In this document: one piece after another, positions 1 through 64,000 of the stretch | Layout: each line of letters opens with the position of its first letter | Position numbering within the stretch: position 1 is the first letter of the stretch | Source: Hirundichthys speculiger | Taxonomy: Eukaryota > Chordata > Actinopteri > Beloniformes > Exocoetidae | Reading direction: 5' to 3' | Assembly (NCBI GenBank): GCA_018398805.1 | Contig: JAGFBZ010000936.1 | Location: forward strand, 434,001-498,000 | DNA length: 64,000 nt | Notes under the pieces: model-generated | Told to the model about the DNA's origin: nothing | Databases searched by the model: none | The model's input: only the letters and a program-made list of their open reading frames with translations | Program-made: the position numbers and the translations under genes

Positions 1-735
1 CTTGTCTGTAGCCTCAGTATCAAACATGTTTATCCAAAGCGTTAGAATTTTGGAGGTATGAGTACAGGTTTAACGACTGTCATTCCAAGTAATGCTAATA
101 AACAAATGTTAATCAAGCATATGTGATATACATATAGATTTTTTTTCCTGTTTAAAATGCAAGCATATAAGTAACTGTAAAATAGCAGTATAAAAGACAA
201 TGTTTATGTTCATTTTGGTTTTGAGATGCAAGTGATGTTTAGTCGTTCTTTAATGTTAGTGTTCTTGAATAAACAACAATAAATAGTTTTTATGTGTGGG
301 TGTTGTTATGAAAATATATGACTATATATTTTTTATATGATATTTGATATTTTTTAACATTACTAATCAGGTATGTATGTAAATAATGAAAAAAGGTTTT
401 CATTAAATGTGACATTTATTTTATTGTCATTTCAGAGATGATTGAATATGTGCAAATTCAAAGATGCCAAAAAAAAGTCAGCCATTTCCATGTGATATAC
501 TTAGTCTTTCACGTCACTGTAGACAGCAGCATAAATACCCTAAATCTCTCACAGTCGACACACCCCCTCATCTATTCCAAGTTCTGCAGACTTCATAAAC
601 AGAATTAATGTCAAAATGAAAAAGACTCATACATGCACCTCGTAAGTTGTGTTTACACTGCACAGATCAGAGCTGCTTTTAAGCTTCCTGTCAACTGCTA
701 CACTCAGAAATGCAGGACAAAATTTCTCTCTCACT
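1..735. other. AT-rich intergenic DNA, no gene seen
   Basis: No convincing exon or long reading frame is present. Two overlapping poly(A)-signal-like AATAAA words lie near 268-284, so the end of an unseen + strand transcript is conceivable, but no coding exon precedes them. Otherwise nothing is recognised. Confidence 0.5.
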
Positions 736-1093
736 CAGCCATTCCCAAACTTCAGAATACCAAGGCCCAATTTGAAATGTAAAAAAATCTCAGAGGCTCA
801 CCTAAACCTTTAATCACAACTGTGGTCAACCTACAGGTCTAGAAGCTATGTTCTGATATTAATGTAAGGGGTCAACAAATAATGTGACACTTGTCATATT
901 AAGTTAAGATGACAGTAGTATTACATTTAACTGTTTTTTTTTATTACTTCTTAATGTTTTTTCAAATCATGTCATGAATATTTTACAGTAATTAAAAACG
1001 TTTAAAAAAGATTGAGGATTTAAAACACATTTGTTTAATTATAATGGCCTCTCACAGCCCACCTGCGGTGCCACGACGGCCCACCAGGGGGCC
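736..1093. mobile_element. Truncated hAT-type MITE (inverted relative to the copy at 18805)
   Basis: The left end reads CAGCCATTCCCAAACTTCAG. The interior matches the reverse complement of the element at 18805-19184, including shared blocks around the AATATGACAAGTGTCAC-like core and the CCCACCAGGGGGCC end. The outermost bases of the right terminal inverted repeat are missing, so this copy is truncated near 1093. The family assignment rests on the intact copy, which has hAT-like ends and an 8-bp target duplication. Confidence 0.7.
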
Positions 1094-1310
1094 TCTAACT
1101 TATTTGCTACTTTTCTGCTTTCCCTGTTTTTTTTTTTTATTTTATTAATACCACTGAATATACTTTATCAGCATCTGGGCCTGGCTAAACTATTTCCAAG
1201 TTCTCGGAATCTTCAAGTGGATCCAGAAGCTATTTCTAACTTTTTAAGTGCAGCCATTGGATGAGAAGTGGTGAGTAATACTTCATATTGCTATTTTGCT
1301 TCATATGCTA

Positions 1311-1638
1311 TTTTTGAGGGACTCCAGATTTTTATTCTGCCATAATCTCTGGCAATAACTGTTACACCTCACTTCAGGACTATGCTGACTACCACCATAC
1401 TTAGTATCAGACACTTTTACTGTAGAAAAGTGGAGAAATCCATCACTGAATATCTAAACATTGTATTTTAAAATAACGTCAATTGCCGATTTTTGATAGA
1501 CATGCTGTTTTTGAGGGACTCCAGATTTGTATTCTGCCAAAATCTCTGGCAATAACTGTTACAAATCACTTCAGGAATATGCTGACAACCATCATACTCA
1601 GTATCAGACACTTTTACTGTAGAAAAGTGGAGAAATCC
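1311..1638. repeat. Two-copy tandem repeat, about 131-bp units 197 bp apart
   Basis: The block at 1311-1441, starting TTTTTGAGGGACTCCAGAT and ending GTGGAGAAATCC, recurs at 1508-1638 with roughly ten substitutions. The 66 bp between the copies are unique. No reading frame is conserved between them. It is a local segmental duplication of unknown origin. Confidence 0.85.
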
Positions 1639-2013
1639 TATAACCCTGGGGCCTAGGGTTATGGTTATATATTCAGATAGATTACAATATGCAAAAGTGA
1701 CATATTTTGGTCACTATTTTCACAACAAAAACTAATTAACTAAATATCTAACTTTCATTTCATGTGTTTCATTGGGTGTATTGGCTATTAGATGCAATAA
1801 CATGTTTCCTTTCAATTGTCAGCTCTGGCTGATTTACAGTACTTTTAAGACAATGATAGTCTACTCTGTGGACAGAAACTTTAAAAAATGTCTAAAATAA
1901 CTCTAATTCCTTAAAAAAAATGTAATGTCCTATCTATTTGTGGTGATTCTTTCAATTCTTAAAAGATGACTCACTCACCTCTGCCAAGGAGGTTATGTTT
2001 TCAGTGGCGTTTA

Positions 2014-2046
2014 TCTGTCTGTCTGTCTGTTCGTCTGTCTGTTGTC
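2014..2046. repeat. (CTGT)n microsatellite
   Basis: Repeated CTGT units, interrupted once by TCG. They sit in a segment with the AAGGAGGTTATGTTTTCA motif that is common in vertebrate dispersed repeats. This segment flanks the retroviral LTR on its low-coordinate side. Confidence 0.7.
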
Positions 2047-2161
2047 GTGACAAAACTGGTGTCTGGTTCGCCAATTATCTCAAAAATATTCTAAGTTCTT
2101 AAAGTATGAAAGATTCAAAGTACAAAGTCAACCAAACTGGTTCAAAGGTCAAAATGAAGGT

Positions 2162-2167
2162 TTTATT
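2162..2167 (-). terminator. LTR poly(A) signal AATAAA
   Basis: Minus-strand AATAAA lies 76 bp downstream of the LTR TATA box. The position fits the poly(A) signal of the R region. Confidence 0.6.
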
Positions 2168-2237
2168 GTCAATACAATAGCTCCTTCTGAGACATGCCCG
2201 GGCAATGGTCTGATTCACAATGCGAAATGCTTCATTA

Positions 2238-2243
2238 TTTATA
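2238..2243 (-). promoter_or_regulatory. LTR TATA box
   Basis: Minus-strand TATAAA about 460 bp into the LTR. It places the transcription start near 2215 by the usual 25-30 bp spacing. Confidence 0.55.
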
Positions 2244-2704
2244 CAATCTGGGGCAGGACAACCCCGCCTCTTGCCCCTCCTTTTTCCCCTCCCCTCTCCT
2301 TTGAGTTTCTTCTGATAGGATAAAATTATAATATCTAACTGTGGTTGGCCAGCTGAGTTTGGCATTTTTTATAAGTCAGCACTTTTTCCTTTAAAGATAC
2401 ACCCTATTCTGTATCATTTCAGCACTTTTCCTTTAAAAATACACCCTATTCTGTATCATTTCTTTGCATTCTCTTTATCATTTCTTGAGCCGGGAAATTC
2501 CCAGAAACTCATAATTTCTGCTGACCTGTGCTTTTGCACACACACACTTCATTTAACAGAACAGGTGGTACTGCATAACAGAGCTGCAGGTGTTCCTTCA
2601 TATCTGTCTTTTACAGTTTCCATACCTTTCCATATCTTTCTTTTACACTCATGCTGACTGTGGTTCATGGAGTTCATGAAAAGCTCAAGGACATTTACAC
2701 TACA

Positions 2705-2713
2705 TTCCCCCCT
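2705..2713 (-). promoter_or_regulatory. Polypurine tract (plus-strand primer site of the retrovirus)
   Basis: Minus-strand AGGGGGGAA lies immediately before the TG that opens the LTR. This is the canonical position of the tract that primes second-strand synthesis in retroviruses. Confidence 0.7.
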
Positions 2714-3724
2714 GTGGTCCTGATAAGGACCACTCTATTTATTCAGCAGTAGGTGATAAACATTCATTGACTAATCAAAGGTTAACTTAATTGATTAACA
2801 GAGTGATTGATTAAACAGATTAACACCATAGTTAATACAGGTGTACAAATCAACTTCCATCAATGAGGATCACTGCAAGATGCTGCTGCAGTCGTAACGA
2901 CAACTGCAGCTACATCTTAGAATCACCCCGGGACTTGCCCATCCTGATGATTCTATGATCGTCGCTGATAGGCTCCTTACTGACTCCGAGATCTGACCAG
3001 GGAAACATCCCCCCGATTATCGGTTAACAGGGGGTAAAACCCTTGCCAGGTGGCAGCGTCAGTAGTACATTATTCCATTGCTAAACCATGGGTACAAATC
3101 ACACGTGAGCATGCAGATACATAAGACACTCGTGAAAGATACTACTTTTGTTCCGTGCACATACATAAGAACACTCGTGAAAAACATTACTGATATATCT
3201 CAAACCTGGTCTATTCTGCCTAAACAGCTAGTTACCTTAGTTTGTTCAAGGGAAAAACCCCTGGCGTGCTTGTGAGGGTCAACCCTCTTAAGTTTTTGTT
3301 TTTGGTATTTTCTGTCTTGTTTTAACTTAGCTGCATTGTCATCCAGACGTCGCTAACGTAGCAGCACTGTCGTTCAGACATTAGCTAATACTGTAGAACA
3401 AATAGTAGGAACCTCCCAAACTTTTAACATGGCAAACAATTGTCAGCCATGTAAGTCAATCAACAAAGCAAACAGATATTGTTGAAAACAATATACCAAT
3501 TCCTGAGCCTATGCTTTCAGGAATACATCATTGGGCAAGGCCCACATGTCTTAAATAATTATCTAGCAGGTATAGATTCTTAGGTTCTTATTTGACATTT
3601 TAAACATATCACATACACGTCAATACATCTTTTCTTAACACCACAGTAATATCAGAACAGTCTATTGTTCCCTGGACGGAGAGTTCTGTGCGTCCGGCGG
3701 GGAAGGGGAACGTACTTCCCTCCT
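2714..3724 (-). other. Noncoding segment between retroviral genes and 3' LTR
   Basis: About 1 kb without a supported reading frame. It lies between the foreign (TGATTC)n-tailed unit and the polypurine tract. It may be the 3' untranslated part of the provirus or a decayed envelope region. No transmembrane, cysteine or fusion-peptide pattern was recognised. Confidence 0.4.
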
Positions 3725-5035
3725 TCTCAGAATCAGAATCAGAATCAGAATCAAATTTATTGTCGCCACTGAGCCAGCGTCCCGACACAGCAGAATTTGA
3801 CTTCCCAGTTCACCGTCCAAGAAACATACAAAACAAAACAACACAACATATGGACAGGAGTCAACGGTGCTTGGGTCAGCGCTATAAGAGCGCTTCAATT
3901 TAACAGAGGAAGAAAGATAACATTGGGGAAGGAGGGGTGGAGGTTAAAAAAAGAACATCTCCCACTACGTGTCAAATGGACACGTCGTGAGAGGGGAAAA
4001 AAAAACACCTCAGCACATTTAATTAAGCATACAGACTTAACACAGGACATTGATAGAAACATGATGGCAAATAACCCAGTTTTGACAGTCTGTGCGCGCG
4101 CAGTCGCGCAGTCAGTCCATCGCCACACGGGGGAGAGGGGGGAGGTGCGCAGGGCGGGAGGGGGGCCAGCGAAGACGTTGGAGTGGGGGAGGGAATGTAG
4201 CCTGGAGATCCAAGGTCTCCAGGTGCAGAGGGGGGAATGGGGCGGTAGAAGCATCCAAGCCACACAGCATCCAGGAGAAATAGATAAGGGAGCGGCCTTG
4301 AAGGCTGCGCTTCCAGGGAGCCAAAACAGAAAGGATTGTTTGGGGCAGGCTGAGACACACTCTCCGTCTAGCCTTGAAGTTCTGCTGGATTTCTTCGATG
4401 GGAATACTTCAATGTTCCGAATTTATTGGCCATTCTCCCTGATCAACGCGTGAATCCTTCCAAGATTGTTGTCCATGCGCCCAAGGAAGTCCAGAATCAT
4501 CCCTTGGGTTTGATTCAAGTTCTGAATCGCTCCCAATTTCCGATCCATCTCTTCCAATCTTTTAATCACGTTGTCAACCTTCTCACACACGTCCGGCGGG
4601 GTGGAAGTTTTCCTCGAATCCGAATTTGCAGCCTCCGTGCGTTTAATTTTCCGATACACCAAGAATCCACCCGCGCCAATCAGTAGAAATCCTGTGATCA
4701 TAAATCCAAAAATGAATGCGTCTTCGACATCCTCCACGTGCAGTGGGCCGAGACAATGAAGTTTCCATTTGCCCCAGGAGTCCATCACGTACCCCGCTGC
4801 GTGCGTACCCCCCGGGCACGAAGGCTCTCCTTTGCCTTGTCTTGTTGTTGAAAAAATTTGATCAATTGCATTCAGAGACCAGCTTACTAAATCCATGGTT
4901 GATATTCGGATATTCTGAAGAAAGAACGCTTCAGAAGCACAGACGAGACAGAGTGCAGCTGCAGGAACAGATAGATAAGGGAGCTCAAATGCGTCCGCCT
5001 TCGCCGAGAGCAGGAAGAGAAAGGGGGACCATTAG
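3725..5035 (-). mobile_element. Non-autonomous retroposed unit with (TGATTC)n tail, nested in the retrovirus
   Basis: On the minus strand the unit ends with an AATAAATTTGATTCTGATTC-type terminus: a poly(A)-signal-like word followed by a hexamer repeat, typical of non-LTR retroposed 3' ends in fish. Upstream are a long 3' untranslated part, one 157-codon frame (4896-4423) and a GC-rich pyrimidine-rich leader up to about 5035. It carries no reverse transcriptase, so it would need help in trans. The high-coordinate edge is inferred from the composition change near the GGGGGACCATTAGG sequence. No target duplication was found. Confidence 0.5.
4423..4896 (-). CDS. Unrecognised 157-residue membrane and coiled-coil protein
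   Basis: I do not recognise the family. Visible parts: residues 1-58 contain two cysteines and are mostly polar; residues 59-81 form one strong hydrophobic segment rich in Gly, Phe, Ile and Leu; this is followed by the basic stop-transfer YRKIKR; residues 103-155 have leucine/isoleucine heptads (KVDNVIKRLEEMDRKL) that should form a coiled coil. That would be a single-pass protein with an oligomerising tail, probably cytoplasmic. There is no CX6CC motif or fusion peptide, so it is not a normal retroviral envelope. The ATG is followed by an uninterrupted frame, notable among broken neighbours. It belongs to the (TGATTC)n-tailed unit rather than clearly to the retrovirus. Confidence 0.5.
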   Translation of the reverse strand: MDLVSWSLNAIDQIFSTTRQGKGEPSCPGGTHAAGYVMDSWGKWKLHCLGPLHVEDVEDAFIFGFMITGFLLIGAGGFLVYRKIKRTEAANSDSRKTSTPPDVCEKVDNVIKRLEEMDRKLGAIQNLNQTQGMILDFLGRMDNNLGRIHALIRENGQ

Positions 5036-5159
5036 GGGGACCAATAGGACCATTCCATTGGTGGTCATGATCCCAACCTTTCTTGGCAGAGTTCGACCAT
5101 GGTTGTGTGGGACTGTCTTAAATAGTCCAGTTGCTGTTGAGTTTGACCATGGGCAGCTG

Positions 5160-5459
5160 TTACTCGCTGCACTTGTTCTTGCAGTGAATCAATGGTGGCT
5201 CGGCTTGGGTTAATTCTCGATTGAGTCCCTCATTGTCCTCTCTTAAACGGGCCAGGGTCTGTGTATTTGTGTGGTTGTAGGTCAGGCTTCTGATTCTCTT
5301 GATCTGTACACGGGCCATTGGGGTAAGCCCAGCCATCAAGGATGAGTACACTCCTTTCGTCAAGTTGCCTATTTCATCGCGGAAGTCGTTCTTGATGATA
5401 TAGTGTTCCACTGGGTGGAGCAGGAATCGTGAGAGGTGGTCAACATCACTTGCTTCCAA
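5160..5459 (-). pseudogene. Unassigned retroviral 3' frame (possible env or accessory remnant)
   Basis: A 99-residue minus-strand frame begins just inside the end of the integrase frame, as envelope or accessory genes often do. It is Leu/Arg/Asn-rich, has one Cys pair near its end and no membrane segment. It is cut short before the nested (TGATTC)n-tailed unit. No envelope motif is seen, so the assignment rests on position only. Confidence 0.3.
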
Positions 5460-6201
5460 CCAACCGTAGATAAGGCGGTATGTTTCTGGGTGCTGGTGGC
5501 ACTTCGGCTAGGAGTCCCCGGTCTGCTGGGTTGTCTGGACTCTCCGGGCTGAACAGCGGCGACCTTGGTGGTGGTGGTGGCTGGACACCAGTTGGTTCCG
5601 TGGATGGTCCCGCCAGACTTCTGCTGGTCATCGCTCGGAAAGGGGTCCATCCCGACCCCCCTGGGCGGTCCTCGGTCCACTGAGGCCCATCTGGATGCCT
5701 GTTTGGGATGAAAGTGTGCGTACCTAGATGCAAGTGTATTCCTAATGGTGCATGCATGTTGTCCCCTCCGCGGGGTCCTCTGATCTGCGGGAGGGGCATT
5801 GGTCGACCTGTAAGCATTTCATGTGGAGTTAAATGGGTTATTCGATTAGTCTGGGAGCGCATGGCCATTAATGCCATTGGCAACGCATCCACCCATGTCA
5901 GTCGGCCATTGCTATCTGCCACAATTTTGGCAATTTTGGTTTTCAATGTACTATTAACGCGTTCGACCGCCCCCTGTGACTGAGGGTGGTAAACACAGCC
6001 ATACTTCTGTTTGACACCCAAGAGTTTAAACATTTCCCTCATTGCATTGTTAACAAAATGGCTGCCATTGTCCATTGATATAGTATCTGGCATGCCAAAT
6101 CTGGGAAACACTTCTCTGACTAAAAACCTCGCTGCGGCTTTGTAGTCCGCTTTTGAGACGGCGCAGGCTTCGACCCATCTGCTGAACCTGCACAATGACA
6201 A
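5446..6201 (-). pseudogene. Retroviral integrase, catalytic core and C-terminal part
   Basis: The 251-residue minus-strand frame has the second and third residues of the integrase DDE triad: D44 in SMDNGSHF and E80 in QGAVERVN, 35 residues apart as in DD35E enzymes. The HPQSQG stretch and LTPHEMLTGRP are also typical of class I retroviral integrases. The first catalytic Asp lies in the preceding frame (6379-6050), so a frameshift near 6200 breaks the enzyme. The C-terminal 100 residues are Pro-rich and shift away from a normal DNA-binding tail, suggesting further frame changes. Confidence 0.85.
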
Positions 6202-6379
6202 TCATGTATCGCTTACCCTGTACCCGCTGAATCATGTCTACATAGTCCATCATCAGATGGCGGAAAGGGCCGTCTGGCATGGGTATGTGAGCCAATGGAT
6301 GGGTAAACATTTTACGAACATTGTATTTCGGACAGTGAGGACAGCTTGTAGTTTCCGAATAACCTGGGCTCGTGAACAA
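6050..6379 (-). pseudogene. Retroviral integrase, zinc-binding end and first catalytic Asp
   Basis: The minus-strand frame contains CPHC, the Cys pair of the integrase HHCC zinc-binding domain, and HLMMDYVDMI with the first Asp of the DDE triad. The His pair of the zinc domain (HEPDH) is at the end of the RT-RNase H frame, so the domain is split across a frameshift near 6360-6380. After about residue 65 this frame leaves the integrase sequence, which resumes in the 6201-5446 frame. Confidence 0.8.
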
Positions 6380-8319
6380 TGATCAGGTTCATGCATTTTT
6401 CTTATAGCCATGGGTAGTAAGGATAGTGGTAAGACAAAATGTCCGCTGGGACTTCTGTACAACCCTGCATGGGGATGTTGGGTGCGTATAGCACCCCTCT
6501 GTCTCCACAGATTTTTCTCTGCTTGAGAAACATTGTTTTGTGCTTCTATCAATGATGCTAAATTAGTGATAGGGGCAGCATCTTCTTCAAACAACATTGG
6601 TCCCTGTATTGCCTGGCCTGTTGCTTCTTTAGCGGCTTCGTCAGCTAAGTTGTTTCCTATTGCAACTGGTGTTGCATTGTTCTGATGAGCTGCGCACTTC
6701 ACTATCGCTAGTTGCGTGGGAAGTTGCATAGCCTGTATCAACTCTACTACGGCCTGCCCGTGTGCTACAGGGGTGCCGTCAGTGCGCACAAACCCCCTTT
6801 GCTTCCAAATGCTGGCATTTATATGGCACACACCGTATCCATAACCACTATCGGTGTAAATTGTGGCTCTTTTTCCTGTGGCTAGTTTACAGGCAGCTGT
6901 TAATGCTTTTATTTCTGCTAATTGGGCAGAACAAGGCTGGGCCAGGCTTACTGATTGTACTTTGGTGAATGTTTTATCGGGATTAAGTTGAACTATCCCA
7001 TAGCCAGCCTTATTGCCCGTCACACCTCTGACACATGAGCCATCAACGAACAAGGTCAGATCGGATGGAATGGGATGATTATGCAACTCATCCCTTACTT
7101 TCATGAAGGTGTCCGTCTCCTGGAGACAATCATGGGGCTCACCTTCTGTTGGCAGTACCATTCTTGTGGCTGGGTTTATGGTTGTGCATCTCATTATAGG
7201 CAGGTCTGGTCCTGAGAGCAGGATCTCGTAACCTGTTCGTCTGGCTTGGGTAATCACAAAGCGTGGGCTTGTGAGCATGGCATGCAGTTGATGTGAGGTA
7301 TAAAGTGACACCGGATGTCCCATAGTGATCACCGATGCCTTTTTGTATGCAAAAGCAGCTGCTGCCAGACCCTGATAACAGGGTGGCAGCCCTTCCTCTA
7401 CACTGTCCAACTTTGTGCTATAGTAAGAAATAGGTTGTTTACCTGTTGGGGTATCTTGCATCAGTACTGCACATGCATACCCCTGCCTTTCTGCCACATA
7501 TAGATGAAATGGTTTGCCATAGTCTGGATTGACCAAGGCCGGAGCAGTTTGGAGATCTCTTTTTAGTAGTTGAAAGGCCCCTTCTGTCTCTTCAGTCCAC
7601 TGCAACTGGGCCGACTGTTGTCCCTGTCCTGCTGCTCGGATCAGGGCTCTTAAAGGGGCTGCTTTGAGAGCGTAATCACAGATCCATGGTCTGCTGTAGC
7701 CTGCCGTACCAAGAAAAGACAACATCTGACCTACAGTTAAAGGCTTTGGAACTTTACTTATGGCCTCCAGCTGGGAAGGTGCAATTTGTCTTTTATCCCC
7801 ACTTAGCTGCCTGCCCAAATATTCCACTGTTGGTTGACAGAATTGGAGCTTCTTTTTGCTTACCTTGTGTCCTCCTTCTGCCAGAGCCGTCAACACAGTG
7901 ATGGAGTCTTTTTCACACTGCTCTTTTGTCTCAGAGCAAATCAAAATGTCATCCACATACATTAAGGTGGTTGACTGTACATCCAGATGACTGAGGTCGT
8001 TTGCAAGAACTCGATTGAAAATGGAGGGAGAGTGTACAAACCCTTGCGGCAACCGAGTATACGTATACTGTTGCCCTTTGTATGTGAATGCAAATAAGTG
8101 CAGTGAATCAGGATGAACTGGTACACTGAAAAATGCAGAGCACAGATCTATCACCGTGAACCATTTGGTTCCTGGTGGGATGTTGGATAACAGTATGTGA
8201 GGATCAGGTACTATGGGCATTTCTTCAGCAACTACTACATTGACTAACCTCAAGTCATGTACTAATCTGTACTCATTTCCAGCTGGTTTCTTAATGGGAA
8301 AAATTGGGGTGACATGCAC
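6253..8319 (-). CDS. pol: Retroviral reverse transcriptase-RNase H open frame (pol part)
   Basis: The frame of 688 codons is unbroken. RT palm motifs: D58 (FTVIDL), LPQG at 90-93 and YVDD at 121-124, the last two being catalytic aspartates. A class I style thumb/connection (SFLGTAGYSR, 201-210) follows. RNase H shows its four acidic residues: D426 (FVDGS), E469 (AEIKAL), D490 (YTDSGY) and D560 (LADEAAK). The end reaches HEPDH of the integrase zinc domain. The first Met here is not a natural start: the RT N terminus is in the adjacent frame ending at 8291, so a frameshift near 8300 separates it from protease. The enzyme would be made as part of gag-pol in the ancestral virus. Confidence 0.9.
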   Translation of the reverse strand: MHVTPIFPIKKPAGNEYRLVHDLRLVNVVVAEEMPIVPDPHILLSNIPPGTKWFTVIDLCSAFFSVPVHPDSLHLFAFTYKGQQYTYTRLPQGFVHSPSIFNRVLANDLSHLDVQSTTLMYVDDILICSETKEQCEKDSITVLTALAEGGHKVSKKKLQFCQPTVEYLGRQLSGDKRQIAPSQLEAISKVPKPLTVGQMLSFLGTAGYSRPWICDYALKAAPLRALIRAAGQGQQSAQLQWTEETEGAFQLLKRDLQTAPALVNPDYGKPFHLYVAERQGYACAVLMQDTPTGKQPISYYSTKLDSVEEGLPPCYQGLAAAAFAYKKASVITMGHPVSLYTSHQLHAMLTSPRFVITQARRTGYEILLSGPDLPIMRCTTINPATRMVLPTEGEPHDCLQETDTFMKVRDELHNHPIPSDLTLFVDGSCVRGVTGNKAGYGIVQLNPDKTFTKVQSVSLAQPCSAQLAEIKALTAACKLATGKRATIYTDSGYGYGVCHINASIWKQRGFVRTDGTPVAHGQAVVELIQAMQLPTQLAIVKCAAHQNNATPVAIGNNLADEAAKEATGQAIQGPMLFEEDAAPITNLASLIEAQNNVSQAEKNLWRQRGAIRTQHPHAGLYRSPSGHFVLPLSLLPMAIRKMHEPDHCSRAQVIRKLQAVLTVRNTMFVKCLPIHWLTYPCQTALSAI

Positions 8320-9211
8320 TGTTCCTCTTTACTAAAACTCCTGCCTCTACTAACCCTGTTATGATGGGATTTATGCCTTCTATGGCTTCCTGCTTTAGAG
8401 GATACTGTTTTTGGTATGGCAATCTGACACCTGATTTTATGCGAAACTTTTGGGGTTCAGCTGATTTTACTAATCCTACATCTGTTTTGTGTTGAGACCA
8501 TACTTGCATTGGGACTTGCTCTAGTAAGGTTACATGTTCATCTGTCATCACCATATTTCTACCCTTTCCCCTAGTTACCTTAACCCTTTCTGCTATTGCT
8601 TCATCAGCTGATGGGCTTGTGATTTTAAAAAATTGTCCATCTGGGGAGACACTCACTTGGGGACAGTCTGTGGGAGTCCAGTTCTCAACTTGTCTTGCCA
8701 TTTTCACCATAGGGCCTAAGTCATGTGACTCATACCCGTCTGCAATCAACAATGTCACATGTGGTGATGAGTTGGGAACTGAGAACCAGCTCTCAACTTT
8801 CTCGTCTGCAAAGTTCACAGCTGCAGCGGCTCCTTGTGGTCCTACTATGATATCTTCATATTGGATTATTGTGGTTTTACCATTAATATTTTCATCCCAG
8901 CTTGTCTCAAAGTCCTCGTGAGTTTGGTCTCCGTCATAGAACATGGTACAGTGAAGTGGAAGTGTTGGCTCTCTAGCCATGTCATAGTGGTTCATTACCA
9001 GTGGTCGCCAGGCTTCCCATTCCTGGTAAAGGACAGAGTCATGTGCTGTCAGCTTCAACCAGAACACTTGAGCCTCAGGACCATGGTCGGGAGTCCGTAG
9101 TGGTCCTGTAGGTACTCTTAATGGCATCATAGGGAAAGATAAGTTATCATTTGTATCATCATTCACATCAAAGTAGATACCATCTACCATCTGTACACTT
9201 GATTTTTGCAT
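8291..9211 (-). pseudogene. Protease-RT linker and RT N-terminal end (pol part)
   Basis: The 306-residue minus-strand frame overlaps the end of protease. Its last 60 residues match the start of a retroviral RT (LPYQKQYPLK, then GLVEAGVLVKRNSACH), and it breaks where the main RT frame begins. The long acidic region between protease and RT (about 240 residues) has no motif I can name. Such a spacer is unusually long for a simple gammaretrovirus and fits the larger fish retroviral polyproteins. Confidence 0.7.
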
Positions 9212-9434
9212 TTAGTTGGCATAACACATCTCTTCCCAAGAGATTGATTGGCGTATCTGCTGAGTATAGCAGGGAAGCGTAGATTGTTTCTCCTATTTCC
9301 AGCGGAACCGGCACAGTCATTGGTATTATTTGTGTTTTCCCAGAGAAACCTACAGTACAAATCTTTGACGCTGAGAGTGGAAGATTGGCTCCTTTTTTAC
9401 CTATACAGGAGTACGTAGCTCCCGTATCGATCAT
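9168..9434 (-). CDS. pro: Retroviral aspartic protease
   Basis: The 88-residue segment has the active-site DTGA at residues 3-6 followed by a flap-like glycine region, and the second conserved LLGRD at 65-69. It would act as a dimer to cleave the Gag and Pol polyproteins. The first Met is inside the domain, so the true N terminus lies upstream in the gag-pro junction. The frame overlaps the start of the following pol frame by 44 bp. Confidence 0.85.
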   Translation of the reverse strand: MIDTGATYSCIGKKGANLPLSASKICTVGFSGKTQIIPMTVPVPLEIGETIYASLLYSADTPINLLGRDVLCQLNAKIKCTDGRWYLL

Positions 9435-9542
9435 AAATTGGTGATGCTGATTACATATAGTTACATTTATTGTGGGTTCCGCTTGAGGGCGTTGTGTTAG
9501 GATGGGTAAAATTGTCTTCCCCTCAGGTTTCTCTGGGCAGCC

Positions 9543-10229
9543 CTATTGCCAGTATGCTGCTGGACCTGTCCAGGGACCATTATTCTGGTGGTCGGGGCCC
9601 AGTCCTGAGTTGGCAGCCTCAGCATTCGGATTTTGGGGACCCGTCCAAGGATTGGTCGGACACTCTCTCTGCAAGTGTCCGATTTGCCCGCATCCCCAAC
9701 ATTGCAGCCTTGATTGATACTGTGGAGCTGCACCAGCTACCTGTTGCTGTGGTCCTGGCATGGCGCCTCTGGCTCCTCCTTGAGGCCTGCCCCATCTTCC
9801 TCGCATGGGTGGACCACCTCGTCCTCGTCCAGCTGATGGTTGCTGCATGCCTCCTCCTTGGTTAACATGCACGTGGATTGGCGGGATTTGTGGAGCCGGT
9901 ATTAAAGGAACAGAGTTAGGCACGGCAGGTGTCTGTTGGACGGGGGGCGACACTGTTGGTGTAATCATCGGTGCTTGCATTACCCCTCCGTCGTATCCAT
10001 TTTCGGGCCACGGTGAATCCACCGTTACCGCCGCCAGGGTTTTTGGCTTTTCTCGTTCCTTCTTTTGTTTGGTCAGCTCTCCTATCTGTAGTTGGGTTGG
10101 CTTATTAGCCAACATCTTGCTCTGGTCTTCACGAGTCTGCCTCTCAGCTCTGTATGCATTCACATAATGAACCACATGTTCGGAAAATACCGGCCATTCC
10201 ATTTTCATTAATCCCACTACTTCACTCAT
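9543..10229 (-). pseudogene. Gag: capsid C-terminal end, proline-rich linker and CCHC nucleocapsid
   Basis: The 228-residue minus-strand frame starts in helical capsid-like sequence. A charged KQKKERE stretch follows, then a long Pro/Gln/Gly linker, an Arg-Gly-rich basic region, and one zinc knuckle with C177, C180, H185 and C190 (C-x2-C-x4-H-x4-C). The knuckle binds genomic RNA in retroviruses. An in-frame stop (TAA near 10243-10241) separates it from the upstream capsid sequence. Confidence 0.8.
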
Positions 10230-10371
10230 CTTGGACTGTACTTATTTGGGCATGGCGTTTTTTACATACAGTTTGAATAAGGCACTTGTTGACTCATTAC
10301 TATCCCATTCACTTCCGGTCTCGGCTTTACACATTCTCTGATAATCATGCAGAAATTGTGCTGGGCTGTCA

Positions 10372-11016
10372 CTATCCTTTAGGCATTCTTTTTCTAATTT
10401 GGATGGGTCCATTCGTGAGGGGTATTTTTCCCTTAGAGCCTTCCAGAGTCTTCCTAGGTCTTAATAAGTCGAAGGGCACCTCATCATGTTGGTGCCCGTC
10501 CGTCACCCCTCCCATATCGGCCGTTCTGAAGATCTCTGCGGTGGCCGCTTGTCCTGCCGTCTTTACCAGTAGAGCCTTGACGTCTCCTGCTGCCAGCTTG
10601 ATCCCTCCCGTGAGTTCCTCGAGCTTCTCGATCCATTTGTCTGCGCCATCTGTCAGGGGAGTCAGCTTCCTAGCAAGTGTCATCATATCCATAAATGACC
10701 ATGGTACATACCGGTAATCGTCATCTGGTCCTTTGGCCATTAAGGGGGCCATCTTTGCTCTGTCTGCTCCAGGTCTTGGTCCTTTCATGGGTGGTTGTCG
10801 CTGTACCTGTTTGCCACTCCGCAGCGTCATTGGATCTTGACGTTCCTCTACTTCTGTTGTTAGGTTGATGTCAAATGTCAGCTCTCTTCCAGCGGGACCT
10901 AGCTCATGGTTTCTCTCATTCTCAGCTCGAGATCTCTCAAACTGCTCCTTTTCTTCTTGCCACTTCTTCCTCATCTCTCTGCTTAGTTCTTCTCTGCTTC
11001 GTTCTATTGCCTTCAT
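10372..11016 (-). pseudogene. Gag: matrix/capsid middle part
   Basis: The 214-residue minus-strand frame begins with a charged helical stretch, then a basic Pro-rich linker, then a capsid-like region with LARKLTPLTDGADKW and LEELTGG. The frame ends in a stop at 10372, but capsid-like sequence continues in another frame down to 10230. One frameshift and one stop are therefore visible here. At its start a 44-bp tandem duplication (11006-11092) causes the change of frame. Confidence 0.65.
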
Positions 11017-11092
11017 AGCTTGGACCTGGGACTGGTTAATCTTTTTTCCATTGCCTTCATAGCTTGAACCTGGGACTGGTTTAATCTTTTTT
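11006..11092. repeat. 44-bp tandem duplication with 1-bp slip inside gag
   Basis: The block 11006-11047, beginning ATTGCCTTCATAGCTTG, recurs at 11050-11092 with one substitution and one extra T. The extra base throws the second copy into another frame, which explains why the gag frame switches at 11013-11016. Confidence 0.85.
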
Positions 11093-11435
11093 CCTGTTCT
11101 TCTTCTACTTTCCTCAGTCGCTCCTGCAGGTCATGAGTCTCTTCTTTTGTTTGTGCACATATTTGGCCAAGCTGCTGCGTCATTTTCTCCAACCCTTCCT
11201 CTGCTGTCTCCGGCTCTTCTTCCTCCGAACTGTCATTTGCTTCTTCTCTACCATCACTTTCCCCGTTGCATGAGTCATCCGACTGGATGCAGTATTTGTC
11301 TAGTTCTAGGTCTGAATCCCTGCTGTGCTTGTCACAATTCATAATGCTTTTTGACAGTGTCTTTCCTTTTTGAGGGCTGGGTTGGTCTGGTTTTGGGCTG
11401 GTTTTTCTGTTTCTGTAGGTGCTTTTCCTGTCCAT
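11013..11435 (-). pseudogene. Gag: acidic coiled-coil segment
   Basis: The 140-residue minus-strand frame has a Lys/Pro-rich start, an acidic Ser/Glu tract and a heptad-rich helix (KMTQQLGQIC onwards). It lies between the Pro-rich N-terminal gag frame and the capsid frame, and partly overlaps both through shifted frames. I assign it to gag by position and composition; no named domain is recognised. Confidence 0.5.
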
Positions 11436-11525
11436 GAGTGGCTCCGCCTTCTTCTTTTACGGGCGTGGATGTTTTTCCTGGTGACCATAGTAGTGTCTGT
11501 GGTAGTTGTTCTGCATTATACCTCA

Positions 11526-12344
11526 TCAGTGCGTCAAGTTGCTGCTGGCCTCTTTCTGATCTTTTGGCAGTCTTTCTACATTTCTCCGCGTCATTCCTTG
11601 GTACAGTCTTTCTTGTTCTTGGTTGTGCACCACTTCCTTTTCTGCTGCGTCTGATGGATATATACGTGTTTTACGTATTTCCTTTTCTCCCGTTGGCAGT
11701 GTTACCTGCTCCCATGTTTTTTCATATCTCTTCCCGGCTACTATCTCTTCCTCTACATCTGGTGAGTTTATACGCGGTGAATATATACGCGGTGAATATG
11801 TACACGGTGAGTCTATACGTGTTTTACGCATTACTTTCTCTCCCGATGGCAATATCATCTGTTTCCATCTAGCATCTTCCTTCCCAGGATAACCTACTCG
11901 TACTATTTCTATTATTTCTTCTCTCATTGTTTCTGGGTGAAAATAGGCAGGAGGTGCAGCTGCTGGCGAGCTTGCTCCGGAGTGAGGTGCAATTACTGGT
12001 GTATCTGCTCTGAAGTTTATTAACTCTGGCTCTTCGCCCTCACTTTCCCTATTTACCTCCTTTTCTGGTGGGTTCATTACAACTTTTAGTCTGCCTGTTA
12101 TCACCCCGTCCACTTTGCTTCCATCTCCTAGAAAATATTGCCCGTTGTATGGAGGCGGTGGGGGATCTATTTCTCTGCGCAGCACTAGGTGCTTATTTGC
12201 TTCTGTTCTAAAGTATTGAAGGATATCTCTCTGCTCAGCATTTCTCTGTTTCTTCTTCATGTGTGCTTTATCATTCTTTTTATCCTTCTCTCTTAATCCC
12301 TCTTCCACTTCATCACAACATTTTGGATCAAAACTACCCTCCAT
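11526..12344 (-). pseudogene. Gag: N-terminal region with internal repeats
   Basis: The 272-residue minus-strand frame starts with ATG at 12344, the best candidate gag start. It has a Lys/Glu-rich helix, a PPPPPY late-domain-like motif near residue 60, a Pro/Ala-rich part, and two copies of a W-x-Q-x-x-LP-x-GEK-x-x-RKTRI unit about 45 residues apart. The copies are separated by a YSPRIYSPRINSP array. The PPPY type motif is known to recruit NEDD4-family ligases for budding in retroviruses. The frame stops at 11526 and gag continues in other frames. Confidence 0.6.
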
Positions 12345-13380
12345 AGGCCATCAGTTCCTTCCTGATGTCATCTTGTGCCAGTCTCTCATGCACTGTTGGA
12401 TTTTCTTTCTGTTTGCTGGGCGGGTAACAATAACCAGTTTTGCAGGCGTTATTACTCCTTTTTGCTTACTGGGGCCAGTTCCCATATTTTATGGCAGTCC
12501 ACAGTGCCCCCTAGGACTCTGTGGTTACCTCCCAACCTTTTTCCCTCTGCTATCTATCCTCCCTTTCTCTTTACTGCTTGTGCTCTTGGTCAATGCAGAT
12601 CTACTTACTTTTCGTCTGTTCTTTCTCATACAATTCTATGCTAGGTTCTGGCCGACTGGGAGCTATGGCACACTGTGTCCCTGGTACCCAGTCCAGGCGG
12701 TTTGGGATTAACCCCGCACAACAACACCAGACCTGTATATATCTAGTTACACAAAAAATTTCACTTTTACACAAAAATTCCAGGTTACTTGTAAGTCTGC
12801 ATCACTTGCAGTCACTTATCACTTTGTTTAGTACCCCTGTACTTTATTCTGCTGCTTCCCTACAGCTTTTTCCTTCTGCTTCCGGCCCACTGTCTCGCTA
12901 GACTCCAGTGGTGGTGCCCCCGGGCAGTATTTTATTCTTATCACTTCTTTTCTCTTTTCTTGTTACACTTAAACTTACACTAAACTATTTATTGACTGAG
13001 TGTTTGATTGTGATCGAGTGTTTGATTAATCCTTCCTCTTATTTGTGCTACTATTGCATAACTCAGAATACAGAACCCTGTGATCGCCACACTTAGCCAC
13101 CCTGCAATTAAAACTGTTAGTATTAATTTTCTGAGTTTATCCATCCCATACTCAATTCATTTTCAAACAATCAGACTTTAGACCTTTTAACCAGTTTTTC
13201 ATTGCTTTGTTTTACGTATCTGATTCTTCAGTTAAGTCTAGGTTTTTTAGAAAAGTTTTATGGTACCTTCTGACCACTGGACTGGATGAAGGCTGGATCC
13301 CTTTGTTAAATTTAGAAAAAGACAAAAAATAAATTAATATCTCACCTATCTAAAAGAAAAGCATTCGAGAAGTGATTTGT
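12345..13380 (-). other. Retroviral leader region or 5' flank, no recognisable LTR
   Basis: About 1 kb upstream of the presumed gag start on the minus strand. It has no frame of note. I searched it by eye for the TATA, R and poly(A) block of the 3' LTR and found no match, nor a primer-binding site I could assign to a tRNA. It is either leader plus truncated 5' end or unrelated sequence. Confidence 0.4.
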
Positions 13381-14853
13381 GAGACTTCCGGTGGAGCGAC
13401 AGAAGCGGATGGTCGCATAAATAATCCCTCCCGGTCGGTCGGAGTTTATTCCCCAATTGAAATACAAATACTCACTAACTTTTGTCTTAACTAATGATGG
13501 AGGGGGAGAAACACAAGAAGGGCAAGTGTAAACAACCCGAAAAAGTGGAGAATGACGACGTATTCGAGTCTGAAGAAGAGGCAATGGTCAAGCTGAATGG
13601 ACGCTGAACGTAATGGCGGACAATGCGCTGAGTTAACAGCAGTGGATATGGAAGCTAATATTGCCATCATCCGTGCAGACCTAAAGTCTATGGTTTCAGA
13701 GGTGAAGTCTGAGTTGGGCATTTTTCGAGACAGTATCAGAGAAGATTTGAAAAGGGAGTTAACTGACATAAGGGAAGAAATTCAACACAAGCTAGGTGAA
13801 GTAGCGACCGATCTTAAAGCTACAACGGAAAGACTGTGCGAGGCAGAAAGCCGTATAGCCGATATTGAAGAGTGCTCTGTGGACTTAAAAGAGGCGCTGA
13901 GTCAGTCACTGCAAACCCAGGAAAGGTTACAACTGAAACTAACTGACTTAGAAGCACGTTCGAGGCGTAATAATATACGCATTTACGGCATCTCAGAGGG
14001 AGCTGAGGAAAACAACATCCAGCAATTTATCGTCAAAATGATCAAAAAAGAGCTGCAGCCCCTCACAGGTGTTGAGCTCGGTATACAACGGTGTCACAGA
14101 GCGCTCGGTCCCAAGCCCCCAAAAGAGGCACAACCCAGGTCGGTGGTTGTCTACTTCCAGGAGTTTAAAACCAAAGAGCTGGTGCTGCATTCCGCATGGA
14201 AGAAGAAAGAGATTTACTACGGAGAAAGGAGGATTTATTTTGACCATGACTATCCCGCAGAAACACTGGCAAAGCGCAAGGCGTATGCACATATTAGGAG
14301 AATTCTACAAGAGAAGGGGATCAAGTTTCAGACACCACCGCCAGCCAAGCTACGAGTCTTCCTCGACAGCGGACCGGTAACGTACGAGAGTGCAGCAGTG
14401 GCAGCGGAGGATTTAAAGAAGAGAGGCTTCTCGCTCGAGCGCGAGAGCACGGCTGAATCCGGGTCCATGGAGAAGACAAGGAAAAACACCTGGCAGCGCG
14501 CAGCGAAGACAGCCAGCACCATAGCCAGCACCCAGACCAGCTCCCAGGCCCACCAAGAGAGGATCAAGGAAAGGCTGCGAAGCTTTCAACGACCGTGATT
14601 GTCCCGGTGATAACAGAAAAGGGAGGTAACAGACTGTTAACATAAGGGCAGAGTCTTGTTTGAGAACTTTTAAAAAGAGAGGGGAGGAAAAAAAAATTGG
14701 TAATGACACTGGGGTTGCTTTATGGAGAAATAATTACTGCTGATGGCAGAAATTATATATCACAGATTGTTGTTTTGTACCTGACTCTCCTTCCGTCCCA
14801 CTAAGACTGAACCTCACTTATTAATGTTTATTTTTTATTTATTTTCATTAATT
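13381..14853 (+). mobile_element. 3'-truncated L1-type (LINE) element
   Basis: It contains a 5' untranslated part rich in CpG (GACTTCCGGTGGAGCGAC near 13384), a full-length ORF1 and about 250 bp of inter-ORF sequence. At about 14853 it joins abruptly to the coiled-coil pseudogene. ORF2 (endonuclease and RT) is absent. LINE copies normally lose their 5' end, so losing the 3' part points to a later deletion or rearrangement at 14853. Confidence 0.75.
13597..14598 (+). CDS. L1 ORF1 RNA-binding chaperone protein
   Basis: The 333-residue frame shows the L1 ORF1p layout: a coiled coil over about residues 20-125, then LEARSRRNNIRIYGI opening the RRM domain (about 128-210), then the C-terminal domain with YFDHDYPAETLAKRK and IKFQTPPPAKLRVF (about 215-290). 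ORF1p trimers coat L1 RNA and act as a nucleic-acid chaperone during retrotransposition. A Lys/Glu-rich N-terminal tail appears in a different frame from ATG at 13494 to a stop near 13608, so the original start may be 13494 with a one-base slip near 13600. The tail after residue 290 is basic and Ser/Thr-rich. Confidence 0.85.
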   Translation: MDAERNGGQCAELTAVDMEANIAIIRADLKSMVSEVKSELGIFRDSIREDLKRELTDIREEIQHKLGEVATDLKATTERLCEAESRIADIEECSVDLKEALSQSLQTQERLQLKLTDLEARSRRNNIRIYGISEGAEENNIQQFIVKMIKKELQPLTGVELGIQRCHRALGPKPPKEAQPRSVVVYFQEFKTKELVLHSAWKKKEIYYGERRIYFDHDYPAETLAKRKAYAHIRRILQEKGIKFQTPPPAKLRVFLDSGPVTYESAAVAAEDLKKRGFSLERESTAESGSMEKTRKNTWQRAAKTASTIASTQTSSQAHQERIKERLRSFQRP

Positions 14854-15330
14854 CACAATCAGTTGTGGCAAGAGAAGGAAACTGAAGCTGATTTGTTAGC
14901 TTATGCTCTAAAGAAAGAAGAGATTTGTTGGAGAAAGAAGCAAAAACAAGAAATCTCTGACTACAACAAAGCTTTAGCGGCACAGAAACATAGAAATGCA
15001 GACCATCCTAGAAGGAATCAGTCAGATGGTGTTATTTTAGACGGTTCTGACTCCGGTACTGCCCTGATTGCTGAGGCTTTACCCAAACTAGGTGAATCTG
15101 GCAAAAACACTTCCTTTTTTAAATTCAATCAACTGAAAAAAAAAATTCTTGGAACACAGACAAATATTTTCCATCTTCCAGCTACAGAGGGAGTTATTAA
15201 TAATTGTATGACTGTCCTCCCTCCAGATCCATCTGAGCATGCAGATGCACGGACTGGTGAGGCCTTACCCAGACGTGGTAACATACAAACCTCCCTCTTG
15301 AAACTCAGTCAGACGGGAAAAACTCAGCTG
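14854..15330 (+). repeat. Duplicated block A, copy 1
   Basis: Begins CACAATCAGTTGTGGCAAG right at the L1 junction and encodes HNQLWQ to SQTGKTQL in one frame. It is near identical to copy 2 at 16527-17010 over about 450 bp. A one-base difference after TTGTGGCAA puts the two copies in different frames. Confidence 0.85.
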
Positions 15331-16526
15331 ACAGTGGATTCAAGCATTAGGCCTCATCCTCCAAAAACCCCCAAACATATTCACGAACAAATAGAAAAAA
15401 GTGATGCAAAAGAGAAAAATTAAAGATGTATAGTTGATGAGATGGAGAAAAGAAAAACTGAATACCGAAAACCAATTGATAACCAGTTAAAGAAATTACA
15501 GAAAAAACAAGAAATTGTGGCTGATATACTGGTCTCAATGCTGATGACGTCATATAGAACGTTCATATGGGCTTCGCTTAAAACTGATTTTGTTACAACT
15601 GGCAGACAGTCTTGGATGACAGTCTTGAATAACAGTCCAAAAGAAAAGCATTCATCGAAAACGATTTTTTTTTTTAAATCAAGAAATCATGTGTACTCGG
15701 TCAGACAATGTTGACACCATGCCCATTGCACTACAGGAAAACAATCAGTGCAGTTTGAACAGAGAGAGCAGTTTTAGAAATTTTGGAGACAAAATTCACG
15801 AGGCTAATCAAAAAGAAAATTTCAGACCCCATGCTCCGAAACTTGCAAGGAAGACAACAGATGTAGGAACGCAAAGAAATAACTTGCAGGAAGACACGGA
15901 AAATATGATTGGAGTTGAAATCCACCAGCAGGAGGGCTTTCGTACAGGCCAGATTAGAAATAAACTTAATCAAAGGATAATCAAACAACAAAGCCTAGAC
16001 AAACAAATGGAAGAGATAAAGAAACTTGACGAAAAGGAAGATCAACAAGATCTGATACAAATTGATTCAGAAATCTTTAAAGAAAAGCCTATCAAAAAGA
16101 AAAAAAAATAGAAAATTAGAACAGAACAGGCATCATCTTGATTTTCTACAGGAACAAATATTACACAAAAAACAAATGGATAAGATAATGGTAGAAACAG
16201 AAAAAAATGACAAAAATTAAGGTTTAATTGGTGAGATGGAGAAAACAAAAACTGAATACCAAAAACCAAAGGCTGAAAAGTTAAACGAATTAAAGGAAAA
16301 AAAAAAAATTGTGGCTGATATCCTGAAAGGAAAACATGAGGAGCAAACTGCTCAAATACCTTTGATTGACATGAGAATAAAAGAGCAGATTGCAGAGCAA
16401 GAGGCCAAGTAAATTAAAGAAGAAAAGGAGGAAAAGGTAAAAAGACATTTATTGATAAAGTCTGTAAATGAATGTAGACAGAAACAGATACAGGAAAAGA
16501 CTGAGAGAAAAAGGGAGGAGTTGCTA

Positions 16527-17010
16527 CACAATCAGTTGTGGCAAAGAGAAGGAAACTGAAGCTGATTTGGTGGATTATGGTCTAAAGAAAGAAGAGATTT
16601 GTTGGAGAAAGAAGCAAAAACAAGAAATCTCTGACTACAACAAAGCTTTAGCGGCACAGAAACATAGAAATGCAGACCATCCTAGAAGGAATCAGTCAGA
16701 TGGTGTTATTTTAGACGGTTCTGACTCCGGTACTGCCCGGATTGCTGAGGCTTTACCCAAACTAGGTGAATCTGGCAAAAACACTTCCTTTTTTAAATTC
16801 AATCACCTGAAAAAAAAAATTCTTGGAACACAGACAAATATTCTCCCCCATCTTCCAGCTACAGAGGGAGTTATTAATAATTGTATGACTGTCCTCCCTC
16901 CAGATCCATCTGAGTACGCAGATGCACGGACTGGTGAGGCCTTACCCAGACGTGGTAACATACAAACCTCCCTCTTGAAACTCAGTCAGACGGGAAATAC
17001 TCAGCTACGA
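16527..17010 (+). repeat. Duplicated block A, copy 2
   Basis: Second copy of the block at 14854. It is preceded by coding-like sequence (EKTERKREELL) that copy 1 has lost. Beyond 17010 two further diverged units of the same protein repeat follow up to about 17310. Confidence 0.85.
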
Positions 17011-17464
17011 CTGGAAACAAACATTCTGCCGCATCTTCCACAACGACCCAGAAGTTGGTGTGTCAGTCCTGCTAAGGAGGTAGTTACTAATAACTGTATG
17101 ACTGTCCTCCCTCCAGATCCTTCTGAGTACGCAGATGCATGGACTGGTTAGGCCTTATCCAGACGTGGGACCATACAAACTTCACTTTTAAAAGACAGTC
17201 AGATGGGAAAAACTCAGCTACGACTGGAAACAAACATTCTGCCCCATCTTCCACGACGACTCAGAAGTCGGCGTATTAGACCTGCTACAGACGCAGACTA
17301 GTGAGGCCTTCAGATAATGACTGACAGCCCTAATATGTATACATATGAATATAGTGTTCCTCAGCATCATTTTGGGTTTTCTCTGGGTGCTCTGGTTTTC
17401 TCCCACAACTAAGTTAAAAAAAAAAACCCCAGCAACAAAAAATAAAATATTATCAATTTCACAA

Positions 17465-17840
17465 TATCTAAGGGCAGCAGGGTGGCTTATTGATTAGCAC
17501 TGTTGCTTCACAGCAAGAGGGTTCCTGGTCTGAGGAAATTACCTCAACAGGAGCCTTTCTGTGTGGAGTTTACATGTTCTCCCCGTGCTTGCGTGGGTTT
17601 CCTCTGGGTGCTCCGGCTTCCTCCCACAGTCCAAAGACATGCATGTTAGTTTGATTGGTGGTTCTTAATTGCCCGTAGGAGTGATTGTGAGTGTGCATGG
17701 TTGTTTGTCTATATGTGACTGGGGACCTGTCCAGGGTGTACACCTACCTTTCACCCAAAGAGAGCTGGGATAGACTCCAGCAGATCCCCGTGACCCTGCA
17801 GACTATCAACCAGGTATAGATGATGGATGGATGGATGGAC
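17465..17840 (+). mobile_element. SINE-like element with L2/Maui-type tail and (GATG)n end
   Basis: The head (GGTGGCTTATTGATTAGCAC, then CACAGCAAGAGGGTTCCTGG) resembles a decayed tRNA-derived promoter. The body has the well-known fish sequence CTCCCACAGTCCAAAGACATG and the element ends in GATGGATGGATGGATGG. The tail matches fish L2-clade (Maui) LINE 3' ends. A reverse-oriented relative lies at 48175-48445. Confidence 0.75.
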
Positions 17841-18040
17841 AAAATCTAAACAAAGAACTAACAAATGAAATTAAAATCTAATAAATTCCATGTACAGCTA
17901 CAATTGTTTTTAGTCATTCTGCTATACTGTATTTGTGTCATGTGATGTAAAAATAAATAAACAAACAAAAAAAAGTTCCCCTCCTTGAATCGCCAGCTGG
18001 GGACCGGTTCTTGAGCGCCACCTGAAGTCCATCTGTATAC

Positions 18041-18500
18041 TAGGGGTGCAACGTTACAGGTGGCTCACGGTACGGTCCGTAACACGGTTTTTGTGTCACG
18101 GTTTCAGACCACCCACTACCCTAAACAAGCGATCGCAAGATACCGAGTTTGCGGAAAGCGCAACTCGCATGTCGGCGCTTAAAAGAGCGCGTCCAAATGG
18201 AATAAATGTGTAGCTGTGGCAGCTCTCATTCAGACGTCTGCTGTGGTGGAAACCAAGGAGATCTCTGTGTCTGGTGTCAAGCTGGAAAAGGTTGGATGCG
18301 GGAATTTATTTCCGATATGTCCGAAACTGTTGGTGGCCGAGGAGGGACAGGAACATTAATTGTTCCTGATCTTTAAATGCGCATCCAATGATTCGTTCTG
18401 CGCCAAGACGCACAACTGGTAACAACTGGATCTTACGCAGGTAAGATCCGGGTTTAGGGAGATGGAAGATTGCATTCTGTTAACTGTTTTCACTCCCTCG
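18041..18500. mobile_element. Composite of hAT-like end and Harbinger-like fragments
   Basis: The sequence starts TAGGGGTGCAACGTTACAGG, a hAT-like terminus with repeated CACGGT words. From about 18128 it shares GCGATCGCAAGATAC and GAGTTTGCGGAAAG with the Harbinger-like element at 46700. From 18296 to 18376 it shares a block with 32811-32890, and near 18450 it again matches the 46.8-kb element end (AGATTGCATT). The internal order suggests one larger, decayed element. Confidence 0.5.
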
Positions 18501-18796
18501 CCGGTGTATTCAACAGCAAAACCAAAATGCTCCTACGCTCGGCGATTTAAATAAGTTTCCTCCCAACTTCTCCGCTACCGCTGGCCACGCCTGCTTGCCC
18601 CCCCCCCCCACGCCAGCACTCTCTTCTCAAACGACTATTTTTTTTGAGAGCTATATATACATTTATTTTATTTTATAAGTCTTTCAAAGTAGTGGTATAA
18701 TATACTACATTTATACATGATTTTGATGTCACTTTATTTTGAAATGCCACATCAGATTGGGCTGAAACTTGTTGAGTGACATTCCCAGATGGGATG

Positions 18797-18804
18797 GAGT
18801 AGAA
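18797..18804. repeat. hAT target-site duplication, left
   Basis: GAGTAGAA, matching GAATAGAA at 19185-19192 in 7 of 8 positions. Confidence 0.75.
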
Positions 18805-19184
18805 CAGTGATTCCCAAAGTGTGGGCCGCGGCCCCCTGGTGGGCTGTCACGGTACTGCAGGTGGGCCGTGAGAGGTCATTAAAGTTAAACAACATGTTTT
18901 AAATCCTCTAACTTTTTAAAATATGTTTTTAATTACTGTAAAATATTAACGAATGATTTAAAAACATTAAGAAGTAACAAAACAAACCAGTTAAGTGTTA
19001 ATTTACCGTCATCTTAACTTAATATGACAAGTGTCACCTTATTTGTTGACCCATTACATTAATATCAGAACATGGTTCCTTGTCCTGTATGTTGATCACA
19101 GTTGTGACTAAAGGTTTCGGTGGGCCGCGGAGATTTTTCACATTTCAAATTGGGCCTTGGTATTCTGAAGTTTGGGAACGGCTG
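18805..19184. mobile_element. hAT-type MITE, 380 bp
   Basis: The left terminus is CAGTGATTCCCAAAGT and the right terminus, reversed, is CAGCCGTTCCCAAACTT: imperfect inverted repeats of the hAT type. An 8-bp target duplication flanks it (18797-18804 and 19185-19192, 7 of 8 identical). No coding sequence. The same family occurs inverted at 736-1093. Confidence 0.85.
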
Positions 19185-19192
19185 GAATAGAA

Positions 19193-19440
19193 TACTACTT
19201 TATTAATTAATCACCGGGGAAATTCAGTAGTTACAGCAGCACAGGTTGGACAAATAATAATTTCAACAGGGCTTGGAGAAGTACTTGTAAAAAAAAAAAA
19301 AATAGGCAAAAAATAATATAAAATGTATATATAGCTCTCAAAAAATATTCTAAAAAATTAAATTGTTAAACAATCTCTAATCTATATACACACTACTATT
19401 GGTCTGAAGTGGAATGAGTCTGTGTATAGTGGATTTTTAC
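19193..19440 (-). mobile_element. LINE-type 3' end fragment, minus strand
   Basis: TACTTTATTAATTAATCACCGGGGAAATTC resembles the reversed 3' end of fish non-LTR elements (TTTATTAATCCC..GGGGAAATT). The remainder is AT-rich and unassigned. Confidence 0.4.
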
Positions 19441-19524
19441 ACTATTCATAGAGATGACCGTAATTTCAACAGCAAAACGGCACAAATATTTCAAAGAGGG
19501 CTGGCGTGACGGCAGTACTACCAG

Positions 19525-20219
19525 CAGTGGCGGCGGCAGAACATTTTTATTGCAGTTGCTTAGGGGTTGCTAAACAATTGTATGGAGTTGCTGGAAAATT
19601 TACTGCAATACCAATTAAATAGCATAAATATGGATATGTATGTCATTACCGACCTTCTCATTCTAATCAGCGCTATCTGAAACTAGCGCGGACGCCATGA
19701 AACAGATTAAAAAAATCAATTTGAAGTTCGTTATTATAATTTTACCATATAGTCATGCCGCTTTTCACAGCAGTGAGAAATGCACATTAACAGCCCAGAC
19801 TACAAATCATTTAACAATAACCTGTTCATTAAATTTTAACCAGTTAATATTCACATAAGTACACATCAGAAGAGATCTGGCAGACTTACGCTTCAACAGA
19901 TAGCGCTCCATTTTGATATCACTTTTCTAACGGCCCGGTTTAATTTTCCCAAGCTGACTTCGCGTGACCACTGCAGGCCAGCTCTCGCGAGATGAGTCTC
20001 TCTCTTATCGTTTTTAATTGTCTTCCTTTTATTTTAATTTAAAACAAAAGCACATGAAATTAATTTTAAATTAAATTGTCACCATTTTTATTTTATTTAA
20101 CACAATTAAGATTTTTTTCATTTTTAATAGTCTCCATTCTTGGGGTTGCTTTGAGGTTGCTAGGCCATATTTTGGGGTTGCTATAGCAACTGCAAGCTAC
20201 CCCCCTAGCGCCGCCCCTG
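19525..20219. mobile_element. hAT-type non-autonomous element, 695 bp
   Basis: It starts CAGTGGCGGCGGCAGAAC, and its right end read in reverse is CAGGGGCGGCGCTAGGGG. It is flanked by perfect 8-bp direct repeats ACTACCAG at 19517-19524 and 20220-20227. Near its ends are several GGGGTTGCT words. It carries no transposase frame. Confidence 0.9.
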
Positions 20220-20227
20220 ACTACCAG

Positions 20228-23219
20228 CTAGATGGTATCTGGTTGTCTTTTGGTAATCAGTGCTTATGTTCTCTTCCAGCTGATAAGATGATAACAAAAC
20301 CCACTTGGGCTGCATGCACTGTGATATAATAACTTGTATTGTCTTCAACTGTTCTGGTCAAAGATAAGTTCAAGAGAAAGAAATTATAGATAAAACTTAT
20401 GTTCGTCCTGTAACATTGCAGCTGGATCAACAAGTTAATAACTTGAGAAACTGCTTCTAAACCACAGTCTGAAGTATACACAAGAGTCTGTCTGTTCTTC
20501 TTGAGTGTTCAGAAATATTCAATATTTACTCCTGTATGTCTAATCTGTTTTAGGCACATTGCATTTTGACAACATGCCTCAAACTCTACACATGCAGGAA
20601 ATCCCTTTTGTGCACAGTCCAAGGGTGACTCCAGAGCGACTCTAGCTGGGAACTTGTTGTAAGATGACTGAGTGAATCACCACTGCAATATACAAACCGG
20701 CTGCAGGATAAACCTAGTTCTTTTCACGTACAGTATTGTCTGGAAGAAAAATGCAGTATAAACTGTAACTAGCTGCTAAAAACAATGTTTCTTCAGTGTT
20801 AAATCGTATAAATATCTAAGCTGTATCGCAACAGTGTTAAATTGAGCTTGTTTATAGTGGGGTGAGTAAGAAAAGGGTATTTACTGAAGTTACTGTTAAA
20901 TCCATCAGAATATATATATATATATAAAAACAAACAAAACAGAAGGTCTCGCCATCATCCATCAATCCCTAAGTATCAAGTATATTATAGTGATTAAATG
21001 AAATTACTACCCTGTCTCTCAAACAACTTCAGAGCGCTTTAATCATGTTGAGTTATTAAGCACTTTGTGACAATATACAGCACGATAAAAAAATGAATGA
21101 GCAGATCATTCAAGAATCATTCATTCATCATCTTTATTTTACAGCATTTAATTTCCTGCTGTTATAAAGTCTTGATGGCTGCAGCAGGGATAGTCAATAA
21201 TAATTTAACAATTTTTATTAAAGCAAGTTACATTCATTTTATTGATACCTTAATAAATTTTGTTAGCTTTTTGGAAGGAGGCACAATGCACCTCCTTTAA
21301 GATATCTCTGCTGTAGTCATTATTAACTTGACCTTCCAGATATATGTAAATAACCGGGAACTTATTTTAAAAAAAGTGTTTTATCTTTCAAGCATTATAA
21401 GTCTTAAATGAGGCCTTCAGAACTGCTGCAGAACGTGTCCACTGACAAGTCCAGTAACTTTTATTGAATGACCCCCATCATTCCTGGTTAATAGAGAGCT
21501 GTGTGAAAGAATTAAAGAGCCTTATCACCATGGAGTGAGAATGTGTTCACAAAACATCACAGATAAAGGCACATCCTTATACTCTTTTGTGCGGGCACTG
21601 AAAAAAAAGACCCAATCTCTCCTGCAATGACTTGCTACATTTCATCAAAGTAATCCTGCATTACATAAGCAGCAACAGAGATTTTACCGCAGGCAAATGA
21701 TGAATGCACAGTCAAAGCAGTGCAAAGATAATAGAGAAACTTTTTCACAGACGTAGTTGTTTAGCTCTATGACACCAACTGGCTTACTGACCCTTCTGAG
21801 ATAAGAGCCATAGTTGTATGGGTGCCTGCCACAGAGAGGTCATCTCACCCCTCCAAATCTGTCTAAATCTTGTTTCTGAAATAGAGGAAAGGAAGACAAT
21901 GGGAAAGCAAACATAATCTATTTTCTGCCCAAGAGGTTGTGACAGTATGTCTGTTTTGTCTTTGTTACACATTCATATACACCACAAGTCAGCATACTCA
22001 GACGTGAGCCAAAAAAAGGGCCAGTTGCCCCTCCTTTATCCCTTCTATCTTCATCATGCTATTTGGCTCGATGCTTGTCTTTGCTACGCTGTCATATATG
22101 ATAACACTCAAGGCTTCACAGACCACGTTACACCAGTGGGTGCCTGGAAACTCCTTGTTAAAAAAAATTAAGTGTCACCCCAACCTTTGAAATTCGAAAG
22201 GCTTAGGGTTGTTGTGCCCCCCCCCGCACACACACACTTTTTTAAATGTCTTTTTATTTTTTATTTAACCATGCAAGCAAGCCTGTATTGCTGGGAGCTC
22301 ACTCAGCTGTGACCAGTCAACCTCAATCAACGCTTGGCAAGTGGATAACGCAGTCTGACACACCACTGTGTGTATTACAGCTTGGTTATTGATGGAGCAA
22401 TTTCATCATCAATGCAAATTGTCATTTGTCATTTATCTCAGTATTTCTAAATCAGTTTCTTTCCTTCTTTTCCACTTTATGTTGCTGAAATGTTAGGTAT
22501 AGCAACCGATTCTATACTGATGTTTCTGTTTTTAGTGACATTTCTATTTTTATTCCTACAATGCTCTTTAAATTAGTTCAAAGGTTACACTTCAAAGAAT
22601 CTATGCTGCTGAAATTTCTCCAGAATAGGATAAAAACCTTTATGCTTCAGTCTTCCCTGTGACTTTTTCCAGAAAGAAAAGAAAAATGTGAAAATGTTTT
22701 GCACTGAAACCGGAGATGTTGCTTTAATGTCATTGTACCTATGTATAGTGACAATAAAAGGATTTTATTCTATTCTATTCTAAAAGAAAAATGAGAAAAT
22801 TATATCCCTTTCAATCACAACAGTTCAGTGCTGATCAAAGTATTTAATGACAAAATGTTCAGAAACCACAACACTTTGCCATATTGGTGGTAAAGAGTTG
22901 TTAAAAAAATCAGCTCAAGATAAACTTGCTTCAAATACAAGAATCAGCAGCTTCTCTGTAGATTATTCTGATTATTTTACGCCATCTACTGGACTTTTCT
23001 CAGCAGTACATCTTTGAGTCAACGACATAATCAAGATCATTACAATACCAACATTAAAATAACAAAATAAAAAATATTTACAGTGTAGCAAGTGAAAATA
23101 CAATTTAAAAAAAAGAGGGAAAAAAAAAGCATGAAATGTGCTGGCTACGTCTGCGGAACGGTTGGTATTCCGGTGCCGTTTACGCACGGCTACATTTTTA
23201 GTAACTCCTCAACTCTATC
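20228..23219. other. Intergenic DNA upstream of elp2
   Basis: AT-rich with scattered short frames, none convincing. It includes a TA run near 20911-20926, a C9 run with CA repeats near 22217, and a LINE tail at 22700-22782. The last 100 bp before elp2 are CpG-richer and probably hold the TATA-less core promoter. Confidence 0.5.
22700..22782 (+). repeat. Non-LTR retroposon 3' tail, (ATTCT)n
   Basis: GTCATTGTACCTATGTATAG, then TGACAATAAAAGGATT, then TATTCTATTCTATTC: the common fish LINE/SINE terminus with a poly(A)-signal-like word and an ATTCT repeat. Confidence 0.65.
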
Positions 23220-23230
23220 AAGATGGCGGC
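23220..23230 (+). promoter_or_regulatory. YY1-like motif overlapping the elp2 start codon
   Basis: AAGATGGCGGC matches the YY1 consensus found in many TATA-less housekeeping promoters just downstream of the transcription start. It contains the elp2 ATG, which also has A at -3 and G at +4. No TATA box is evident in the preceding 100 bp. Confidence 0.55.
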
Positions 23231-23354
23231 GTCCCTAATTGAAACATGCCATGTAGCTTGTTGTGCAAACAGGACACCAAATATTGTTTCTTGGGGTCGT
23301 GAGGGGATCATTGCTTTCGGCACATGCAACTCAGTGGCTCTGTACGACCCACAG
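23223..23354 (+). CDS. elp2: elp2 exon 1
   Basis: 44 codons from ATG, with the conserved N-terminal CCANR and the blade strand [16 protein letters not shown]. The donor is CAG|GTAGTG in phase 0. Confidence 0.95.
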
Positions 23355-24073
23355 GTAGTGAGCTGTGTAAAATCTTACTGGAAACAAACTGTTGCGTCGC
23401 TGCTGGTTGTTCGAAGCGATCAGAGCACTGGTTTCAAACTGATTTTAAACTGGTGACAGGTGTGATAAACAGACGATTAAACACACACTCTGGTTTTGAT
23501 TTAGGAGAGAAGAGTTGTCGCTCTGCTAAATGGACACACGGGGAGAGTGAACGCAGTCCAGTGGGTTCACAGAAGGGACAATGGTGAGTAAGAAACCCAA
23601 CACAAAACAAACCAACCCACTCTGCAACGAACTCAAAACGTATCTAGAATATTTGTGGTCATTTTGAGAGGTAGGGGGGGCTTATACAAGACTGTCCCAG
23701 TGTCATAATCTACCTGTGACCACAGTATGAGTGCAGCGGCATTCATCCATCCATTTAAGACTTAAATTGTTTTGGGTCGTGAGTCTGAATTATAATTAAA
23801 TACCCTCTTGTCTTGCACAGTTGTCTGTCTCCCAAGGGGCCAAAAGGCCACCATTCCCCCTTTCTCTGATGCATTTAAAAAACTTGAGTGGGGATTTTCT
23901 GAGTCTCTGTAGTTACAGTTGAGTTCTTGTCTCTGTTTACAGTTGCCTCATGTTTGGAGAATTAGATTTGTCTGCCTGTTCTGTTCCTTTGTAGTTTTTT
24001 TCCCCCCACCATAGCTCTTTGTGGTCTCTGTTGTACCAGTTATGTAGTATCTCAACAGTGTTCTCGCACTGAA

Positions 24074-24121
<48 letters not shown>

Positions 24122-25774
24122 ATATATATGCAATTAGATTTTTTTTATTTTATTTTATTTTTAGTATGGCTTTATCTAGTTTTTTTTGTCTATCGGTGAA
24201 ATATAAAACAATAGTAATTTCTTAGCAATTGATTCAACAAGAAATCTTAATGTGATGGTCAGAACAGGGTAGATCCCGTCTATCAGGCCCTTGAGCTTTG
24301 GCCCTGAAAACTCATTCAATAATCCCTTCATGACACACGTAGACCCCGTGGAAGATACGTGGACATGGACTCTGGCTGTCCTGTCATTGTTGACCATGCC
24401 AGTCCAAAATCATGTGCTATGTTAAGCTGCTTCACCTACCCACCTGGTTGAAGGGCCTGCTCCTCGTTAGCAAAACAAACCAAAACACATTAGTGAGATT
24501 GTGTACAGATATCAGATTAGGTGAATGCTCTCATTTGACATTCAACCTATAAAAGTATTCATCTTCTGATTAAGAAAACACACAATGAATCATAGCTTCA
24601 ATGTCAATGACCTTAACTGGAACAGATAGCCCAGGTTGTGATGATAACTTTTGTCATTGTTGTCACAGCTCCTGAGTGTCATCTTGTTTCGGGAAGCTCA
24701 GACAATCGGCTCATCGTCTGGGGAGCTCAGGATGGGAAGGTAAACATGTGCCACATCAGATAAAATTTCTGGCTGTATTGACAGATGGCTAATGAAGCAT
24801 TGTGCTTATTCGTGTGGGGATTGTTTGCTTTTTCTCTTTAACACTGACTTTATGCTTGAGGTGGTAAACTATATGACTTTCTTCCTCAGTTTATCCAGTC
24901 ATATAGTATACCACCTCAAGCATTTATATTATATGACTTTCTTCCTCAGTTTATCCAGTCAGTGGAGTGCAAGGGCCACACTGGTCCCATTTGTGCTGTG
25001 GATGCCCTCTATGTGGAGGGCACGAAGATCCTGGTGGCCTCCTCTGCATCAGACTCCACAGTTAGATTGTGGCTCTGTGATGATGCCAAAGAAGGTAAGA
25101 AAAGTCATTCATGCAGTGTTGCACTGCCCGTTATTATAATGTTGGACAAAACAAGATTTGATTTTAAATGTAATCTGGTTTGATACAACCAAGTGATGTC
25201 ATTTTGTGTCAGTAAGATGCTTAATCAAGGAATGATTTTTCCATTCTCAGATTAACTTGGATGTAATCCATAGGTAACATTGTACAACAATGTTTAATAG
25301 AATAAAAGCAACAGTTTGAAAAATCTGAAAAAGATGAGCATAATTTTGTGTTGTCATCTCGCTGTGCCACTTTTGCTTTTCGGAGTGCCCACTGTATGAA
25401 GTCAGAAACCACGATGGTAACGTTTAGCATAGTATTCTGCAAAAAATAAATAAATAAATAAAGAAGCCATTTTTGGCAGCTGTTGTTGAATGAGTGACTC
25501 CGGTATTCATCAAATACAGATTCAGATCATCAAATCATTTTGATGCATTATTTACATCACAGGCCTCTAACGTCTGGCACAGAGGAGAGTTTATAAAAAC
25601 TAATTTATATCACTTCTGTGGTAATTTTCACAGAGCAGACTGAAAAACCTATTGAACAAACTGGGTGTCTATAAACCTTAAGATAAGAAATCCAAGTGTT
25701 TTTCAGTTTCAGAAAGTTTGTTCAGAGTTAGTTCAGTCAACTTTTTTTTTTTTTTTTTTTTTTAAGTACATGTT

Positions 25775-25810
<36 letters not shown>

Positions 25811-28800
25811 CCATAATCACCGTAGGTCCACTACAGGAATTCAACATGGCAGCAGGGTAGGTGAAGGGCAGAGCCAACGTTTTTATCCAACAGAACTGTA
25901 ATGACACGGGTATTTGGTAATGAACTGAAGGCATTTTTTCCAAAACAAAGTGGGTTGCCTAAAATAATAAATTGGCTCTACCATGCCAGATGGGTTTCCT
26001 TGTATCCTTTACCCACCTTGTTTTTTTTTTTCCTTTAAAGGAATAATAAAGCTACAATCCAACTCGAATCACGCAATATTTGATTTTAAATATATTAATT
26101 TAAATGCAGCAAAAGATAAAATGCAAGTGATGGCAGCTCCAAATAAAAATATGGATCAAGCAGATGGCACATTGTTTACAGGTGGACTTATGACAGTAAT
26201 TAATTATGATCCTTTAAATTTGTAGTTGAAAATGTGTGTTGGGGTGCGTTCTGTCTTGCAGTTTGGTACTTTTGGTCTGCACCAAAGTAGAAAAATATAC
26301 ATTTAGTTTGGTTGGCGAAGTAAAAAGTCCTGATTTGTTTGACATGTACCTTGGCCTGCCATCAACACGTGGAAATTCTGTTTTGCAGTGCCACTGCACA
26401 AAAAAAGCCATCTTAGGGCAGTTTCTATTTTTGAAACCTAAACATTTCATACAGATTAGATTTGAAAAGAGTAACTTTTTCAGTGTAGAGGAACAACATC
26501 CTGACAGCTCCAGTAATGTCCATCATCCACTGTGTTATTAGTGTATATTAGTGTATGTACTGTCTATAAATATCGTTTTTAGCTGAGGATTAGTCCAGTT
26601 TACAAAAATGACAGATTATTAACAAAAGCGGTCATTTTGATGTCCTTTCGTTATGAACTGATATCAAAGCCCAGAAGCACATCAGTCGTGCAGTGTCTCT
26701 GCTAATATTTAATTGGTATGTCAATGTCTAACAAAAAAGGAAAGAGGAAAAAAAACAACCCAAAATAACAAAAAACAGAAATTAATAAGTTCTGGCATTT
26801 CCTTTTGATATAGACGTTTTTTTGAGGGAATGATGGCATGTCAGTGAGCTGCTCAGCCGGGGGGGGAAGTCGAGGAGAAAGTGAGTTTGCTGATGAAAAC
26901 CAAACAGCTTGCAAGTTAAGTTCACAGGGTCAGTTACCATGGTAACTGATTTAACTTGCCTCTCTTTCATCGACTGAAAACCCAGAGTTTCTCCTCATTT
27001 CACGGTTAACAAACTCAATTTTTTCCACAAAACCTGCTTTTTGGAAGACACTGCACCTCTGCTCCAGAGCTGATGGTTCCTCTGACATTGCATCTATATT
27101 TAATACGACACTTGAATGACAGTTATTTCAAATATCTTAATGTACAGGTTAAAACAGTCCATCATCAGTAGCCGTTTTCTTTTTGTGTGACAAGCCACAT
27201 TTGCTCATCAGCAGAACCACAGCTGCGTTAACTGTATTTCTATACATTCTTTTCATAGTCTAGCATTTGTGGTTTTTCAGGGTCAGACATATCTGCCTCC
27301 CTTTTTCATTCTGTATTTCAGGGGTCTGCAGTCTCCGTCTTCCAGGGCCACTGTCCTGCAGGTTTTTGCATGTTTCTCTGCTTTAACACACCTGATCCTA
27401 ATTAATGGCTGTCACCATCTTGTCATCAAGGTCAGCACATGTCTATTAATGACACAGTCACTTGTATCAGAGTGTGTAGAAGGAGGGAAGCATCTAGAAC
27501 CTGCAGGACACCTGCTGTATGTCTTCTTAGCTTCCCTGAGCTGGAAATCTCTGTCCACCTATCATTGCAAAAGAACACAAATGCAGCTTGACAGTAATTG
27601 AGGTTAAGTGTGTCTCTGCGCAGACCTGCCATAACCTTTGGTTGTATTCCCATAAAAGGATGTGTCTTTTGCTGGTGACACTCGCCAGGATGTGATAGTT
27701 TTAAACTACCCAAATACATTTGGCTTTCCCACATCAGGTGGTGTTTCATGTGCATCTGTGTTCACATGAGACCATAAAACATTCAGAATAAAACATGTCG
27801 CCTTTAACTGTGTAATCACATTAACGTCGTGTCTGAGAGTTAAATTCCATGCGCGTGTGTGCTCCTCAGCTGAGTGCCTCCAAAGCATATCGTTTGGCAG
27901 TGGTTTCATGATGGATGTTTCTCTGGCACTGTTGCCAGGAACCAGAGGTAAGCAAAAACTACTCTCACACAGACGTCCTTTAAGTTCCACACATTCTCAT
28001 ATACACATGCAAATTTCCTCCTTTCATGTCATCTATTTCAGTTTACGCTTTTGCTTTAGTGCCTGTAACCAAATGTCACGTTCAAAATGAAGTCAGCCTT
28101 TGAAGTGCCTCGTGTCATTTCCATTTGCTGTTTTACATGCCTGTCTTCTGTTTGATGCTGGGTATCATCCTTCCCTTTACCTTCACTGTATAAAACCTAG
28201 ACGCCCATATGAATGTATGCACAAGACTGCGCGCACGTGTATATGTATGTGCGTGTTCTTACATGACTGTGTTTGTTATAGATCCCATACTAGCCTGTGG
28301 GGGCGATGACTCTCGGGTGCATCTGTATGTGCAGGCTGATGGACAGGTGAGGTAGAAACGCTACTCACTCAGGAGGAGTTCATTCATGTTTCCTGTTGTA
28401 ACTGAATATTTCTAATTTCTTGAGTTTGAAGGAAGTTATTCACCCTTTTCATTTTGCTCAACAATAGCTCCAGAAAGCCATATCGCTTCAAGGACATGAA
28501 GACTGGGTTCGTGGTGTAGAATGGACGTCTCAGAGTGAGTGCCACCGAAAAGCACATTATTGTATATAACACATAATGGGCCTCATTCATGAAACGTGCA
28601 CAGAGCGAAATTGTGCGTTATGAAAACACGCTCCCCCCGACCATGTGTAGAGCTTGTGTAAATGAGTGCAAATAAATATTATAATGACGCCCTTGCAATT
28701 CAAACCCAAGGAGGAGTGCAAAATAATGTTGGCTTGCTGTGGCAAAAGTTCTTCTGAAAGATACCTTTGCAGATTGATTTTATTGGAGCTACAAAAAGAG

Positions 28801-29965
28801 TATAAAGATTGTGGACTAACAAACCTTCAGTTGAGGAAATGAATGCGTTTTAAATTTCCAGTCCACTGTTTCTTAAAAGGTGTGTTAAAAGCAATACGTC
28901 CTAAGGCTGCGTCAGTGCGGGGTGAAATAACACGTTTTATAATGATAGTATAACCTCATGTTGGGCGTTTGCTGAAAGAAGAGACGGCATTAACTGTCTG
29001 CATTCGTCACCTCTTTCCAGGGCTGTGCCTTGCCAGTCCTGTCACATCCGTAGTTAACCAACAGAGCAAAATATAAGGTTTTCTCTTTGCTTCTCCACCT
29101 CGATTACCATGTCTGGGAAAAGTTTTCTTTCCATCATTTTCTTTTTGCGTGTTGTGTGTGTTTTTATATTTGCACGACTAGACCTGCAGGATGAAGATGC
29201 AGCTTAATTCTTCTGTATTTGGTGGTCCCTGATGGGTATTCATGGGAGAACGCTCCCAACCTGAGATCAGCAGCAATTCAAGAACATAGCAAAAGTTTTA
29301 TGCAGTTTATAAAGATTTTGTGAATGAGGCCCACTGAGATCATTCATAACATATTATCATACATTTTTAAAAAACATTGTTGTCACATGTGGGTATGAAA
29401 TGTCATGAACTTAATGCAGTGTTGTGGGACCACTTACATCTTTACCTTTGTTTCTGACGTGCTTTTTTTTTCCAAGAATCTACAATTATAAACTCATTTT
29501 ACAGAAATAGCGTCATGCTAATACAAAAGCACCAGTTTTAATAATTAATTCGGAAGCACAGGTTAAAAATTCAGGTTTTCCTCATCGCGTTACTCTTGAA
29601 AAGAGTCAATCTCTTATAAATATTCTGCACAATTGCTGTCATAGCCTAAATTGAGCAAAGGATATTTTTCTGCAAACTTAAAAAACTCCAAGTGTTGATT
29701 GTTTTCTTTTCTTAAGCCAATAAATTAAAGTAGCAGGATTAGTTTTTTTTTTTTTTTATTTTTAGCATCAATAAACTCTTACTCTTGCTCTTGAAATTTT
29801 GGCACTAGCTGAATAAGGTCGTCCTATCTAATAAATGGAAAAAACATGAGTGAAACGGTCTGTTGTGTTGACAATAATCTGTGTTCCGTTTAGACAGGAA
29901 GACTCTAAATACTATATTTATAAATGATCTAGACCAGTGGTTCTCAACCTGAACCCCCCCCCCTC

Positions 29966-29996
<31 letters not shown>

Positions 29997-32900
29997 AAAA
30001 AAAAGGATTTTAATTTGTGGAAATGGAAATAATAGAAATAACATGGAAATAATACTATAATACTGTAGTTGCACTGGGACTGAAACCTCTTCAGTTGTTC
30101 TTCTGGACTGTGAGGCTGAATTTCTGAGACTGAATTACGAGACTGAATTTAAATCAAATTGATCTTTCTACAGAGAGAAAGGCCACACTGCCTTTTATGA
30201 TTTTTTTTAAATTCATCATGACATTTGTAAATAAATTCTTGGAACTAAGAAAAAATACCACCACAGCAGAATTAGTTGAAAATCTGTTTTATGGGTAGGC
30301 TAACTGAAGATGCCAACAACATCATGCACACTTGAACACGTGAACAGAGGTGAATTATCTAATCAAATCCTGAAACCACTCGTGCGTCAATTAATGTGCC
30401 TTAAACATTTTCAAACGGTCATTTTCGGAGTAGGCTACTGACAAGACCTGGCAACGAGAGAGGAAGAAGATAAAACTATTTACAAAAGGGAACGACTGCT
30501 GCTCCCTGGGCTTGTTGGGCTGCTGCCAGCTTTTTCATGTCTGGAGACATCGCCGTGAGCTTCAGCCTGAGTGGACCAGAGCTCACGAGGTCCAGACGGT
30601 TTCGGTATTTTTTCTGCATGTGGAGAATTTGGCTGAATGAATGGTTCAGTAAGCCGAGTCTTTAGATACCTTGTCTGGATGTTTTTTTTTTTTTTTAGAA
30701 AGATGCTCCTGTAGTCGCGATGGATCATGGCTTCATTGAAGAACAGCTGCTCACATAGCAGCACATCTGCAGATGTACGTTGCTCGGTGACAGAATAAAT
30801 CTATAATTCATTATTTGTTGTTAAATGAAGCCCGCGAAATGTGTTGGAAAGAAGTTTCTCTGCTGCTGTGTGTTTATGGGCGTTACTATCTGATTGTGAC
30901 GTAGAGAGAGAAGGAGATTTTACCGGGTCATGGAAGCAACAGACTCAGGGTTTTGGTTTCAGATAAGAGCTTTATTTTTTGAAAGGAAATCTGAGCACAA
31001 CATTTTATTGAAACTTAAATAGATTTGAACTATAAAAAAATCTTGGGAAACCATGGAAGTTTAAAATGGAGTTCTCAAGGCATGGCGCCCCTCTCAGCCC
31101 TGACATTTCCAGCACCTCCCTAAAGGTTCAGAACGCCCCGTGGGGGGCGGTACCGCCCCTGTTGAGAAACCCTAATCTAGACAGACAACAAAAGTCATTT
31201 TGAGTCCAAATTTCTTTCAGTGTCTTTTGAATGTTCATTTTTCTTACCTACTTGTTCCTGTTACAGTGGTGCTCATCTTCTGTGGCCTGAAAAGCTTCTA
31301 ATGTTTGTTTCTGAGTTAGCTGTAGTTTATATGAAGACTGGCCTGCACAGACAGATAATGCCGTTAACATGTCAGTAACTAAATGATGAGCAGTGGGAGG
31401 AGACTTCCAAAGGAAGCCTTCAATCATTTTCATGAGAATGGCTTGACAGGTGCTCTTTTATTAAATCAAAGCACAAAATGGAGAACATTTTCTGCTTAAA
31501 GCAAAAAACAAAACACAACGAAAAAACCCACTAAATTATATTGTCTTTTCAGCCTTTCAGAACAAGTCCAGCTTCTCTCAAGCAGTGGAGACTGGTGATG
31601 TTAATATATTTATTTTCCAGTATTTTTATAACCAAGTGTATGGATCTAAGCCTGAAATATGCAATGCCCTTCAGTGACACTGAATCCCTGCACTATTCTG
31701 ACTGTCTAAAAGCCATTTCACCTCCTTAACCTGCCCTCTTCACAAGCCTCCTTCCTACACAGTATTTGACCTTTTTGCATCCTGCAAACCTGCAAGCAAA
31801 AAAACTAAGTAAAACTTAATCAAAGTATTCCTATCTGACACATTTTCAAAAAATATTTTCAAACATCTGGCTAAATGGGGAAATTGCTGCATCAGAGGTG
31901 CAGTTAATTATAGCTGGTAAACATTGGGCTTGTGCATATGATGCTGCTACATACATTTTTCTAGTACCTTTTTTTGAAATTATTATTCCACAGCATTAAA
32001 CTAACAGGATCACTGGTACATTAGCCTCTTCAAAAACCCTTTGTGGGTACACAGTGAGATACTCATGTTAGAAATGTTGTAAATAATAAAACATCTGTTC
32101 AAGTTAATTCTTAATTTGATGCCGATGCATTTTGCATTTTCAAGGTTTTACATCAGTGATGCATAAACATTAGCCTGACAGCCACCAGTGCAAGTCACTT
32201 TGGCAGAGTTTCAGAAAAGAAAAGAACCAAAGCAAATCTTTGTTGTCATTATCATCAAGTGTCACCAGCACCGTGGGAAAAAAAAAACCACATTCAAAAC
32301 AAGGGAGAAAAAATGTGGTAGGAAAAAAAATAAAATGTTTAAATGTACTATAAATTCTATTGGTCTGGTTTAATGTTTATTACAGTATTATTCAGTGGTG
32401 GGTCCGGCATTTGGTACCTGGGCCAGTGCGGGTTTAAAGGTGGGGTAGGTGTTCTTTTTTTGCAGCACTTTTTACAATATTGCCTGAAAACCTTTTCACA
32501 TTCCCATTGCACCCACTGAAATAAAATGTTTGCAAAAAAAACGAAATGATTTGGTCCGGTCTAGAGGGTATAATCAGAGAAAAACTCTGACCAATCAAAA
32601 TAGTGATCATCATTACTTTCATTGGCTGCCTAATACGTCCATCAAATATCAATGCATGACGTTATAATTATACAAGCCACCAATACAAAAAAACTCAATA
32701 TAACAAGAAGAGAGCACTGCGTAATTTAGAGATTACCCATCACCGTATTTCTTCCATACGTTTTTATTCTCTTGAGGGCAGAGGATGTCCGGTCAGCAGT
32801 TGTGGTAGATGGGGGAATTTATTTCCGATATGTCTGAAACTGCTGGTCGAGGAGGGACAGGAACATTAATTGTTCCTATCTATAAATCGGTTCTGTATCT

Positions 32901-33182
32901 GGCAGATATGGTTGTCCAGAACACTGTTGTGGAGTTTCTTGTACTGTGCGCGTATCCCTCCTTGTGCTCGGAGCATCCGAGATGCGCTCAGTGAAAGGTA
33001 GATGTCATCATATATGTTCCTCTCTGTGCAATAGTGTCAAAAAACTCTTTCACCCCTGACAGGCAAACCTGCTCATCCAATGATTCTGCAGTATTTTAAA
33101 AACATCAGCTGCGCCGCGTTACTGACATCTGTCGTCTCGTCTACCCGCAACAAATGGTGTTATATACTTTATAGTTGATACG

Positions 33183-33268
<86 letters not shown>

Positions 33269-36200
33269 GCACAGCTGTCTCAGACTCCCAGCACCCCCTG
33301 CTGAGGACATGTTAACATGTTCCCGTGGCTATGAGTGTCACCACAGAATGATTTGATATAATATGTGAGCCTGCCTCTTCTGTCTCTTGAGATTTAGAAG
33401 CCCTTCGTGGTGGCAAATGAGGATTTTTTTTTTTTAATTATGTCTGCTTATACTGGCAGGGATCAAACCGGACAGCAGGCCCCTGAACTAAATGTGTCAG
33501 TCATGATGTGAAAGCTAAGGACATGCAGGAATAGCAGCATGTGCTCTGTTTACCACCTGTGTGTGTATATTTGGTCTGTGTTCCAGCTGTCTTTTTCACT
33601 GCATCACAGTCAGAAGCCATCCTCTCATAGCTCTGATTATTATTCTGACAGATTACTCACTGAAAGACTTAATTCTTGTGTAGTATGTTGGCTGAGGCTG
33701 TAATGCACATTATAACCCAGAAAACAGAGGCTCGGTTGTTAATAGTCCAACTTGGCTCAACAATTATTAGTGTAATTGTGATCGGCTCTGCTTTAAGCTC
33801 AATACTGAAGCACGTTAAATGAAGTTTATCAGATGAAGCGGCCCTGATAATCATTTTAGATTTGGATCAAAAGACATTTCTGTCTCATTAAACAAAGGAT
33901 GCCCTGGGTATGTTGAACTTGCTCGGAAGTGTAGACCCATGCTGGACTATAGTTTGTTCCAAGAGATTATCCAATCAAAGCAGAAGACATTAGCTTATAT
34001 CCAAATTCAACCTGAAGCAAATGTTATAGTTGTGGGTATGCAGACAGAATCAGCAGAGCAGAGATGTGGTGGATATGTGCTTCCATTACATCCCTGTGCT
34101 GGCAAACTGCTTTTGTGTAAGGATAATAGAAATATGGAGAGCCAGATGTACAATTAGTTAAGAGCAAAGCATTGCTCAGATGCATTGCTTTGATCTGGCT
34201 TTTCACTGAATAGTCCCAGAAACTTTGAAACTTATTGCCTGTTCAAATTAGAAAAGCAAACCTTCACCATAGACAGCTAGAGTCCCTAAAAGCTGGTAGC
34301 CCCCTAAAAAACTCCAGTGCTCGAGGGCCGCTGTCCTTCACATCTTAGATATATTCCAGGTTCAGCACACCTGATTCAAATGTTAACGACCCGACAGGGA
34401 GCAGGGAAACATTTAAGATATGGAGGACAGCGGACCCCGAGGACTGGAGTTGGACACCCCCAATCTAAGATCTGCAACTCCACCTTTGTAGTTTATCAAA
34501 GATTGAAAGGTTTAAACACTCCTTTGAATCAATTCAAAGTAAACCTGCAAGGAAGTCAGGTTTTCACCAGACTAGGGATTCAATTCAATTCAATTCAATT
34601 TTATTTGTATAGCGTCTGTTACAATGACAATTGTCTCTAGGCGCTTTACAGAGACCCAGAGCATGACCCCCGAGCAAATATCATTAACTAAGATTATAAT
34701 ATTAAATCCAATCAGTAATAATGGCAGGTAAAAAACTCCCACGTAGGGAGAAAAAAAAACCTTAATGCCAAACAATGGCAAGGAAAAACTCCACTTTAAG
34801 AGGAAGAAACCTTGAGCAGGACCTGGCTCATATGGGGGGACCCTCCTGCCGAAGGCCAGCCGGGTAGAGAAAGAAAAGAGGGGAGACAGGACAGAGAGAG
34901 GATGGAGGACGGAGAGAAGATGGAGGACAGAAAGAGGAGAGCACACAAATGACTAAATACAATGGCCATATAAACATAAACAGATGGAGGTAGCAGCACT
35001 GGGATGAGATGGCCAGAGGACCAGGTCGCCGATCACCACGTCAGTCGGCACCCAAACACAAGTGGAGGTGAACCCCGGGATGGACAGTGGATGGAACTGC
35101 AAGTCAGCATGAAACCCAGGACACTCTGGCCTGCAAATACACAGAAAGAAAAAGGAGGCAAAACCAGCACAACAAACCAGAGGAAAGCAAAGAATATGGG
35201 GCACAGTTTCAGTAACAAGGTGCTCCCAAATAATTATGAGCTGGAGGAGGAGGAAGGGAGGAGGAAAGGGAAGACAAAGGAGAAAAGCAGTGGAGACACC
35301 ACTCAGCAGATCATGTTGGTGTCCCCCTGTAGCGTAGGCCTATAGCAGCATAGCTATGACGAAGCTGTGATTAAGACGAGCTACTCTAGTCTGAGCTACT
35401 ACAACTATAGTTATAACTATTAGCCCCTACACACTATAGATTAGACTAATTGTAGGCTTTACTAAACAAAAATGTTTTCAATTTAGTTTTAAAAGTGGAG
35501 GTGGTGTCAGCCTCCTTAACCCAAAGTGGTAGCTGGTTCCATAAAAAAGGTGCCTGGTAGCAGAAGGCCCGTCCTCCAAATCTACTTTTAGATATTCTAG
35601 GAACGACGAGTAACCCTGCACTCTGAGAGCGGAGAGCTCTATTAGGAGCATAACATGCTATCAAGTCTTGTAAATAGCATGGAGCTAGGCCATTAAGGGC
35701 TTTATATGCAAGAAGCAGAATTTTAAACTCAATTCGATGCACATTTTGGATTATTTTTTTTATGACCGTTAACCGACGCCCTTTAACGATTAATAATTGT
35801 TAACCGATAAGATTTAAATGCCCTTCCATGCTGCCATTCCGACATACCACCATCCTGAAATACCACTATTCCGACACACAAACGTCCCACCATTCCGACC
35901 CAGCTGACCCGCCCGGGAGAGTTGGCTGCCACGATGTTGTGCGCGTTGTCGTGAACGCATGCAGACACTTTTCCACCAAGTTCCCCATGTCTCCACTGCA
36001 TCAACCAGTTTAGCTGTGAGGTTATCAGCTGTGTGTCTACCCAGCATGCTCTGCGTTAACAGGACGGCAGAATTAACTTTCCAGTACTCATCGATATAGT
36101 GACATGTAATTGTCTCTCTGTTGTGAGCGCGGTCCAGCAGTCCGTTGTAATAGCCACGAACTTAGTACTTGCAAGTCGTGTTTTCAGTTCCTTTTTCCTC

Positions 36201-39200
36201 TCCTGAAAACGAGCCTCTAATCGTCGGGTAATGGTCGGTCTTGATGGAATTTGGTAATTAGGCTCGATATAGACCATTAGCTCCTGGAACCCTTCACCAC
36301 TGACCACACTGATGGGCAAAATGTCTTTTTCCACCATTGAACAGATTTTTTCCGTTATCTTCTCAGACCGCCACGCGTCACACTTTCTCCCAGCCATCAT
36401 GGAGGACAAAGTTCGCTGCGATGGTCCTCCATCGTCTGATGCTGGATGCTTGTTTCTTAAGTGGTACTGCATTGTACTCGTACTGCTGGAGTATTATAGT
36501 GCTGTACCGCATAATTTGCAAATGACCTCCTCCTCTTTCTGGTCGAAATTATCCCACACAGAACTCCTTTTTCTTCACTGTAAAGTGGGCTGTGATGGAA
36601 AGCACGTGATGGCATGTGTTGCACCTGTCGACACGCCCCCATGAGTTGATTGAATTACGTAGCTTATAAACAAAATTGACCGTTAGTATTAATCGGTTAG
36701 AGTTACTGTTATCGGTTAACGGTTAAATGGTTAACCATGTGCATCCCTTCACCAGACAGTTATGTCTGAATTCAGGATATTGTTGCAATATCAATAGAAA
36801 AGTATAAATTATATCACTGAATAAATGATTTAAAAAAATCTACATAACATATTTTAATAGAATGTCAACTGTATGCAGTATATTTTTGAATACCAGTATG
36901 TCACGACACCTCTGCATGTCCAAGTTTTATCCCTTATAGAACTCCAAGCACTTTGTTTCATACCAGCAGAATGCCATCTTATTGTAATAACAGCATATGA
37001 GCACACAGTGATGCAATGACAGGTCTCTTCAGTAAGGGTACTTTAAGGGCTCACAGTAAAAGGTTTCGATTGTGAGGGTTTTCTGGTGTTCTCTGGCTTG
37101 TTCAGATGGGGAGCTGTTATTAGCCAGCTGTTCACAGGACACTCTAATCAGAGTATGGAGGCTGTGTGCCAAGACTGACAGAGACACCCGTATCGAGGGC
37201 AATCACACCATCATCAAAATGAAAGAGGACGTTTTTGAAGTGAGGCACAGAGGTGAGTGAGTATTCATAGCTTTTCAGTGGAACATGTTGTTAAACAATT
37301 ATGGAGATTTTAAGTTTCATGGCTCTATGTCTTCATAGTCTGTATTTTGTCATTGTGTTCTTTCTGTAGAGGTGTCCTCAGCGTTTGCGGTGTCCCTCGA
37401 AACGGTGCTTGCAGGACATGAGAACTGGGTTTATGGAGTCCACTGGCAGCCTCCTTTCTACAAAGGTAGCTTGAATTCAAAACCAGGGAAAGGATCAGTC
37501 ACAACTGATCCCTGTTTTAGGACTGTAATATATTTCACAGCAATTAGTGTGTGTTATTAGCGTGGAAAATGCAATCGATCATAATGATTTCAGCATCCAA
37601 TTAGCCTTGCTTTCAGTTATCCCTGTTCATGGAAGTTAAGTACAACACCAAGATACATGCTCAGTCTTTGCAAGTCAGGGCACGTATTAGAAATCTTTAA
37701 AAATGTACAAAGTTTAATACTGATCAAAGCTTTTCTATGAAATGAAATGTTGAAGTGTCAGCTAGTGACCTCTTTTCAAACATAAACTGGCACAGTTGAC
37801 TGAAGCATGATTGTCTGCGTATGCTGCTCATGAATACTTAGTATCTCTTTGTCTCCCCCTGCAGATGGAGAGCTGCAACAGCCTCTCAGTCTGCTCTCTG
37901 CCTCTATGGACAAAACGATGATCCTCTGGGCTCCTGAGGAGGGATCTGGTGTCTGGGTGGAGCAGGTTAGTGTTGACTTCAGTAATGGGAGGGCTTACAC
38001 TCATACCCAAACATATATGTGTGGACTTTAATCACTCTCTGTTTTCAGCACAGACTTTACCACCCTCATCCACACTGTCACACAACCAGTTCCACACTCT
38101 GTTTCTTCCAGTAGCTCCTGACATGATCTGGAGCCTCAGCCCTCCACCCTCCATGATCCCCCTCTCATGCTGTCAGTGCCCCTGTGTCAGTTTCCATTCT
38201 CCCTGTCATTGAGGTGTCAGGAATAGAAGTGATAGACAGTGATGAAGAGGCGCTGAGCCCAGTGCTCCTCTGTGAGTTTAGACAAGCCAATGTTTTTCTC
38301 CTCCAGCTTTCCCTCTATTACTCACCTACAGACCGTTTCGCATCATATTCAACAGGAGGCGGAGAGGCTGAAGGAAGTCATGCCTTAGCCTTTGCTCCAT
38401 CTTTATTCTATTTTTTTTCCTTCCCCCCCCTTTGGTGCTTTGTCTTTCTCTTTCATTTCATAAATCCCCCTGTCATGAAATTCTCTCTTCCATATTTTAT
38501 TTTTCTTTGTCATTTTCTCCACTTAAACACTGTCTCTGTCCCACTTTCTGACCTCTCTTCTCCACCTCGTCTCATTGAGCTCACAGCAGCTGCTGTTGTG
38601 CCAGAGTGGGGCTAAATTTAACACAAGTGTGGATGAAAAAGAAAAAAAAACGGCTCCATCTGCTCCACACTTTTTTTTTTTTTTTTTGAAATATTAAATA
38701 CATCTGGCATCTCAGGTGGTTCAGGCCTGTGCAGGAACACTACTTATTCATATTTGAAATATAAATCTGAGCATGACAATCAAAGGTGGGAAGCAACAAC
38801 GGCAACAGAAAGGAGGGATTGAAAGTCTCGAGTCCGTTCTTTAACAAAGGCACCGTGATTTAGACCTGAAGCCACTGCTGATGTCACATTCTTTCCAACA
38901 TTCCAATATGTTTACACTAAAAGGGTCACTGAGGGAAAAATAAGTAGCGGTAGCCGACCAGTCCGGGTACGAGAAATCTTTCCCCACAGCTTGAGATTAT
39001 TCTTTTGATCTAAGAAAAACGACAACCAAAAAAAAGCAGTCGTAACCCCCCATACCTGGACTAACCTTTTTGTTGAATGTGAAAGTGCATGACATATGAG
39101 CCTCCTTTCTGTTCCTCTATTTCCCTTTGAGAGCCAGACCCTTTGAACTGACAGGTTCTCAGCCTACAAAGGAAGCTTAACCTCTGAAGCTCTTAAACGC

Positions 39201-42200
39201 ACACACAAGCACACACATACAACAATGTAACCTGAGTGAATTCAGCTCTATTTATCTTTGTCCCATCCTTTACAAATTATGATTAAAGGTGTTTGGTCTC
39301 TTTTGAATGCTTTCTGGTACCTGAACAGGCATGACTGAGGCTCTTCTTCACTCACACTGAAGTTTTTTTTTTTTTTTATTTTGTTTTGTGTTTTTTTCCC
39401 CCTTCGGCAGAGCAGATACTGCCGTACTAAATGACCAGCCATGTGTGTCTTAATTAGCTGATTTTTACAAAGAAGCACTTCACATCTTCACACTGATTAG
39501 AGTAATTGGTGAGATTTAATGGAGAGCAGGGTTAGCAGTGGGGCGGTCGGGGCCCACCACTGCGCAAAGCACGTCTTGCTAACGAGACAAACTGGTAATT
39601 AACGTCTCTGACTGACCACAGCGGGCCACCGTAACGCCTTGAGGGATTATTTGCTTGTGTGAGTGTGCTGCAGAGATAACCTATTTTCAGAACTTGGTAC
39701 ATGCGCTCTCGCAGATGAAGAGAAGTCTCAAAGTGCAAAAGAAGTAATTGTTTTTGACTAAGCTGCATGGATAATAAAGAGAATGACATGGATGGATTTG
39801 ACTGGTTACAGTAACATTTATTTTTTTAAGTATGCATGGAATAAGGTAAAGTACAAAGGTAAGAGGATGGGTCTTTGCAGTTCTGGAGCCAGGATTCTCA
39901 CTCTAGAAACCTTTATTGTAAATTACTGACTCTGTCCACATATTAATCAGTGCATATATTTTTTTTCCTAATTATAACTGAGTGTCTTGAATGTTTTAAT
40001 TTGATTCCATCGCTCCAGGCTTGAAAGGTAGAAGCATGAAAATATCTTGGATAGGCTTCCAAAATATACATGAAGGTTTTCTTATTTTCTGTGTTTCTCA
40101 GTATTTTAGATGGAGCATCTTTGGGTTTTGTATAATTGGTCAAGCAAGACAAGGAACTGAAAGAAGCAACATCATTCATTCATTCATTCATTCATTCATT
40201 CATTCATAACATGGTCATGGAGTTCTGCTTGAGCACATCCCGGCGGTCACCAGTCCATCACATGCCCTGTGACCTTCAGTACACACAGAAATTCAAAATA
40301 ATATTGAGATGAATATGTGGGTATGTATGTTGTAATTCAAGTCATCTTGGAGGAATCTAAGCTTCAGAACATCCTTCTGGCACTTCCTTTTTTTTTTTTT
40401 TTTTTTTCTGAGGACAGGATACTTTGGCTAATCACGGGTCTTTGTAGAGACAGGTGTTGCTTCTGGCTTTTCTGCAAATGCAAATGAGTGAGCGTGAAAG
40501 GCTTGCAACCTGTAACCTTTCTGATGTCTCTGGAAGTGATATATGCCTTCCTGTCTCAGCTGTCCTTGTTCTGTTCCTTTTCAATACCCTCACTGCTCAA
40601 TGATAAGGCACGTCATGCATCAACATTGTTCCTCATCTCGTAAACAAGACAAATGACGGCTTGTTGTCTGCGGTTTTTGCATGATTTACAGCGTTCTGTT
40701 GTGCAGAATTTTAAAGTCAATCTGCTTAATGTTGCATCTCGTTCTCTGTCTCACCATCTATGTCTTTCCGTGGCTGTCTCTTCTCCCCTCCTGCCTTGCT
40801 CCATCCTACTCTACATGGTTGGAGGATTATCCTATTCAAATTAAAGGCACGATTTTATTGCTGCCATTAGTTCCAGTGCTTTTCAGCATGCATGCAGACA
40901 TTATTTTGAAGGTCACTGATGACCAATATAGAAGAATGGATACTTGGTAACCTCAGTTTTCTGCTTTTATGCAATCAACTGATGTATATAACATATGTGC
41001 CACCTTCTGTTGGTAGGCTAATAAGCTTTTTTTTTTTTTAAATGTGCATCAGCATAATTGCATGATGCTTCTGCAACTGAACATGCTCTCCGTTTTACGA
41101 AAAGATGACAAGCTGAGCTGGAAACATTTTAATCAATGAATTTTTAAATTAAATACCTCTCATATTTTCTCACAGCCAACATATGATTTAAGGCGCAGGC
41201 TAATTAAAGATTTAAGTGATGTGATATAGCTATATCTGGATTCAGAGAACAGCCAAGGGAACAGTGCAGTAGTGTTTAGTGTTGCTTCTATTCCTGTCGA
41301 TGTTAACAGATCTTCCCTAAAGGCTTTTTTTTCTCCTTTGCCTCTGAAGCTTCAAGGACCTATAAGGCTTTAAAGGTTTTAATAATCAATAGTACTAAGA
41401 GGTGAACCTGGTGGTCTCAAAGCCTTCCTGTGTTCCTCCTTCCATCTTATTTCTTATGCTTATTTTTTATTTAAAAAAGAAATCTTGTCTGTCATTTTTT
41501 TTTTACCCCCCAATAACAGTTTTTTAATTTACACATTCTTTCAAGCTATTTTGGTCTTATCCCATAATCCTCCATTGAATCCGACTGCTGATGCAAACAA
41601 CTTGATTAGATATTAATATTGTCTCGTGTCCCCTTTTCTAGTTTGTAATTTCTATTTTGTATGGATGTTAATTTCAAATGAGCAATTAAATACAGATTCT
41701 AATTTAGTTTTTATGTTTCAGTAACAAATACGATGCCCTGTATTATTACTGCATCTTGTTAAGTATTAGTTCTAATCCCCTGTTTTCCTCCTACACTGTG
41801 GGGGGGAAAAAAGCTCATCATTTCATTCTTTTCACACCTTCAGAGGGAGTTAGAATGAGCTAAGATGGGGTTTAAAAAGGAAAATATTCATGTCAGTCTG
41901 CACCTAAATGATAATTCAAAACCTCAAACCTGAATATGATGATGTCTGTATGGACAAAGGCAAGGCACCCACAACTGGAAATAACTGAAAGAAAATGATT
42001 CCTTAAGGAATCACCTTCATTCTAGCTTTGTTTTGACCTGAAAGGCCGTGGCCGGTAGGGCGTTGGGACTGGACTGATTCAAAACCTATGGAGGTTTTAT
42101 TCGTACTGTATGGACGTGAAGCAGAAATAATAGACCCTCATCCAAATCCAATTTGTGTAAATCCATAAGTATTCACAAGCTTTGCCATTTTTAATGCTGT

Positions 42201-45200
42201 GCTGAAATTGCTTTCATTATATATTAGGCAAATCTATTTTTGTTTGGGGAATATAAATAATAAGTCATTTTGCATAATTTCTCATCCGACTTGTCAGCTT
42301 AATCTGCTTAGGTAATGACTCTTGGAGGGAGAGTTAGGACAGATTTGACAAGCCTTACTCTTTTTATTTTAACGTCACTTGTTTTCTTTAAGTGACAGTG
42401 TTCAGGTTCACACAAAGCTAAGGTGTGTGGCAAATCAAATGAGCTCCTTACTGTATTCAATAATGTTCAGTTCTTTTTGATTCTGTTATTTATATGACAT
42501 CAGTTAACAACTACAGTCTTCTCAGGTCACTCAAGTTAAATTTACTCAATTCATTTACTCAATTAAATCTGGTCTGTTTAATTCCATTTATGATGCAGTT
42601 CGGTCCAGTCAGTTTAAGACAGACAGGCAAAACTGCATTCTAACAGAAATAAAACTGCAGACTCAGACTCGGAGTGATGCCAACAAACTCAAAAAAGTTT
42701 TGTTGGAGATAATGAGGAAGGAGAAAAATGGAGCGTAATGACAGCAATAACGTATATACATTCATCGGGATCACAATCGACTTTATTTGCCAGGTTTGAG
42801 CAAACAAACAAGGAATATGATTCTGGCAGATTTTGTCTCTCAAGGTTTTGTAAACAACAATAAAATAAAAACTAAAACATTCAAAATCAAAGTACAAAAG
42901 AGTAGAGTGGGAAATTTCCCTAGTGTGTCATGTTGAGCCCCCTTGCAATCTAGTCCTGTAACAGCATAATTAAATGAACGGTTCATGTTTATCCTAGCTA
43001 AACTCTAACTAAAATATTTAGATTATTTTTTTCAAATGAACACTTAAGTCTAACCTTTAAAGGTAGAGAGGGTGCATTCCTTTGAAATCTAAATTGGGAG
43101 CTGATTCCACAAGTAATTTACTGTTATAATTGCATAAATTGTCTATTTCATTAATTTATATACTGTCTTGGGGTTAAATTTACACAAAACGCTTGAAAAG
43201 GAAATTTAAAAATTAAACCGAAAAACACCTAAAATGAAAAAATTTAAATGGAATTTGAGAAAAAAATAAAACGGGTTTCATAGGGCCCTACATGGTGGGA
43301 GCGTCCATGATAATGTTAGCAGTCTATGGGGGCGTATGGGGCAATGAAAAAGACTGGTGACCAAAATTGCTAGCTGGCTACAAACTTCAGAAACCTGGTA
43401 GCCAGGGGCTACTTGGTAAAAATTCTAATTTTATGCCCTGAAACTGTATTGTGGATAGAGAGATTTTCAAGCATGAAGTTGAAATACGAACGGGGATTCA
43501 GTTTGGTTTTAAAACAAAAATGGTGTAATGTAGACGCAGCCTTTGTCAGCCTGGCTACAGTGCTGAAAAGAAACCTAGGGTTGTTGCAAAGCGGCTTCCT
43601 TATAAGTTGTTACACTCCCTATTCAGTGAAATTCTTCTAAATTAGTGGAAAACAATTGTCTTTCGAGCTTCCTCAAAGTCTGCTTTGAAGTATCCAGCTG
43701 TGAATTAAACCTCTCTGAATTAAAAAGCCTCTCTTGACTGATTATCATCATTTTCACAAGAGGAAAATTGTTGAATGTTGTATTGAGGCTGTACCACTGT
43801 CAACAAGATGTTCAGCTTTTGTAGAAGTAAAGTCTTCTGTTGCACTGGCATATAGTGTTGATGAAAACACCAATGGGACTGATTCTTTGAGTTTAAACCA
43901 GTACCTCTCAGGTGCAGCATAGTCAGTTAATGCAAGTTCAAAAGTTATTAAAGTGTTCCGATAAGACAGACAGTTGTGATTAAATACAAGATCAAGGGTA
44001 ATGAAGAGAGTGAACAGGTCTGTGCATATTTTGAGATATACCAATTTGGTCAAAAATTGTAACATAAATCGAATAATTATACAATTTTTACCATTCTAGA
44101 GGAATTTTTAGTTTTTCCACTAGAATAGCTAATCAGACAGAAAACTCAGTGTTTATGGACTGTAACTTACAGTATAATGGATGAGAGCAGTTATGGAACT
44201 CAAACCTTTCAGAAAGAGCTGAATTTGAAAAGATGACCTTCAGTCTTTGGCTGCTTTCTATATGTGGCGTTTTGATGTACATTCATGTCATGAAATGTTG
44301 ATTCATTCTTTTTTGTGCTGCAAGGCAATTACTCTGTTACCAGTCTGATGTCATGTACAAGGTGTTGAAAAGGGTGGTCAATAGATGCTTCTGATCAGTG
44401 ACGGTTTCGCTCGCAACCTGTTGTTTGTCCTTTAACACCAGGTGCGTGTAGGGGAGGTGGGTGGAAACACTCTGGGCTTCTATGGCTGCCAAATGAGTCC
44501 GGATGGTTCCATGATCGTGGCTCATGCTTTTCATGGAGCGCTTCATCTCTGGTGCAAGGACCAAGGCAAAGAGGTTGGAGTCATGACCGCAATTTCCCTT
44601 TCACTTTCAGATCAACACAATGTCAGTGTTTTTGTTATTTCCTCAGTAAAAGCTACCATTGAAACTGTTCCTGTGGCTGCAGTAGAAATATGCCGCATTA
44701 CTTTTTCAGGAAGATGTGGGGTGGGAATTATTAAAACTACAAGCACACTCAAATAGTATGGACATCTTTATCAGTGGAGGCTTTAAGACTTCCATTAATA
44801 TGACTAGCTTGTCTCATCATCAATATCAACATCTATTTGCCAAAACATAGTTCGGGTGATTGAAATTGCATCACCATTTTCAAGTACTGCAAAATTGTTT
44901 GGGTTTCATTTTTCTGGAGTTGATATTCATTATACAAATTTTAGTTTCCTAGCTCAAAGCATTGCTGAAAAAAAATCCTGCTTCTCCGTTTGGGAATTCA
45001 ATCAACTGTGATGGACAGACACCAAAATAATCTAAATATTTTCCTTACCCATGCTCCACTTCTCAGCCAACTTTTTTGAAAATTGGACTTGTAGTTTTTG
45101 CATAATCCTGCTAACAGACAACCGAATAGCAATGAATATTAAACCTTCTTAAGAGAAGATATGATATTCAGTTTTTGTGCATTTCTCTGCTGCAACACTG

Positions 45201-48200
45201 GGAGAGAGTGATTAGAATTATTAGTCACACCAAGTCTGTCAGTCAGTTTGACTACAGTCTGCATCTTTGATGGGCATCATTGAAGGTTTGTAGTACCATC
45301 ATAAATATAGGATTACTCAGTTCCAATTACATACAGTTTGAAGGTGATTTAAAACTTCAGTAGAAATATGTAGGTGCTGATAAGTAATTACGATGTTTGA
45401 ATGGAAACCTGCTTCCTGGCCGTGTCTTCTTCACAGTCAACCATTCAGTCAGAAACATCAGTTCTTGTGGTTTACCGTTAGTTATCGGGGTGATGTTTGA
45501 GGTGGTTGTAACCTGAATTTTGCAATATTTGCCTTTCAGGGAGAGTGGAAACCAGGAGTTGTGATATCAGGTCACTTCAATGCAGTCCAAGACCTGAGCT
45601 GGGATCCTGAGGGGGAGTTCATCCTTAGCGTGGCCTCAGACCAGACCACCAAACTGTTCACCACATGGAAGAAACAAGACGGTCAACAGGTAAAAACAGA
45701 CTCAAAATTTCCACAAGCTTGTTAAAAGTTAGTTGTTTTGTTGATTGAGAATTCAGATAACAATGAATTCAGATAACAATAGCTTGCACTTTTGAGTCCG
45801 TCACAGAAAGTTAATGTGGAGTTTTACAATTCAATTCAAATTCCAAAATACTTCATTAATCCCGGAAGGGAAATTAAATTGTTGCCGTAACTGTCATGAT
45901 TTAAGTCTCTTCAATCACTCATTATAGTAGGAGGTTGTTGCTGCGGGCAGGTAGGATTTCCTGTTGCAGTCTGTGCTGCAGCAGATCTGAAACTCCTGCC
46001 TGAAGACACTGTTGAATCACTGTGTTGTAAAGAGGATGTTCAGGGTTGTTCATGACACTTTGGGCCCGATCTTCCGCCAGATCTCCTAAAGCCGCCATTT
46101 AGGGGTAGCGGGTAGCGGGAGGGGCGTTCCCCCACAAAGAACGCAATCTTCCATCTTGCTAAACCCCAGTCCCACCTTTGCTACCCGCTATATTATGCAT
46201 AGGAGTGGTTAGGGCGTTCCACCTGTTAAACCAATCAGTGCGTCAGTAGCCATTGCCTTTAAGAGCAGGTTCCGCTACCGGCAAACTGCTATGGAGCGTC
46301 TTTCCATCCAGATCGGAGCAGCTCTCGTGCACAGCTCGTGTGGGACTCTGCTGTAAAGCTTCCCCCTCTTCCTTCCTCCTCCTCTGCACTGATATATACA
46401 TAAAAAAAATTCTTACACAGACAATTCCTATCGGCTACCTGAAAGTCCCAGATAGTTGGTGAGCTCCCAGTAAACACGCTCTGGTTGTCTATGGTTTAAC
46501 TGACGAGCAAGCTGTTTAAGACGATCTCTGCCAGTTTCTCAGGGGTTCAACTGAGGCCAAATCAGGCTTTTTATACAAGAGTTAATTTGAGAGGTAGAGC
46601 TGTTCGTGCATGTCCACATGTGACCAGGTGGATGCACATGGATGCTATTTGAACGCGCTCTTGTACGCGCCGACATGCGCATTGTGGGTTGCAAGGTAGC
46701 GATCGCAAGATACGGAGTTTGCGGAAAGGGCAAAAGACACGCCCATTACCACACCTACAAAGTGGAGGGAGTCGGCATAACGGGTAGCGGCTTTAGGGAG
46801 CGGAAGATTGCATTAGCGGTTAGCGGAGGTTCCTAAACCCGCAATCTGCGGGTAGCGGCTAGTGGGAAGTGTACGATCGGGGCCTTTGTATTTAAGGAGT
46901 ATCCTGCTTTGCACCATCAACTCCAGAAGCGCCAGCATAGAGCCAGCCTCCTGTATCGGTTTGTTCAGTTTCTTTAGTCACTGCCTCTGATGCTGCTCTC
47001 CCACCAAAAAATGAAAGAAGTTTTGTCATGCTGCACTAGTATTTGGAGAAAAAACTGATATATTTAATCTAGACTGATTCATAAGATAACACAGAAAAAG
47101 CAGTACATGCTGTCTATTACACCTTTGCTATTATATTGTCATGAACATTTAAAAGATGCACATTCAAATCATTCAAGCTGATGTTTTTTTTTCTGTCCCC
47201 TTGTTGGTTGCTTGGTATTCAGCTGCTCTCCCAACAAAGGCAAGTTATATTAACCTTACTGGGAATCCGTCACCGGCTGATATTTATTCTGCTCCCAGTG
47301 TTTTGCTAAGATATGCATGAGCTCTCTCTTTGTTAAAATTTTATTTACAGTGGCAAGACAAGGTTTTAGTTTATATGAAATAACTGTTTTTTCTAGTTTT
47401 TTTTTTTTCTTGTAATAATTTGCCATAAAATGCGATCTGATCATCATTACTGTAATAATAGACAAACACAATGTGCTAAAGCTGTTAATACACTACAGTT
47501 TCTTGTGTCTTTATGGACAACAGTCTTTAAACATTCATAATGCTAAAGGAAAAAAGAAATAAGTGAACCTTGGAGTTTGTAGCTGGTTGTATGTCTTCAG
47601 GCAGCAGTGACATCGAGCACGTGCTCTCAGGAGTTCTGGATTAGACCTGCACACTCTTATTGACCATTACTCTTGACAGAACTGCCTCAGTTCAAGCAGA
47701 GCTGTAGGATTTCTGGTGTGAACCGCTGTTTTAGCATAATTTCATAGCATCTCTGTGGATTTGAGGTCTGGGCTTTTACTGGGATACTCCGAAAGCTGGT
47801 GTTCGTGACGTCTTGCTGGCAGAAGATGATTATAACATTAAATGTTCTTAGAACATGTGAAGAAAAATATGTGCACATGAATGTGCCTGCTGTGTTTTAT
47901 TCTGCTTCCCTGTGATGGCTGTCTTGTACGTTCGACGTGACAAGAACAGGGGGAGGGGTCCCTTATAAACACAAGCCATCTCCCCTTTTTTCACCCCTTT
48001 TTGTCTACTCCAGGAAGAAAGGGGGTATCTGAATATTCGCCTTTCCAGAAAGTGACAGTAAAATGCACACAGCAACATTGAGAAAAGAGATTCTGCAGAG
48101 AACAGCCATGACTGCAGAGATCTTTTTTTTGTGAGACATGGTTCACAATCAACAGATACTGTGATGAATATCCATCCATTATCCATACCCGTTTAGTCCT

Positions 48201-51200
48201 ATGCAGGGTCATGGGGATCTGCTGGAGCCTATCCTAGCTCTCTTTGGGCGAAAGGCAAGGGTCCATCCTGGACAGGTTGCCAGTTCCATCGCAGGGCCAC
48301 ACGTAGACAAACAACCACTCACAATCACTATCACTCCTACGGGCAATTTAGAACCACCAATTAACATGACATGCATGTCTTCGGACTGTGGGAGGAAGCC
48401 GGAGCACCCGGAGGAAACCCACGCAAACACGGGAAGAAAACGCATGCATATGAACAACAAACTTGAAAATAATTGTGTTCTATATCAATCAGAATTGTTC
48501 TGCATTTCACCTCCAAACTAATTTCATTCATAAGGATTCCAGGTGTACAAACTTTTGAGTCCAGCGAAGCTTTTGCTGATGCAGGTAGTCTACAGGTGCA
48601 CTTACCTTTCCCATCACCATTGTTTATGCTTAATCTGGAGCCTTCGGTAACGACACAAGAAATTATAATTGTGTTATCAGCTTAATCACATTGTATTTGT
48701 CTGTTAGTGAGACTTAAACCTTTCATGGCAAATGAATGTCCTTATACATTTTCTTGCTGCTTTGGTTGTTAACGTTTAAATAAAAGGCAGCAAAGTCCAC
48801 TGCTACCCTCATAAATTTATGTGTGTAGAGCTATTTGGAGTAGGGAGAAACACAGCTGTTACACCTTCAAATAAAGGAGAAAAATAATCGAGATTTCATC
48901 ATTTGTGCCAGTTAAAAATCTGGTCACATGGTGGGAAACCCTCCATCTTCCTCCAACTGTGAGAACTCTTTTGAGTTTTAAGCTGGAACTGCTTCACTTA
49001 AATTGGGGAATCATTATGTTTTGCTTGCTTTCGGTGTCTTATTTTGTGGCCAAGAAACCAAGGCCTGAAACTCAAATCTGAGATCTTTCAACGAGGCTGG
49101 CACTTCTCCTGGCAACGCCACAAAGAGGCCCCCACCTTTAGAAGATATGTGTTCTTTATTTTATTTTTTTAACACTGCAGGCCACCTGGCATGAAATTTC
49201 AAGGCCACAGATCCACGGATATGACATGCAGTGCCTGGCCATGGTTGGAAGGTTTCAGTTTGTGTCGGGAGCTGATGAGAAGGTCCTCAGAGTGTTTCAA
49301 GCACCCCGTAATTTTGTGGATAACTTTTCCAACATCTCGGGGACCTCCAAGGAGAAACTGCTGACATCCAGTGTGAGTTTACGCTTAAATTGATACCTAT
49401 AAAAAGATCAAATGAGAATATTCTGGTGACATTTTCCTGTGACAGAAAATCATCTATTCAGCCACGTTTTCCAACAAGACTGTCTCCTGTGTAGAAGTTT
49501 CCATATGGACACACAGTTTGCTTTAAAATCCTTCACAAGTTTTGGTTTGTAAACATGTGTCCCACATCATATATCTTATTCTTGTCAGGATTCTGACAAC
49601 CTTCCAGAAGGAGCCAGCACACCTGCCTTGGGTCTGTCCAACAAGGCTGTATTTCAAGGTAAGCTACTTGCTCAGTCAGTTGAGTGTTTCACTGCTCTTA
49701 TTTGCATCAATTTTTTTCTGCATCACTTTTCTTTCAGAAATCAAATTCAGTCCACACAGTTTAAAGGGTTTGTTCATTATGTTTTTCTGCTTTTTATGCA
49801 ATGTAAAAGTTCCAATTCTAAATTTACAGGTGACCTCGTCCAAAAAACCAGTGAAGAAAATAAGCAGTTCAGCAGTGTATCGGACCAGTACCAGGAATCT
49901 TACTTCCACCCACTCCAGCTGACTGGTATGGTGATCCTGTACAAAAAGCTTATCTTAGGCACAGAAATGTGGTCAATCCTACTGATCAGTAATTATTTCA
50001 AGCCAAAAGCAGTTACTCCACTGTGTATGATCTGATTCATATTCCTCACTGCCATCCAGTGAGCTTCCTCAGCACGCATTTAAGAGTTCATGTCTGCCGT
50101 TCGCTGGTTCCTCTTATAAAAGACAAAGAAAAAACAGAAGCGTATGTAAATGTAAATGAATTGGAGGTAATGGGCAGATGGGAAATGAACAATCAAATGA
50201 CGAAAAAGTAGCAAAGCATTTAAAAGCGCAAATGCAAGAGGGTGTCAAAGTCTGTCGTCAGCCTGATTGAAGCCACTCCTTAATCTGCAATGCTAATTAG
50301 ACAGTAAGACCATGTGACGGCAAAGCTCAAGACCCCCGACTGTGCAGGGGATCAACAAAGTGTGAAGAATGTTGTTAACAATGCGTTTTCACTTGTTAGA
50401 TTGGCTTCTTTGAGCAAGGAGTTAGATGAATAATTACACTAAAAGGACAGAAATGACAATAACCAAATAGTCCATGGGTGCAGCAAACTACTGCATGCAA
50501 TACAAAAGGAAGCCATGTTTGTGCAGATCCTGTGGCGTGAGGGTGAGAATTGACTGTCAGCTAGATTTGATCCTCTTTAAAACCTGCAGCTGTGAAGAAT
50601 TGGAGATAAAGCCTCAATTGTTTCAGAGTAGCTTTTTTGGGGCGAAGCGACAAGTTGTAGCCTGAGGATTTCATGCAAGCTAAATGCAGAGAAATGCTGT
50701 ATGAATGTGACAGAATATTGTCTTGAGGCAATCATTGTGTCCTTTATCTAGCACGTAGCTATTACTGGGGTATTTTCTCAGTCTCTCTTTATGGTACTTA
50801 TGCTCTTTCTCTTTCTGTTTAAATTGTATGTCTTTCACATTTGGACACATAGTGTCCTATCTATCACTCATTAACAGCACAGGGATTTAAAGGAGGAAAT
50901 TTTAATATTCACTTGAGTGTAATCCCAATTTAATAAGTTGGAAGTGATTTTTATTTCATCTTTAGAACAGCCCAGTTTTCAAGGTCTTGCAGTAGTAGCT
51001 GTACAACTGCTGTTAAGTATGTCATTTAATATTTGCGTCTGCCGGTTTCTGTGCATGAACAGAGCCACCACCAGAGGATCATCTTCTCCAAAACACACTT
51101 TGGCCTGAGGTACAGAAACTGTGAGTATTTAAACGTTTCGTGTCTTTAGTTACAGATGCCTGCAGGTAAAAGCGATGTTTGGAGCACTGAGCTGTTTTCT

Positions 51201-54200
51201 GGTACCTGTCGGTGTTTATGACACAGTTGCTCAGTGTTTTGCTTTGCTTTACTTTTACCTTAAGTGTCAGTTCAAGCATTTGTGTGGTTCTGGGATAAAG
51301 ACTCTGCACAGCTGCAGCCAGTTAACTTTAAGAGCACAGTTAGGCCTGGAAAAAATTTGATATTTTTGTAATTTACCAAAATATATCTGGGCTCCTGTTG
51401 TATAAGGAATATGGTGTATTGATATCTCAAATGCAGGATGGGATTTAAAATTACAGCTCTTTAATATGTAGAACTGTGTTTTTTTCAGGGCCTCAAATGT
51501 AATTGGATAAATTAACATAACTGAATGAAGTGCTCATTTTTAATACCCAGAGACATCCGCAATGAATGGCTGTCCTCCTTTATGATCCTTTTCAAGGCCT
51601 TTGCTTGGTTGTTTTCATTTGTTCAGATCGTGGTACTTAATTTCATTTTGTCTTCAGCCAGATGATTTTTCTGGCCACTACAGAAAATTCCACTTCTGTG
51701 CTTAAGAAAAAAAAAAAAACTACCCTGATGGCTTCTTTTGCAGTATATATTTGCCCTTTCGGTATATTTGTATTTGTTGGGGGGCACTGCAATATTGTTC
51801 AATATTGCTGAATTTGTGTAACCTAAAACATTGATCTCAAACTTGTACAGAAACCATCCATAATGCTAAGTTAAGGGTTAACATCCAGGTTTTCACTGAG
51901 CATACTGGGATATTTGACAAGCTTGTATTCAAATAATTTATTTGTTCAGAAATTATTAAAAGAAGTGGTGTTTTAACATATAGAACTAACTGTACTCTAT
52001 TTTATTAGGAAAGAGATGTCTCTGTGTTGCAATGTGCTGTTGTGATTCACGGGCTGTCTCCACTTGTCATTACATCTTGTTAATTTATCATTACAGTGTT
52101 ATTGCTGCAGATGTTACACTAATCATTGCACCCTTAAATGAAAAGGTTTAGGTGACCTTCTTTCTGATTTATGGTTTATCGATAAGGCCCTTAGCTTGAC
52201 ATCCTGTATCATTTTTGTGTAATGGGGCTTTTGGCTATAGCACACTCAGTCTAATAACGTTTCAGTGCATCTCAATTGGATTTAGGTTGAGCGATTGTGG
52301 AGTCCAGGTCATCCATTGCAGTGTTGCTTTACTCTCTGTCTTGGCTAAATAGCCCTCAGATAGCCTGGAGGTTTGTCCTGGGTACCATTTGTCCCACTAA
52401 GCACAAAAACCAGATGCAATGCAATGTCAGCAGCACGCTATCGTAATGGTAACGTGTAGGTATGCATTTAATTTACAATAAATCGCCTCCATTTTCACGA
52501 GCAAAGTCCTTTCGGGACAACCAGGTTTCTAAGATTGAGAAACCGGGGTAGGTTTATAGGGGTTTTGCTGTTGGCAAAAGTAACAGCAACATAACAAGAG
52601 TTTTCACCAACTGACAAAGTGCAGAGACAAGTCCCTGTCTGTTGGGTAATTTAACGTGGCCGTTTATCATCATTTATCATTTGAAGTGGAGGTGAGCCTT
52701 GGTCCACCTTCCCTGGGATATTCTATTGGCTTTTTTTTTTTTTTTTTTTTTTTTTTTTGTTTTTGTCCTTATAATATGCCATACTAACACTACCTCGGCA
52801 TGAAACCAGCAGTTGTCTGTGGTCTGAAAACACAAAGAAAGCAGGGTCAACTAATTAACTTCTGACAAAGCAGACCTGTTAATTGGAAAACTATCTTGCT
52901 GATTATCTCATGAAGCGACCTGGTAGAATCTGCAAGACTTTCAGCTTCCAAAAGAAGGTGCTTGCTTACAAATTATGAAAGTCAGAACAAAAAAAAAAAA
53001 TGTTTGGAGGGAGTGTTTATATTCTCTATTATCCACATTTCTATTTAACATAATTCTTGCCCTCATGAAGAGTTTCTACATGGTCCTTGATGAAGCATTA
53101 TTTCTGGATGAAGTTGTTTGTTTGGGTTTTCCAGAGTGTTTATTGTATCTAAAAATGATGGATTTCCCACGGCTTTTCATTGTTGCCCCCCCTCCCCACT
53201 TTTTTTTTTTTAATCTGTCGGCCAATCAGAATCCAGCTTCCTGCCATCTCCTGGCACTCCTCTCCAGGGTGAATATATTACCTCTATTTGTTGCCAATGT
53301 TAAATCCATTTAGCAGTCAATCTGCTATAAACATGACATATTACGTGGCCCTTTATTTGAGGTTTGGACTTTGTATATGTGCTGAAAAGCATTTTTATGC
53401 CTCCATTTGGCTTCACCCCTTAAATCTTTTTGTGCATAATAGAAACATTAAAATGAGTAAGTGACCAAATTATTTTGTGGTATAAATAATATTCTCACCA
53501 TTGTGTTGGCCAAATTACTGCTGTGTTTGAAGGCTTCCCCGTAATGGTAGATTTTATTTTTTTCTGCTTAGTTGCCGACTGTGATTTCTTTTTGGCTTTT
53601 TAAAATTACGAGGCGACAGGAAGCTAAAAGCAATTAGGCTGTGTGTGACTGGCTGTTGCATTATCATTGTTCGCTGCAGATGGAGAACTAGTCGTCACTG
53701 ATCAGAACTTTGTTTTAACGAAAGTAATTCTGACCTGTTTTTAAGTGATAAAAATTCATCCCTGTAAGCTTTTCAGAGTGACGCCTTTGAAGAGGTGAAA
53801 GCTACGCTCAGACTGTCGGGCCTCATGTTTTTGTTTGTCCTTCAATCCCTGATGTATCTGTCTGAAACTTTAAAACATATTTATGATCGGTCTCTATGTG
53901 ATTGTCTTACTTTGTCTCCAGGTATGGCCACGGCTTTGAGATATTCTGCCTTGCGGCTGACAGCACCAGGACGGTGGTGGCATCTGCATGCAAGGTCAGT
54001 TTGAAAAGACCCAGGCTACAGTATTGGTCAGGATTGTGTGACTCTCTTTTGCAAAAGGCACTTAGTGTAATTCACTGTGTTTTACCAGGCATCTAAAGCT
54101 GAGCATGCAACAGTGCTCCTGTGGAGTGCAACCACATGGCGTCAGTTTCAGATGTTGCCATATCACACTCTCACAGTGACACAGATGGCCTTCTCACCTG

Positions 54201-57200
54201 ACGCACAGTTTTTATTGGCTGTTTCGCGAGATCGCACTTGGTCTTTATGGAGACGGAATCTTCCCACACCAGAAGATCCAGGTGAGAAGAAACTTATACT
54301 TCCCTGTAAGACTAAAACTAGAGTGCGGGAGAGATTTTGATCATAATTCATAACCTTGTTAGCTGGTGACATTAGTCTTGGACGCTAGCGCATGTCGCAG
54401 TGCAGGGCATAAAATTAGAGTTTTTACCAAGTAGCCCCTGGCTATCAGGTTTTTGAAGTTGGTAGCCAGCTAGCAATTTTGGTCGCCAGTGTTTTTCATC
54501 GCCCCATACGCCCCCGTAGATTGCTGACATTATAATTGACGCTCAACGGCTTCAATGGCCTCTAGCATCTGTAGTAGACATTTCTCCAGCACATCCTCAG
54601 TAAATCCATCAGGGAAACACTTTTGTACTAGTGTGATATTATGAAACATCTGCACCACCTCACTATATCTGCCAGGAGATCTAAGCTTCCTGGAGAAAAA
54701 CTAGAATCTGCATGAAAGAAGCTACAAGTTTGGAAGTCTGTTTAACAGTCATGCAGTAGCTTCTTTTGCTCTCATGAAGTCCCACAGTGGTTTGACATTT
54801 TAGACTCCCAGCATGTTACACAGACTTGAAACAGACTTACTTGTACTGTCAATACTACATTTGAATTTTCAACACCCAAAATATGAACTCAGATCACCTA
54901 GCAACAATGCAAACACAATTTGGAATTATCATTTATAAAAAGCAAAGGTATGAAAGTTGCTTGTTCTATGCTGCATGTGAGTTATATCATGTGTATTGTT
55001 CTGTTTGTTTTACCTCTGTGTGTATGTCTCTGTGAAATGGACAAAAAAACACCAGCTAATTCAGCTATTTTTTCTTTATATTGAACTTAAGATAAAATCA
55101 TCTTGTGTATCACCGTTTAGAAAGAGGGAAACAGAGTTGTACAGGCAATTCTCATCCCCTGTCGTCTTAATGGGTTGCAACTCTTTGTATTTTGATGGCA
55201 ACAACCGGAAGGAAAGTGTGACGGTTTCAGGAGAAAATTCCACGACAAATTAAACAATTTAGCACTGCACTTAGATGTCAGTATGATTTTTTTTGTTGTT
55301 GTTTTTTTTGAGGGGGGGGTTGACAGAATTTTTAATAGGAAATTTAATCAGTGCACTACTGTTGTATTTGAAATGTTTTTTTTTTAATCAATGTCAATAT
55401 GATTGTGGGTCTACCTATATAATGTATATATGGTGATAGAAAACTTTTGACAGATCGCGTATGAAAAACCCCCATTATCGCCCACTATCACTACATTTTA
55501 AGAAGCATTTACAAACGTGTTGTAAGCCAGCCTGGCCCTTTAAGGGGGGTAGCCTGATGGGTAATGTAGTTTGTGAGGTGTTGTGGCTGAATGGAACAAG
55601 TGAAGTGAGCATGAGCAGCGGCCGAGTGTTATGGATTTGCATCCTCCGTTGACTGACGGGAGCCGAAAAATACAGACTGTGTAACGTTGTCAGTTCCTGA
55701 ATAAAGTGCCGTTTAGAGCAGAGAAAACCAGACTTTTTCTGTCGTTTTCACTGGCGTGTTACCTGCTTGTCACAAGCCTGGAACAGCACAGTACAGCGGT
55801 TTCCCTACTACAGTTCGGAGACCAGAGGCCGTACGGTAACACATGAAAGCGCATTTTGATGTGATGTGCACCCAAAACATGGCCACTTTTCACCAAATAA
55901 ACTTTGTTTCCAAATTATTTAGATATGTTTGCCTTGGTGACAAATGACAAATGTGCAGAAATCATAGAAAAAAAACTTTTTTTTTTCTAAGTTGATGGTG
56001 GATTTTGTGGCCCTCGCCACTGGCAACAAGGCAGAAAAAAACCGTCGAAATGGTCAAAATTTGGTCGCATTTGGCGACCAGTTAGTCGGGATTTTATGCC
56101 CTGGGGTGTAGATTCTGCAAAAAAAAAAAAAAAAATCCTCATCTTTGAATTTGAATCTTCTTTTCAGCAGCACCCTTATTTAACATATTGTTTGATGTCA
56201 CAGTTACAGCTTTGTCTTCTGTCATAATCTGTTTTACCAACAGCTATAAACACATTTATTCGTTTTATTGGCGCAGAGCAATGAATTCACAGAAATGCAT
56301 CAATACAGACTAAATTTCAGATCATTCATGATGTGGCCACTCTCCTCTGTACAAGTCTACGAGGTCCTGCTGTCGTTGCAGCAAAGTGCAACTGAGACTA
56401 GATAAGGTAGAGGACGAGTTGTCTCCTGTTGCTGAACAACAGATGACCCAAGGCACAGACTTGTTTTAGCCCCATTGAAGCTCCAGAAAACCTTTTCTGC
56501 AGGACCGTTCCTGGTGAGAGAGACGTGCGCCATGTTAGAGGTCCACCACCACCTCAGAACACACACACACACACACACACAAAAAAAAAAAAAATAGATG
56601 AAAAATGAATGTAAGGCTCTGGGTATGCAGAGCCATGTGACCGTGAAGGGATAATTATAGGTTTGTGCAGCTTTGGACGACTTAATGGTTCTTTGTCATG
56701 GTTTGGAAACAAATTGAATTTAATAAAATCTCTGACTGAGTTTCAAGACAACACATCAACACTGGGGCCCTTCTGGCAGACATCAGATATACCAATTAAA
56801 ATAAGGCTAAACCAACTGAGAGAAATTGTTCAGAAATGAATTCCAAGTCAAGCTGGTCTCACTGGAAGGACTTCCCTAATTAATATTGTGAGGAGCCAAA
56901 CAAGTTCATTGATTGAAAGTAGTCCAAAAGGCAGCTAATAAATAAAACACTCTTTTGAATTTTTTTTCTAACTTAAACCCATTTACTCCGGCAATTTCTA
57001 CATTTTTCCTGTCGATGAATTTATTATTTTAAAATAATGAAAACATAGTTTCAAAAAGAAATAGTCACCTAAGAGCCTACAGGATGCTCATTTACAAGTT
57101 TTTAATTTTATTTAGGAGGGCTAGTAGAATCACAATGTGTTTTTAATGTTTTAAAAAAAACATTACTCTGATCATTGTTCTGATAAGTCTCACGTCTAAA

Positions 57201-60200
57201 GCGCTCGGCTTTAGCTCCTTTTTCTAGCGGTTTCTGTTGGTTCTTGTCAGTCACCTCCTCGGCATCAGTGGTAAAGTGTCCAGCAGGCTTCTGGTTCATT
57301 GTTTAAGGTGTGCCAAACCATCCACGAGGCTGGCATTAATAAAATGTGGCTTATCTCATCAAGTAAGTGTTGAAAAGCTTGGACTACATAGTACATGTTT
57401 CATGTATTTCAGCACCAGCTGAAATGAAACTTAGTGCTACGTACAACCTCAGTTAAACAACACATAACATATTATCCATTTCTGTTGGAGTATATCTTCC
57501 GTTTAAGGGCCAGACTTGTAAACAAGGCTGTTACTGCAGAGTTGGTTTAGAATAGAAAATCTCAGCACCCTGATTCAGACAAATAACGCAATCCTGCATT
57601 GGAGATGAGCAGAGCACAGCGTTTGAGCCCAAAGGATTACCTCCCGTCTGCGCCTGGTGAAACATCTCATGCTTCTGCTGGTCTTAATGTGCCCTGATGG
57701 AGGATAACCAGACCTGCTCTCTCCTGTTTGCCTGCATGGCAGACTGCACGGAGGCACAATTGTTTCTGTGTGTTTGTAATAGGAGGGGGTGGGGGGTAGT
57801 GGCAGGTTGGGGATCCCGTCCGCTCTGGTTGGATGCTGAATCACTCAAGGTGATTGCGGAAAACAGGCACGCACACAGTCTGACTGGCTTAGACGAGGGA
57901 AGGTTAAACGAAGTCTGGGCTGATCAAACAGTCTGACTCTACCCGTCCACACATCTTTCTACCTCCTACTTGTTGGCTCAGTGTGTCCTCCATTCCTTCT
58001 CCGTCTCCACCTTGGCCTCCCTTCTGGGTCAAGCACTCTGGTATCTTTATTTCAACAGTGTTGACTTTTTCTTTCTTTTTGATTTTATCAACTCCCATTT
58101 GTGGAGTTTTCTATCCAAGTTTAGTCTTTCCCATGCGCTGCTAAGTTAGTATCCCTCTTTTAAACCTGTTTTTGTGTGTAAAACAATTCTATAGGAATTA
58201 AGAGGGCAACTTCTGATCAAGTGCCGCTAGTCATCGGCCCTTAATGGACAGATTATCAGCAGGTCTTCAAACCTCTATGAAAAGAGGGCAGTTTGCAGTC
58301 TGCTGCCACACATTCAGATGCATATTAACAAAGTGCCAGGAGGGAAAGACTAAAGCAGTGGTCTTGAAGAAGCAGTCTGGAAGGGGTTATGAAAGCATTT
58401 CCTCACAATTTGGAGATGAGCGTTCTACAGCAGGAAAGATTATTCACAGGAGGAAAACATTCAAGATGATCACTGATGTTCCAGTGAACGTTCCAGCAAA
58501 TTTACCCAAAGGTCAGATCATGCAGTGCTCAGATAAAATGCAAAAGAGCTGCTTCTCAAACCCTACATGCTTCACTAAACCTGTTAAATGTAATGCCCAT
58601 GACAGCATAATTAGAAGGAAAGGTTGCCAAAATTGCATCTGAACAAACTTAAGGAGATCTGGAACAGTATCTTGTGGACAGATGAGAGCAAAATGGAGTT
58701 AGCTGGAGAAAACCTAATGCAGCATTTCAGCAGAAAAATGCCCACAGTCAAGAGCAGCAGTGGCGAGATGATGATTTTGGGTTGTTTTGCAGCCACAGGA
58801 CCTGGACACTTTGCAGTCATTAAGTCAATGATGAGTAATTTGGAGGCTGTCTGTACGGCAGATGAAGCTTCCTCAAAATTGGGCCATGCAGCAGGACACT
58901 GATCCAAGATACAACAGCAAATCTACACCAGAATGGCTGAAAAAAGAAAGAATCAAGGTTTGGCAATGTTCTAGTCCAAGTCCATAAAATTTCAGCCCAG
59001 TTGAAATACTGTGGTAAGACCTTAAGAGAGCTGAATAGTCAAATGCCTGAAAACCTCAATGAACCGGAGCAACACTGTGATGAAGAATGAACTATAACTC
59101 AGAAACATTTTATACTTTGATAATGTCATATGGGAAAACTTAAAGCTGTTGTTACAAGCTATTGAATAGTTGCCTGCATGATTTTTTTTTTTGGGCTTCA
59201 TTTTTGTTAAGTAGCAATAACAGTGAATGAAGTTGTTTTTGGTCTAAGGATGTATTTGACCCACTATCATCACATGATTTCTGTTAAGTTTTCACATACA
59301 GTGACATGGGTTGGGCACGTGAGCGTACGTCCGTGTCTGGTCCGCATCAGTGATCAGACCAAACAGCCATCATGTCCATCTGTCTTGCTGATGGATGCGT
59401 GCATCACGCTTATCCAAAACAATGCACCCTAAAATAAGTTTTGCACACGCGTTTTGCTAAAATACAGTGTTTTGAGCAGAAAGGCACACACAGCAGTGGT
59501 TAGCTCAGTCCTTTGTGGTGACACTGAGGTTTTACAGCTGTTTGCACATGGCAGCTTGTTTTTTTTTTTGTGTGTGTGGGTGAGTAGGTGCCATTGGAGA
59601 GCATGACCACTGCAGACCCACAGACAGGCAGCTGCCAGCAGCATACAAACAAGCTCTCAGGGGAAAACCAATCTGAGGTCTGAAATGACTGGGCTGAGGG
59701 AGTAAACAGCAGCAGGTCATAAACCAAAACCGACTGGAATAGCAGGCTGGAATAAGGTTCTCCGTCTTGTTGGGTTGTTTATGTGTCGCCCCAAAGAGGC
59801 TTTGTGGCCACAGAGCACTGATGCAGAAATCTAGACATACTGATGTCACGGTGCAATAATCATAACATCGTCTTGCTACCAGCTAAGGAGATAAATAAAA
59901 TGAGACAACATATATAATGTTTGGCTGTATTCTAGTACTGATTTGATCTGTCTTTACGCCCCATCTGTTCCTGTTTGTTTCCCTGCAGAGCCCCTCTTCT
60001 TGCTGTACGCACACACAGGAAAAGACACAGCCGTACATAGTCGGATCATCTGGTCATGTGACTGGAGCCCCGACAGCAAATACTTTGTGACATCCAGTCG
60101 TGACAAGAAGGTAACGTCTGAACGTTGGCCTAATTCTAAAAACCTAAAAAAAAATAGTGGTAAAATAGATAGTTGCACTTGCAGAAGTAAGCGCTTCAGA

Positions 60201-62869
60201 TGGCTCATACAAGGTTTTTTTTTGTGTGTTTGTGTGTGTAGGTGATAGTGTGGGGCCCGTGCAGGCTGGAGGGCCCCGGAGAGCCCGTGCTTCCTCCAGA
60301 GATTAAACCCTGTTCCTCTGTCTTGGATGTGGGCGATTCTGCTACTGCTGCAACTTTCTCTCCTGAACTCTGCTCCAATAAGAGGTACACACACATTCAC
60401 TTATATTTATATGTTTGAGTAACGTCCAACTTTATGCACAACTATAACTTTGCTGACTGTCGACTGGTCTTATGGCTCACTCTACCTGTGAAATTCTCTC
60501 TGTTGCTTCAGCTGTTTGGTTATTCACTGCAGAAAAGCTAATGACAGAGAAGAAAGTTTTGGTACTGCAGGACTGTCGTGAACACAGCTGGGTTCATTCT
60601 CAGTGCAAAGAATGGAGGATTAGAGAAAGTTTCTTGAAGTGCATTCATTTCATTTCATTTTATTGATTCATTCCAGACATGTCAAAACAATCTTTTAAAG
60701 CATAGACAATTTTAACACTATCATGAATCTATTTATCTGAAAATAAATATAATATATTTATAAAATATATAATAATGAATAATTCAATATACACTGACAC
60801 ATGTGCATAACCATAATTTAGAAACATATAGAACATCTTGTAAATAAATCTAAATATTAAATAGACATATTCCCCCCAAAAAATAAAAAATAAACAAAAT
60901 TTATACCCAATGTATACACACCAATCTATATACATACATATACATATCAATATGCAAAACACATATCTGGTTTAACATGTCTGAAAAGGGGTAGGAAGAA
61001 GTAAAACTTATTTAATCCTACCTCTTCTCCAATGTTCCAAGATTACCCTTAAATTTATCCAGTTTTTGAGGCCTAGTACTAAATTTTAGTTGTAATTTCA
61101 TATCCAGATAGACATAGCCATTTAACTACATACATACTGATACACACACATTCACACTACAGTACATACTATAATATATACTATAGTATATACTACAGTA
61201 CATACTACATACACTTCACTCTGTATATTCACTCCCACACACACAGTGCACCCTGAGAGCACCCAGATAAACCCCCCCCCCCAATATGCTGCACCCTGAC
61301 ACCAAACCCACTCGAGCCCAGTCCCCCCCACCAGCCCTCCATAATGATGGCGCAAGAGCAGAACCAAGAGGGTCCCTGACCCGGTTGGCCCACATAAGGC
61401 ACCACATCAACACAAGCACCCAGACCCCCGACAGCAACACCCATGACCCTGCCCAGGTGCCAGCCCCTAAGACCCCCCCACCCCACAGCAGGTGGGGCAG
61501 GTTGGGGGCGCCCACCCAACCCTCCCCAGCAGGGGGGAACCCCCGCCATGTAGCGGAGACGTCCCAGCAGCTACAGAGTGACGGGAGGCACCCGCATTGC
61601 TCCTGTTGTCTCTCTACTTCTGCCTTGATTCTTCTTGTCACATCCAGTTGCACGTCTGTGGACTCCAGCATCAATAAAATCAACCTGGCATTGAACAAAA
61701 TGTTCCTGTTATCAGAGTTTCTAGAAAGTGGATCTCAACCGTTGAATAAACCGGCAAACACAAATAAATATAATAACATACATATACCGGTGAGCAATTC
61801 TGCTTTTGCCACCATCATTGGAGATAACATTGGTAAAATGAGCTACGGATTTGGGATTTGAAAAACTAAATTAAAAACATTTATTCCCTTTAAAACCATC
61901 TGAGGCTGTCAGCAGCAAAAACAATTTTTTACTTTCACTGATAACCACTTGGAATAAATTAGAGCACTCTTCCTCTACACATATTTTCTCAAAGATTTGG
62001 TAATATTAATCATCAAGACTAAAAATTATGTAAACATAAAGCCCAGGTTATTTTTTTCTAAAAAAAGCCAAAACTTTCTTTTAAGGTCAGAGAGGGGGGG
62101 TTAGGGTTAGTTAGGGTTGTGAATATAGTTCAGATGCATAAACGTACTGCATGTCCCTCTGGTTCGCTTGGCAGCTACCTGCTCGCAGTCGGTCTGGAGT
62201 CTGGCCGGATTCTGCTGTACAAGTGGAGCCCTGGCCAGGAGGCTGCTGCAGGACGGGACTGGATCAGCTGCGGACAAACTGACACCTTGTATCCTTGCAA
62301 CACATCATCTGAAGTTTATCGTATACAACTTTGAAAGGCCTCTAGCGGTCCTGCTATTACATCTAATAGGCAGGTTATGACAATAGCAGTGTTATTGGTG
62401 ACTTTGTATTAGAAAGCCGCCTCTTTTGAGAAATGCTTCTCTGCCACTCATAACTTAATTTATTTAGTTAAGTTTTACTATTTTAAAAGTGATTATGTCA
62501 GTTGATCTGTCCCATTTTTGTACTCCTGGTGTAGATGGTCAGGTCAGAAGTGCTTAGAAATGTCTGTACATTTTCTTTATTTCAGGAGAGAGATGGCAGT
62601 TGTAAAGCATATGTGGTCGCTGTTTGTCTACAATTTAGTCTGTTGTTTCCCTTCACCACACACCCTTTTACAGACAAAGCCACACTTTGGCAGTCAAGCG
62701 GCTCCGCTGGAGGCCCAGGGCTGGCCGAGCAGGTCGAGGCAACAATGAGAAGGATGGACAGAGTGGCAGTGAGAGTCAGCTTGAGGAGGAGAGCTCCTGG
62801 GTCCAGCTTGCCAGTGCCAGCGTCGACCACTCTGTCAAAATCTTCAACATCAACAAACGGGCTCTTTAG
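23223..62869 (+). CDS. elp2: Elongator complex protein 2 (WD40 scaffold), complete 22-exon gene
   Basis: Elp2 is a core subunit of the six-subunit Elongator complex, which modifies wobble uridines of tRNAs (cm5U/mcm5U). It folds as two seven-bladed WD40 propellers that hold Elp1 and the catalytic Elp3. Coding exons: 23223-23354, 23505-23583, 24669-24739, 24950-25094, 27870-27947, 28282-28346, 28468-28534, 37106-37252, 37370-37465, 37865-37965, 44442-44573, 45540-45689, 49181-49372, 49589-49658, 49830-49925, 51063-51120, 53922-53994, 54089-54281, 59989-60110, 60242-60384, 62175-62288, 62674-62869. They total 2520 nt, 839 residues, with consistent phases and AG/GT boundaries. GH and WD-type blade ends recur ([29 protein letters not shown]). 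The 40-kb span is due to element-filled introns 7, 10 and 18. No broken exon is seen, so it should be functional. Confidence 0.96.
23505..23583 (+). CDS. elp2: elp2 exon 2
   Basis: Encodes [14 protein letters not shown], the first clear WD40 GH start. Acceptor TTTAG|GAG, donor AATG|GTGAGT, ends in phase 1. Confidence 0.93.
24077..24129. repeat. (TA)n microsatellite in elp2 intron 2
   Basis: Alternating TA over about 53 bp with one slip. Likely length-variable. Confidence 0.95.
24669..24739 (+). CDS. elp2: elp2 exon 3
   Basis: Encodes [20 protein letters not shown], the closing strands of a WD40 blade. Acceptor CACAG|CTCC, donor AAG|GTAAAC, phase 0. Confidence 0.93.
24871..24960 (+). repeat. 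30-bp direct repeat duplicating the exon 4 acceptor
   Basis: Positions 24871-24900 and 24931-24960 are identical over 30 bp, including polypyrimidine tract, AG and the first 11 bases of exon 4. The inserted 60 bp also contains an inverted copy (24898-24922) of 24853-24877 with one mismatch, around a 20-bp spacer. Confidence 0.95.
24950..25094 (+). CDS. elp2: elp2 exon 4
   Basis: Encodes [14 protein letters not shown] and [10 protein letters not shown], one full blade. The chosen acceptor is CTTCCTCAG|TTTATC at 24949. An identical acceptor 60 bp upstream (24889) would add 20 codons without a stop. I prefer 24950 because the length then fits other vertebrate Elp2 proteins. Confidence 0.9.
25742..25809. 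repeat. Poly(T)/poly(A) inverted pair in elp2 intron 4
   Basis: T22 at 25742-25763 and A30 at 25780-25809, separated by 16 bases. In RNA or single-stranded DNA this would fold into a perfect hairpin. It may be two retroposon tails facing each other. Confidence 0.9.
27310..27520. repeat. Decayed interspersed repeat of the CTCCAGTCCTCGAGGGCC fish family
   Basis: The left part reads TCCAGGGCCACTGTCCTGCAG with ACACACCTGATCCTAATTAA, and the right part has GAACCTGCAGGACACC: roughly inverted halves. It is related to the clearer copy at 34308-34462. Confidence 0.5.
27870..27947 (+). CDS. elp2: elp2 exon 5
   Basis: Encodes [20 protein letters not shown], the Elp2-specific strand before the PILACG blade. 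Acceptor CCTCAG|CTGAG, donor AGAG|GTAAGC, phase 1. Confidence 0.93.
28282..28346 (+). CDS. elp2: elp2 exon 6
   Basis: Encodes [20 protein letters not shown]. Acceptor TTATAG|ATCCC, donor GACAG|GTGAGG, phase 0. Confidence 0.94.
28468..28534 (+). CDS. elp2: elp2 exon 7
   Basis: Encodes [14 protein letters not shown], a strongly conserved Elp2 blade start. Acceptor CAATAG|CTCC, donor CAGA|GTGAGT, phase 1. Confidence 0.94.
28578..29332. mobile_element. 755-bp inverted-repeat element (Harbinger-like MITE candidate)
   Basis: Left end GGGCCTCATTCATGAAAC and right end TTGTGAATGAGGCCC form terminal inverted repeats of about 16 bp. The neighbouring triplets are AAT and ACT, so a 3-bp target duplication is not proven. 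There is no open transposase frame. GGGCC-type ends are common in fish PIF/Harbinger elements. Confidence 0.75.
29935..31174. mobile_element. hAT-type element, 1240 bp, with perfect 8-bp target duplication
   Basis: Starts CAGTGGTTCTCAACCTG and ends GTTGAGAAACCCTA, imperfect inverted repeats of hAT type. ATCTAGAC occurs directly on both sides (29927-29934 and 31175-31182). The left end holds a C-run followed by an A-run (about 29957-30004), which probably expanded after insertion. No intact transposase is present. Confidence 0.92.
32811..32890. repeat. Dispersed repeat block shared with 18296-18376
   Basis: GGAATTTATTTCCGATATGT, then CGAGGAGGGACAGGAACATT, occurs in both places with a few differences. 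At 18 kb it sits within Harbinger-like sequence, which suggests a piece of the same family here. Confidence 0.75.
33185..33263. repeat. Compound (CA)n(TA)n microsatellite in elp2 intron 7
   Basis: About 40 bp of CA repeat, then TTT, then about 35 bp of TA repeat. Confidence 0.95.
34308..34462. mobile_element. Short inverted-repeat element (hAT-like MITE)
   Basis: The left CTCCAGTGCTCGAGGGCCGC and right CCCGAGGACTGGAGTTGGA are inverted relative to each other, with AACATTTAAGATATGGAGGA mirroring the left arm. This matches a very common fish MITE. Target duplications were not identified. Confidence 0.7.
34575..35755 (-). mobile_element. 5'-truncated L2/Rex1-clade LINE, minus strand
   Basis: The minus-strand 3' terminus is the (ATTGA)n array at 34577-34601, preceded by the common fish 3' UTR words TATTTGTATAGCG and GGCGCTTTACAGAG in reverse. 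The coding C-terminal part lies at 35446-35742. The element stops at about 35755 next to a hAT relic, the usual 5' truncation of LINE copies. Confidence 0.85.
35446..35742 (-). pseudogene. LINE ORF2 C-terminal fragment
   Basis: A 98-residue minus-strand frame with [26 protein letters not shown] and LWNQLP.WVKEA, the recurrent C-terminal region of fish L2/Rex1-type reverse transcriptase proteins. The start is truncated; the stop is natural. Confidence 0.85.
35756..36750 (-). mobile_element. Decayed hAT element with BED-finger transposase remnant
   Basis: The left side (GACCGTTAACCGACGCC, GTTAACCGATAAG) and the right side (ATCGGTTAACGGTTAAATGG, then AACCATGTGCATCCC) contain inverted GTTAACCG words, as in fish hAT ends. 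The interior encodes the start of a transposase on the minus strand. The body after 36056 toward the left end is deleted, so the element is non-autonomous. Confidence 0.75.
36056..36565 (-). pseudogene. ZBED/hAT transposase N-terminal fragment
   Basis: On the minus strand, [18 protein letters not shown], then [10 protein letters not shown], forms a BED zinc finger: a W-x-x-F type start, CKLC, and H-x4-H. A TAA at about 36498-36496 interrupts the finger between the Cys and His pairs. After it, a frame of 138 residues continues with [15 protein letters not shown], the start of the hAT catalytic domain, then ends where the element is deleted. It is clearly nonfunctional. Confidence 0.85.
37106..37252 (+). 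CDS. elp2: elp2 exon 8
   Basis: Encodes [17 protein letters not shown] and the charged loop [11 protein letters not shown]. It follows the largest intron (8.6 kb). Acceptor TTCAG|ATGG, donor AGAG|GTGAGT, phase 1. Confidence 0.93.
37370..37465 (+). CDS. elp2: elp2 exon 9
   Basis: Encodes [19 protein letters not shown], a hallmark Elp2 stretch. Acceptor CTGTAG|AGGTG, donor AAAG|GTAGCT, phase 1. Confidence 0.95.
37865..37965 (+). CDS. elp2: elp2 exon 10
   Basis: Encodes [17 protein letters not shown] and GVWVEQ. Acceptor CTGCAG|ATGG, donor GCAG|GTTAGT, phase 0. Confidence 0.95.
40164..40206. repeat. (ATTC)n microsatellite
   Basis: About ten ATTC units, followed by sequence (GTCACCAGTCCATCACATGCC) resembling the end of an L2/Maui-type tail. 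Confidence 0.9.
43290..43440. repeat. Transposon end shared (inverted) with 54403-54550
   Basis: ATTTTATGCCCTG closes the block at 43440, and the preceding 140 bp (AGCCAGGGGCTACTTGGTAA) are the reverse complement of 54403-54540 with few changes. Only one terminus is present, so it is a solo end or fragment. Confidence 0.8.
44442..44573 (+). CDS. elp2: elp2 exon 11
   Basis: Encodes [16 protein letters not shown] and [11 protein letters not shown], the junction of the two propellers. Acceptor CACCAG|GTGCG. The donor GAG|GTTGGA is weak but is the only GT that keeps phase 0 with exon 12. Confidence 0.9.
45540..45689 (+). CDS. elp2: elp2 exon 12
   Basis: Encodes [19 protein letters not shown] and ASDQTTKLF. 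Acceptor TTTCAG|GGAG, donor CAACAG|GTAAAA, phase 0. Confidence 0.95.
45830..46061 (-). mobile_element. LINE 3' fragment, minus strand, left part
   Basis: ACTTCATTAATCCCGGAAGGGAAATT is the reversed 3' terminus of a common fish non-LTR element. The sequence continues with its body (AGGATTTCCTGTTGCAGTCT) and is interrupted at 46062 by the Harbinger-like element; it resumes at 46885-47020. Confidence 0.7.
46062..46884. mobile_element. Harbinger-like MITE, 823 bp, nested in a LINE
   Basis: Left end GGGCCCGATCTTCC and right end, reversed, GGCCCCGATCGTAC form imperfect inverted repeats, and further mirrored CGGTAGCGGG-type words continue inward. TTT stands directly on both sides (46059-46061 and 46885-46887), consistent with the 3-bp duplication of PIF/Harbinger elements. 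No intact coding frame. Related blocks occur at 18128-18500. Confidence 0.8.
46885..47020 (-). mobile_element. LINE 3' fragment, minus strand, right part
   Basis: Continues the LINE of 45830-46061 with CCAGCATAGAGCCAGCCTCCTGTATCGG and TCTGATGCTGCTCTCCCACC, words seen in the body of the same fish repeat family. Confidence 0.6.
48175..48445 (-). mobile_element. L2/Maui-type tail, minus strand
   Basis: ATCCATCCATTATCCATACC at the left is the reversed GATG-type end, followed by CATGTCTTCGGACTGTGGGA and GGAGGAAACCCACGCAAACA, the reverse of the element at 17465-17840. The SINE-like head is absent. Confidence 0.8.
49181..49372 (+). CDS. elp2: elp2 exon 13
   Basis: Encodes [17 protein letters not shown] and [11 protein letters not shown]. 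Acceptor CTGCAG|GCCACC, donor CCAGT|GTGAGT, phase 0. Confidence 0.95.
49589..49658 (+). CDS. elp2: elp2 exon 14
   Basis: Encodes [19 protein letters not shown], the conserved inter-blade linker. Acceptor TGTCAG|GATTC, donor CAAG|GTAAGC, phase 1. Confidence 0.94.
49830..49925 (+). CDS. elp2: elp2 exon 15
   Basis: Encodes a variable acidic loop ending YFHPLQLT, which corresponds to the poorly conserved part of Elp2. Acceptor TTACAG|GTGACC, donor ACTG|GTATGG, phase 1. Confidence 0.88.
51063..51120 (+). CDS. elp2: elp2 exon 16
   Basis: Encodes [19 protein letters not shown]. Acceptor GAACAG|AGCC, donor AACT|GTGAGT, phase 2. Confidence 0.93.
51121..53921 (+). other. elp2 intron 16 (2.8 kb)
   Basis: AT-rich, with a T-run at 52732-52758. 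No mobile element or exon was recognised. Confidence 0.6.
53922..53994 (+). CDS. elp2: elp2 exon 17
   Basis: Encodes [20 protein letters not shown]. Acceptor CTCCAG|GTATG, donor CAAG|GTCAGT, phase 0. Confidence 0.94.
54089..54281 (+). CDS. elp2: elp2 exon 18
   Basis: Encodes [13 protein letters not shown], then [20 protein letters not shown] and [11 protein letters not shown], covering two blade parts. Acceptor TACCAG|GCATC, donor CCAG|GTGAGA, phase 1. Confidence 0.95.
54403..56103. mobile_element. 1.7-kb inverted-repeat DNA transposon, family uncertain
   Basis: Begins CAGGGCATAAAAT and ends ATTTTATGCCCTG, a perfect 13-bp terminal inverted repeat. Adjacent to the ends are paired blocks with GGTCGCCAGT and GGCGACCAGT. 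Flanking 8-mers (TCGCAGTG and GGGTGTAG) do not match, so hAT is only a guess from the CAG start. No transposase frame remains. Confidence 0.8.
55518..55792 (+). repeat. Solo-LTR-like block inside the 54.4-kb element
   Basis: Runs from TGTTGTAAGCC to TTGTCACA and includes GCCCTTTAAGGGG, GTAATGTAGTTTGTGAGG and CTGAATAAAGTGCC, a promoter-to-poly(A) order typical of LTRs. No flanking duplication or internal retroviral sequence confirms it. Confidence 0.3.
56559..56594. repeat. (CA)n followed by A-run
   Basis: Eleven CA units then A14, in elp2 intron 18. Confidence 0.9.
58330..59075 (+). pseudogene. Tc1-type transposase relic
   Basis: Broken frames contain the helix-turn-helix region ([16 protein letters not shown]), then [14 protein letters not shown] with the first catalytic Asp region, [20 protein letters not shown], and a decayed end around [13 protein letters not shown], where the second Asp is expected. 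Several stops and frame changes occur after 58900. Terminal inverted repeats were not located. Confidence 0.85.
59989..60110 (+). CDS. elp2: elp2 exon 19
   Basis: Encodes [18 protein letters not shown] and TSSRDKK, very highly conserved in Elp2. Acceptor CTGCAG|AGCC, donor AAGAAG|GTAACG, phase 0. Confidence 0.96.
60242..60384 (+). CDS. elp2: elp2 exon 20
   Basis: Begins VIVWG, completing the previous blade, then a Pro/Gly-rich loop and [10 protein letters not shown]. Acceptor TGTGTAG|GTGAT, donor AGAG|GTACAC, phase 2. Confidence 0.93.
60385..62174 (+). other. elp2 intron 20 (1.8 kb)
   Basis: Mostly the LINE end above. 61701-62174 is AT-rich with a GGGTTAGGGTTAG telomere-like word near 62098-62117 and nothing else recognised. 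Confidence 0.7.
60641..61700 (-). mobile_element. LINE 3' end, minus strand
   Basis: TTTCATTTCATTTTATTGATTCATTCCAGACATGT is the reversed end of a fish non-LTR element with an (AAATG)n tail. TGTCTGAAAAGGGGTAGGAAGAAGTA is its typical 3' UTR. Farther in, a GC-rich part (61216-61698) has a biased minus-strand frame that shows no RT motif. The inner boundary is approximate. Confidence 0.65.
62175..62288 (+). CDS. elp2: elp2 exon 21
   Basis: Encodes [20 protein letters not shown]. Acceptor TTGGCAG|CTACC. The donor CCTT|GTATCC is weak but gives the phase 2 needed by exon 22. Confidence 0.9.
62674..62869 (+). CDS. elp2: elp2 exon 22 with stop
   Basis: Encodes [13 protein letters not shown], a Gly/Ser/Glu-rich loop, and the last blade [17 protein letters not shown] before RAL and TAG. 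Acceptor TTACAG|ACAAAG. Confidence 0.95.
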
Positions 62870-63345
62870 CACTACCAACACTGACACTAATGTCTCTCAC
62901 ACGCACGGAGGCGCTTGGACACGGGGCCAGGGGCCTGCGCGGGGCTCAGCGGCCACAGTTGCTTGCTTGCAAGCCATTCAGTCCCTGTGACGGATAGTTA
63001 AGTCACAGACTGCAGGAAGCACAAGCCCTGCAGTCTGTCCAGAGCTGAATGGATGGATGAAAGCAGGATAATGAACGCACCGTGACTTTAGGGTTCACCT
63101 CTCTGGGACACTTTAGAGTGTTTTAGATCCGGAGAATTACTGTTCTCGGTATCTACAGAGACTGCACATGTACACGCTTAAACGAGTGAACGTTTATGTG
63201 ATGAACTGAACTCCTAAAGCAAATCAAAGATGTGATCATCACCATTCTTTTGCCTGGATGTGTAGACTGTCATTAATGCAGTTTGTGCTGTATGTCATTG
63301 CCAGTAACCAAATGATGTAATAAATTGTACTGTCCCATTTTATTT
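62870..63345 (+). other. elp2: elp2 3' untranslated region
   Basis: Noncoding sequence between the TAG stop and a poly(A) signal. It has no repeat or frame of note. The end is inferred from the signal at 63319. Confidence 0.7.
63319..63324 (+). terminator. elp2: elp2 poly(A) signal AATAAA
   Basis: Canonical AATAAA about 450 bp after the stop, followed within 30 bp by a TGT/T-rich stretch suited to cleavage and polyadenylation. Confidence 0.75.
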
Positions 63346-64000
63346 TATTTACTTTTTATTTTTATTTTTTTTATTGTCTTGAAATTAAATGAAAAATAAC
63401 AGAAATACAAATTGGAAAAGTTTCCTGAGAGTGTGTTTGTAGTGCCCAAACATGGCTGGGATAAGGGCGACAGTCCAAACCGTAGTTTTAGACCATAAAA
63501 CCTAACAATGATCTGCAAAAATCAGTATCAGCAGGAGAAAACACTGATTAAATTAAAATGAAAATATCATTTAGAGCTGTTTTGAACTGAGGACTTCATA
63601 CGTCACAGCAGATTTGGGTAAGTCAGAAGTTTTCAAGTTAACAAATGTTTCAGCCTTTACATTGGCTAGCTCTGCTTTTGGAGACTGTACAGTAATCTGA
63701 ACAGGATTCTGAAGGACAACTCGCCGTGTGGATTTACTCTGGACTCAGCCAGGTTGTTCAGCCATTATGTTTCAGCTATAAATTTATCTGCAGGAAATCC
63801 TTACAACTGGCCGTAACTCTCTCTAATCACATGTGAAGGGATCAGTAAAACCCCAGCCACACATGCTCCTAAAGGAAGTGGTTATTTTTCAAACAGTGAA
63901 ATGAGGTTTGGGGACAGCCCTGCCATACATCAAAGGATTTTCCACTTTTATATAATGTGCTGTAATTACAGAGTCATTATCTGTGATATTTCATCAATGC
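63346..64000. other. Intergenic DNA downstream of elp2
   Basis: AT-rich, no frame or repeat family recognised to the end of the window. Confidence 0.5.

What the first reader, a model, noticed from the sequence alone, without database searches (positions are those of the whole stretch)
24853..24960. A palindromic 60-bp duplication gives elp2 exon 4 a second, in-frame splice acceptor
A 30-bp block with the polypyrimidine tract, AG and first exon bases is present twice, exactly 60 bp apart. Between the copies is an inverted copy (25 bp, one mismatch) of the sequence just upstream. Inverted plus direct copying is the signature of template switching during replication. Using the first AG (24889) adds 20 codons with no stop (starts FIQSYSIPPQ), so both isoforms would be translatable. 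The insertion would fall in the loop before a WD40 blade. This is a concrete case of a single mutation creating an alternative in-frame acceptor.
Basis: seen in the sequence. Interest (0 to 1): 0.75.

Follow-up and report, generated by a model that had tools for sequence, protein, structure and literature searches.

The report
Copied splice site inside a hairpin
In a fish gene, what looks like one copying mistake doubled the signal that marks the start of an exon and built a strong RNA hairpin around the first copy; this may hide that copy, but no RNA data were available to show which copy the cell uses.

Summary
In intron 3 of a fish elp2 gene, 32 identical nt (37 nt at 95%) carrying the acceptor AG occur twice, 60 nt apart, with a 27-nt inverted copy (one mismatch) between the AGs. 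The locus is single-copy in its assembly. One four-point template switch of the known '4 before 1' class explains all 60 inserted bases with three substitutions. Both acceptors are identical from -20 to +12. The second gives the conserved exon; 0 of 139 fetched ELP2 relatives hold any four-residue word of the insert core. Best reading: a mostly harmless insertion, second AG the main site, first looped out or minor. Use of either AG is untested. Against it, the first site is predicted more single-stranded than the second. The open 20-codon extension is expected by chance about one time in ten.

The parts
24669..24739 (+). elp2 exon 3 (ends in phase 0)
   Evidence: Splice-site and homology model of 15 exons giving 540 aa without a stop; 88% identical to Xenentodon cancila ELP2
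24844..24848 (+). Candidate branch point CTGAC (A24847): 42 nt from the first AG, 102 nt from the second, 30 nt from the second if the hairpin is skipped
   Evidence: Pattern match only; paired with 24957-24964 in the predicted fold and paired at 0.99-1.0; not verified
24852..24878 (+). 5' arm of the inverted repeat / hairpin
   Evidence: 27 nt, one mismatch to the other arm
24865..24901 (+). First copy of the direct repeat (polypyrimidine tract, AG, first exon bases)
   Evidence: 37 nt, 95%; 32 nt perfect
24879..24896 (+). 18-nt hairpin loop holding the polypyrimidine tract and AG of the first acceptor (AG at 24888-24889)
   Evidence: Fold; 0.975 unpaired
24890..24949 (+). 60 nt that would be added to exon 4 if the first AG were used; 20 open codons FIQSYSIPPQAFILYDFLPQ
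   Evidence: Translation; 0 of 139 fetched relatives hold any of 14 four-residue words of its core
24897..24923 (+). 3' arm, the reverse-complement copy; its first 5 nt (AGTCA) are microhomology shared with the start of exon 4
24925..24961 (+). Second copy of the direct repeat, with the acceptor AG at 24948-24949
24950..25094 (+). elp2 exon 4 as conserved in relatives (starts FIQSVECKGH)
   Evidence: same spacing in 107 of 139 relatives by pattern

Best explanation
A single short-range, fold-back template switch during DNA replication inserted 60 nt at the acceptor of elp2 exon 4. The growing strand stopped in the first exon bases, paired its AGTCA end with TGACT about 20 nt upstream, copied 22-27 nt of itself backwards, then returned to the template at about 24864 and copied the acceptor region again (mechanism inferred; the sequence fit is shown). 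The result is two identical acceptors. The first lies in the 18-nt loop of a hairpin with 27-nt arms; the second AG ends 26 nt beyond it. In pre-mRNA the hairpin can close before the second acceptor is made, separates the first acceptor from branch points upstream and brings them within about 30-36 nt of the second (inferred from folding and pattern matches). I expect the second AG (24949) to make most mRNA, giving the conserved ELP2, with the first looped out or used at a low level. The insertion is therefore close to neutral rather than a new functional isoform.
For: Direct and inverted copies are confirmed. One four-point event fits all 60 nt with 3 substitutions if the ancestor had T at 24867, 4 otherwise; 0 of 30 shuffled inserts fit. 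Its order, 3-4-2-1, belongs to the '4 before 1' class, which tends to appear as one large insertion (PMC7954356, section 8). The locus is single-copy. The hairpin alone is -39.1 kcal/mol; region z -8.6. Of 14 elp2 acceptors folded with 121 nt upstream, 24950 has z -9.1 and the other 13 lie between -2.4 and +1.8. Mean pairing probability of the 27 hairpin positions is 0.946-0.955 at 15-37 C. 26 of 27 pairs are present once the folded transcript reaches 24923, before the second AG. The second AG reproduces the conserved exon. Duplexes that loop out splice sites and so exclude them are described in a review (PMC7404189, passages).
Against: No RNA data. The first acceptor is predicted more accessible than the second: loop 0.975 unpaired against 0.70 for the second tract and AG, and 0.971 against 0.607 at the splice points; stem-loops can display loop sequence and promote its recognition (PMC11802352, passages). 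The favoured branch-point candidate CTGAC is itself predicted paired with the start of exon 4. Another candidate lies beside the second copy (A24926, 23 nt from its AG), so the second AG may need no hairpin. Without the hairpin, the usual preference for the first AG after the branch point (recalled) would favour the first AG. A few relatives carry short insertions at this same junction, so an insert there may be tolerated. No related DNA was available to show the ancestral state.
Confidence: 0.68

Rival explanations
1. Both acceptors are used: the event created a real in-frame alternative acceptor, and ELP2 exists in this species with and without 20 extra residues.
For: The 23-mers from -20 to +3 are identical. 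The extension is open and in phase. The first tract and AG are single-stranded in the loop, more so than the second. Relatives show insertions at this junction: +15 residues in Syngnathus acus isoform X2, +4 in three others. The model of a relative puts the site beside a two-residue turn.
Against: No insert-bearing protein was found: a search on residues 88-128 had only 8 candidates and none significant, a weak negative because ordinary relatives were not returned either; a wider search (residues 45-175) found 124 relatives, and 0 of the 139 proteins fetched carry insert-core words. The strong hairpin surrounds the first site. The open frame is expected by chance about one time in ten.
Confidence: 0.22
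2. The first acceptor has taken over and this species makes mainly the 20-residue-longer ELP2.
For: Its AG is 42 nt after the CTGAC candidate, while the second AG is 102 nt away; its loop is predicted unpaired.
Against: It would place 20 new residues one residue after a two-residue turn in a conserved protein; the hairpin surrounds the site; the second site may have its own branch point (A24926).
Confidence: 0.04
3. A fold-back mobile element (MITE-like) inserted at the acceptor.
For: A palindrome next to a short direct repeat resembles an element with a target-site duplication (inference).
Against: One arm is the pre-existing flank and the 'target duplication' would be 32-37 nt with the acceptor in it; the only other hit in the 1.04-Gb assembly is the locus's own inverted arm (that search skips very common words).
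Confidence: 0.03
4. The 60 nt are an assembly or library artefact (fold-back chimera).
For: Fold-back artefacts also create inverted copies (recalled); read data were not available.
Against: The three copies of the shared motif differ (TAAAC, TATAC, TATAT); a fresh artefact would be identical. A return switch to the right template and exact continuation into exon 4 are not typical of read chimeras (recalled).
Confidence: 0.03

Closest known systems
Short-range template switch mutations, four-point model, '4 before 1' events (Walker et al. 2021, PMC7954356; abstract and outline, passages, section 8)
   Same: Reverse-complement copy of neighbouring sequence plus return upstream of the start, seen as one insertion; point 2 before point 1, as required for switching on the nascent strand
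   Different: Longer reverse copy (22-27 nt; their gold-standard median 12, maximum 128); lies across a splice acceptor and exon start; direction inferred here without an outgroup
Template switching creating RNA hairpins (Monttinen and Loytynoja 2022, PMC8794818; abstract, section 5, discussion)
   Same: One event builds a near-perfect stem, with mismatches arising later
   Different: Their cases are microRNA and rRNA genes; here the hairpin is in a pre-mRNA and its loop holds a splice site
Template switching between inverted repeats in yeast coding sequence (PMC8604942; seen only in the search listing with the start of its abstract)
   Same: Template switching as a source of change in protein-coding genes
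   Different: Homogenises existing inverted repeats; here a new inverted copy and a new acceptor copy arise
Splice sites looped out by inverted repeats (PMC7404189, passages; the minigene work it cites is probably Nasim et al. 2002, which I saw, like Solnick 1985, only as a reference entry)
   Same: An intramolecular duplex places a splice site in a loop
   Different: The case described is a 5' splice site in a minigene; here it is a natural 3' splice site in an 18-nt loop, next to an identical copy outside; the effect here is untested
Hairpin between branch point and 3' splice site shortening the distance (adenovirus E1A and yeast introns; recalled, no call)
   Same: A stem between the branch-point candidate and the second AG would cut 102 nt to about 30
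   Different: Here the hairpin also carries a full acceptor in its loop; branch point unknown

Membership tests
Short-range template switch mutation (four-point model) | A reverse-complement copy of nearby sequence between two switch points explains the change better than independent changes | tested here: met
   All 60 nt templated with 3-4 substitutions; 0 of 30 shuffled inserts fit; tested by ungapped fit, not by the published pair-HMM
Short-range template switch mutation (four-point model) | Switch-point order compatible with nascent-strand switching (point 2 before point 1) | tested here: met
   Order 3 (24852), 4 (24864), 2 (24878), 1 (24896-24901); rule from PMC7954356
Short-range template switch mutation (four-point model) | Ancestral state confirmed in an outgroup | not testable with these tools
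   The genome search states that the own genome has no relatives there; only protein relatives were fetched
Alternative 3' splice site pair | Two AGs with polypyrimidine tracts in compatible phase | tested here: met
   Identical 23-mers, 60 nt apart, open frame
Alternative 3' splice site pair | RNA shows both junctions | not testable with these tools
   No RNA reads available; protein searches gave no insert-bearing product
Looped-out splice site | Stable duplex whose loop contains the site | tested here: met
   Predicted only
Looped-out splice site | Duplex reduces use of the site | not testable with these tools
   Needs RNA or a minigene
MITE / fold-back transposon | Multiple related copies in the genome | tested here: not met
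   Only the locus itself and its own inverted arm match in G000; very common words are skipped by that search

The most novel reading that the evidence does not exclude
Self-masking splice-site duplication: a template switch that copies an acceptor also builds the hairpin that hides one copy. Such an event is born nearly silent, can persist, and can later be unmasked by stem mutations, temperature or RNA editing, giving template switching a route to new regulated in-frame isoforms.
Probability: 0.3. Interest if true: 0.62.

Novelty: new member of a known kind. Interest (0 to 1): 0.42.

Why it matters
Two acceptors identical from -20 to +12, 60 nt apart in one natural intron, differ in position and in whether they sit in a hairpin loop. 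That makes the question of how far RNA folding overrides proximity in choosing a vertebrate 3' splice site directly testable with one RNA-seq count and a small minigene set. A survey of great apes reports template switches enriched in introns (PMC7954356, passage). I saw no described case at a splice acceptor in my search listings (18 of 18 papers, 10 of 10, 3 of 3, 15 of 48, 5 of 6), titles and abstract starts only, in a library of open-licence papers.

Tried and rejected
Mobile element: rejected as main reading, single copy. Chance inverted repeat: rejected, though a second repeat of score 23 exists in the window. Alternative 14-bp pairing of the second copy with the inverted arm: probability 0.0 against the long hairpin. 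Open frame as evidence of selection: rejected as weak. Retrocopies of elp2 that could record the spliced junction, and copies of the 34.3-kb palindrome, could not be searched because the genome machine did not answer. Structure: one model of the Xenentodon relative, from an alignment of 33 of the 120 proteins listed (mean pLDDT 66.6, pTM 0.53; residues 81-100 at 87-91), was used only to place the junction; the insert-bearing protein was not modelled. Paper searches on splicing hairpins listed 2 of 2 papers, none, 8 of 8 and 15 of 50; (10 of 27 listed) led me to no further paper. The species was not identified; the nearest ELP2 is Xenentodon cancila at 88%, so it is probably an atherinomorph fish (taxonomy recalled).

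Full report
Gene and setting. The window carries elp2 on the + strand. Fifteen exons modelled by splice sites and homology give 540 residues without a stop. The protein is 88% identical to ELP2 of the needlefish Xenentodon cancila, the best of the 120 relatives listed out of 2878 hits. Exon 3 (24669-24739) ends in phase 0 and exon 4 (24950-25094) starts FIQSVECKGH. A 71-residue piece spanning exons 3 and 4 aligns to a solved ELP2 (8avg) without a gap at the junction.

What is there. A 37-nt block occurs at 24865-24901 and 24925-24961 (95%), with inverted arms at 24852-24878 and 24897-24923 (27 nt, one mismatch, 18 nt apart). The two AGs, ending at 24889 and 24949, share 20 identical nt upstream (AG included) and 12 downstream, so a MaxEntScan-type score over -20 to +3 (window recalled) must be the same for both. 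Apart from homopolymer and AT runs it is the best inverted repeat of the window: score 24, against a mean of 11.6 and a maximum of 14 in 60 dinucleotide shuffles; the next non-simple one in the real window scores 23 (34310-34451), so long near palindromes are not unique here. In the 1.04-Gb own assembly, 201 bases around the site match only themselves and their own inverted arm; that search skips very common words.

Origin. With the 60 nt removed as the assumed ancestor, one four-point template switch explains the sequence: leave after 24896-24901, copy 24878-24852 in reverse complement, return at 24864. No untemplated base is needed; there are 4 substitutions, or 3 if the ancestor had T at 24867 as the inverted copy shows. 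Of the four ancestor forms tested, two gave fits (both with 4 substitutions) and two gave none. None of 30 randomly shuffled inserts gave a fit under the same limits. AGTCA/TGACT gives a 5-nt microhomology for the first switch. [quoted passage not shown] One event therefore yields both the direct and the inverted copy. The three versions of the shared motif (TAAAC, TATAC, TATAT) show that substitutions followed or accompanied the event, which speaks against a fresh artefact. No outgroup DNA was available, so direction and age are inferred.

The arms flank the first acceptor, so its pyrimidine tract and AG form the 18-nt loop of a hairpin of -39.1 kcal/mol. The region folds 8.6 standard deviations below shuffles. 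Among the 14 modelled elp2 acceptors, 24950 has z -9.1 and the other 13 lie between -2.4 and +1.8; a window of the same size at the first acceptor, which ends inside the 3' arm, has z -0.6. Folding transcripts that start at 24740 and grow, 11 pairs of the hairpin are present by 24910 and 26 of 27 by 24923, before the second AG is made. Pairing probability averages 0.946-0.955 at 15, 25 and 37 C. These are minimum-energy and ensemble predictions without proteins.

How it probably works. A branch-point candidate CTGAC (A24847) lies 42 nt from the first AG and 102 nt from the second, but only 30 nt from the second if the hairpin is skipped; TTAAC (A24841) gives 48, 108 and 36, and TTTAT (A24852) sits at the foot of the stem. 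This favours the second AG once the hairpin is closed. Against it: CTGAC is paired with the first bases of exon 4 in the predicted fold and paired at 0.99-1.0; a candidate beside the second copy (A24926) lies 23 nt from the second AG, so that site may work without help from the hairpin; and the first acceptor is predicted more single-stranded than the second (loop 0.975 against 0.70; splice points 0.971 against 0.607), which can also aid recognition (PMC11802352, passages). The literature seen supports looping-out as a principle (PMC7404189, passages), not for this site.

The protein side. In 107 of 139 relatives fetched, the spacing from the strand's tryptophan to the next GH is 14 residues; 19 had other spacings, and 13 did not match the pattern, some because their N-terminal part is missing or different; two of those 13 (P0076, P0088) show the standard spacing in the earlier pattern. 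None of the 139 contains any of 14 four-residue words of the insert core. A search limited to the insert and its edges found nothing significant among 8 candidates, a weak negative because it did not return ordinary relatives either; a wider region found 124 relatives, 120 listed. The database is clustered at 90% and may not hold this species, so absence says little on use. Syngnathus acus isoform X2 has 15 extra residues and three others have 4 at this junction, so the position may tolerate insertions. In a model of the Xenentodon protein the junction (94/95) falls beside a two-residue turn between strands 84-91 and 94-102 (overall model weak, this part pLDDT 87-91). The 20 open codons are not evidence of selection: 60 is a multiple of three one time in three, and 29-35% of random 60-mers of this composition are open.

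Verdict. The mutation is real-looking and its origin by template switching is well supported. The claim of a new used isoform is open. I favour the second AG as main site with the first looped out, at 0.68. The kind of event is known; its place, across a splice acceptor with one copy caught in the loop, is what is worth a test.

Noticed in passing
34310-34347 and 34414-34451: Second-best non-simple inverted repeat of the window (38-nt arms, 66 nt apart, score 23) inside the 8.6-kb elp2 intron 7; possibly an old fold-back element. A genome search for copies did not complete.
   Followed up: partly
ELP2 relatives P0122, P0023, P0117, P0134: ELP2 proteins with 15 (Syngnathus acus isoform X2) or 4 extra residues at the exon 3-exon 4 junction, suggesting that upstream acceptors may be annotated or used here in other fish.
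   Followed up: partly
24842-24849 and 24957-24964: The stretch with the branch-point candidate CTGAC is complementary to the first bases of exon 4 and is predicted paired with them, enclosing both acceptors.
   Followed up: partly
25741-25810: A run of T followed closely by a run of A in elp2 intron 4, another fold-back-prone stretch.
   Followed up: no
24074-24132: AT dinucleotide microsatellite framed by TGCA-type ends in elp2 intron 2.
   Followed up: no
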